Origin: a virus
Strand: one strand, 5' to 3'
DNA: 34,566 nucleotides
Virus record (IMG/VR): IMGVR_UViG_3300036863_000061
Coordinates: 1-34,566 of that record
A program made the translations under genes and the position numbers. Below, in pieces: positions 1 to 34,566 of this stretch (position 1 is the stretch's first letter; each line of letters opens with the position of its first letter). The notes under the pieces were generated by a model. It saw only the letters and a list, made by a program, of their open reading frames with translations. It did no database searches and was not told the DNA's origin.

Positions 1-44
1 CCGTTCGGGGGTCGTGATCGTCGGGAAAAATCGATCTTCGTCCA

Positions 45-80
45 TCACTCTCTGTGATCTTCGTTTTGTCACTCTCTGTG
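45..80. repeat. 12-bp direct repeat near the left edge
   Basis: The sequence TCACTCTCTGTG occurs at 45-56 and again at 69-80, exactly 24 bp apart. It lies in the 97 bp downstream of the HNH gene, where I see no gene. Two-helix-turn spacing can mark a protein-binding site, and HNH genes often sit beside phage packaging ends, but nothing else here identifies a cos site. Function unknown. Confidence 0.35.
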
Positions 81-97
81 TTGATAACCGTGTGTGG

Positions 98-385
98 TCA
101 CCATTGGGTGAGTGGTGTAGGTGCGGGATCCGGTCCATAGGTGGTGGTGTGGGCTCCGCCTGATCCGGCTTTCTTATTGCATGGTCCGCATGCGGCGATG
201 ATGTGCGTTGGGTCGTCGCCGTAGATGGTGCGGTCTTGGATGTGGTGTGCGTTGGTGGCGATGGTGGTGCAGCCGGCGAATCGTAGTCGGCAGCGGTAGC
301 CGTCCCGTTCTAGGACGTGGGCTCGTACTTTGCGCCATGCTCGGGTGCTGCCGTTGGGCCACGTCTTGGTGTGGGCGTTGCTCAT
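98..385 (-). CDS. HNH endonuclease
   Basis: This 95-residue protein is a compact HNH nuclease. It begins with the SNAHTKTWPNGSTRAW segment, followed by the usual VLERDGYRC strand. Paired cysteines follow (the C of DGYRC and a second C seven residues on, then a CGPC pair), likely holding a structural zinc. They bracket the catalytic AHHI and the later Asn/Lys of CNKK. HNH proteins of this size are commonly encoded beside the terminase in HK97-type phages and assist DNA packaging or cleavage at the genome ends. I chose ATG 385 over an upstream start at 421 because it forms an ATGA overlap with the small membrane gene. Last gene of the leftward operon. Confidence 0.85.
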   Translation of the reverse strand: MSNAHTKTWPNGSTRAWRKVRAHVLERDGYRCRLRFAGCTTIATNAHHIQDRTIYGDDPTHIIAACGPCNKKAGSGGAHTTTYGPDPAPTPLTQW

Positions 386-528
386 GTGAGGTGGGGTAGT
401 AGGGCGTAGGTGAACAGCCACAGTGCCAGCCCCAGCCAGCCGAGTGATACGCGTGGTGGGCTGACGCCGAGGGCGGCGAGGGTGAGCAGGATGACGGCGA
501 TGATGTAGAGCAGCAGGCTGATGGTCAT
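382..528 (-). CDS. Small two-pass membrane protein
   Basis: A 48-residue protein almost entirely hydrophobic, with two predicted membrane segments (about residues 3-20 and 28-45) joined by a short turn (SPPRVS). It overlaps the gene before it (stop at 525-527) and the HNH gene after it (ATG at 385) by ATGA junctions, the pattern seen throughout this operon, which is the main evidence that it is translated. The size and hairpin topology would fit a small holin or membrane effector, but it lies far from the endolysin, so I leave the function open. Confidence 0.65.
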   Translation of the reverse strand: MTISLLLYIIAVILLTLAALGVSPPRVSLGWLGLALWLFTYALLPHLT

Positions 529-2009
529 GTGTCGATCATCCCGGTTGTCACGGTGGTGGTGTCCACAACGCCGCTAGACGTGCCCGTGTCGAGGTTGGTC
601 CCTGTGGTACCGGCGTCTGTTGTTGTGGCGGTGGCGGTGCTGTCGACGCCGCCGGTGCTGGTGCTGGCGTCGACGCCGACGAGGACGGGTACGAAGGGGC
701 TGCCCGGTTGGACGGGTGCGGCGGTCCATGCGGCCAGTGCGGCGGCGATGGTCAGCGCTACCGATCCTGGTGTGGCGGTGACGGGCCGGGCTGACCACGC
801 CGCGAGGGCGGGCGTCAGTGCCACGGTCGGTGTTGGGCTGACGGCCACTGCGGACCATGCGGCCGCGGCTGGGCTGAGTGTCCGCGTCACCTGGCCGGGG
901 GTGGGCGTGACCGCTACAGCGCTCCAGGATGCGCTGGCTGGGGTGAGGGTGACGAACCCTGCCAGTGACAGCGGAACGGCGGACCAGGACGCGCTGGCCG
1001 GGGTCAGGGTGCATGCTACTTGGCCGGGGGTTGGTGTGACTGCGGCTGCGGACCATGCGGCTGTGGCGGGGGTCAGCGTGAGCGCGACTTGGCCCGGGGT
1101 GGGGGTCACTGCTACGGCGGTCCATGCGGACGTTGCCGGGGTCAGCGTGAGGGACACTTGGCCCGGGGTGGGCGTGATAGCTATCGCGGACCATGCGGCG
1201 GTAGCCTCGAGCAACGTCACCGCGGCGGCGGCGGCCACGCCCGGCCACACGTAGCTGATCTTGTCGGCGCGCCGCATCGGCGACATGAAGCCGCCCGGGA
1301 TGGGGCCGGTGCCCGCGATCCTGGATCCGAGCCGCGGCACGAACGCCGAGCTGGACGCAGCACTGGCGGCCAGGATCTCCACCGCGACGATGGCCTGATT
1401 GTTGGCGGCGGTGTTAGTGAACCCGATGACCGTCGCACCGGGCGTGCCGGTGAGGCTGGTCGCCCGGAACGCGGCGTACTTGTGGCCCGCTCCCGTGTCC
1501 GACACCGACTGCCAGGAGGTGGTGATGCCATTCGGGCCGGTCAGCGCGCCGGATGCGGTCGAGTCCACCAGACCAGCGCAGGCCAGCGAACCGGCGGTCG
1601 TGGTGGTGATGGAGATGGTGTAGGCGGTGGTGCTGTTGACGACGGTGAACCCACCGAGGCAGCTCGCGGCCGGCTTTGCCCCGGTCAGCACCTTCACGCA
1701 GAGCGCGACCCCGATTCCGTCGGAGCCGGTGATGGTGGCAGTGACCGTCCGGGACGCTGGGGACGGCCCAGTGTCCATCACCCATATCTCAGTTTCGCCG
1801 GCGAAGTTGTTGGTGTTGGCGCGCTTCAGCAGCGTCCAGGTGGAGCCGAGCGAATCAGTGACCGGGACGGTCTGTACTGCTGTCCCGCCACCCCCGCAGG
1901 CAACCGCGACGAGTAGTGAGCCTGCCACCGGGGTGAACAGCGCCGTGGTGACGGTCGTCGTGCTGTTGGTTACGGCGGCCGGCGCTGACGCGTCCTCGAC
2001 GATCGCCAT
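525..2009 (-). CDS. Virion-like protein with eight tandem Trp-Ser-Ala repeats
   Basis: A 494-residue protein in two parts. Residues 1-250 form a Thr/Ser/Ala/Gly-rich beta-type domain. From about residue 265 to 435 there are eight copies of a repeat of the form LTPAxAAWSAxAVTPTPGQV. The tryptophans are spaced 23, 23, 23, 20, 23, 20 and 23 residues apart. The last 55 residues are Thr/Ser/Asp-rich. Similar LTPA-WSA repeats occur in tail or minor virion proteins of actinobacteriophages, so a tail-fibre or surface role is likely but inferred. A GTG at 2012 directly precedes the chosen ATG. It is 30 bp downstream of another virion-like gene and far from the main tail cluster. Confidence 0.7.
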   Translation of the reverse strand: MAIVEDASAPAAVTNSTTTVTTALFTPVAGSLLVAVACGGGGTAVQTVPVTDSLGSTWTLLKRANTNNFAGETEIWVMDTGPSPASRTVTATITGSDGIGVALCVKVLTGAKPAASCLGGFTVVNSTTAYTISITTTTAGSLACAGLVDSTASGALTGPNGITTSWQSVSDTGAGHKYAAFRATSLTGTPGATVIGFTNTAANNQAIVAVEILAASAASSSAFVPRLGSRIAGTGPIPGGFMSPMRRADKISYVWPGVAAAAAVTLLEATAAWSAIAITPTPGQVSLTLTPATSAWTAVAVTPTPGQVALTLTPATAAWSAAAVTPTPGQVACTLTPASASWSAVPLSLAGFVTLTPASASWSAVAVTPTPGQVTRTLSPAAAAWSAVAVSPTPTVALTPALAAWSARPVTATPGSVALTIAAALAAWTAAPVQPGSPFVPVLVGVDASTSTGGVDSTATATTTDAGTTGTNLDTGTSSGVVDTTTVTTGMIDT

Positions 2010-2041
2010 CACTCACCGCCTTCCCGCCGGGAGGGAAGCGG

Positions 2042-2614
2042 TCACATCTGGGTGACTTCTTCGACCGTCCAGCCGTGCAGGACGACGATGTTCGACGCCG
2101 ACGACGCCGAATAGGTCGCGCACACCGCCCATTCGACGGCGACCGTGTTGTCGATGTTGGTGGTCGCCAGCGCGATGCCGGGAATCGGAATCGACGTGAT
2201 CGCGGTCAGCGTCGTGCCGTACTGCAACCTGCCGTACGTGATGGACGTCATCGCGGCGGGATTCGCCGACGAGCGGATGTGAGTGATCGTGCGCAGATGC
2301 CATGGCAGTGTGACCGCCCCGGACGCTGTGGTTAGCGCAACGTTCACCGCGAGTGCCGTGTATGTCGTGGTGACGCCGGTGTACACGCCGAACACCAGCG
2401 TCGGTGTGCCCGTCGTCGAGAACGATCCGAAGGCCTCGGTGCGGATCGCCGTTCCGGCCTTTAGGTAGTTCACCGGGATGATGCACGGCTGCGCCGCAAA
2501 CGCGCCGTTGCCTGTCGCGCGAATCAGATCCTGCGGGCCGGTGAACGTGTTGATGCTGTTCGCCGCGAGCAGCGGGTCGTTGAGCTGGTTAACGTATGTC
2601 TGGCGAAGCGGCAC
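2042..2614 (-). CDS. Virion-like protein, function unknown
   Basis: 190 residues, low in charged residues and rich in Thr, Ala, Val and aromatic strands, as in beta-structured phage virion proteins. It begins MPLRQTYVNQL and contains runs such as TLVFGVYTG. No enzymatic motif, signal peptide or membrane helix is visible. Its neighbours on both sides are also virion-like, so I read 525-3041 as a small fibre or decoration cassette. An upstream AGAAGGGGG ribosome-binding site precedes ATG 2614. Confidence 0.6.
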   Translation of the reverse strand: MPLRQTYVNQLNDPLLAANSINTFTGPQDLIRATGNGAFAAQPCIIPVNYLKAGTAIRTEAFGSFSTTGTPTLVFGVYTGVTTTYTALAVNVALTTASGAVTLPWHLRTITHIRSSANPAAMTSITYGRLQYGTTLTAITSIPIPGIALATTNIDNTVAVEWAVCATYSASSASNIVVLHGWTVEEVTQM

Positions 2615-2627
2615 GACGATCCCCCTT

Positions 2628-3041
2628 CTAGGTGAGTCGGGCGAAGTCGTTGACGGTGACGACCAGGCCGCCGTCGAGTGGCACCGGGAACCCCGTCGTA
2701 TGGCACGAGATCAGTTCGCGTGTCGCGTCCGTACCGCTGCCTTCGTGGTAGAAGATCAGGCCCACCGCGGTCACCCCAGCGGCGATGGCGAATGTCAGGT
2801 TGGCGCAGTCGATGTTGAGCCGGTCGTTGGTGTCGTCCTCGGTGTAGGTGACCGAGGCCGGGGTGAGCCGTTCCGTGTGGATGGACACGCCGGTGACGGC
2901 GTCGAGGTCGGCGACGGTGTTCAGGTCGGGGTCGTTGGTGCCGGTGACGGTGCCGATGAACAGGGTCGCCCGCCAGGAGATCGCGGTGGCGTTCTGGTTG
3001 GCCAGCCGGAGCTTGCCCCGGTTGTAGATGAGCTCGGCCAC
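2628..3041 (-). CDS. Phage virion structural protein (small tail/head protein family)
   Basis: 137 residues. The start MAELIYNRGKLRLANQN, the central DDTNDRLNIDCANLTF and the ending FPVPLDGGLVVTVND match the pattern of a widespread phage structural protein (MAxLLYNRGK... through ...FPVTxxGG) often found in tail or decoration modules. That recognition is from memory of the family, not a search. It heads the three-gene virion-like cassette. The 63 bp upstream, before the 3105-3284 gene, hold no gene that I can see. Confidence 0.65.
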   Translation of the reverse strand: MAELIYNRGKLRLANQNATAISWRATLFIGTVTGTNDPDLNTVADLDAVTGVSIHTERLTPASVTYTEDDTNDRLNIDCANLTFAIAAGVTAVGLIFYHEGSGTDATRELISCHTTGFPVPLDGGLVVTVNDFARLT

Positions 3042-3104
3042 GGCCGTCCCTTCCCGCGTTGTTGCCGCTAAGGGTAGATGCTGTCAGCCTGGTTTTCGGT
3101 CAGG

Positions 3105-3284
3105 TCAGGTCACCAGTCGTTCGATCAGGGCCCACACGCCGGCTGCGGGTAGCGCCAGCAGCACCAAGGCGGTGAGTGGGCAGCCGGCGGGTTTCTTGCC
3201 GCTGTCGGCGGCGCGGTGGGTTTTCGGGATCTTGCCTGCGCCTTGCCGGTATCGGCGCAGGTCCCGACGCCCTTCACCGGTCAT
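3105..3284 (-). CDS. Small membrane-anchored protein
   Basis: 59 residues: a basic N-terminal half (GRRDLRRYRQ, GKIPKTHR) followed by one hydrophobic segment near residues 36-54. The start is at an ATGA overlap with the preceding gene (stop 3281-3283). I do not recognise a family. It would be a one-pass inner-membrane protein with a basic cytoplasmic tail. Confidence 0.55.
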   Translation of the reverse strand: MTGEGRRDLRRYRQGAGKIPKTHRAADSGKKPAGCPLTALVLLALPAAGVWALIERLVT

Positions 3285-3475
3285 CGGGTCACCTCGGGCC
3301 AGCCGGTGCCGGTGGGGCGTGCGCCGGGGTACCGCTTCGGCATCAACGCGACGGCGGCGCGGCGGGTGCGGGGTTTGGGTGGTGGCAGCAGCGGCGCCCA
3401 CCGTTCGCGGATGAGGTCGTCGAGGAGCCGTTCCCGGGCGGTGCGGTCGACGGTGGTGGTCCGGTGCCGGGTCAC
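3281..3475 (-). CDS. Small basic protein of unknown function
   Basis: 64 residues beginning TRHRTTTVDRTARERLLDDL. It carries a short helical stretch, a proline-rich PLLPPPKPRTRR segment and a basic tail. The start is GTG 3475, which overlaps the stop of the zinc-repeat gene (3472-3474) as GTGA. No recognisable domain; size and charge would suit a nucleic-acid-binding or adaptor protein, but that is a guess. Confidence 0.5.
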   Translation of the reverse strand: MTRHRTTTVDRTARERLLDDLIRERWAPLLPPPKPRTRRAAVALMPKRYPGARPTGTGWPEVTR

Positions 3476-3720
3476 GATGCCGCCCGCCGCCGCGCGTGGT
3501 ACTCGCGCATGTACGCCAGGTGCGACTCGCGGCACGGGTCGCAGAAGCAGCCGTAGTTGTTGTAGCCGCCGCGAGTCCCGTGCGGGATCTGCGCGGCCGG
3601 GTCATGTGCGCGACGAATGCGAGCGCCGCGCCTGTACGCGTTGTGCGCTGTCCGGCATTCGTCACAGCGACAGCGGTGGTAGTTGTAGCCGTTCAACGTG
3701 CCGTGGCTGAAGGCACTCAC
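3472..3720 (-). CDS. Protein with two HGT-CxC-C zinc-binding-like repeats
   Basis: 82 residues made of two copies of one motif: HGTLNGYNYHRCRCDECRTAH and HGTRGGYNNYGCFCDPCRESH-type sequence about 37 residues apart. Each copy has a conserved His-Gly-Thr, Gly-Tyr and a CxCxxC triad followed by a helix ending in Tyr/Arg. The motif is frequent in small proteins of actinobacteria and their phages and probably binds one metal ion per repeat, with Cys3 plus His as plausible ligands. Its function is not established to my knowledge. The start is GTG 3720, overlapping the stop of the replication gene. Confidence 0.65.
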   Translation of the reverse strand: MSAFSHGTLNGYNYHRCRCDECRTAHNAYRRGARIRRAHDPAAQIPHGTRGGYNNYGCFCDPCRESHLAYMREYHARRRAAS

Positions 3721-4424
3721 GTGGTCTCCTGGTCGGCGAGTTGTTCGGATCGGCACAGCGCGCAGTTGTGCGCGGGCTGGCCGCGGTGCTGGCGGCAGCG
3801 CGGTGCGGCGCGTTCACGAGCGGCGGCGGCGGCGTCCCAGCGGTCCCGGGCTCGGCGGGCGTCGGCGCAGCGGCCGCAGTCCGGCGGGTTGGGGTCGTCG
3901 AGGTGTTCGGGGCATTGGGGGGGCGGCCGTTCGCGCGCGCGTGCGTGAGTTGAGCTCCTAGAACTACCCCCCCTTAAAGACACAGACTCAGACACAGACA
4001 CAGAGCCGTTGGGACTCCCCCGGGAGTCCCGGTCCTGTCCCCACCTGTGTCCCGTGGGGACAGATTGTGGATTGGCCTGCTGATTCGTGTTCCCTCGTCC
4101 TTCCGCGCGTTGACGCCGCTTCTTTTCCCGCTCGTGCCTTCTGTCGTCCTCGATGCGCTCTCGTGTCAGGTTCCTTTCCCCCCACTGGTGGAATTGGAAG
4201 CCGCCGCGGACTCGTCGCCACAACCTGCGACGCACCAGCTCTCCTGACGCCTCGTCTGGCACCTTGGACAGTCGGACGAGCGCGCCGTCTGGGACGAAGC
4301 CGTCGAGCAGCTTCGCCGTCGAGTACGAGCCGGCCCGAGTCCACAGCGCTGTGGCTGCGTCGCTCAAGTCGATGGTCTTGGGGTGGTCGTAGAAGTCGGG
4401 GTCGACTTGGAACCTGATCGGCAT
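3717..4424 (-). CDS. Replication-initiator-like protein
   Basis: 235 residues. The N-terminal half (MPIRFQVDPDFYDHPKTIDL, followed by ATALWTRAGSYSTAKLLDGFVP) resembles the winged-helix N-terminal domains of phage replisome-organiser proteins found in many actinophages. The middle (about residues 85-165) is charged and then low-complexity (SVSVSESVS). The C-terminal 65 residues have several Cys/His pairs (CPEHLDD, CGRC, CRQH, CALC) that could bind zinc. No helicase, primase or polymerase gene is visible in the window, so it would have to recruit host replication proteins. The gene also contains origin-like DNA. Starts at ATG 4424, 6 bp from the preceding gene. Confidence 0.6.
   Translation of the reverse strand: MPIRFQVDPDFYDHPKTIDLSDAATALWTRAGSYSTAKLLDGFVPDGALVRLSKVPDEASGELVRRRLWRRVRGGFQFHQWGERNLTRERIEDDRRHEREKKRRQRAEGRGNTNQQANPQSVPTGHRWGQDRDSRGSPNGSVSVSESVSLRGGSSRSSTHARARERPPPQCPEHLDDPNPPDCGRCADARRARDRWDAAAAARERAAPRCRQHRGQPAHNCALCRSEQLADQETT
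3979..4062. other. Candidate replication origin inside the initiator gene
   Basis: The + strand shows a run of CAGACA-type hexamers (3979-4005). It is followed by two inverted repeats: GGGACTCCC (4011-4019) with GGGAGTCCC (4022-4030), and TGTCCCCAC (4036-4044) with GTGGGGACA (4054-4062). Both arms are perfect 9-mers. They fall in the low-complexity linker of the initiator-like protein, where amino-acid sequence is least constrained. Lambdoid phages place their origin in the same way inside gene O. The assignment is inference. Confidence 0.35.
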
Positions 4425-4430
4425 GCGCGT

Positions 4431-4598
4431 CTAGCCCTTCTCGCCGGCGCGGCGGCGGTGTTCGGCCTGTTCCGGAACATCCGGCATGGCATGCCGCGGG
4501 TCGTCGGGCCGGCCGAGCAGGTGGCAGGCGGCGCACACCCGGCGGCCGCGGTGGTCGGCTGGCAGGTTCGGGTCGGCGACGAACGGGTGCGGCGTCAT
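4431..4598 (-). CDS. Small CxxC protein
   Basis: 55 residues, starting MTPHPFVADPNLPADHRGRR and continuing with VCAACHLLGR. The CAAC with nearby His residues resembles one half of a zinc knuckle. Its start overlaps the stop of the cytosine methyltransferase gene (ATGA at 4595-4598). Many actinophage early operons carry such short CxxC proteins; no function is known to me. Confidence 0.55.
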   Translation of the reverse strand: MTPHPFVADPNLPADHRGRRVCAACHLLGRPDDPRHAMPDVPEQAEHRRRAGEKG

Positions 4599-5305
4599 GC
4601 GGCCACCGCCCGCAGATGCGCCATCAGCTGCTCGCCCAGCAGGTACGTGTACGCCGGTGGGATGGCCTGCGACAGCTCGTCGCTGCTCATCCAGTCGATG
4701 CCCATGGCGCGGCATCGCAGCTCGAACTCTCCGGCGTAGTTCAGGTGGCCGTGCACGCCGACGACGGTCGCGGGCGTCTTCTGCCGGCTGTCCAGCGACC
4801 GGAACCTCGGACGTTGCAGGCCATGCGCGCACGGTGGGGATATGAGTGCGATGTTGGATGCGAACCAGCGGTGGCGGCGCACGTCCAGGCCGAAACTCGA
4901 GCCGCAGAGCCGCACCCGGTAGACGGCTGGGCCGAAGTCTGCAGTCCCGACGTTCTCGACGATGTACGGCAGGCCTGAGGCGGCGAGGCGGTCGATAGTG
5001 GCGGCGAGCATCCACCCGGTTCCCTTCGGCCTAGCGGCTTTGCGGTTACGGCCGCTCACTGTTGAGTGGTCGTGGCAGGGTGGGCTGGCGTGGATGGCAG
5101 AGAACTCCGAGAACAGGTGGCCGGATGGTGTTGCGCCGTTGACGAGCAGGCGCAGGAAGTAGAAGGCGTCCATCTGAACGAAGTGGAACGGGTAACGCGG
5201 CTGCGGTTCGATGTCCACGCCCACGACGTCGAAGCCCGCCTGGCGGTATCCAGCGGCGGCGCCACCGGCCCCTGCGAAGAGGTCGAGCAGTAGGGGCCGC
5301 ATCAT
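4595..5305 (-). CDS. DNA (cytosine-5-)-methyltransferase
   Basis: 236 residues, a short C5 methyltransferase that would transfer a methyl group from S-adenosylmethionine to cytosine in DNA. The SAM-binding motif is LLDLFAGAGGAAAGY at residues 6-20. The catalytic Cys is C77 in ASPPC, motif VI is VENV (116-119), and an RRHRWF segment (143-148) corresponds to motif VIII. The region for target recognition is short, about 50 residues, as in other compact phage enzymes. No matching restriction enzyme is adjacent, so it probably protects phage DNA from host restriction. The start (ATG 5305, with a second ATG at 5302) overlaps the upstream stop. Confidence 0.88.
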   Translation of the reverse strand: MMRPLLLDLFAGAGGAAAGYRQAGFDVVGVDIEPQPRYPFHFVQMDAFYFLRLLVNGATPSGHLFSEFSAIHASPPCHDHSTVSGRNRKAARPKGTGWMLAATIDRLAASGLPYIVENVGTADFGPAVYRVRLCGSSFGLDVRRHRWFASNIALISPPCAHGLQRPRFRSLDSRQKTPATVVGVHGHLNYAGEFELRCRAMGIDWMSSDELSQAIPPAYTYLLGEQLMAHLRAVAA

Positions 5306-5520
5306 TCCACTCCCGCCTCGACCCAGGCGCAGATCTGCTCGCCGGTTGGCTCCACCCAGTAGGTGACACCGTGCGGGCAGCGGAACGGGTCGACGGTGTA
5401 CCGACCGTGGACGATCGGCGGGGCCGTGGAGACGGTGACCTCGGTGCCCATCAAGGCCATGTAGTCGATGAGCAGTTGCGCGCACAGGGGCCGGCCGTGC
5501 GGCGTCGTCGGGCAGGTCAC
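5302..5520 (-). CDS. Small early protein, function unknown
   Basis: 72 residues with a VTVSTAPPIVHGRYTVDPFRC core, then CPHGVTYWVEPTGEQICAW. The paired Cys and His could bind a metal, but the pattern matches no family I know. GTG 5520 is coupled to the stop of the preceding coiled-coil gene by a GTGA overlap, and its own stop couples to the methyltransferase. Confidence 0.55.
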   Translation of the reverse strand: MTCPTTPHGRPLCAQLLIDYMALMGTEVTVSTAPPIVHGRYTVDPFRCPHGVTYWVEPTGEQICAWVEAGVE

Positions 5521-5921
5521 GGCGCCACCTCGGGGTCGGGGCAGTGGATGTGCTGATACAGGTCGGCGCCGAGATATTCATAGGCTTCGCTGCGGCGGAT
5601 GATGCGGCCGCATCCCTCGCACGGATAGTTGGCGTCCCGGGCGACGATCCACGGCCGTGCGCGCAACTGTTCGATCTCTTGCCGGGCGCTGGCCAACTCG
5701 GCGCGGATGAGCTCATGTTCGCGCAGCTTCTTGGCGAGCGCGGCGTGGAGACCGAGCACCTCAAGGCTCTCGCTATGGCGCAAAACCCTGACTTCTTCGA
5801 GGGCCTCGTCGCGTTCCTGTTCGGCGCGGCGCAGCGCGGCCGCCGTGGACTCGCCACCCGGCAGGTCGAAGCTGATCCCCGAGACCTGCTGATTCTCGGG
5901 GCCCCGCGGTGCCCAACCCAT
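5517..5921 (-). CDS. Coiled-coil protein with C-terminal zinc-ribbon-like end
   Basis: 134 residues. Residues 25-90 are heptad-like and strongly charged (RRAEQERDEALEEVRVLRHS and onward through AELASARQEIEQLRAR), predicting one long coiled coil. The last 40 residues contain CEGCGR and a downstream HIHC, a plausible single zinc site. The start is ATG 5921, with a 1-bp TGATG overlap with the preceding stop. The architecture suggests a dimeric adaptor; no function can be assigned. Confidence 0.6.
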   Translation of the reverse strand: MGWAPRGPENQQVSGISFDLPGGESTAAALRRAEQERDEALEEVRVLRHSESLEVLGLHAALAKKLREHELIRAELASARQEIEQLRARPWIVARDANYPCEGCGRIIRRSEAYEYLGADLYQHIHCPDPEVAP

Positions 5922-6172
5922 CACGACCGCCCCGGGATGCACGGCTCGGACGGGCGCAGCGTCGCCCGCAACTCCAGGCACAGGTTGACCAGTTCGGTGT
6001 TGCGGTCCTCCGGGTACAGCAGCGACTGCGCGGTGAGGGTGTAGTCGATGAGCCGGTGGGCGTGCCGCAGTCGGGCCTGCTGCTCGAGGTGGGTGGCTTC
6101 GTCGGTGTCGACGATGTCCGGGGGTGGCACGGTGTGCTCGACCGCGACCGGCACCCGGCGGAAGATCGTCAC
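5921..6172 (-). CDS. Small early protein, function unknown
   Basis: 83 residues, mostly helical (residues 28-75: leucine- and arginine-rich, including RLRHAHRLIDYTL and LVNLCLELRATLRP). The start is GTG 6172, overlapping the upstream stop. No motif recognised. It lies between a membrane protein and a coiled-coil protein in the early operon. Confidence 0.55.
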   Translation of the reverse strand: MTIFRRVPVAVEHTVPPPDIVDTDEATHLEQQARLRHAHRLIDYTLTAQSLLYPEDRNTELVNLCLELRATLRPSEPCIPGRS

Positions 6173-6495
6173 GACGCGCCCGCCTTCTTGTCGTCCTTCT
6201 TCGCGGACGTCCCGGTCGCCAGCGCGCCACACAACAGCCAGGCGACCAGCCCCGCCCACCAGTAGCCGAGCGTCGGCACGCGCGGCAGCCATTCGGCGTG
6301 GATCACGCCGACGGCCAGCATGAACATCCACGCCCGCAGCGCCCACAACCCGGCGGCGAGGATCAGGAACGCCGTGCAGCCACCGACCGCCTTGCGGATC
6401 TTGTCGCGGCGCTGCCGACGGGTCTGGTCGCGGCGTACCACGTCAGCGAGCGTTCTCATGAACTGCTGTCGGTCGCCGGTGATCACGTTCGTCAT
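6169..6495 (-). CDS. Two-pass membrane protein
   Basis: 108 residues. The N-terminal 36 residues are basic and cytoplasmic in character (RRDQTRRQRRDKIRK). Two hydrophobic segments follow, about residues 38-64 and 74-94, and the tail is lysine-rich (KKDDKKAG). The ATG at 6495 overlaps the preceding stop. Function is unknown; membrane proteins in phage early operons may act on the host envelope or exclude other phages, but the sequence does not say which. Confidence 0.6.
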   Translation of the reverse strand: MTNVITGDRQQFMRTLADVVRRDQTRRQRRDKIRKAVGGCTAFLILAAGLWALRAWMFMLAVGVIHAEWLPRVPTLGYWWAGLVAWLLCGALATGTSAKKDDKKAGAS

Positions 6496-6677
6496 GGTGT
6501 GGCTCCTGTCGGGGTGGCTTCGGTGAATCCCTCGCACTTGCACCACGCCGCGCCGGTGCACACCCCGCGCCGGCCGTTCGTGGTCAGCGTGTGCACAGGT
6601 GACAGGTGGCGGCAGGTACAGCGCAGTGGCAGGACCGGGAGCTGCCCGGTCGCGGCGGACGGGTCGCGGCGGCTCAC
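6492..6677 (-). CDS. Small cysteine-containing protein
   Basis: 61 residues with CTCRHLSPVHTL and, later, GVCTGAAWCKCEGF. The C-x-C pairs and His residues could form one zinc site. The start is GTG 6677, a GTGA overlap with the recT stop. Similar short CxC proteins recur in actinophage recombination operons; the role is unknown. Confidence 0.5.
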   Translation of the reverse strand: MSRRDPSAATGQLPVLPLRCTCRHLSPVHTLTTNGRRGVCTGAAWCKCEGFTEATPTGATP

Positions 6678-7486
6678 TCGTCGCCGCCGGGCTCGGCGAC
6701 CTCTGGCCAGTCCGTGGCGTCGTGCACGACCTCGCCGTCCAGCACCTCATCGACGGCCGGCAGCGCCGCGCCGGTCGGCATGTGCGGTCCGGCGCCGGCG
6801 TCGTGCGCGGCCACCGCGGCGCGGGCCTTCTCGTTGCGGTACTCGGCCGAGGTGGGAATGAACTTCATCAACTCCCGCAGCACCGTCTTGCGGTACATGC
6901 GGTCCGGCCACTTCTGCCACGGCCCATCCTTGGCCTTCGCCGCCCGGGACACGTCACGCACCTGCTCGATCTCCGCCTTGGAACGGACCACGACCTGGGA
7001 GACGGTGCCGGACTTCAGCAGCGCGTACGCGTACGCGCCGAGCATGTCGCCGCGGTCGCCGAACCAGTCTGGCCGGTGCTCGGGACGGTCCATCACACCC
7101 GGCTCGTACCGGAAGTGGTCGCCGGCGTGCACGACCTCACATTTGATGGACTCGACCTCACCGGCGCGGTAGGCGAGTTCGATGAGGCCGGTGTAGTCGG
7201 CGATCCCGACGACTTCGTTGCCGAACGGCACCAGGTGGTAGGTGTCGCCGATCTCCAGGCCGAGCCGGGCCGCGTCCAACACGGCGGCGAGGAACGAGCC
7301 CGGGTTGCGTTGCGCGATCTGCGCGAGCTGCTGGTTGCGGCGGACCACGCCGACGGTCATCCGCACCCACTGGTCGGGGTTGATCTGCGACGGCAGGACG
7401 GTGGCGAAGTCGCCGCGGTACTGCTCGACGAGCCCGGCCGGGGAGTTGTCCCGCTGCGCGACGGCTTGGCTGACGGTGCTATTCAT
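6674..7486 (-). CDS. recT: RecT-family single-strand annealing protein
   Basis: 270 residues. It anneals complementary single strands exposed by the partner exonuclease, supporting phage recombination and circularisation. Family signatures include the early QINPDQWVRMTVGVVRRN segment, the ARLGLEIGDTYHLVPFGNEV block (the GLxxGxxYLVP-like core), GIADYTGLIELAYRAG, and the KWPDRMYRKTVLRELMKF block near residue 200. The C-terminal 50 residues are acidic and non-conserved. The gene lies directly downstream of the YqaJ exonuclease gene and overlaps its end by 8 bp, the usual pairing. Confidence 0.9.
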   Translation of the reverse strand: MNSTVSQAVAQRDNSPAGLVEQYRGDFATVLPSQINPDQWVRMTVGVVRRNQQLAQIAQRNPGSFLAAVLDAARLGLEIGDTYHLVPFGNEVVGIADYTGLIELAYRAGEVESIKCEVVHAGDHFRYEPGVMDRPEHRPDWFGDRGDMLGAYAYALLKSGTVSQVVVRSKAEIEQVRDVSRAAKAKDGPWQKWPDRMYRKTVLRELMKFIPTSAEYRNEKARAAVAAHDAGAGPHMPTGAALPAVDEVLDGEVVHDATDWPEVAEPGGDE

Positions 7487-8495
7487 GGCTGACCCTTCCC
7501 GGGTTCAAGCGGTCGACGGTGGTGGTGGTCGTGTACTTGGCGGCGACGTCGGGCAGGTCCCGACGCAGCGCGGTCACGTCGATGCGGGCCTGTTCGAAAA
7601 CGCTGCGGCTCGCGACGAGGCGGCCGTCGTGCACGACCCGGGCGTACGTCGAGCCGAGCTTGTCGCGGATCAGCGCCTCGCAGCAGGCGATCGTCGCTTC
7701 GGCCTCCTTCCGGGCGGCGCGGGCGGCGGCGTACTCCTCGGCCAGGTCGGGTGTGCACTCAATGTCGCCTTCGCCGACGGACGGGTGCAGGCGTTTCAGG
7801 GTGGTCAGGGTGGCCGAATGGCCGTCCAGCGGCGGCGGGTCCCGCTCGGCGAGCCGCCGCGCGAACTCCTCCCCGGCCTTGCGCATCACCTGAAGGTCGT
7901 CCTCGTCCCGCACGATCGGGCCGTAGGCGCGGAACCCGCCCGGACCCAACGCGGCGATGTGGACCTCGTCCACGCCGAGCACGTCGAGCTGCCAGAGGCA
8001 CTGCGCCCGGTAGTGCGTCGGGATGTCGTCGGTGCCGGGCTCACCCCACCCATCCCATGAGTACGCCACCCACTTGCACTCCAGGAGTGCGGTGACGTTC
8101 TCCAGCGGGTGGTCGTACAGATAGAACGGGTCGTCCGGGAACGGGTTGTCGTGCATCTGCGGGTCGCAGATGAGCCGGTCCGGGGTGGCGAGTTGCCATG
8201 GCCGGTCGGAATGTGCGTACAGCCCCGCCTCGTGGACGACCAGATATGGGCGGTACTCGGACGCCCACCAGTCGGCGATGGCACCCTCGAGGTGGCGGCC
8301 GGTGGCGGCGTATATGTTGCCGTCCCAGCGCCAGCCGTTGACTTTGCTCCAATAGAGCGAGAAGGGCGACTCGTACGGGCTTATGCCGAGCACGACGGCG
8401 ATCTCAGATGCGGTGATGCCCTGCCGGCGCAGCTCATACCAGCGGTCGTTGCCGTGCACGGCCTCGCCCGGCGGGAGCAGTTCCACGGCGGTCAC
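7479..8495 (-). CDS. YqaJ-type viral recombinase / exonuclease
   Basis: 338 residues. A lambda-exonuclease-fold (PD-(D/E)XK) nuclease that resects one strand of double-stranded DNA so RecT can load. The opening RWYELRRQGITASEIAVVLG with ISPYESPFSLYW is the family hallmark. Catalytic candidates are E70 in GRHLEGAIADW, D106 in ATPDRLI, and E139/K141 in LLECKWV. A helical C-terminal region (about residues 230-310) follows. GTG 8495 forms a GTGA overlap with the preceding membrane gene. Confidence 0.9.
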   Translation of the reverse strand: MTAVELLPPGEAVHGNDRWYELRRQGITASEIAVVLGISPYESPFSLYWSKVNGWRWDGNIYAATGRHLEGAIADWWASEYRPYLVVHEAGLYAHSDRPWQLATPDRLICDPQMHDNPFPDDPFYLYDHPLENVTALLECKWVAYSWDGWGEPGTDDIPTHYRAQCLWQLDVLGVDEVHIAALGPGGFRAYGPIVRDEDDLQVMRKAGEEFARRLAERDPPPLDGHSATLTTLKRLHPSVGEGDIECTPDLAEEYAAARAARKEAEATIACCEALIRDKLGSTYARVVHDGRLVASRSVFEQARIDVTALRRDLPDVAAKYTTTTTVDRLNPGRVSHE

Positions 8496-8677
8496 GACGG
8501 CTCACCGCCGCCGGCCTTGGCCGTCTTCAGGGCCCGATCGGACAGGACTAGCAGGCCGACCGCGGCGGTCCACCACATCCACCGGGCCACGCCCTGCGTG
8601 AGGAATGCAGCGGCGATGCACGCCCACGCGACGACCACCCTCGCGATAGCGTCGCCGAGCTTGGCGATCTCAGCCAT
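8492..8677 (-). CDS. Small membrane protein
   Basis: 61 residues starting MAEIAKLGDAIARVVVAWAC, with two weakly separated hydrophobic stretches (about 12-30 and 34-48). The start at ATG 8677 overlaps the preceding gene by 8 bp. No family recognised. Confidence 0.5.
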   Translation of the reverse strand: MAEIAKLGDAIARVVVAWACIAAAFLTQGVARWMWWTAAVGLLVLSDRALKTAKAGGGEPS

Positions 8678-8912
8678 CGTCGACCGCCAGCGTTTCGGGT
8701 GCGGCGACGATGACCTCGGAGAACTCCCGATACCTGCGGCCGTTGCGCGGGTCCTCCCGCTGCGTGGACAGCTGCCCGTCCACGGTCGCCTTCGCGACGA
8801 TGCGGTCGGCGTCGGCCCGGTCGTAGCGGCCGGCTTCGTCGATGTGAGACGTGTAGCCCGACTCGTTCTCACGCCACCACATGCCGTGCTCGTTCGACCA
8901 GATCAAGAACAT
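8670..8912 (-). CDS. Small soluble early protein, function unknown
   Basis: 80 residues beginning MFLIWSNEHGMWWRENESGY, with a compact alpha/beta composition and a basic centre (REDPRNGRRYREF). A longer frame opens at 8993, but ATG 8912 overlaps the previous stop by 10 bp and gives a natural N terminus. No motif identifies a function. Confidence 0.55.
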   Translation of the reverse strand: MFLIWSNEHGMWWRENESGYTSHIDEAGRYDRADADRIVAKATVDGQLSTQREDPRNGRRYREFSEVIVAAPETLAVDDG

Positions 8913-9289
8913 GACTCGGCCTCGGCTTTCCGCGCGGCATGGCGCTCGAGATAGATGCGCGCCGCGGCCCGGCCAGCCCGGTGCCAAGCCCACGACTCGA
9001 ACAGGGCGCGACCGCGGGCGAGGACGTCGCCGGACGTGTGGTCAGTGACCGTCCACACCCACCGCAGCGGACGTATCCGAGACGTATGTTTCGTGGGCCA
9101 GAGGCTGGTGCTCACCGGGACCAGGCCCAGCGCGGCGATCAGCTTGGCCCGGTCGCCGTCGTCGGCGAGCTTCTCCACGTCGGCGAGGGAGAGCATCCGC
9201 GACCCGGGCAAAGGGCGCAGGTTCAGGTCCGGGCCGTCGACCTTGGCGATGGCTTCCGTGACGGACAGCTCAGGCTTGGTGTCGGTCAC
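8903..9289 (-). CDS. Early protein, function unknown
   Basis: 128 residues. The C-terminal 65 residues contain a WVWTVTDHTSGDVLARGRAL strand-turn and a helix (WAWHRAGRAAARIYLERHAA). GTG 9289 overlaps the stop of the MazG-like gene. I do not recognise the family. Confidence 0.5.
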   Translation of the reverse strand: MTDTKPELSVTEAIAKVDGPDLNLRPLPGSRMLSLADVEKLADDGDRAKLIAALGLVPVSTSLWPTKHTSRIRPLRWVWTVTDHTSGDVLARGRALFESWAWHRAGRAAARIYLERHAARKAEAESCS

Positions 9290-9678
9290 GACGCACCGCC
9301 GGAAGTCACGCGGCCGTCTTCGGAGAGGGTGCGCCCGCCGTGCTGGTAGGGCCGGGTCCGGTTATAGGCGAGCTTGCGATCGAATTCGGCATTAAGGTCG
9401 ATGCCGTAGATGTCGGCGACATCGAGGAGTCGGATCAGCACGTCGGCGAACTCGCTGCCCACGCCCTCCGGTTTCGGGGTGCCGACTCCGTTCTCATCGA
9501 CGTCGACCAGCCTGTAAGTCGCGTCATCCAGCCGGTGGTCTCGGTATGCCTCTAGCGCCTCGGACAGCTCGCTGTGCAGCAGCGCTATGTAGTCGCCGAA
9601 GGTGTTGCCCCCGGTGCGCCAGCCCTTCTCGGTATTGACGGCCCGTATCTTCTCAGTCATTTCGGCGATGGTGTTCAC
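9286..9678 (-). CDS. MazG-like nucleotide pyrophosphohydrolase
   Basis: 130 residues. MazG-type enzymes hydrolyse nucleoside triphosphates, or (p)ppGpp-like signals, to monophosphates. The metal-binding EExxE/EXXD pattern is seen as LLHSELSEALEAYRDH, then EFADVLIRLLDVADIYGID later in the chain. The order and spacing fit the all-alpha NTP-PPase superfamily. Phages often carry such a gene to adjust the nucleotide pool or blunt the stringent response. GTG 9678 gives a GTGA overlap with the upstream stop. Confidence 0.82.
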   Translation of the reverse strand: MNTIAEMTEKIRAVNTEKGWRTGGNTFGDYIALLHSELSEALEAYRDHRLDDATYRLVDVDENGVGTPKPEGVGSEFADVLIRLLDVADIYGIDLNAEFDRKLAYNRTRPYQHGGRTLSEDGRVTSGGAS

Positions 9679-10019
9679 GGCGCCACCAGCCAAAGCCAGG
9701 CGCGCCCCAGCAGCGACGGCCGGCGGTGACGGCCGCGACCACGCCGCATCTTGGCCGGGCGACCGGGCGCCGCGTGGCGTGGGCCAGGGATCGCGTACCG
9801 CAGGATCACCGTCTCGGTGACGTCCTCGACGGGCGGTGCCGGCGAGATCGGGCTGAAGATGCCAATGCCGGTGTCGTGCCAGGTGACGGCGGGGAGTTCC
9901 CCGGTGGCGTCGGGTCGGCGGAACGCGGGCGGCAGGTTGAAGAACAGGGCGACGTTCTCGGTGCTCTCACCGACCGGGGCTGGTATTTCCCCTGTGTCGT
10001 AGATGCTGGCGATGGTCAT
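9675..10019 (-). CDS. Early protein, function unknown
   Basis: 114 residues. The N-terminal two thirds are moderately acidic and proline-containing (YDTGEIPAPVGESTENVALF, LPPAFRRPDATGELPAV). The end is strongly basic (KMRRGRGRHRRPSLLGR) and closes with a short hydrophobic tail. It follows a 165-bp gap with two hairpins. No domain recognised. Confidence 0.5.
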   Translation of the reverse strand: MTIASIYDTGEIPAPVGESTENVALFFNLPPAFRRPDATGELPAVTWHDTGIGIFSPISPAPPVEDVTETVILRYAIPGPRHAAPGRPAKMRRGRGRHRRPSLLGRAWLWLVAP

Positions 10020-10072
10020 GGCTCTATGTGGCCTTCCGGGTGTCGCGGTTTCGGATGGTGCCGTTGGGGGGT

Positions 10073-10140
10073 GGCCCGGGACGTCGGGTGCGAGTCCGGC
10101 GTCCCGGGCCTGCCGGGCAGGCGGGGGGCAACAGCCCGGC
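10073..10140. terminator. Tandem GC-rich hairpins in an operon gap
   Basis: GGCCCGGGACG (10073-10083) pairs perfectly with CGTCCCGGGCC (10100-10110) around a 16-nt loop. A second hairpin follows, GCCGGGC (10112-10118) with GCCCGGC (10134-10140). They fill the only early-operon gap longer than 100 bp (10020-10184). No T-run follows on either strand, as is common for actinobacterial terminators. They may attenuate transcription, process the mRNA, or be a small structured RNA. Confidence 0.45.
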
Positions 10141-10184
10141 GGTTTCGGGATCGGCGACCAGGGAGGTGCCGCCGAGCACCGAAG

Positions 10185-10412
10185 TCAGGTGGGTCTAGGT
10201 GGTTCGTCGTCGTCGATGGCCGCCGCGACCATGCGCAGCACCACGGCCGCGTAGGCCATCGCGATATCGGCCGACACCGCCCGCTCGAAGCAGTCGCTGC
10301 GATCGGAGAACTGGCGGTAGTTCTCAGGCAGGATGTCCTGCGCGTTTTCCTGTTCCAGCCGCTCGGCGGCGTGGCGCATGATCCGCAGCATCTCGGTGGT
10401 GTTGGCCATCAC
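10185..10412 (-). CDS. Small early protein, function unknown
   Basis: 75 residues, mainly helical, beginning with a GTG and an ATG codon (10412 and 10409) that overlap the upstream stop. The stretch ENYRQFSDRSDCFERAVSAD leads into a hydrophobic helix (IAMAYAAVVLRMVAAAI), and the C terminus is acidic (DDDEPPRPT). No match to a known family. Confidence 0.5.
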   Translation of the reverse strand: MMANTTEMLRIMRHAAERLEQENAQDILPENYRQFSDRSDCFERAVSADIAMAYAAVVLRMVAAAIDDDEPPRPT

Positions 10413-10741
10413 GCACGCCCCGTGGTGAAGTGACCCTCGACGAATGGCGGGATTCCGACGGACAGGTCGACGTCGGCGTCGACCTCACGGCCGGACCCGA
10501 AAGCGTTCTCGGGGATCTCATCTGGGTTGGCGAGGGTCACTCGCAGGTCGGCGTCGAGCCGGTCGACCTCGGGATGGCTGTAATGGGGATCCCGGGAGAC
10601 GACAAGCACGACCTCCCTGCCGCGTTCGACGTACACCTCGGCGTAGCGCACCTCGGCGATGAACCAAAGCGCCGTCCAGTCGCCGCGTCTCAGGTCCCGC
10701 GCCTGTTTCTCTTCTCGTTCGACCACGGCTATCGTCTCCAT
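10409..10741 (-). CDS. Early protein, function unknown
   Basis: 110 residues with alternating hydrophobic strands (WFIAEVRYAEVYVERGREVV, followed by LVVSRDPHYSHPEVDRLDAD). A GGGAG ribosome-binding site lies 8 nt before ATG 10741. The 80 bp upstream, before the HTH gene, show no gene. The family is not recognised. Confidence 0.5.
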   Translation of the reverse strand: METIAVVEREEKQARDLRRGDWTALWFIAEVRYAEVYVERGREVVLVVSRDPHYSHPEVDRLDADLRVTLANPDEIPENAFGSGREVDADVDLSVGIPPFVEGHFTTGRA

Positions 10742-10821
10742 CAGGTCGACTCCCTTCTGTCCTTTCGGCGTGCTGGGTGGGGTCGTCCGCGGCTCGTCCC
10801 GAGATACCGGGGCGGGCCGCT

Positions 10822-11076
10822 TTACGTCGGTGGCGTAGTTGATTCGGATCCGGTTACAGGTATGTCCAGCCAGCGCAGGACGGCGACCGCGTTGGACAAC
10901 ATGCAGTCCTCACCGCTCTCGATCCGGGAGACGGTCGCGAACGAATAGCCGAGCTCCTTCGCGGCCGCGCGCTGGGATAGGCCACGCGCGCGGCGGGCTT
11001 CACGGAGCAGCAGCGGCAGCAGCGCAACGACATTGGCCAGTTCGGAATACGGCGTCGGCCGCTCGGCTGCGCTCAT
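10822..11076 (-). CDS. XRE-family helix-turn-helix regulator
   Basis: 84 residues. A lambda-repressor-like HTH occupies about residues 18-70: LLREARRARGLSQRAAAKEL, then GYSFATVSRIESGE as the recognition helix. It has no dimerisation or cleavage domain. Being inside the early operon it may shut off early genes or act on a host promoter. ATG 11076 is chosen over an ATG at 11094 because it overlaps the upstream stop as ATGA. Confidence 0.82.
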   Translation of the reverse strand: MSAAERPTPYSELANVVALLPLLLREARRARGLSQRAAAKELGYSFATVSRIESGEDCMLSNAVAVLRWLDIPVTGSESTTPPT

Positions 11077-11582
11077 GAGTTGCACCAGACGCATGGGCAG
11101 GCCGGGTTGTGGTGGAAGCTAGCGCCTGCTCGGACGGCTTGGGGCCGTCCGTCGCTTTCGCGCGCCGGGGGCGAGCTGGCGGCACCGCTGGGCGTCAGCG
11201 CCTTCACCCGGGCGTCCGGACCCGGGCGGTCTTGGAATATCACACGGTCGGCCGCATCCCCGACGGCGAGGCGGCCCACTTCGGTCAGCCCGCGCAGCAC
11301 CTGCAGGACGTCGGAGCGCAGCATCGCCAGCTTCACGTGAGCCAGCGGCTCACCCGGGTACGCCTCCTGAGCGGATGCGGTCTGCGGGTCGAAGTCGCGG
11401 CCGAGGGCGTTGATGAGCTGCTCGCCGAGGATCCTGGCGGACAGGACGACCTCGTCGAGCGGCGGCAGCGGCGGCAACTCGTGGCCGTTGCCGTGCGGCG
11501 GTCCGGACGGGCTCGGGTGGCTGGGTCCGCTGGGCTTCGGTCCGGGACCGGCGGGCTTCGGCGGCGCGGGCTTGCTGGTCAT
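11073..11582 (-). CDS. Proline-rich protein with Cys cluster at the end
   Basis: 169 residues. Residues 1-40 are a Pro/Gly/Ser linker (KPAGPGPKPSGPSHPSPSG and onward). A helical middle follows (LSARILGEQLINALGRDF; LRSDVLQVLRGLTEVGRLA). The protein ends HHNPACPCVWCNS, a CxCxxC cluster with flanking histidines that could bind a metal. The start overlaps the nuclease-like gene's stop by ATGA. I do not know the function. Confidence 0.55.
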   Translation of the reverse strand: MTSKPAPPKPAGPGPKPSGPSHPSPSGPPHGNGHELPPLPPLDEVVLSARILGEQLINALGRDFDPQTASAQEAYPGEPLAHVKLAMLRSDVLQVLRGLTEVGRLAVGDAADRVIFQDRPGPDARVKALTPSGAASSPPARESDGRPQAVRAGASFHHNPACPCVWCNS

Positions 11583-12052
11583 GACGCACCTGCCACGTCA
11601 GCAGTCGGGCGCGGTAGCGCGGTCGGCGGGTCGGGGACGCCGTCCGTCAGGTTGTCTATGAAGAGCTTGATGGGCAGCGCGACGCCCTTGGTCGGATGCG
11701 AACCACGTTTGCATTCCGCGACGAACTTTCCGCTGAGCCACCAGTAGGCGGCGATGCGCCGCACCAGGTGTGTCGGGGCGACGATGACAACCTCGTCAGC
11801 CACGACGTGCGCCCAGAGTTCCGAGGTGCTGCCGGCGATCCCGCTGTGCTTCCATTCCCCGCGGTAGAGGCACTGGACTTCGAGATAGACTTTGCCGGTC
11901 TTTGCCGACATCTCATCGGTCTTGACTTCGATGCTGCTGGTCGCGAAGGAGTCGACGATTCGCTTGACGAAAAGCTCACCCTCGTGGCCAGTCGCATAGT
12001 CGATATCGAAGTTCGGCTCGTAGCCGGCGGCCATTCTGTCCACGGCGCTCAT
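11579..12052 (-). CDS. PD-(D/E)XK nuclease-like protein
   Basis: 157 residues. DIDYATGHEGELFVKRIV (about 16-33) followed by the strand IEVKTDEMSAKTGKVYLEVQ (41-60) is the arrangement of a small PD-(D/E)XK nuclease. D16 or D18, E24, E42 and K44 are likely active-site residues, and a TSELWAHVVADEVVIVAP strand follows. Similar proteins occur widely in phages. It is immediately downstream of the MT-A70 methyltransferase (ATGA overlap), so a modification/cleavage pair is possible, but such proteins can also serve in recombination. ATG 12052 is preferred to 12103 because of that overlap. Confidence 0.7.
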   Translation of the reverse strand: MSAVDRMAAGYEPNFDIDYATGHEGELFVKRIVDSFATSSIEVKTDEMSAKTGKVYLEVQCLYRGEWKHSGIAGSTSELWAHVVADEVVIVAPTHLVRRIAAYWWLSGKFVAECKRGSHPTKGVALPIKLFIDNLTDGVPDPPTALPRPTADVAGAS

Positions 12053-13038
12053 GCTTGGTTCCCCCAGACTTCCCAGCCGTGCTGGCACTTGGCGCATCCG
12101 CATATGAGCTGCCCGGACTTGCCGCAGCGGGAGAACATCTCCAGGTATGGACCAGGGCTGGCGCGCTCGACGAGGCGCAGGAACTCCTCGGGCTTCTTCG
12201 AATGCCGACCACGCCGGGCCTCGAACCAGTTCTTTATGCCGCGGTCCTCGACCGGCAGCCGACCGCGCACACCGAAGAGGATCAACTCGGTCGAGACGCG
12301 GAAGTAGTTGCCCATCCCCATCTGTGGTTTGGCCCAGACGAGGTAGGTCTTGTACTCAAAGCCCCACGCCACCATCACCTGGAACGCCTCGGGCAGGTGC
12401 CCGGCGGTGGTCCATAGGTAGAGGTGCGCGTCGTCGGCCGCACGGTCACGGGCGACGGGCAGCTCGCACAACTCGTCGATGGACATGGTCGGGTAGTGGT
12501 CTTCGGCCGCCGCCCGGGTGACCGTGTTCCCGTACCGCCACGGCGGGTCGGCAACGATGGTCGACACCAGGCCGCTCGGGGCGGGCGGGGCGGAGACGGG
12601 CGGGGCGGAGACCGGCTCGATGCGGTACCGGGCGACGAGCGCCTTGGCCTGCTTGCGCTCCAGGGCGGGCGTCACCTCGCCGTCGATGATGGCGGCTTCG
12701 AGCTGCGGCACATCGAGGCGAGAAAGTTCGTAGAGGGTTCCCCAGCCCGATGGCAAAAGCGACACGTGTGTCGTATTTGAAATTGCCGGATGCCGACCGA
12801 CGGCCATGAGCCTCTGACCGGTTCGCGGCTCGATGCCGACCTCGGTGTCGAGCCACTTCTCCCACTGGCCGTGCTCGATCTGCTCCTTTGCTTCGGCCAG
12901 GTGGCGGCCCGCGTCGATGACGCCCTGCACCGACCGGCCGAGGTCGCTGCGCACGATGACGCCCCACTCCTCGGGAGTGCGGTACTCGGCAAGCTCGCCC
13001 TCGACAACATCGGACGGCCGAACGGCGATGTCGGTCAT
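12049..13038 (-). CDS. MT-A70-type adenine-N6 DNA methyltransferase with N-terminal regulatory-like domain
   Basis: 329 residues in two domains. Residues 1-140 resemble the DUF3102/ParB-helix type domain found before phage methyltransferases (GVIDAGRHLAEAKEQIEHGQW, then EPRTGQRLMAVGRHP). Residues 155-300 are an MT-A70 fold: the catalytic DPPW at 164-167, YLWTTAGHLPEAF, YLVWAKPQMGMGNYFR and the C-terminal EMFSR. The last 25 residues add a CGCAKCQHGW cluster. It would methylate adenine in DNA. Starts at ATG 13038, overlapping the Cro-like gene. Confidence 0.85.
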   Translation of the reverse strand: MTDIAVRPSDVVEGELAEYRTPEEWGVIVRSDLGRSVQGVIDAGRHLAEAKEQIEHGQWEKWLDTEVGIEPRTGQRLMAVGRHPAISNTTHVSLLPSGWGTLYELSRLDVPQLEAAIIDGEVTPALERKQAKALVARYRIEPVSAPPVSAPPAPSGLVSTIVADPPWRYGNTVTRAAAEDHYPTMSIDELCELPVARDRAADDAHLYLWTTAGHLPEAFQVMVAWGFEYKTYLVWAKPQMGMGNYFRVSTELILFGVRGRLPVEDRGIKNWFEARRGRHSKKPEEFLRLVERASPGPYLEMFSRCGKSGQLICGCAKCQHGWEVWGNQA

Positions 13039-13295
13039 GCCGACACCTCCGCCCCAAGGTCGTCGAGGGACATGAGCCGCTCGAGCGGGACCTCGAGGTG
13101 CTGCGCGATCTGGAGCAACTCCTTGGCCTCGAAGCCGACGCGACCAAGCAGGCGGTCGCTGATCTGCCGCTGCGAAATGCCGATGACCTGCGAGATCGTG
13201 ACCTGGGCGATGCCGCGACGAGCCATCTCGGCCCTCACGTTCGCTCCAATGCTGGCGCGTACGGGATCGGCGGGGGGCCGGATGTCGTCTGTCAT
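13035..13295 (-). CDS. Cro-like XRE regulator, first gene of the early operon
   Basis: 86 residues with a helix-turn-helix (about residues 30-51, AQVTISQVIGISQRQISDRL) and a short helical tail. A frame upstream opens at 13331, but ATG 13295 lies 8 nt after a TAGACC -10 element with TTGACA 16 bp upstream, so the mRNA probably starts at the ATG itself. Its recognition region (QRQISDRL) resembles that of the divergent repressor (QMWVSDRL), so both may read the same operators. Role as lytic-side regulator is inferred from position and orientation. Confidence 0.8.
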   Translation of the reverse strand: MTDDIRPPADPVRASIGANVRAEMARRGIAQVTISQVIGISQRQISDRLLGRVGFEAKELLQIAQHLEVPLERLMSLDDLGAEVSA

Positions 13296-13303
13296 GCGAG
13301 TAG

Positions 13304-13388
13304 GGTCTACGTCAGAGGCGTACGGTGTCAAGCCTCCTGAAGATATTTATGCGTAGAGGCTTGACGTTAGAGGCTCAGCCACTAACAC
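13304..13388. promoter_or_regulatory. Divergent leaderless immunity promoters and operators
   Basis: Leftward: TTGACA (13331-13326), 16-bp spacer, TAGACC (13309-13304), then ATG 13295. Rightward: TTGACG (13361-13366), 16-bp spacer, TAACAC (13383-13388), then ATG 13396. The two -35 elements lie within a 10-bp inverted repeat, GTCAAGCCTC (13327-13336) and GAGGCTTGAC (13356-13365), centred on an AT-rich AGATATTTAT. Further AGAGGC copies at 13314-13319 and 13369-13374 may be extra operator half-sites. A repressor bound here would control both directions. Confidence 0.7.
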
Positions 13389-13395
13389 TCTCCAT

Positions 13396-13848
13396 ATGAC
13401 GACGACACCAGGTGAGCGCACCGCGACGCTCTCCGATCGCGTCGCAGAGGAGATCCGGGCATGGCTCGGCCGTCGCCGCATGAGCCAAGCGCAGCTCGCG
13501 CGGACTCTCGGCCAGAGTCAGATGTGGGTTTCGGATCGGCTGCGGGGGATCCAGCCAATCGACCTTGACGACCTTGAACGCATCGCGCACGTGCTCGACG
13601 TGCCGGTGTTCGAACTGTTCCCGCCGTCCGGGGGAGCAACGACTATCCGTTCGGCTACCGGTGACCTAAACCGAGCTTTAGGTCGACCCGGCCGTAAGGA
13701 TGACCCGAAGCCCGTCCGGCACGTCGCGACCCGGCCATTCGGCCCACCCCGCCGTGACCCCAACGGGCCGGCATCAGCCACACCGCTGAGCAGCCGGCGG
13801 CCACGCGACACCAGGCCAGTCAAGCGGCCGATGGCCGTAGCATCCTGA
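13396..13848 (+). CDS. Phage repressor (XRE helix-turn-helix)
   Basis: 150 residues. HTH at about 29-50 (MSQAQLARTLGQSQMWVSDR) and a helical extension (DLDDLERIAHVLDVPVFELF) form a repressor-like DNA-binding domain. The remaining 70 residues are basic, proline-rich and probably flexible, with no peptidase catalytic residues, so RecA-stimulated self-cleavage is unlikely. It heads the rightward lysogeny operon, and its start codon lies 7 nt after the -10 element, so translation is likely leaderless. It is the best candidate for the immunity repressor. Confidence 0.82.
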   Translation: MTTTPGERTATLSDRVAEEIRAWLGRRRMSQAQLARTLGQSQMWVSDRLRGIQPIDLDDLERIAHVLDVPVFELFPPSGGATTIRSATGDLNRALGRPGRKDDPKPVRHVATRPFGPPRRDPNGPASATPLSSRRPRDTRPVKRPMAVAS

Positions 13849-13883
13849 CAAGCACGAGCATCGATACCACAGAGGGCAGGGCA

Positions 13884-14027
13884 ATGACCAAGATTCGATG
13901 CACATACTGCTATCGACCGATCCACCAGCAGCGGAACGGCGCTTGGTACCACGACCACAACGCGTCGGTGTCGTGCCGGCCGGGCTGGTCCAGCAACAAG
14001 GCGACACCAGCCCCCGATAGGGGATAG
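13884..14027 (+). CDS. 47-residue zinc-binding-like protein
   Basis: A very short gene starting MTKIRCTYCYRPIHQQRNGA, with CTYC, an HDH and a later C: a likely Cys2-His-Cys metal site. An AGAGGG ribosome-binding site lies 7 nt before the ATG. It is between repressor and integrase genes on the same strand. Small proteins with the RCTYCxRPI pattern occur in actinobacterial mobile elements in my recollection; their role is unknown. Confidence 0.6.
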   Translation: MTKIRCTYCYRPIHQQRNGAWYHDHNASVSCRPGWSSNKATPAPDRG

Positions 14028-14040
14028 CTAAAACGAAGAC

Positions 14041-14075
14041 GGCCCCCGGCGGCGCGTGAACGCCAACCGAGGGCC
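14041..14075. terminator. Interrupted hairpin between lysogeny genes
   Basis: GGCCC (14041-14045) pairs with GGGCC (14071-14075), and the inner segments CGG/CCG and GCG/CGC also pair with small bulges. It lies 14 bp after the 47-residue gene and before the well-marked ribosome-binding site of the next gene, so it could act as an attenuator or mRNA 3' end. Confidence 0.4.
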
Positions 14076-14103
14076 TTGATCGCCAGCTAGGAGGCGACCC
14101 GAA

Positions 14104-14331
14104 ATGACTGTATCCACCGCAGCCGCCGCGAAACGCTCCCTCAAAGAGGTCGAGCTGATAGCGGCACACATCATGATCCGCCCCGCCGACCGGAAACGCT
14201 CATGGGCGGTTGAGCGGATCCGGGTCATCGCCGACGACGGCTACCTCGACGATGCCGAGGCGCGCCGCCAGATCCGCAACGTGCTCGCCGGCCTGGACCT
14301 GGCCGAGCAGCGCCGGCGGGCCGACCGATGA
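14104..14331 (+). CDS. Small lysogeny-region protein, function unknown
   Basis: 75 residues, all-helical and basic, with RSLKEVELIAAHIMIRPADR and DDAEARRQIRNVLAGLDL. A strong TAGGAGG ribosome-binding site precedes the ATG. The stop overlaps the start of the DUF6221-like gene by ATGA. Possibly a small DNA-binding or adaptor protein; no family known to me. Confidence 0.6.
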   Translation: MTVSTAAAAKRSLKEVELIAAHIMIRPADRKRSWAVERIRVIADDGYLDDAEARRQIRNVLAGLDLAEQRRRADR

Positions 14332-14672
14332 ACGACCTGATCACCTGGTTGCGCGCGCAGTTGACCATCGACGATCGGGGCCTACGCGACTGGCTGTCCA
14401 ACCTGCCCGCCGACTCTGGCGCGGCTGACTGGGTGCGCCAATGGCTGGCCGAGGTCGACGCCAAGCGGCGGATCCTTACGATCTACGAGAATGCTGTCCT
14501 GGCCCGCGATGCGGGGTCGCCCGGACCCGTGTTTCTTGCCGGAGAACAGATCTCACAGTGGAACCATGCGGTGGACCACGGTGCTGCGGATGTGCTTACG
14601 GATGCTGTTCGCCTACTCGCCCTGCCGTATGCCGCTCGTGAGGGCTACCGCGACGAGTGGCGGCCGTGGTGA
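14328..14672 (+). CDS. DUF6221-like protein
   Basis: 114 residues. The form MNDLITWLRAQLTIDD, then a helix with EVDAKRRILTIYENA, and the end LLALPYAAREGYRDEWRPW match the actinobacterial DUF6221 family, which is common in phages and integrative elements of this group. The biochemical role is unknown. The stop (14670-14672) overlaps the likely GTG start of the integrase. Confidence 0.78.
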   Translation: MNDLITWLRAQLTIDDRGLRDWLSNLPADSGAADWVRQWLAEVDAKRRILTIYENAVLARDAGSPGPVFLAGEQISQWNHAVDHGAADVLTDAVRLLALPYAAREGYRDEWRPW

Positions 14673-15466
14673 GCGACCACCTCGCCGCGTACCGGCGGCA
14701 CCTGCGCGACCTCGGCCGCGCCGACTCCACCGTCGACGGCTACCTCGAGCTGCTCACCCGCATGGACCGGGAACTACCGCAGGGCCTGACATCCGCCTGC
14801 GAAGACGAGCTCCGGGACTGGATCAACGCGGACGGGCACGGCCGGGCCACCCGCAACTGGTATCGCACCGTCGTCTGCGGATTCTTCGCGTGGGCGTGTG
14901 ACCCGGACGAGCCGCGCCTGGACTTCAACCCGGCGCGTCGGCTGCCCCGGTTGAGCATGCCGGACCGGGCCACCCAGCGGGTCCCGACCGGCCAGGTGCA
15001 GGCGGTGCTCGCCGGCGCGGCCGCACCTTATCTGGTGTGGTTCCTGCTGGCCTCGCACGCCGGGCTGCGCTGCATCGAGATCGCCCAGCTCGACCGCGGT
15101 GATGTCACCGCCGACGAGTTGTGGGTGCAGGGCAAGGGCGGTAAGGCCCGGATAGTGCCCACCCACGAACGGGTGTGGCAGGCCATCGAGGCGCTGCCGC
15201 CCGGGCTGGTCGCCGGCGGCCTGACCCGGCAGCAGATCTCGCACCGGGGCAACCGGCAGTTGCAGAAGGTGCTGGGGCAGCCGGAGTTGAGCATGCACAA
15301 GCTGCGGCGCTGGTTCGGGACCGCCGCGTACGAGGCGTCCGGCGAGGACATGCGGGTGGTGCAGGAGCTGCTGGGTCACGCGTCGGTCGCCACGACCCAG
15401 CGGTACGTGGCGACCCGGACGACGCGTAAGCGCACCGCGGTGGCCGGTCTGCCGGCGGTGGCGTGA
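14669..15466 (+). CDS. int: Tyrosine integrase
   Basis: 265 residues from GTG 14669 (an in-frame GTG at 14657 would add four). An N-terminal core-binding domain (SDHLAAYRRHLRDLGRADST) leads into the catalytic domain, with the full set R134 (HAGLRCIEI), K159 (GKGGKAR), H210 and R213 (MHKLRRW), H237 (LLGHAS) and nucleophile Y246 (TQRYVA). It would catalyse phage integration and, with an excisionase, excision. The short length suggests no large arm-binding domain. It lies at the end of the rightward lysogeny operon; attP is expected nearby. Confidence 0.92.
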   Translation: MSDHLAAYRRHLRDLGRADSTVDGYLELLTRMDRELPQGLTSACEDELRDWINADGHGRATRNWYRTVVCGFFAWACDPDEPRLDFNPARRLPRLSMPDRATQRVPTGQVQAVLAGAAAPYLVWFLLASHAGLRCIEIAQLDRGDVTADELWVQGKGGKARIVPTHERVWQAIEALPPGLVAGGLTRQQISHRGNRQLQKVLGQPELSMHKLRRWFGTAAYEASGEDMRVVQELLGHASVATTQRYVATRTTRKRTAVAGLPAVA

Positions 15467-15496
15467 TGTCAGTACAGCTGGTTGGAGGCTGCGAAC

Positions 15497-15658
15497 ATGG
15501 ACTATCTAACAATTGTGCTGGTGATCCTGGCGGCCGTCGCCGCCGTGACGCTGTGGTCGCTCCTGCTCCACTGGATATTCACCATGGCGAAGCCGCGGTT
15601 CGCGCGATGGCTGTGGCGCCGTCTCGGCGGCGAGGGCTACCCGCCGGACTGGGACTAG
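15497..15658 (+). CDS. 53-residue single-pass membrane protein
   Basis: Starts MDYLTIVLVILAAVAAVTLW, with one membrane helix at about residues 4-28, then a basic amphipathic segment (AKPRFARWLWRRLGG). A GGAGG ribosome-binding site lies 8 nt before the ATG, and its stop overlaps the stop of the convergent gene by 4 bp. Directly downstream of the integrase, it could be a lysogenic conversion or membrane-toxin type protein, but this is conjecture. Confidence 0.6.
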   Translation: MDYLTIVLVILAAVAAVTLWSLLLHWIFTMAKPRFARWLWRRLGGEGYPPDWD

Positions 15659-15963
15659 CCGATCTGGTTGGGGCGGCGGCGGCGCAGCATCGACCTGGAC
15701 ACCTCCTGCACGTCCGGCTGCAGCGTCGGCAGGTCCGGTGCGGCCCGTTCGATGCGGGGCTTGCGGTGCGGGTCGAGGTGCTCGTCCCGGGCGTACAGCA
15801 GCACTTCGGCGTAGCCGGCCTTGAGGATCTCGGCTGCCTGGCGCCAGTTGCCCATGACGAAGCTTTCGACGTCGTAGTGCCTCGCGGCGGCGTGCTCGTA
15901 GCACCGGTCGGCGTACATGAACATGTGTTCGACGGGCGGCACGAAGACGATGGCCCTGGTCAT
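15655..15963 (-). CDS. Resolvase-N-terminus-like small protein
   Basis: 102 residues. The start MTRAIVFVPPVEHMFMYADR, followed by CYEHAAARHYDVESFVMGNW and later EVLLYARDEHLDPHRKPRIE, resembles proteins in Micromonosporaceae elements that look like a degenerate serine-recombinase N-terminal fold. The catalytic Ser expected in a true resolvase is not evident. Function unknown. It is transcribed toward the integrase operon and away from the 15964-16157 regulatory gap. Confidence 0.55.
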   Translation of the reverse strand: MTRAIVFVPPVEHMFMYADRCYEHAAARHYDVESFVMGNWRQAAEILKAGYAEVLLYARDEHLDPHRKPRIERAAPDLPTLQPDVQEVSRSMLRRRRPNQIG

Positions 15964-16017
15964 GTCGGGTTGGGTCCCTTCTTGGATGGTGATCAGAAGT
16001 GGCCGCGAGACCGTCGA

Positions 16018-16141
16018 GTTAACCCGCCTGTAACCGTGCTGTGAACCCGCTGTTAAGGGCCTTGGTTGAAGGCCGCCGGGTTCGATTCATTCACCTGATC
16101 GCCAGATCGACATCACCCGACTAGAACCGCGACATCACCCG
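16018..16141. promoter_or_regulatory. Repeat-rich intergenic region, candidate attP or operator
   Basis: The 194-bp gap between divergent genes (15964-16157) holds two direct-repeat pairs: AACCCGC at 16021-16027 and 16044-16050 (23-bp period) and CGACATCACCCG at 16108-16119 and 16130-16141 (22-bp period). Between them, near 16078-16088, lies GGGTTCGATTC, which looks like the T-loop end of a tRNA gene, a common integrase core. These are the arrangements expected of an att site or a regulated promoter; neither is proven. Confidence 0.4.
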
Positions 16142-16157
16142 GAAGGACCCAAAACCG

Positions 16158-16358
16158 ATGAGCGACCCGTTGGAGCGCCAAGCCGAAACCCCGTACCTGG
16201 AGACAGAGATCTTGATCGCGGTCATGGCTGGAGACACCGACCTCACCGACGAACTGATCAACGAGATGTTGCCGGGCGAGCGGGCGACCTTCCAGGGGCA
16301 GCTCACCACCGCCACCCGCGCGCTGTTCCGCATCCGGCAAGAGCTAGGCGAAGTGTAG
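16158..16358 (+). CDS. Small acidic protein, function unknown
   Basis: 66 residues, predicted helical and acidic (LETEILIAVMAGDTDLTDEL, then INEMLPGERATFQGQL). A GGAAGGA ribosome-binding site lies 10 nt upstream of the ATG. It is transcribed just ahead of the Ltp-like gene (93-bp gap) and may share its promoter in the 22-bp repeat region. Not recognised. Confidence 0.55.
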   Translation: MSDPLERQAETPYLETEILIAVMAGDTDLTDELINEMLPGERATFQGQLTTATRALFRIRQELGEV

Positions 16359-16451
16359 CCAGATCAACGACACACAGTTGCTAGATCACCACTGCTCGCT
16401 CACACTGCGGGCGAGCGTCCGACCCCCACCCCACCACAGGAAGGCACGACC

Positions 16452-17129
16452 ATGACCTACGACGACCCCCGGACGCCCAACGTGCCCGGACCCGAGAACC
16501 AGTCCACCGCGCACACCAACATCTGGCCGCAGCCGACCGAGTACACCCTGCCCGGCCCGCCGCCTCTGCCCAACCCGCCGAAGAAGAAGCACACCGCCCG
16601 CAACGTGGCGCTCGCCGTCACCGGCGCGGTCGTGCTCGCCGTGTGCGGCATCTCCACCGTCGGCGCCCTCGTCGGCGGCAACGACACCACCACCGGCGTG
16701 ATCAGCTCGGACACCACCCGCGACCCGACACCCGAGGCGACCACCGAGGCGACCACCACGGAGCCGGCCGTCACCACCCAGCCAGTCAAGCCCAAGCCGA
16801 CCACACCCGCCGCCAAACCCCTCACGCTTGAGCAGCAGAACGCCATCCAGGCGGCCCAGGACTACCTCGACTACACTGCATTCTCACGCAAGGGACTGAT
16901 CGAACAGCTGCACTCCGACGCCGGCGAGGGCTACCCGCTGAAAGTGGCGACGTTCGCCGTGGACTCGCTGCACGTCAACTGGAACGAGCAGGCGTACAAG
17001 TCGGCGAAGCAGTACCTCGAGTACAGCTCGTTCTCGCGTAAGGGTCTGATCGAGCAGTTGTCGTCGGATGCCGGCGAGGGTTTCACCTACAAGCAGGCCG
17101 TCTACGGAGTCACGAAGGCGGGTCTCTGA
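16452..17129 (+). CDS. Ltp-like surface protein, candidate superinfection exclusion factor
   Basis: 225 residues. A proline-rich cytoplasmic start (1-46), a basic KKKHTAR, one membrane helix (about 51-75), then a Thr/Pro/Glu linker (78-122). After this come two copies of a helical repeat, AAQDYLDYTAFSRKGLIEQL and SAKQYLEYSSFSRKGLIEQL, each followed by SDAGEG and Y/F. The repeats match the Lipoprotein_Ltp family, named after the phage TP-J34 protein that blocks DNA entry of superinfecting phages. The only Cys of the helix sits in LAVC, a poor lipobox, so it is probably helix-anchored. Exclusion activity is inferred. Confidence 0.78.
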   Translation: MTYDDPRTPNVPGPENQSTAHTNIWPQPTEYTLPGPPPLPNPPKKKHTARNVALAVTGAVVLAVCGISTVGALVGGNDTTTGVISSDTTRDPTPEATTEATTTEPAVTTQPVKPKPTTPAAKPLTLEQQNAIQAAQDYLDYTAFSRKGLIEQLHSDAGEGYPLKVATFAVDSLHVNWNEQAYKSAKQYLEYSSFSRKGLIEQLSSDAGEGFTYKQAVYGVTKAGL

Positions 17130-17340
17130 AAGGCCGCGTCCAGCCGACGAACCGCTGCCACAGCTCACCGGCCGGCGCGTCCGGCATGTCCCGCATGGCC
17201 TCCTCAAGCCACGACCAGGCCGCGATCCGCAGCGACGTGTCCGCCTCCGCGGCCATCCGCTCCCGCGCCAGCTCGCACGGCCACGGCTCCCCGCAGGCGG
17301 CGCAGTCCCACGACGGGCGCAGCGGCAGGTGCGCGTTCAC
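17110..17340 (-). CDS. Small CAAC protein of actinobacteria
   Basis: 76 residues with GTG start 17340. The opening MNAHLPLRPSWDCAACGEPW is typical of a small protein family common in Micromonosporaceae and relatives (often poorly annotated), with a CxxC plus a following PC that may bind zinc. The end (MRDMPDAPAGELWQRFVGW) is also typical. Its 3' end overlaps the Ltp-like gene's 3' end convergently by 20 bp. Function unknown. Confidence 0.72.
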   Translation of the reverse strand: MNAHLPLRPSWDCAACGEPWPCELARERMAAEADTSLRIAAWSWLEEAMRDMPDAPAGELWQRFVGWTRPFRDPPS

Positions 17341-17687
17341 GGCCGCTCCGCACGTAAGGTGAACGCATGTGCGATCAGTGTCAGCCTCGCCCGGAGCAGG
17401 TGTTTCCGATCATCACCACCGATGGCGTCCTGACCGGCGCAATGACCTTCTACCCGAGTGCATGCCGCGCCGACTGCCGCTGCGCCGTTTGCCGCCCGGA
17501 CATCCACGTGACCGCCGGCCCGATCGTCATGTTCTGGCTGAACACCACCGCTGGCCCGATCTAGCTCGTCGGCATCCTGCTCAATGATGCGTTGCACGGC
17601 CCGGTCGTAGTCGGCGCGCTGCCGGGCCTGGGCCTCGGCGATCGCCTGCCGCCGGGCTCGGCGCCGGGTCCAGGGGAACAGGTGCAT
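17337..17687 (-). CDS. Basic helical protein; C-terminal two thirds antisense to another gene
   Basis: 116 residues. The first 41 codons (MHLFPWTRRRARRQAIAEAQ and onward through a helical AVQRIIEQDADEL stretch) look like real coding sequence: GGGAGG lies 4 nt before the ATG and about 90 percent of third positions are G or C by hand count. The rest has no such bias (about 57 percent) and is exactly antisense to 17367-17564. The frame happens to stay open to a GTGA overlap with the next gene. Perhaps a gene that lost its stop codon. Confidence 0.45.
   Translation of the reverse strand: MHLFPWTRRRARRQAIAEAQARQRADYDRAVQRIIEQDADELDRASGGVQPEHDDRAGGHVDVRAANGAAAVGAACTRVEGHCAGQDAIGGDDRKHLLRARLTLIAHAFTLRAERP
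17367..17564 (+). CDS. Small Cys-rich protein
   Basis: 65 residues, starting MCDQCQPRPEQVFPIITTDG, with CxxC at 2-5 and a later CRADCRCAVC cluster: six cysteines in total that could bind zinc. AAGGTG lies 5 nt before the ATG, and about 85 percent of codon third positions are G or C (hand count), supporting real coding. It runs antisense within the 17337-17687 frame. Role unknown. Confidence 0.6.
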   Translation: MCDQCQPRPEQVFPIITTDGVLTGAMTFYPSACRADCRCAVCRPDIHVTAGPIVMFWLNTTAGPI

Positions 17688-17771
17688 CGGGCCTCCCGCC
17701 GCGAGTCGGTTGGGGAGGCGACGGGGTCAAGTTCGCGGCCAGTCACCCGCCGCCTCCAACACGCGACGTTA

Positions 17772-17848
17772 CATGTGCCTATACACATGCGGAAGATGTC
17801 TTAGATTACTTGCCGTCCCCCAACTGTTCGGCTACATGTCCTTAGTAT
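17772..17848. promoter_or_regulatory. Palindrome and repeats upstream of the excisionase-like gene
   Basis: CATGTG (17772-17777) and CACATG (17784-17789) form an inverted repeat with a 6-bp spacer. A related TACATGT sequence recurs at about 17833-17839. A TAGTAT -10-like element (17843-17848) ends 6 nt before the GTG at 17855, so this gene too may be leaderless. No good -35 is visible, which fits a promoter needing an activator. Confidence 0.45.
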
Positions 17849-17854
17849 CTGCAT

Positions 17855-18064
17855 GTGCACAAGATCAGGTTCATGGGCGCCAAGGAGATCCAAGATCGCC
17901 TTGGAGTGAGCAGGCAGCGCGCCTACCTCATCATCGGCCGGCGCGGCTTCCCCGAGCCGTACCAGACGCTGGCCATGGGCTCGATCTGGCTGCAAGATGA
18001 TGTTGAGCGCTGGATTCAGCAGAACCGGCCGGACCTCGCCGAGGAGCCCGAAGGCGAATCCTGA
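17855..18064 (+). CDS. AlpA/excisionase-like helix-turn-helix protein
   Basis: 69 residues. The winged-HTH of the MerR/excisionase type is clear: MGAKEIQDRLGVSRQRAYLI, then GRRGFPEPYQTLAMGSIW and the wing WLQDDVERWIQQ. Such proteins bend DNA at attP to direct excision or activate integrase genes. A GTG start at 17855 fits the upstream -10; an internal ATG at 17873 is possible. Followed by a strong terminator. Confidence 0.82.
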   Translation: MHKIRFMGAKEIQDRLGVSRQRAYLIIGRRGFPEPYQTLAMGSIWLQDDVERWIQQNRPDLAEEPEGES

Positions 18065-18077
18065 GCACGCAAAGAAG

Positions 18078-18108
18078 CGGCCCCGCTCGCCGAAGCGATG
18101 CGGGGCCG
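18078..18108. terminator. Strong bidirectional hairpin terminator
   Basis: CGGCCCCGC (18078-18086) pairs perfectly with GCGGGGCCG (18100-18108). TCGC/GCGA extends the stem to 13 pairs with one bulged T and a CGAA tetraloop. It is flanked by A-rich sequence on the left and TTCTGTGTCT on the right, and lies between the convergent genes 17855-18064 and 18159-18455, so it can end both transcripts. Confidence 0.8.
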
Positions 18109-18158
18109 TTCTGTGTCTAGCTCTGGGAGCCGTGCGTGAGCTTACCGCAAAACGACGG

Positions 18159-18455
18159 CTACTCGTCCTTGCCGAACGCCTGATCGCGGGCGATGCGCAG
18201 CTGCCGGATCAGGTGGTTCACCTGCTGCCGATCCAGTTCCACGTACTCGCCCGGCCACGCCAAGGCTGGCTCGTTCACTTCGGTGCGCGGACCCTGCTCG
18301 GCGAGGTATGTGATCGTCGTGTCCACCTGTCCCTGCCCGGCGAACCGGGTTGTGGCCACCTGGACGTAGGTGTCCCGCTGCCAGTGCAGTTCGATCCGAC
18401 CTCGGGCGTCGGTGCCGTCCGGGTTGGGGTTCGGATAGATGTAGTGCTTCGGCAT
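18159..18455 (-). CDS. Small late-region protein, function unknown
   Basis: 98 residues. It begins MPKHYIYPNPNPDGTDARGR and has a beta-rich middle (RIELHWQRDTYVQVATTRF) and a helical end (LDRQQVNHLIRQLRIARDQA). It is the last gene of the leftward late operon and follows two hairpins, so it may be separately expressed. Not recognised. Confidence 0.55.
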   Translation of the reverse strand: MPKHYIYPNPNPDGTDARGRIELHWQRDTYVQVATTRFAGQGQVDTTITYLAEQGPRTEVNEPALAWPGEYVELDRQQVNHLIRQLRIARDQAFGKDE

Positions 18456-18487
18456 GTGCCGTCTCCCATGCGGGAATGCCCTTTGGT

Positions 18488-18520
18488 CCCCGGGCCGGGG
18501 CTTGCCCGCCCTGTGGCGGG
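18488..18520. terminator. Double hairpin between late genes
   Basis: On the leftward transcript, CCCGCC/GGCGGG (+ strand 18505-18510 with 18515-18520, 4-nt loop) is followed by a CCCCG/CGGGG stem (about 18488-18500). It sits just after the stop of the 18527-19051 gene, in a 71-bp gap, and probably terminates or stabilises the lysis-operon mRNA. Confidence 0.55.
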
Positions 18521-18526
18521 AGTTAG

Positions 18527-19051
18527 TTAGGTGGTCCGAGCCGGGGTCGGCTCGGTCGGAACCTCACCCGTCGCGGCCGCCGTCACCACCATCGCCCGCA
18601 CCGTCGCCGGCGCGAACACCTTCTTACGGCCCCAGATCGCGACGATCAACGCCGCAGCGAAAGGGACCAATCCGAGCAGGGCACCGGTCTGCGCATCCGT
18701 CAACGGCAGCCCGAATGCGGCGCCCACGCCGAGCGCGGCCGCGGCGAAGGCGGTGATCGTGCCGACGGACAGCAGCGGCTCAGCCGGCGCGTCCGGCTCC
18801 GGTGTGGCGGGGACAACGGTCGGTCCCATGGTCTTTCCTCTCTTGGCGAAGGCCTCGATCAGATGGCCGGGCAGCCATGACACGAGCAGCGCGACCGCGG
18901 CCCAGGCCACCTGCGGCGGGACGTAATCGGCGATGAGATCAGTCCACGGGACGAGATCATCGTGCGGCTTGATGGCCGCGGCGATCTCCCAGCCGACGGC
19001 GACGCCAGTGATCGACAGGAACGCGACAGTCAGGACACGCTTCCTGGTCAT
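18527..19051 (-). CDS. Four-helix membrane protein with possible dual start (holin candidate)
   Basis: 174 residues with four likely membrane helices (about 5-28, 45-65, 93-115 and 120-142). The C-terminal pair, LLSVGTITAFAAAALGVGAA and LTDAQTGALLGLVPFAAALI ending in RKKV, resembles small actinophage holin-like proteins. Codon 75 is an ATG (18829) preceded by an AGAGGAA site, so a 100-residue two-helix product could also be made. It follows endolysin and other membrane genes. A role in membrane permeabilisation at lysis is inferred. Confidence 0.6.
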   Translation of the reverse strand: MTRKRVLTVAFLSITGVAVGWEIAAAIKPHDDLVPWTDLIADYVPPQVAWAAVALLVSWLPGHLIEAFAKRGKTMGPTVVPATPEPDAPAEPLLSVGTITAFAAAALGVGAAFGLPLTDAQTGALLGLVPFAAALIVAIWGRKKVFAPATVRAMVVTAAATGEVPTEPTPARTT

Positions 19052-19275
19052 GTCTCCAGCCCATCGGCCCGCTCGCGGACCAATGCGGAGATGACGCTCG
19101 GCGGCAGCGGGAAGGACGGACCCCGGTCGATCTCGTCGGCCATCACCCGCAACGCCGCAGCGACACCAGCACCAACGATCTCGTCCCGGTGGATGGTGCC
19201 CAGATCGCGACCGATTCGCCGAATGGCAACAGCCTCGATCGCTTCGCCGGCTGCAGTGATCATCGGGTCAGGCAA
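19048..19275 (-). CDS. Small protein, function unknown
   Basis: 75 residues: MPDPMITAAGEAIEAVAIRR, then HRDEIVGAGVAAALRVMADE and a polar end. Predicted helical. Its stop overlaps the membrane protein's start by ATGA. A 78-bp gap separates it from the HNH-like gene. I recognise a general resemblance to small regulatory-type phage proteins but cannot assign a function. Confidence 0.55.
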   Translation of the reverse strand: MPDPMITAAGEAIEAVAIRRIGRDLGTIHRDEIVGAGVAAALRVMADEIDRGPSFPLPPSVISALVRERADGLET

Positions 19276-19353
19276 GACGTGCTCCGATCTGCGGATTCAG
19301 GTAGCCGATCCGGAACGTGAAAGCCAGCCGGCCGAGTTCAAGGTAACCGCTGT

Positions 19354-19635
19354 TCACGGCGCGATGATCATCTTCGCCTGGATCGCGGCGAAGCCGGCCA
19401 CCGCGAGCCGGCGCACCTTCCGCCCGTACCGCCAGCGCACATGCCACGGCACCGCCACCGTCCCGGCCTTCAGCATCTTCAGCAAAAGGTCGTGAGTGCC
19501 CGAATGGGCATTTGAGCAGATCGTGACCCGGTTCGCTTTCACGTCCGGGCCCCCGGCGCCCAGAGGCCACACGTGATGCACCTCGAGCGGCACGTCGTCG
19601 CGGTGAACGTGGCACCAACAGTCGCGGCCCATCAT
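19354..19635 (-). CDS. HNH-like endonuclease in the lysis cassette
   Basis: 93 residues. DCWCHVHRDDVPLEVHHVWP supplies two Cys residues and the catalytic HH pair (20-21). KANRVTICSNAHSGTHDLLL gives the Asn (35) and the final His (48). The result is an H-N-H signature with a likely structural zinc. The C terminus is basic. Starts at ATG 19635, overlapping the membrane gene's stop. It may be a homing-type nuclease inserted into the lysis region, or have a packaging role. Confidence 0.7.
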   Translation of the reverse strand: MMGRDCWCHVHRDDVPLEVHHVWPLGAGGPDVKANRVTICSNAHSGTHDLLLKMLKAGTVAVPWHVRWRYGRKVRRLAVAGFAAIQAKMIIAP

Positions 19636-20033
19636 CTCGAGCCGTCCCCTCTGGTCGGAGGTGGCACGTCAGATGCGTCGCCGCCCCCGCTGTAGCCTCC
19701 ACGCTTCGACGGCTTGGTGTAGCCGCGTCTCTCATGGCGCCGGTCCAGAACCTGCACCCTGACCAGCATCCACAGCCGCCACCCCAGCACCACCGGCACG
19801 AATGCGAACACCCCAGTCCGCAACCACGCGAACCACGCCACGTTGGCGCTGCCCGGCACGAAGACCCGGATCACCGACAGCCATAGAACGACGGCGATGA
19901 CCGTGTTGAACGCCATCAGGTGCCGGCCCGCCTCGCTCGCCCACCACCGGGCCACGAACAGGTACAGCACCACGAACCCGGTGGCGAGCAGCGCGGACAG
20001 CAGCAGCAGCACGTTCCCGACGTGCCGGATCAT
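19632..20033 (-). CDS. Three-pass membrane protein of the lysis region
   Basis: 133 residues. Likely helices at about 6-28 (VGNVLLLLSALLATGFVVLY), 40-58 and 70-92, then a basic Gly/Ser/Pro-rich cytoplasmic tail (RRHERRGYTKPSKRGGYSGG). It is one of three consecutive small genes between the endolysin and the HNH gene. A holin or lysis regulator role is plausible from location and topology only. Confidence 0.6.
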   Translation of the reverse strand: MIRHVGNVLLLLSALLATGFVVLYLFVARWWASEAGRHLMAFNTVIAVVLWLSVIRVFVPGSANVAWFAWLRTGVFAFVPVVLGWRLWMLVRVQVLDRRHERRGYTKPSKRGGYSGGGDASDVPPPTRGDGSR

Positions 20034-20236
20034 GAGCCCCCCAATGCGTGCCGCATCAAATCGGCGAATCGGTTCGCGCGGCGCATCTGCTGCATCCGGC
20101 GGGTCACCTCGTCGACCTTGCCGTTGTCTCGCTTCGTCGCCGCGAGGTCCCGCTGCGCCTGCACCAGCCGCCGCCGGGCCTCCTCCACCTCCGGATCCGG
20201 GTCCGGATGCTGCTGCTTCCTACGCCACATCACCAC
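20030..20236 (-). CDS. Short coiled-coil protein
   Basis: 68 residues, highly charged (PDPEVEEARRRLVQAQRDLA; RRMQQMRRANRFADLMRHAL). A helix or coiled coil is likely across 15-60. GGGAGG lies 6 nt before GTG 20236; further GTG and ATG codons follow at 20233 and 20230. The start lies inside the end of the preceding gene (17-bp overlap). Probably interacts with the neighbouring membrane proteins; function unknown. Confidence 0.55.
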   Translation of the reverse strand: MVMWRRKQQHPDPDPEVEEARRRLVQAQRDLAATKRDNGKVDEVTRRMQQMRRANRFADLMRHALGGS

Positions 20237-20522
20237 GGCGGGCCTCCCTGACTACCGACTGCAGCGACTGCAGCAGCTGCACCGTCAGGTCCGAATTGGT
20301 CAGCAGCTTCTGTATCTGCTCGTCTCGGATGCGGACCTGTTCGTCGCGCACGTCCACAGTCTTGCGCAGGTAGGCGATGTGGTCGTCTTTCTGGGACATC
20401 TCCCGCAGGTGGCTGGCGCGGGGGATGAGCCGGTCGGTGAAGATGAGCCACACCGCTAGGAGAATGAGGCCACCCCAGCCGACGCCGGTGACGACCTGAG
20501 GCGGGATACCCTCCAGCATCAT
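20220..20522 (-). CDS. Membrane-anchored coiled-coil protein (holin-like)
   Basis: 100 residues. One helix at about 10-29 (VVTGVGWGGLILLAVWLIFT) and a coiled coil over residues 36-95 (SHLREMSQKDDHIAYLRKTV; DEQVRIRDEQIQKLL). It is immediately downstream of the endolysin gene. Small one-helix proteins with a coiled-coil tail next to endolysins are often annotated as holins in actinophages. Confidence 0.65.
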   Translation of the reverse strand: MMLEGIPPQVVTGVGWGGLILLAVWLIFTDRLIPRASHLREMSQKDDHIAYLRKTVDVRDEQVRIRDEQIQKLLTNSDLTVQLLQSLQSVVREARRGDVA

Positions 20523-20547
20523 TCCCCCCGCGCCGTCAGCTACTCGG

Positions 20548-21552
20548 TCAGCTCTGCAGCCGGGCGGCCAGCGCGTCGAGCAGGGACTGCACCTGGTCCT
20601 GCGGCATCGCCGCGACTACCGCATCGGCGATCCCGCGGTAGTCCATGCCGGCCAGCACCGCGGCGGCGATGGCCTGCCGGTCGGCGTCGCTGATCTGGTC
20701 GGCGTCGTTGATCGCAGCGACGAGTTCGGTCTGGTTGACCGGTCCGCCGACAGTTCCTTGCATGATGTCTCTGGCGTAGCGCATACGCTGCTGCATACCG
20801 GCGTCGGCCGCAGCATAGACCGAATCGTTCTTCGCCGCGTGGTAGGCGTCGGCGAAGAACTGGTTGATCGTGTCGCGGGTGCGGGCGACAGTGCCCAGGG
20901 CGATGCCTGAGTTCGTGTTGTTCAAGTCAACGCCGATCTTGCTGGCGAGCTTCTGTACCGCCGCATCGGTCAGATCGACTTCTGCCATGCCGCCTACCTC
21001 CAGTTCAGCCTGGACCAGGTCCAGGAAGTCGGCCCACGGAAACGTCGGACCGGGATCAGTATGAGTGCCGTTGTCCTGCGGGAACGCGTACGTGATCTCA
21101 ACATGCCCGCAGAAACCCTTCACCCCGTCCGCGACCTGGCCGACGGTCAGCTTCCGCACCGGGATGCTCCACTTGCGCGCGTCCCGTGCGCATTGCCGGG
21201 CGGCCTGCCGCAGCGTGCCCTGACTGACCGCGTCGGCCCAGCCGGCGCTGCCCTGGTAGGCGCTGCCGCATAGCTCGTGCTGGACGCCGCGCAGGTTCCC
21301 CTGATGCCGGGCGGCATGCGCGATGTCCTCCGTGCGCACACACTGCACCGTGCTGTCGCTGTCGTGGAAGAAGTGGGTCGAGGTGCCGTCGGTGCGGCGC
21401 TGGTCGTACGCAGCGCCGTCCTCCGCCGACATCGGGCCTTCGCTGCCCTCGGTGGTATGGATGACGATCAGCTGCACACTCGTCCGGTTCGCGTTGGTCC
21501 AGCTGGCGGGCGGCATCCACCGCAGGTCCGGATACTCAGGAGAGCTGGCCAT
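20548..21552 (-). CDS. Endolysin: N-acetylmuramoyl-L-alanine amidase
   Basis: 334 residues. The amidase_2 domain (about 20-185) cleaves the bond between N-acetylmuramic acid and L-alanine in peptidoglycan. Zinc ligands are likely H32 (VIHTTEG) with H150 (FCGHVE) and H164/D166 (GTHTDPGPTFPW). THFFHDSDSTVQCV and DIAHAARHQGN are further family blocks. The C-terminal 150 residues are helical and repetitive (DLTDAAVQKLASKIGVDLNN; ADAVVAAMPQDQVQSLLDAL) and may bind the cell wall or oligomerise. A GAGGT site is 6 nt before ATG 21552. No signal peptide, so a holin is needed. Confidence 0.88.
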   Translation of the reverse strand: MASSPEYPDLRWMPPASWTNANRTSVQLIVIHTTEGSEGPMSAEDGAAYDQRRTDGTSTHFFHDSDSTVQCVRTEDIAHAARHQGNLRGVQHELCGSAYQGSAGWADAVSQGTLRQAARQCARDARKWSIPVRKLTVGQVADGVKGFCGHVEITYAFPQDNGTHTDPGPTFPWADFLDLVQAELEVGGMAEVDLTDAAVQKLASKIGVDLNNTNSGIALGTVARTRDTINQFFADAYHAAKNDSVYAAADAGMQQRMRYARDIMQGTVGGPVNQTELVAAINDADQISDADRQAIAAAVLAGMDYRGIADAVVAAMPQDQVQSLLDALAARLQS

Positions 21553-21564
21553 AGGCTTACCTCT

Positions 21565-21912
21565 TCATGGTGAGGGGATGAGCTGCACGAGCGGGCGGAC
21601 CGGCACCAACTCGCCCACGTACTGCCCCGGCGGCCGCGACGGATGCACCAGCACCCGCCACCGGTCCCCGGGCTGGTCCGTCGCCACCCGCTGGTAGACG
21701 TTCCCGGCAGCGTCCCGGTATAGCTCCCCGGCGGTGTAGGCCGGTTCGGTCGCCGGGATCACCTGGTATGTGAACCCGGGGTCGTTGTTGATCGCCTTCG
21801 GGAACACGACCGTGTTGCCCCCGAACGACGTCACGGTGATGGTGGTCGAGTCGATGGCAGTGACCGTGGCCACCAATTCCGTGCGCACGACGTCGCCGAG
21901 CGTCAGCGGCAT
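21565..21912 (-). CDS. Small tail-region protein
   Basis: 115 residues, beta-rich: LGDVVRTELVATVTAIDSTT, then TITVTSFGGNTVVFPKAI and a proline-rich end. It has the look of a small baseplate or tail-tip protein with an OB-like strand pattern. The 1-bp TGATG overlap with the preceding tail gene indicates coupled expression. No firm family. Confidence 0.55.
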   Translation of the reverse strand: MPLTLGDVVRTELVATVTAIDSTTITVTSFGGNTVVFPKAINNDPGFTYQVIPATEPAYTAGELYRDAAGNVYQRVATDQPGDRWRVLVHPSRPPGQYVGELVPVRPLVQLIPSP

Positions 21913-22421
21913 CAGGACACCCGCCGCAGGATCATGAACGAGCCCGCCCGCACCGTGGTACCGCTGGCACTCGCCGAGGACTGCGCCCATTGCAGCCGGA
22001 ACGTGCCCGCCGTCCCGGCGGTGATGAGGATGCCCTCGAGGTGGACGGGCAGGTTGAAGCCGGCGGCGCCGCCGAAAGCGATGCCGTGGGCGCCGGCGCC
22101 GATGTCCCATCCGCCGACTTCTGCGTTCCCGGCGGCATCGCCGCGCGGCGCCCGCGCCTCGCCGGAGAAGCTGTAGCCGGACGGGCCGGTGAAGCCGGTC
22201 TTGAAGTCGTCGGTCGCCTGCGACACCTCTTTGACCAGGACAAGGGTGTGGTAGATGGCGTTGGCTTCCACGGTGACGAACAGGTCGTTGTCGTCCTGCA
22301 ACGTCGCGTTCGAGGTGATCGTCTCGTCGGCGGTCTTCCGCGCGAACAGGACATTGACGAACCACGAGTTGACCTGATTAGCGTCGGGGACGTCGTTGGT
22401 GTTGAAGACCGGGGCCGCCAT
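21912..22421 (-). CDS. Minor tail protein
   Basis: 169 residues. NTNDVPDANQVNSWFVNVLF at the start is a pattern common in actinophage tail proteins near the tip. A beta-type middle follows (YHTLVLVKEVSQATDDFKTG) and then a Gly/Ala-rich end (FNLPVHLEGILITAGTAGTF). It sits between the Gp37-like tail protein and a small tail gene. Likely part of the tail tip or fibre; exact function unknown. Confidence 0.62.
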   Translation of the reverse strand: MAAPVFNTNDVPDANQVNSWFVNVLFARKTADETITSNATLQDDNDLFVTVEANAIYHTLVLVKEVSQATDDFKTGFTGPSGYSFSGEARAPRGDAAGNAEVGGWDIGAGAHGIAFGGAAGFNLPVHLEGILITAGTAGTFRLQWAQSSASASGTTVRAGSFMILRRVS

Positions 22422-22436
22422 TCAGGGCCATCCTTC

Positions 22437-23681
22437 CTAGAAGGCGATCGCGTTGCTGCCGATACGGCCCAGGGTGGGATGGCCGATCGTCCAATACGAA
22501 TAGGTGGTGACCGGCTGCAACCCCCACGTGGTGATCCACCTGGCGGGCGACTGCCATGAATGCTCAATCGAGCGGATCAACAACTCGCGGCTGTCGACGA
22601 TCCCGCCAGGCGGGCGGCGGACGACCGTGATCCGGTCGCTGAGTAGCCTGCCCAACGCCTGCGGGTAGATAAGGTCCGGGTCGGCGCGCGGGTCGATGGT
22701 GAGGCTGGTGAAACGGAACTCGGGATCCTTGGTCTGACCGAGGATGAACTTCGCCCAGTTGAACGCTTCGGTGTCGGTCTGCAGCGACAGATCGCTCTCT
22801 TCGACCACTCTCTCCCGATTCCGGGCAATCGAGGCGGCATCCGACGCGGACTGCGGCGCGCCGCCGGTGCGGGTGGCCCGGACGGTGTTGGCCATCTGCG
22901 ACCGGTCGTCAGAGAGCCCCGGAACGCCGACGTAGACGATCTCACCACCGGCCCGGTTCGAACCGAAGGTAGCCTGCGACGTGTTCGACCTGGCAGTTTT
23001 CAGGACGGCGTGCCGGTTGCGGAAGGTGATCACACCGTCGGCTTCGACGTAGAACTCGCCACCCTCGGCGAATACGGCCTTCTGGATGAGTTCGACGGCG
23101 GTGCCGTCGAGGACGGTGCCCTGGTGGGTGGACTTGCCGGTGTCGATGTTGCGGTCGGCGACAGGCCAGCCGATCACGTCGAGGACCCGGTTGACGCGGG
23201 CGCCGGTGTCCTCGCCGGCACCGACCGGCGAGCCGAGGGTGACTGGGGTGTTGTTGGTGAGATCGTCGAACGCGTCAGCGGCCTGCACGATGATCACGGC
23301 GTGGTCAGGGTGGCGGTGCTCCGGCAGCCATGAGGTGACGGTGCCCCGGAAGATCGGGTAGGTGACACCGTTGTACACATTGCGGATGCGGATGTCGGAA
23401 CCGGGCGCCGACTGGGCCAGCACCGCGGGATCGAGTTGGCCGTCGTCGTTGAGCAAGGTGACCGTGGCGGTGCCGGCGTTGTATTCGACGATGGGGCCGA
23501 GACTGCGGCTCGAGGTGCGGTGTACCTCCATCGCCATGATCCGGTCGGAGTAACTGGTCATCAGGTTCGGCGGGGCGATCGCGGCGACGCCGATCTTCCC
23601 GCGCGTCGGGTTCCCGATGTACCAGTATTGGGAGGTGTCCGCCGCGCCGACGGTGACCCCGATGTCGACGAGGATCGTCAT
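22437..23681 (-). CDS. Minor tail / distal tail protein (Gp37-like)
   Basis: 414 residues. It follows the tape measure gene directly, where siphophages encode distal tail or tail-associated proteins. The central region has SVxL-type domain features of such proteins (SDIRIRNVYNGVTYPIFRGT; FDDLTNNTPVTLGSP; GKSTHQGTVLDGTAVELIQK; EGGEFYVEADGVITFRN). YWTIGHPTLGRIGSNAIAF at the C terminus partly repeats YWYIGNPTRGKIGVAAIA at the N terminus. ATG 23681 overlaps the tape measure stop as ATGA with GGAGGT 4 nt upstream; an ATG at 23693 is less likely. Confidence 0.75.
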   Translation of the reverse strand: MTILVDIGVTVGAADTSQYWYIGNPTRGKIGVAAIAPPNLMTSYSDRIMAMEVHRTSSRSLGPIVEYNAGTATVTLLNDDGQLDPAVLAQSAPGSDIRIRNVYNGVTYPIFRGTVTSWLPEHRHPDHAVIIVQAADAFDDLTNNTPVTLGSPVGAGEDTGARVNRVLDVIGWPVADRNIDTGKSTHQGTVLDGTAVELIQKAVFAEGGEFYVEADGVITFRNRHAVLKTARSNTSQATFGSNRAGGEIVYVGVPGLSDDRSQMANTVRATRTGGAPQSASDAASIARNRERVVEESDLSLQTDTEAFNWAKFILGQTKDPEFRFTSLTIDPRADPDLIYPQALGRLLSDRITVVRRPPGGIVDSRELLIRSIEHSWQSPARWITTWGLQPVTTYSYWTIGHPTLGRIGSNAIAF

Positions 23682-25942
23682 CCGGACCTCCATCGGGTGC
23701 CGTTGGACGCCTCGAACGCCTTGATCTTTTCGATGATCACCCGGCCGGTCTCGGCGGGGTGCGCACCGACGGGGACGCTGACGTTGATGGTGTAGTTATT
23801 CACTCGGCCGGCACCCGGGATCACGGTCTCCGGTCCCCGCTCACCGAACGAGTAGGTGCGTCCCGACGCCCCGACCCCGAAGATCGGCTCGCGGATCACG
23901 CCGCCGCCGGCCATAGCCGCATGGATGTGGGCATTGCCGCCGGCGAAGTTGTGCTGATTCCACACCGCGCCCGTATACGTGTGCGGGTACCCGTTGAGCC
24001 GGTTGAACTCCTGCCACGGGGTGATCAACTCTTTCAGCCGGCTACCGAACGCGGCGGCGAGGAACGCCGCCCACGCCCGCACCGGCGCGATGTCGATGGC
24101 CCGGCCGAGCGCGTGATACGACAGCCGGCCGGACAGGGTACGCGCGCCGGGCCGGAACCCGGAAATGACACCAACGGCGCCGAACGTGGCGCGCAGCGCC
24201 GCCAGCACGGACAGGATCCCCGACCGGAGACCACCGGTACCGACCGTGCCGCCCCCACCGATCTCGCTGGCGCCGAGCAGCGACTTCCCCTTGTCGATCA
24301 GCCCGCCGAGCAATTTGGCGCCGACCCCTTTCAGCATCTGCGCATACGGGCTGTCGCCGACCCGGTTGAGGACCGGGTTCACCCGGCCTTTGATCCAGTT
24401 CGCGGGGCCCCGGAGGAACCCGAACATGTCCCCGAACCCGTCACCGGCACCGCGTCCCGGCCGGCCGGGGCCGTCACCGAAACCGCTGGGCAACGACACG
24501 GTCGGGGCCTTAGGGCCGCCGAAGAACCCGCTGATCCTGTTGAACGTGCCAACGATCGCACCGTTGATGACGGTGTCGACGATGAACCGGACCGGCCTCT
24601 TCGCCAACTCCTGCAGCCCGGCCCAGATTTTCCCGATCCCCGCCACACCTATACGGAACGCGTTCGGCAGCGTGACCGTAATGAACTTCTTGAGGGTGTT
24701 GAACACGCCCAACACGATGCTGACTTGCAATTGGATGTAGGCGCGGACAGCGCCGAACACGAACCGGACGGCGCCCCACAGGGCGTGGTAGGCGGTGATG
24801 GCCTGATCGATGGCCCGCTTCATGCTGGGCCAGAGCACGTTGACGAACCAATCGCCGACGGCCTTGATCGCAACCTTGACGGCCTTCCACACCGCGTCGA
24901 CGATCCGCCGGAACGTTTCGTTGTGCTTGTAGGCGTAGATGACGATGGCGGCGAGTGCGGCGATGACGGTGATGATGATGCCGAGCGGGCCCGTCGCGAA
25001 CCGCACCGCGACGCCGAGAGCCCAGGTGGCGGCGGTCCACAGGGTGGTGGCCACCGTGACGACGGCCTGGATCGCCGCCCACGCCTTCGTCACCACCGAC
25101 ACCACCCCGATGGCCACCCCCAACGCGGCGACCGCCCCCACCGTCGGCACCAGCCAGCTCTGATTCTTCAACCCGAAGTCGAGGATCTTCGCGAGGGCGG
25201 GCAGCAGTTTCGTCCCGACCATCTCTTCGAAGTTGCCCCACGCCACCCGGGCCCGGTCGCCGGGTGTCGCCGCCGCCTTCGCCGCCCCACCGAACTCCTT
25301 CGACAGCTCGGCGAGGATCAGCTTCTGCGCTTCCATCGTGTGACCCGAGTCGACCAGTGTTTTGATCTGCGTCTTCTGCGCCGCGGTGAACGACACCCCG
25401 ACCCGCTGCAACGCGGTCACACCCTTGATCGGGTCATTGAGTGCCTTACCCACCTGAATAGTGGCGCCCTGCAGATCGGTGCCCAGGGCGGCGCTCATGT
25501 TCAGGGCGGCCTCAGTGCCCTGGTTGAAGATGTCGTTACCTTTCCCCAACTCGTTGCGGATGCCGGTGAACGTCAGCAACACGTTTTCGGAGGAGGCGAT
25601 CAATTCGTCGTCGACCCCGGACAGGTTCGACAGCCGGGTCGCGAGCCGATCCACATCACCGGCGGACACCCGGGCCGCCCCACCCGTCGACTTGATCACC
25701 GACGCGGTCAGCTTGGTGATCTTCGCCGCGTCCTGCGCCTCAGAGAACGCACCCTTGAAAAAGCCGATCAGCGCGCCGCCGGCCAACACCCCACCGACAC
25801 CGGCGAGCATCCCCGCCCCGAACTTCTTACCGGACGTTTTACCCGCGTCGGCGGCCGCTTTCTCCCCACCGACCTTCAGGTCGGCGCCGAGTTTGGACAC
25901 GTCCGGGCGTACCCGCATGTACAGGTCAGCGATCGACGCCAC
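23678..25942 (-). CDS. Tape measure protein with C-terminal M15-like peptidase domain
   Basis: 754 residues. It sets tail length and is ejected with DNA. Residues 41-62 and about 263-338 are hydrophobic, typical of tape measures, and DLYMRVRPDVSKLGADLKVG is a usual start. A linker at 475-505 precedes a C-terminal domain with SYHALGRAID (608-617) and HNFAGGNAHIHAAM: the S-x-H-x2-G-x-A-x-D and H-x-H patterns of zinc D,D-peptidases (M15). H610, D617 and H672/H674 are likely ligands. The end (GRTYSFGERGPETVIPGAG) is a common tape-measure signature. It would breach the cell wall during infection. Confidence 0.9.
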   Translation of the reverse strand: MASIADLYMRVRPDVSKLGADLKVGGEKAAADAGKTSGKKFGAGMLAGVGGVLAGGALIGFFKGAFSEAQDAAKITKLTASVIKSTGGAARVSAGDVDRLATRLSNLSGVDDELIASSENVLLTFTGIRNELGKGNDIFNQGTEAALNMSAALGTDLQGATIQVGKALNDPIKGVTALQRVGVSFTAAQKTQIKTLVDSGHTMEAQKLILAELSKEFGGAAKAAATPGDRARVAWGNFEEMVGTKLLPALAKILDFGLKNQSWLVPTVGAVAALGVAIGVVSVVTKAWAAIQAVVTVATTLWTAATWALGVAVRFATGPLGIIITVIAALAAIVIYAYKHNETFRRIVDAVWKAVKVAIKAVGDWFVNVLWPSMKRAIDQAITAYHALWGAVRFVFGAVRAYIQLQVSIVLGVFNTLKKFITVTLPNAFRIGVAGIGKIWAGLQELAKRPVRFIVDTVINGAIVGTFNRISGFFGGPKAPTVSLPSGFGDGPGRPGRGAGDGFGDMFGFLRGPANWIKGRVNPVLNRVGDSPYAQMLKGVGAKLLGGLIDKGKSLLGASEIGGGGTVGTGGLRSGILSVLAALRATFGAVGVISGFRPGARTLSGRLSYHALGRAIDIAPVRAWAAFLAAAFGSRLKELITPWQEFNRLNGYPHTYTGAVWNQHNFAGGNAHIHAAMAGGGVIREPIFGVGASGRTYSFGERGPETVIPGAGRVNNYTINVSVPVGAHPAETGRVIIEKIKAFEASNGTRWRSG

Positions 25943-26183
25943 CGCGGCCTCCTCTCAAACCCAACGCCTCCAACAACACCGTCCGATCGTCGACATCACC
26001 GACGGCCGGCGCCGCAGCCAACGCGGCGTCGAAGTCGATCCGAACCTGCGCCGGATCAACCAGCTCCGCCTCACCTCCCAACGCCTGCGCCACCCCCGAC
26101 ACGATCAGCATCGCGTTGGCCTGCCGGTCCAACCGCTCCACCTGAATCACGTAGGCGATAGCGCACAGCTCACCGATGGTCAG
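25926..26183 (-). CDS. Second tail assembly chaperone reading frame
   Basis: Continuation in the -1 frame relative to the first chaperone, at the position of the G-T type extension in siphophages. Residues include TIGELCAIAYVIQVERLDRQ and DPAQVRIDFDAALAA, ending at 25926 with a 17-bp overlap into the tape measure gene. The first ordinary start is GTG 26150. However, the frame is open upstream of 26183, where a CTG overlaps the first gene's TGA, and GGAGG lies 7 nt before it. Either -1 frameshifting or an unusual start could express it; I list the longer form. Confidence 0.6.
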   Translation of the reverse strand: MTIGELCAIAYVIQVERLDRQANAMLIVSGVAQALGGEAELVDPAQVRIDFDAALAAAPAVGDVDDRTVLLEALGLRGGRGGVDR

Positions 26184-26731
26184 CCGGTTTCCTCCGCCGC
26201 CACTTGCGCCTGATACGCCTGCACCACGCCCATCTGAAAGTCGGGACGGTCCTCCAAAACCTTCAGTGCCCGCCGCGCCGATTTGACCCTGCGCGAGGAG
26301 GAGCCGGCCTTCGACCTCGGCGTGGTGGCCGACCGCCCAGGCGAGGAGGCGGACCGCCGCCCAGTAGGGAAACCGGCCACCGCCTCCGCCACCTGCTGCG
26401 ACAGCCCCATCAGGTCGAACGTGTTCTGCCGGTTCGTCTTAGCCGTGGTGAAGAACAGGTCCCAGTCGTCCGGGTGGATCTGCCCCCGGATCGCCTTGAC
26501 CACCGCATCGTTGGCGGCCTGCAACGCCGCCGCCTGCTCCGCTGTCCAACTGGACGGGTCGTCCATGTCGATGTCGCCGACGTCGATGCCGGAGGCGATG
26601 AGCATCACCTCGGCGAAGTGCAGGTCGGAGGCGTCCGGGTGTACCCGGATCGTCTCCCCGAAGTAGCCGAAGTCGGCGTCGACCGCATCGCGGTGTGTGC
26701 CGAACGTCCCATCCAAATGCACGCGTGCCAT
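26180..26731 (-). CDS. Tail assembly chaperone
   Basis: 183 residues. Begins MARVHLDGTFGTHRDAVDAD with an acidic front half. Later come QIHPDDWDLFFTTAKTNRQN and a basic, serine-rich stretch (RRSASSPGRSATTPRSKAGS). Position (between tail tube and tape measure) and size match actinophage tail assembly chaperones, which guide tape-measure polymerisation. The start is 5 bp from the tail tube stop. Its end overlaps the second chaperone frame. Confidence 0.78.
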   Translation of the reverse strand: MARVHLDGTFGTHRDAVDADFGYFGETIRVHPDASDLHFAEVMLIASGIDVGDIDMDDPSSWTAEQAAALQAANDAVVKAIRGQIHPDDWDLFFTTAKTNRQNTFDLMGLSQQVAEAVAGFPTGRRSASSPGRSATTPRSKAGSSSRRVKSARRALKVLEDRPDFQMGVVQAYQAQVAAEETG

Positions 26732-26735
26732 GGCT

Positions 26736-27332
26736 TTATGCCCCCAGTCGGCCCGTGCCGGCGCCGTAGAACTTGAACGGGATCCCGCTAGCGGGGACCT
26801 CGAACTGCAGCGTGAACGGGATCGTCGCGAATGATGGGGCCTTCTTGTACGCCGAGGTGATTTCCCCGCCGTTGATGCATTGGTAGGCGATGAAACGCAT
26901 GGTGTGGTCCAGCGACTCCCAGCCGACCATGGTGCGAAGCTCGGTGCCCGGGGTGGGCGGGGTCAACGCGGACGACAGGGTGGCACCGGTACCGGACACG
27001 GTGGTCACCGCACCCGTGCCCGCGTTCAGGGCGCGGCGCAGGTTGTGCAGGGTGTAGTTGGCCAGGTTGAACGAGAACGACCCCTCCCGGCCGGTAGTGG
27101 TCCACCTGATGGGATCGAAGAACTCGGCGACGGAGATCGCTTCGACGTCACTCTTGTAGGAGAACGTCGACCCGTCCTCGGTCGCGCCGGCGTTGACCCA
27201 CGCCACCGGCCATACATCAGCGTCATACGTAGATCCGGCAGCGACGTGCGCCGGCTCGGTGCTATTCAGGATCGCGGTGAAGATGAAACCCGGGTCGGTG
27301 AGGATCAGCGGGGTTGCGGTGGTGAGAGACAT
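26736..27332 (-). CDS. Major tail protein (tail tube)
   Basis: 198 residues. SLTTATPLILTDPGFIFTAI and FFDPIRWTTTGREGSFSFNL fit siphophage tail tube subunits, which stack as hexamers around the tape measure. The gene lies just before the tail assembly chaperone pair, as in most siphophages. ATG 27332 overlaps the preceding stop by 1 bp (TGATG). Confidence 0.8.
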   Translation of the reverse strand: MSLTTATPLILTDPGFIFTAILNSTEPAHVAAGSTYDADVWPVAWVNAGATEDGSTFSYKSDVEAISVAEFFDPIRWTTTGREGSFSFNLANYTLHNLRRALNAGTGAVTTVSGTGATLSSALTPPTPGTELRTMVGWESLDHTMRFIAYQCINGGEITSAYKKAPSFATIPFTLQFEVPASGIPFKFYGAGTGRLGA

Positions 27333-27610
27333 CAGCCGTTACCTCCGGCCTTGGTCGGCTTGGCCTCGGGCTCCGGCTCACCGGTGATCGCCCGGCCTTC
27401 CTTGCTGTTGCGTTTGACCACCAGCCCGTCCTTGTCGTAGCCGTGCTTTTCGACGTTGGACTTCGGGATGGCGTCACCCCGGCGGGCGGCGAGGGCACCA
27501 CCGACGCGGATGTCGCCGGTGGCGACCCACTCACCCCACTCGGCGGCCTGCGCCTCCGCATACTCGCGCAGCGCCGGGTTCTCTGCGTACGGATCGAACG
27601 GCTCGGTCAT
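27332..27610 (-). CDS. Small tail-region protein
   Basis: 92 residues. DPYAENPALREYAEAQAAEW, then a compact middle (DIRVGGALAARRGDAIPKSN) and a charged, proline-containing tail (PEPEAKPTKAGGNG). No enzymatic motif. It sits between the tail completion gene and the tail tube, so it is most likely a small head-tail or tail-assembly protein. ATG 27610 is 1 bp from the previous stop. Confidence 0.6.
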   Translation of the reverse strand: MTEPFDPYAENPALREYAEAQAAEWGEWVATGDIRVGGALAARRGDAIPKSNVEKHGYDKDGLVVKRNSKEGRAITGEPEPEAKPTKAGGNG

Positions 27611-27611
27611 C

Positions 27612-27896
27612 TCACTCCTCCAGGAACGGTTGCGCCGGCAGCGAGACGGTGCCGAGCTCGTGGAATCGCATATAGTCGTGCTCCCGGTCCCAGGACACCC
27701 GGGCGGTCCACTCGCCCAGCTCGAGGAACGGTTCGGCGTGGATGCTGAACGCGCCGGCGCCGGTGTCCTTCGGCGCCCTCGCCCGGGCGCCGGGCACCAG
27801 CTGGTTCGCGGCGTCGAGGAGGGCGCCGCCGACGGCCGCGGTTTCGAGTAGCGCCCGGATGGCCCGCTGGTCGGGCACGACACGTATGTCAGACAT
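27612..27896 (-). CDS. HK97 gp10-like tail completion protein
   Basis: 94 residues: LLETAAVGGALLDAANQLVP, a basic ARARAPKDTGAGAFSIHAE, and YMRFHELGTVSLPAQPFLE. The helix-KDTGxF-strand and EFGT.LPAQPF motifs characterise the HK97 gp10-like neck/tail-completion family. ATG 27896 overlaps the preceding gene by 8 bp; longer upstream frames are out of register with that gene. Confidence 0.8.
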   Translation of the reverse strand: MSDIRVVPDQRAIRALLETAAVGGALLDAANQLVPGARARAPKDTGAGAFSIHAEPFLELGEWTARVSWDREHDYMRFHELGTVSLPAQPFLEE

Positions 27897-28332
27897 AGGT
27901 GACCCGCTTCCCCAGCAGGATCTGCAACGAGAGGGTGGAGGCCACCTCGTCCTGGGTGGTGAAGTAGCCGCCCTGCCCGGACGCGACGCCCTGCCAGGAC
28001 AGACCACCGCCCAGGTTGGGTTGCGCGGCGAGCACGGCGGTGACCTGCCCGGCCATCGTTTCGACGGTGGTGTCGGTGTCCCGCACCGTCGCCGGGGTTT
28101 TCGCTGTGGCCCGCAACCACAGGCTCACCGTCGACACCTCGTCGACCAGCACATTCGGTTCGGCCACCGTCGGGGTGTGGTCGAAGCGGAGCATGCCGGC
28201 GTAGATGCAGCGCGGCCCGAACTCGGCCGGGGCCGCATAGTCGACCTGCATGCCCTCGAGTGGTTGCCCGACCGCGGTCTTCGCGACCAGGGCGTCGATC
28301 AGGGCGCGGCGGGCCACGTACACGCCGATCAT
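27889..28332 (-). CDS. Tail terminator-like minor protein
   Basis: 147 residues starting MIGVYVARRALIDALVAKTA, followed by EGMQVDYAAPAEFGPRCIYA and an ATVRDTDTTVETMAGQVTAV helix. The order (adaptor, this, gp10-like, tail tube) and the LxxALxA...YxxPxE pattern fit the tail terminator (gpU-like) position in siphophages. An upstream in-frame extension to 28662 lies in the adaptor gene and is not real: ATG 28332 overlaps its stop as ATGA. Confidence 0.68.
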   Translation of the reverse strand: MIGVYVARRALIDALVAKTAVGQPLEGMQVDYAAPAEFGPRCIYAGMLRFDHTPTVAEPNVLVDEVSTVSLWLRATAKTPATVRDTDTTVETMAGQVTAVLAAQPNLGGGLSWQGVASGQGGYFTTQDEVASTLSLQILLGKRVTYV

Positions 28333-29201
28333 CCGACGGCCACCCTCGGCCCGCGGCGGTACTTGTCGAGGACACCGTCGACGTCGGGGATACCGGTCCG
28401 CAACGCGTCGGGGGTGGACACCCGGAACGTGCCACCGTCGGAGACCACGTAGGAGATGGCACGTTCCGGCACCCCGGACGGTGCCACCGACGAGCGGAGG
28501 CGTTGGATACCGGCGTCGTGGACCTTCGCCGGGGGCGCGTCCCAGCCGTGCTCGTATTCGACGATGACGTTCCCGAAGCCGTACGGCCATACGGCGAAGT
28601 CGGGTCGGGTGAGCACCCCGGTTTGGGAGAACCGGATCTCTGCGATTTGGGGGGCGGTCCACACCACCCCGTCCACGGTGATCGCGCGCAGGGTGCGGAT
28701 CAGGCGGTGGGGTTGGTTTTGTGGGATGGCGAGCCGCCAGGTGCCGGTGCCGTTCAGGACCTGCCGTTCGAAGCGGGGCACGAACGCTTGCTGGCAGATC
28801 TGCTCGAATTCCTGTTCGACCTCAATGCGGGCGTCGGCCAGCATCGCCGCCGTCCAGGTGGTGGTGTTGGCGAGGCTGGGGTGGGCGGCTCTGGCTTCGG
28901 CGATGCCGAACAGGTGACCGCCCACAATCTCGACGTAGTCGCGGATGGTGACCGCTGCGCCGGCGAGGGTGCCCGTCCAGTCGACGGTCAACGAGTCCAG
29001 CAGGGGTTGGGCGGGCAGGGCGAAGGTGTAGGTGCCGAGGCTGGGGTGCGCAGCGGTGAACGGGCTGCCGGCGATGGAGGTGCCGTCAAGCCGTTTCACC
29101 GTTGCTGTTGCGGCGCCCGTGTAGTCGGTGAGCACTTCGTCGACCTTCGACGTGTGTGTCAGCGTCTGCAGGACGGTCCGCTGCACCCGCAGCAGCGACA
29201 T
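28329..29201 (-). CDS. Head-tail connector / adaptor protein
   Basis: 290 residues. The N-terminal 100 are a strand-rich domain (TVKRLDGTSIAGSPFTAAHP; SLTVDWTGTLAGAAVTIRDY). A gp6-like adaptor half follows, with DARIEVEQEFEQICQQAFVP and VPRFERQV. A helical C terminus (VHDAGIQRLRSSVAPSGVPE) also fits. It joins portal and tail. I place the start at ATG 29201, 5 nt after AGGAGG, rather than the GTG two codons earlier. Confidence 0.75.
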   Translation of the reverse strand: MSLLRVQRTVLQTLTHTSKVDEVLTDYTGAATATVKRLDGTSIAGSPFTAAHPSLGTYTFALPAQPLLDSLTVDWTGTLAGAAVTIRDYVEIVGGHLFGIAEARAAHPSLANTTTWTAAMLADARIEVEQEFEQICQQAFVPRFERQVLNGTGTWRLAIPQNQPHRLIRTLRAITVDGVVWTAPQIAEIRFSQTGVLTRPDFAVWPYGFGNVIVEYEHGWDAPPAKVHDAGIQRLRSSVAPSGVPERAISYVVSDGGTFRVSTPDALRTGIPDVDGVLDKYRRGPRVAVG

Positions 29202-29213
29202 CCACACCTCCTC

Positions 29214-29531
29214 CTACGGGGCTGGGGCGACCCGGACCGCGGCGACGAACAGAGAGGTGACCGCCGAGTAGGTGATCGCCTTGACCATGCCGTAGGTGCC
29301 GGCGTAGACGGGGATGATGGCGACACCGGTCGTCAACGGGACCACGTAGGCGGTGCCGTCGACGGTGACCGTCTTCGCCGCCGCGTCCCGGTTGTTGACG
29401 ACCAGGAACACGCCGAGGTCCCAGCCGGCGGCCCTGGTGCCGGCTGGGATGGTGTCGCCGCCGCCGGTGGCCGCCGAGAAGACGACGTCTTGGAGACCGG
29501 CGGTGGCGTTTTGCACGGCCAGCAGTGCCAT
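29214..29531 (-). CDS. Capsid-decoration-like small head protein
   Basis: 105 residues, mostly beta: NATAGLQDVVFSAATGGGDT, GVFLVVNNRDAAAKTVTVDG and AYVVPLTTGVAIIPVYAG. The GGGDT and VxVNNxD features are typical of small proteins encoded after the capsid gene in actinophages, often read as decoration or minor head proteins. Position between the capsid frame and the head-tail adaptor supports this. Confidence 0.65.
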   Translation of the reverse strand: MALLAVQNATAGLQDVVFSAATGGGDTIPAGTRAAGWDLGVFLVVNNRDAAAKTVTVDGTAYVVPLTTGVAIIPVYAGTYGMVKAITYSAVTSLFVAAVRVAPAP

Positions 29532-29534
29532 GGC

Positions 29535-29750
29535 CTACCCCTGTTCCTCGAGGACCCAGCCGTCGCCGTCGCCGTGGTCGACGTAGCCGCCGGCGTGCAG
29601 CTCGTCGACCGCGTCCGGCTTGGCCGGTTCCGGCTCGGGGGGCGCCTTGACCGGCTCGGGCTTGACCGGTTCGGCCTTGACCGGCTCGGGCTTCTCGGGC
29701 TGCGCCTTCTTGACCGGTTCGGCAGCCTTCGCCTTGTTGTCTGCCATCAC
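29535..29750 (-). CDS. Pro/Lys/Glu-repeat small protein
   Basis: 71 residues. A repeated EPVKxEPVKPEPVK-type segment covers roughly residues 10-48 (PEKPEPVKAEPVKPEPVK), and the end is acidic and Gly-rich (AGGYVDHGDGDGWVLEEQG). The repeat is disordered in character. The ATGA overlap at 29747-29750 follows the capsid stop, so it is coupled to the highest-level late gene. Perhaps a virion linker or small head protein; function unknown. Confidence 0.6.
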   Translation of the reverse strand: MMADNKAKAAEPVKKAQPEKPEPVKAEPVKPEPVKAPPEPEPAKPDAVDELHAGGYVDHGDGDGWVLEEQG

Positions 29751-32700
29751 GTGATCCGGATCCCGGACAGGCCCACCGGGCGCAGCAGGTGGGTGGCGAA
29801 GTAGCCGAACACGTTCAGCTCGATCAGCGCCGGCCCCGACTTCTCCTCATACCGGAAGGACAACAGCGGCGACTCCCACGCCCACGCGTCAGCCGGGTTG
29901 AGGATGAAAATCTGGGTGTCGCCCGCGGCCGTGCCGGTGGCCGCCCACGCCGGGATGAAGTCGAGCCCGTCGACGGACCAGCCTTGGGTGATGGCATTGC
30001 CGACACCGGCCGTGTTCGTAGCGCCGATGGACGGGAAGACGGGCCGGCCGGTCGTGTCGACCGCAGTGGCGAGGATGGCGGTGGCGTTCTGACCCATCAA
30101 CCCGACGCCGGGGGCGCCGAACCGGTTGAACGGGTACGCGGCAAGCCGGGCACGGATGCCGGCGATCAGCGCCGGTGGGGTGCCGGTGGTGCCGACATAA
30201 GTGGCGGCCTGCGCACCCGAGGGCACAAACCCGGCGGTGATGGTGCCGCCGGAGCCGTTGGCGCCGTTGAGCAGGGTGTACACCTTGGCCTCGGTCTGCC
30301 GGGCGTACGACTCCCGCATCGTGGCGAGGGCGATCTGGTCGATGGCCGGGTTCGACGAGTCGACGATTTCGCGGGTGAGGATGAGCCGACCCGAGATCGC
30401 ACCAGGCGTGACCGTCTTCGTGGTGAACGACACGGAACCGTCGGTGGGGTTGGTGCCTTCCACATGGTCTGCGGTGACCGCGGTCGACGACACGAAGATC
30501 GGCACCACGAATGGGGTCGCGTTGTCGATGCTGCCGCGGGACAGGGCGTTGACGAACGGTCGGCCGCGGAGCAGCTCCGACACGTACAGGTCGGGGCGGT
30601 AGCCGGGCGGAATGATCTGCGACGCCGTCGATGTGGTCGTGGTCGAGAATCGGGCCGTGTTCAGCTGCGCCACCGCCAGCTTGGCGATCTCCTCGGTCTG
30701 CTCCCGGTACTTGCGGAGCCGGCCCAGCGCGTCGTCGTCGCGTTGGGTGGCCGCGTAGTAGGCGTCCCGCACCAGCGAGTTGCCCATCCCGGAGAACGCG
30801 TACACGGGTGGTTCGTAGGTGACGTGGAAGCGGGCCGCCCGCACGGTCTGCGGGCCTTCCTGCGGCGCTGGCAGATTCTCCAGAGCGGTTTTGAACCCGG
30901 CGGAGATGGCGTCGCCGATCGAGTCGCCGAGCCTGGCGGTCAGCGCCTCATGCGCCTTGGTGGTCTGCTCGGCGAACTTGGCGAGGTGGTCGTTGATGTC
31001 GAACTGGGGCGACTGCTCGGCCGCCGGGGTAGCCGTCTGTGCGGCCATCGTGGTCCCTTCGTTGTCTCTGCTGGCGGCGACACGCGTCACCCGCGCGTCA
31101 TCAAATGCGGGATTGGCTACCAGGGCAGCGGCGAACAGGGTGCCTTGCGACACCAGGTTGACCGAACTGTCAGACGGATCCGGATCCCAGCTGTCGCCGT
31201 TCTCGGTGCGGAAGTCGACTTCGGCGCTGAGCCCGTCGAGGATCTTGTCCTGGGCGAGGTTGAGCGCCCGGTCACCTTCGGGACCACGGGCGATTTTGAA
31301 CGTGGCAACCAGCCCTTTGGAGCCGGACTGGAGCCGGGTTGAACGGCCGATCAGCGACGCATGACCCGGCAAGTGATCGAGATTCAGCTTCACCCGATCT
31401 TCACTCGACCAGGTCAGCGACCCCGGCGAGAAACGCCATTTCATGCCCCCGGACCGGGCGACCTTGCCCCACGGCACAAGCAGGCCTTGGATGGTGCGCC
31501 GCTCAACGTCCACCGAGAACGTCTCGGCGACCTCCGGAGTGTCGAACTGGACGCGGACGGTGTCGCTGTCGTCGGCGTCGAACTTGACCGGCTCCGAACC
31601 GTTGGCCATGGCGGGCGCCTCCCTCTGCTGCGTCGGTGCCGGCGCGGGCGGGGCGGGCGGGGCGACTGGTTTACGGGCGGCCTTCTGCGCCGGGGTCAGA
31701 TTCGGCCGGTCCTCGAGCTCGCGGATCTCGTCGTCGACGTACGCGCCGACCTCAAGCCCGGTCTTGTACGCGTCCATCCGGGCCTGGGTGTCGCCGCGCA
31801 GGAAACCAGCGAAGTCGATCCGGGTCACATAGCCGCGGGGTAGGACGTCCCGCATCGACAGCCGGTCCTGGATCGCAGACACATAGGTGCCCAGGGTGAG
31901 GTTGATCAGTGCCTGCCACCGCTGTTCCTGGTTGGCGTACGTGCGCGAGGTGGTGGACACGCCCAGGTCTTCGGGGTCGACACCGGTGGCGCGGGCCACC
32001 TCCAGGACGGCGTGTTGGCGGGCATCGGCCAGTTGCAGCTGCTCCGGCGACCACGTCAACGGGGTCGGCTTCAACGCCTTCACATACGCCCACGCGTGCC
32101 GGGACCGGGCCAGCGACCAGTTGTCGAGGAGCTCTTCAATCTCCTCGTCGGGAAGTATCTCCGCGTCGGCCTGCGGCTCGAGGACACCAACCGGCATCGG
32201 CTCATCCGCATACAAAGCCGCCGCCTGATCCAACTTCAAACACGACCGGATAGCGCGGGCGGCGTGGCGCAGCAGCGGCGGATTCGGCGAGTCGAACCGG
32301 ATGACCTGGTTGTCCGGGACCGGTATCCCATCGATGTACACCTGACCGCCGGCCGCCGGGAATGACTGGTCGGGGCCGATCTGCATCGCCGACGGCAGCA
32401 GCGAACCGGTCTGCGCCACATGCACCGAACCCACCGGAACATGCCGGGCCTCGACCGGGTAGCCGTGCCACCCGAACTTGGTGACCTGCCACCAGGCGAC
32501 GCCCTCGAACAGCAGATCCTCAACCGTGTAGCTCATGATCACCGAACGGGGAATGTCCGGGTCCGGGTCCGGCACCAGATACTGCACGTCGGTGACGATC
32601 CGGCGGTCGGGGCCGTGAACCCGCAGCGGCAGGGTGCCGAGGCTGCCGCAGATCAGGTTCCGGGCCCGCAACAGGGCGGGCACCTGCAACGCCTCGCCGC

Positions 32701-32857
32701 GGGAGATCCGGGCGGCGATCGACCCGCCCGACGTCATGCCCTGCAACATTTCCGGGGGCACGTCGACGGAGAACCGCGCCGCGGGGGGCGGCGCGGTCAT
32801 CTGCGCTTCGGTCGGCAAGCCGAAGAAGATTTTCCGCCAGAAGGACGGCACGACCAC
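29747..32857 (-). CDS. Portal-protease-capsid triple fusion
   Basis: 1036 residues in one frame. Residues 1-395 are an HK97-type portal (LRARNLICGSLGTLPLRVH; YTVEDLLFEGVAWWQVTKFG; RATGVDPEDLGVSTTSRTYA). A Pro/Ala linker (396-416) follows. Residues 417-600 resemble the S78 prohead protease (TIQGLLVPWGKVARSGG; LNLDHLPGHASLIG with H495; ILDGLSAEVDF). Residues 604-1036 hold a delta-like helical lead and an HK97 major capsid fold (VVPIFVSSTAV; ISGRLILTREIVD; the AKVYTLLNGANGSG block). No stop or frameshift separates them. Portals are normally separate proteins. Internal ATGs at 31609 and 31048 have their own ribosome-binding sites. GTG 32857 lacks one. Confidence 0.86.
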   Translation of the reverse strand: MVVPSFWRKIFFGLPTEAQMTAPPPAARFSVDVPPEMLQGMTSGGSIAARISRGEALQVPALLRARNLICGSLGTLPLRVHGPDRRIVTDVQYLVPDPDPDIPRSVIMSYTVEDLLFEGVAWWQVTKFGWHGYPVEARHVPVGSVHVAQTGSLLPSAMQIGPDQSFPAAGGQVYIDGIPVPDNQVIRFDSPNPPLLRHAARAIRSCLKLDQAAALYADEPMPVGVLEPQADAEILPDEEIEELLDNWSLARSRHAWAYVKALKPTPLTWSPEQLQLADARQHAVLEVARATGVDPEDLGVSTTSRTYANQEQRWQALINLTLGTYVSAIQDRLSMRDVLPRGYVTRIDFAGFLRGDTQARMDAYKTGLEVGAYVDDEIRELEDRPNLTPAQKAARKPVAPPAPPAPAPTQQREAPAMANGSEPVKFDADDSDTVRVQFDTPEVAETFSVDVERRTIQGLLVPWGKVARSGGMKWRFSPGSLTWSSEDRVKLNLDHLPGHASLIGRSTRLQSGSKGLVATFKIARGPEGDRALNLAQDKILDGLSAEVDFRTENGDSWDPDPSDSSVNLVSQGTLFAAALVANPAFDDARVTRVAASRDNEGTTMAAQTATPAAEQSPQFDINDHLAKFAEQTTKAHEALTARLGDSIGDAISAGFKTALENLPAPQEGPQTVRAARFHVTYEPPVYAFSGMGNSLVRDAYYAATQRDDDALGRLRKYREQTEEIAKLAVAQLNTARFSTTTTSTASQIIPPGYRPDLYVSELLRGRPFVNALSRGSIDNATPFVVPIFVSSTAVTADHVEGTNPTDGSVSFTTKTVTPGAISGRLILTREIVDSSNPAIDQIALATMRESYARQTEAKVYTLLNGANGSGGTITAGFVPSGAQAATYVGTTGTPPALIAGIRARLAAYPFNRFGAPGVGLMGQNATAILATAVDTTGRPVFPSIGATNTAGVGNAITQGWSVDGLDFIPAWAATGTAAGDTQIFILNPADAWAWESPLLSFRYEEKSGPALIELNVFGYFATHLLRPVGLSGIRIT
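31046..31060 (-). promoter_or_regulatory. Internal ribosome-binding site before the capsid domain
   Basis: Within the fused late frame, GAAGGGA (31060-31054) lies 5 nt before ATG 31048-31046, which is codon 604, at the start of the capsid part (MAAQTATPAAEQ). This would give a separate 433-residue capsid precursor in larger amounts. Confidence 0.7.
31607..31625 (-). promoter_or_regulatory. Internal ribosome-binding site before the protease domain
   Basis: GAGGGAGG (31625-31618) lies 8 nt before ATG 31609-31607, codon 417 of the fused frame (MANGSEPVKF), at the boundary of the Pro-rich linker and the protease. It would allow a separate protease-capsid product without the portal. Confidence 0.7.
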
Positions 32858-32987
32858 AGGCTAGCAGCAAGATTTGCTGTAAATGCCTGCTCACACGTCA
32901 TCATTTCCTGTCATGAGGTGATCAGCGTGACCCGGTCGCGACCCACCGGAATCCCGCTCGACCGAGCCATCCAAAGGGAGCCCCATA
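32858..32987. promoter_or_regulatory. Divergent late promoter region
   Basis: 130 bp between the leftward head operon and the rightward terminase genes. A perfect short hairpin, CAGCAA/TTGCTG (about 32865-32879), lies just upstream of the portal start. I find no convincing pair of -35/-10 elements for the leftward gene; weak TTTACA and TAGCCT motifs are too close together. Late transcription may therefore need a phage activator. Confidence 0.4.
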
Positions 32988-33395
32988 GTGGCAAGATCCG
33001 GCCCGCTTGAACTAGGCGTCACAGCATCGCTGCGGGACACCCCCCTGATGAAACGAGATCAGGCGGCCGCGGCACTAGCACGCCGATACGCGCGGCTCAT
33101 CGATGAAGCGTCACCGGCGGCGAAGTACGAAGAACCACTGCGCAAGATCGCCGCAGCGCTCGACCGCGACGACGAAGCGGCCGCCGACGCCTACCGCAAG
33201 ATCGTCACAGCATTGTCGCAACACTCCGTCGCCAGCGACCTGGGGCCGAAGCTACTTGCGGCACTCGCGGCGTGCGGCATGACCCCAACATCACGTAACG
33301 CGAAGAATGGTGGAGCCGGTGGCCCTGTTGTCAGCGACGAGCTCGGCGCACTCCGGGCCCGCGCGCAGCAACGGCGACGTGCTGGGGCGCACTGA
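32988..33395 (+). CDS. Terminase small subunit
   Basis: 135 residues. It recognises the packaging site and loads the large subunit. A basic front (LMKRDQAAAALARRYARLID), helices (KYEEPLRKIAAALDRDDEAA; DAYRKIVTALSQHSVAS) and a C-terminal basic tail (LGALRARAQQRRRAGAH) fit the small, helical, actinophage terminase-small type. GTG 32988 has AAAGGGAG 8 nt upstream. Its end overlaps the large-subunit gene. Confidence 0.75.
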   Translation: MARSGPLELGVTASLRDTPLMKRDQAAAALARRYARLIDEASPAAKYEEPLRKIAAALDRDDEAAADAYRKIVTALSQHSVASDLGPKLLAALAACGMTPTSRNAKNGGAGGPVVSDELGALRARAQQRRRAGAH

Positions 33396-34566
33396 GCCAC
33401 GGCTATGGACCCCGCCGCTGCGGCCGCTCACCCCAGCCACGTCGTACGGATTCGACGTCATCGAATTCGCCGACGGCCGGCTGCGTCACCCGCTGCGCCC
33501 CTGGCAACAATGGCTGGCCATCCACGCCGGCGAGCTACTACCCGACGGCCGCCCCCGGTTCCGGATCGTCCTCGTCCTCGTCGCCCGGCAGAACGGCAAA
33601 ACCGAAGTCCTCGTCGTGCTGTCACTGTTCTGGCAGTTCATCGAAGTGGTACCCCTAATCCTGGGCACCTCCACGAAACTCGACTACGCCAAAGAGTCGT
33701 GGGGTAAAGCAATCAAGCTGGCCGAGCGCACCCCCGACCTGGACGCATTACGGGCATCGCGGTGGAAGCGTGAGGCCAACGGCGAACAGGAATCGTGGAC
33801 CCTCGAAGACTCCCGATACAAGATCTCCGCCAGCAACGAAGAAGGCGGCCGGTCCCTCACCATCAACCGGCTGATCGCCGACGAACTACGCCAACACCAC
33901 GACTACTCAGCGTGGGGTGCACTCGAGCCGGCCGCGTCACCGCTCGACGCCCAAATCTGGGCGCTATCCAACATGGGCGACGACCGGTCGGTCGTGCTCA
34001 ACGACCTACGCGACGCCGCACTCGCCTACATCGAAACCGGCGTCGGCGACCCCCGGCTAGGCATCTTCGAATGGTCATCGCCGAAGGACGCCGACCCGCA
34101 GGATCCTGAAGCGCTCGCCATGGCCAACCCCGAATACGGACGCCATCTAGACCCGGATGTACTGCTCGCCGCAGCAGCCCGCGCAGTCGCCAAGGGCGGC
34201 GAAGCGCTCACATCGTTCAAAACCGAACGCATGTGCATCCACGTCAAACTCCTCGACCCGGCCATCGACCCCGGCGCCTGGGCACGCTGCCTCGACGTCG
34301 GCGACCTGTCATCCGCCCGCTCGCATGTGGCACTGTGCCTCGACGTCGCACCGGACGGACAACACGCCACCCTCACCGCAGCCGCCGTAATGCCCGACGA
34401 CCGGGTCCGGCTCGAGGTAGTCGCCGCGTGGGACGGCACCGACTGCCTCGACCAGCTACGCCGCGACCTGCCCGACCTGCTCCAACGCATTCGGCCGCAA
34501 GTCCTCGGATGGCTACCCGCCGGGCCCGCAGCCGCACTCGCCGCCGACCTAGCAGACCGGCGGAAA
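33307..34566 (+). CDS. Terminase large subunit (partial)
   Basis: At least 420 residues, continuing past the right end. It is the ATPase-nuclease motor that pumps DNA into the prohead. Typical start LRPWQQWLAIHAGELL, Walker A ARQNGKTE (93-100), and a Walker B-like LIADE (189-193). WSSPKDADPQDPEALAMANP further supports the family. The nuclease domain is largely off the window. The start is uncertain: ATG 33307, GTG 33319 and GTG 33379 are all in frame. The frame overlaps the small subunit gene. Confidence 0.88.
   Translation, partial: MVEPVALLSATSSAHSGPARSNGDVLGRTEPRLWTPPLRPLTPATSYGFDVIEFADGRLRHPLRPWQQWLAIHAGELLPDGRPRFRIVLVLVARQNGKTEVLVVLSLFWQFIEVVPLILGTSTKLDYAKESWGKAIKLAERTPDLDALRASRWKREANGEQESWTLEDSRYKISASNEEGGRSLTINRLIADELRQHHDYSAWGALEPAASPLDAQIWALSNMGDDRSVVLNDLRDAALAYIETGVGDPRLGIFEWSSPKDADPQDPEALAMANPEYGRHLDPDVLLAAAARAVAKGGEALTSFKTERMCIHVKLLDPAIDPGAWARCLDVGDLSSARSHVALCLDVAPDGQHATLTAAAVMPDDRVRLEVVAAWDGTDCLDQLRRDLPDLLQRIRPQVLGWLPAGPAAALAADLADRRK

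Follow-up and report, generated by a model that had tools for sequence, protein, structure and literature searches.

A long-standing question is how phages equip each head with exactly one portal, some protease and capsid subunits by the hundred. It bears on a 34,566-nucleotide stretch of the virus record IMGVR_UViG_3300036863_000061, here called the window, where all three proteins lie in a single frame. On its minus strand, open reading frame analysis revealed one stop-free frame of 1036 codons (29747-32857), so that an earlier note on this DNA, which had claimed such a frame without any stop between the domains, was right at these coordinates. The frame encodes an HK97-type portal, an S78 prohead protease and an HK97 capsid protein bearing a delta domain, with two disordered linkers between them:

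31709..32677 (-): portal domain, residues 61-383 (PF04860; matches 3kdr and the HK97 portal)
31535..31666 (-): linker 1, residues 398-441, of low confidence or disordered, proline-rich, housing internal start 1
31070..31504 (-): S78 prohead protease domain, residues 452-596 (Pfam, and invariant His495 and Ser544)
30878..30997 (-): delta-like scaffold helix, residues 621-660 (AlphaFold model)
29750..30595 (-): HK97-fold major capsid core, residues about 755-1036 (Pfam, PHROGs and Foldseek)

Pfam assigned Phage_portal (PF04860) to residues 61-383 (2e-33), Peptidase_S78 to residues 452-596 (2e-7) and Phage_capsid to residues 767-947 (7e-5, slightly below the curated cut-off). PHROGs also gave a portal match, and the capsid identity is backed by phrog_2263 and phrog_617, both described as 'major head protein', the former spanning the protease plus the capsid (residues 434-1031, 1e-46). 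His495 and Ser544, the catalytic-type residues of the protease domain, are invariant in 51 of 51 sequences. An AlphaFold model calculated from 51 triple-fusion sequences (mean pLDDT 70.6) shows the portal domain, the protease domain, a delta-like helix (621-660) and the HK97 core, whose placement relative to each other is not meaningful because the pTM is 0.37. Foldseek searches of the PDB with this model returned near the top the HK97-family portal of Corynebacterium diphtheriae (3kdr), the HK97 portal and many HK97-fold capsids. Two unusually long viral proteins also match the model, UPI001E813648 (884 aa) and BFVD entry A0A6J5S481 (1201 aa, uncultured, 'Phage portal protein'); the latter may represent another portal fusion, in different phages. 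The proline-rich linker that the earlier note had placed at residues 396-416 is present, and the structure prediction that it had proposed for this linker locates both joints in low-confidence linkers (residues 398-441 and 584-620), each coinciding with one internal start. Portal, S78 protease and HK97-fold capsid with an N-terminal delta domain, in that order, constitute an HK97-type head module. The same three folds are found in the same gene order in HK97 gp3, gp4 and gp5, and the fusion of the delta scaffold domain to the capsid protein is common to both (PMC10275583), but in HK97 the portal, protease and capsid are three separate genes whereas the window has one 1036-codon frame.

In scans of virus contigs and GTDB genomes we gathered 171 loci including the window, 119 of them remaining after removal of duplicates and 104 being classifiable, in that all three domains could be placed. 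All three domains share one frame in 52 of these 104 loci; the portal and protease are in one frame and the capsid in another in 6, and the portal stands alone with the protease and capsid in one frame in 46. The protease-capsid joint is fused in 98/104 loci. No free protease gene was found in the 104 classified loci, the protease being always in frame with the portal, the capsid or both; a less close relative, carried by a Pseudonocardia plasmid, has the protease and capsid as ordinary separate genes. The 52 triple fusions form 41 clusters at 80% capsid identity, and 16 of them belong to 15 genomes of named actinobacteria, 12 from isolates and 3 from genome bins, namely those of Jiangella, Micromonospora, Salinispora, Nocardioides, Prauserella, Amycolatopsis, Saccharomonospora, Aurantimicrobium and one Micromonosporaceae bin. 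Prophage hosts with a triple fusion include Micromonospora rosaria, Jiangella asiatica and Prauserella flavalba. The triple head-gene fusion occurs in a virus family infecting Actinomycetota, and the earlier statement that few fusions include the portal was an understatement. A profile run on 396 genomes of one phylum matched the seed genome alone, therefore the triple fusion is rare as a prophage. Among the matches listed for diverse queries, which very divergent capsids would escape, there was no triple fusion in a cultured phage or plasmid.

The window is a contig of an uncultivated virus, and an assembly or sequencing error could mask stops at the joints, an objection named beforehand. A 96%-identical contig of another record and 50 further contigs or genomes are equally open, and a whole-genome search found uninterrupted frames of 1051-1168 codons in three isolate genomes and of 985 codons in the Nocardioides bin. 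The open frames of the relatives, isolates included, rule out such an error, whose probability we regard as practically nil.

Both joints carry a candidate internal start:

31618..31625 (-): Shine-Dalgarno sequence GAGGGAGG of internal start 1, 8 nt before ATG 31609
31607..31609 (-): internal start 1, ATG codon 417, for protease-delta-capsid; rank 1 of 49 by Shine-Dalgarno strength, with overlap in split relatives
31054..31060 (-): Shine-Dalgarno sequence GAAGGGA of internal start 2, 5 nt before ATG 31048
31046..31048 (-): internal start 2, ATG codon 604, for delta-capsid, within disordered linker 2 (residues 584-620)

The strong ribosome-binding sites previously reported before ATG 31609 and ATG 31048 are indeed the top two among the 49 in-frame ATG and GTG codons, with Shine-Dalgarno (SD) duplexes of -12.3 kcal/mol (rank 1) and -9.2 kcal/mol (rank 2); the probability of exactly such a pair is 1 in 1176. 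We compared the best SD in each joint with that of in-frame segments of equal length taken from the domains of that frame, using one value per 80% cluster. This comparison took over from a synonymous-codon shuffle, a low-power test (median p 0.07 for the capsid joint and 0.37 for the protease joint) that is weak partly because the SD is to a large extent dictated by the residues encoded there. At the capsid joint, the median rank fraction was 0.014 in the 41 triple-fusion clusters (KS p about 1e-32) and 0.022 in the split-portal loci (19 clusters). The search proposed earlier for portal-HK97 capsid fusions with conserved internal SD sites yielded the 52 loci, of which 49 (94%) keep the capsid-joint SD at -7 kcal/mol, a value reached by just 12.8% of background windows. 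L149 and L169, both Nocardioides fusions, have no capsid-joint start at this cut-off and carry a protease-joint SD instead, and the capsid-joint SD of L088 is barely under the cut-off (-6.3 kcal/mol); every triple fusion therefore has at least one plausible route to a portal-free capsid. In the 6 loci with an out-of-frame capsid, the capsid start is nested 74-98 nt within the protease frame and has a strong SD. Nested internal initiation at the capsid joint is strongly supported by these comparisons.

The predicted free capsid protein of loci L079, L142, L151, L163, L170, L011 and L160 shows a zinc-ribbon-like CxxC..H motif at its extreme N-terminus, directly after the internal start (for example MKCTKCGLEH, MQCTVCGTVH, CATCGQIHAEG and CVHCGQPHAPN). 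This motif is absent from the capsid N-terminus in the window.

At the protease joint, the same comparison gave a median rank fraction of 0.111 (p 5e-9). An SD of -7 kcal/mol is present in 62% of triple fusions against 12.8% of background windows, and a strong one is missing in 20/52. Where the portal is split off, 35 of 46 loci have a protease start that overlaps the stop codon of the portal, 4 nt being the commonest overlap. Taken with the nested out-of-frame capsids, these overlapping starts indicate that initiation inside the upstream frame is a habit of the family regardless of frame agreement. The nested translation that the earlier note had proposed for both joints thus holds at the capsid joint on comparative evidence; at the protease joint, sequence comparison supports it in the window phage and about 60% of its triple-fusion relatives, while it looks absent elsewhere. 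A free protease-capsid product would therefore not be general, and in the triple fusions devoid of this start the protease seems to exist in the full chain alone.

Could the full chain be the sole translation product, cut into three proteins by its built-in protease, with the internal SDs persisting as relics? The protease lying in the middle of the chain looks active, with His495 and Ser544 invariant in the 51 sequences, and flexible linkers flank it on both sides. However, such a polyprotein would force the portal:capsid ratio to 1:1, whereas phage heads require 12 portals and hundreds of capsid copies. Moreover, the capsid start and its SD are kept in nearly all relatives, including those whose capsid lies in a different frame and therefore cannot derive from a polyprotein. 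We consider this explanation improbable.

The start of the full chain bears another kind of signal. The annotated start, GTG at 32855-32857, has the second weakest SD of the frame (+1.4 kcal/mol, rank 48/49), and the start given in the earlier note as GTG 32857 is likelier to be GTG 32851 (1034 aa), which lies 6 nt past the hexamer TAGCCT:

32858..32863 (-): TAGCCT, a -10-type box (TANNNT), 6 nt before GTG 32851
32849..32851 (-): probable leaderless GTG start of the portal and full fusion, by the TANNNT rule (PMC3160421)

A TANNNT box about 12 bp upstream of the start marks leaderless genes, which account for more than 20% of Actinobacteria genes (PMC3160421). The first T of TAGCCT is 12 nt upstream of GTG 32851, an arrangement conserved in the relatives, and TAGCCT is the sole TANNNT on the minus strand from just upstream of the gene through its end. 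We scanned the portal starts of the 50 triple-fusion loci with enough upstream sequence and of 43 portal-split loci. A TANNNT box ends 5-8 nt before an ATG or GTG at the portal start in 39/50 triple fusions, against 2.8 expected from shuffles, and the spacing is 6 or 7 nt in 37 of these 39; portal-split loci gave 4/43 against 1.9 expected. Most triple-fusion portal starts thus combine the lack of an SD with a TANNNT box, the signature of a leaderless mRNA. The earlier note overlooked this signature, which offers a route to low portal versus high capsid output.

A link between the leaderless start and the fusion was considered and rejected: the raw difference (39/50 versus 4/43) vanishes in phylogenetically independent pairs and reflects shared ancestry. 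We therefore claim the two only as features of the clade, and neither need have arisen for the sake of the other. There is no TTGAC enrichment upstream of the TANNNT box that would indicate a -35 box. The motif GAWTC (GATTC or GAATC) is enriched upstream of the portal start (12/30 clusters against 2.1 expected; for example L140, L164 and L165), frequently some 18-21 nt upstream of the TANNNT box, and is possibly a -35 element or an activator site.

Internal promoters exist in the head operons of other phages, and a separate shorter transcript could supply the free capsid in place of internal initiation. We nevertheless found no TANNNT inside the frame of the window in a same-strand scan, hence no internal promoter of this type, and TANNNT boxes upstream of the capsid joint average 0.06 per locus in the relatives, near the background of 0.03. 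The internal-promoter explanation finds no support here and seems slightly less probable still than the polyprotein.

The upstream surroundings of the portal start are as follows:

32988-33395 (+): ORF between the portal and the terminase large subunit, possibly the small subunit, a guess by position alone
33307..34566 (+): terminase large subunit, divergent from the portal and running off the window

Only about 0.14 kb is left for promoters between the portal start and the ORF at 32988-33395 (+). The terminase ORF of the window is homologous to the portal-adjacent terminase ORFs of most relatives with enough upstream sequence. It reads away from the head genes, unlike in the usual terminase-portal operon. 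In triple fusions the terminase is divergent (the window and 10 other loci) or separated from the portal by a gap, and in the main split clade it reaches or overruns the portal start. On the other side of the fusion, a 71-aa ORF at 29535-29750 (-), whose start overlaps the fusion stop (GTGATGG), has KPEPVKAEPVK-type repeats and terminates with DGWVLEEQG; downstream of the fusion, L003-L005 show a comparable ending, GWVLTDRGW.

A portal tree of 107 sequences, built by a quick method, requires 12 changes in total for the three architectures; its starred branches force at least 8 changes of the triple state, and joint 1, between portal and protease, repeatedly opens and closes. The fused and split states interchange at least 8-12 times, which speaks for independently initiated overlapping genes whose portal stop is lost when their frames agree by chance, readthrough being tolerated and functionless. 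This neutral explanation is also backed by the split forms, whose starts likewise overlap the frame upstream; it is compatible with the internal starts and departs from our preferred reading on whether the fused chain matters. Against it, about 43 same-frame portal-protease clusters are stop-free over the linker, whose median length is 46 codons, and about 3 are interrupted by a stop, whereas composition alone would leave about half of such linkers open, although this cluster count is uncorrected for shared ancestry. The protease-capsid joint, fused in nearly all loci, and the linker-1 lengths of the window and L002, which differ by a multiple of three, also argue against neutrality. The count of open linkers hints that selection keeps the frame open, or keeps ribosomes flowing into the next start. 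We regard a neutral fusion as possible, though well short of an even chance.

Comparable fusions exist in other phages. In lambda C/Nu3, the protease has the scaffold as its C-terminal part, and initiation at an internal in-frame codon supplies excess scaffold. Tethering and stoichiometry follow the same logic in both, the window family likewise having a conserved internal in-frame SD start; however, the nested partner in lambda is the scaffold alone, the capsid and portal are separate genes and the protease belongs to another family. The tripartite capsid gene of Salmonella phage Gifsy-2 (Effantin et al. 2010, Virology 402:355, as cited in PMC7762592) likewise unites protease, scaffold and capsid in one gene, but its protease is reportedly ClpP-like and the portal is excluded, which makes it a separate event.

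Closer to the window, the available text of PMC7302621 and PMC5513430 describes protease-scaffold-capsid fusions in small actinobacteriophages (Microbacterium cluster EE, Arthrobacter AM/AU/AN, Gordonia CW/DM and Rhodococcus RRH1). In these phages too, the protease, the delta or scaffold region and the HK97 capsid share one frame, and the sequences are homologous: tblastn of the window's frame matches Arthrobacter and Gordonia phages. A strong in-frame internal SD start directly follows the protease region in 5 of the 6 cultured fusions examined (Arthrobacter phage MooKitty, Sourignavong, Microbacterium phage McShie, Kels and Rahul), while the strongest start of the sixth, Emperor, is codon 121. 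Unlike the window and its 51 relatives, the cultured matches listed have their portal annotated as a gene of its own. An internal start is not mentioned in the available text of the two papers, and in the part of the literature searched we found no description of a portal-protease or portal-capsid fusion, nor of a portal joined to a protease-capsid fusion with conserved internal starts.

We observed the frame with its domains, the leaderless signature and the internal starts, including where these lie, how strong they are and how well conserved; the products, their amounts and the proteolytic trimming described next are inferred from these observations. We think it likely that one transcript combines a weak leaderless entry for the portal and fusion with a strong internal SD entry for the capsid, followed by protease trimming. 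The portal, prohead protease, delta scaffold and major capsid would form the first gene of a single transcription unit with up to three ribosome entry sites. Leaderless initiation at the first codon of the mRNA would yield the portal-protease-capsid chain at a low level. The SD start in linker 1, present in the window and clear in about 60% of triple-fusion relatives, would yield protease-delta-capsid, and the strong, near-universal SD start in linker 2 would yield free delta-capsid as the bulk product. The prohead protease would probably then trim the linkers and delta domains, so that the portal, protease and capsid are no longer joined once the head is mature. Portal subunits with a C-terminal protease-capsid tail of about 620 residues may not assemble unless cleaved. 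The protease is tethered to a shell component in all 104 loci and, by analogy with lambda C/Nu3, this tether would carry it into the prohead.

The full chain could itself be an assembly part, each copy in the portal ring bringing a protease and a tethered capsid subunit, a proposal that we find rather doubtful. The shell nucleus and the maturation protease would then reach the single portal vertex by covalent linkage, and leaderless versus SD initiation on one mRNA would set the head stoichiometry.

This one-frame family with two kinds of start signal would make head stoichiometry testable by single-codon changes. The leaderless portal start would provide a concrete way of setting low portal against high capsid output, and an overlooked internal capsid start is predicted in the cultured, annotated phages with protease-capsid fusions. 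The repeated fusing and splitting of these genes with their starts kept suggests that gene fusion and independent expression can coexist.
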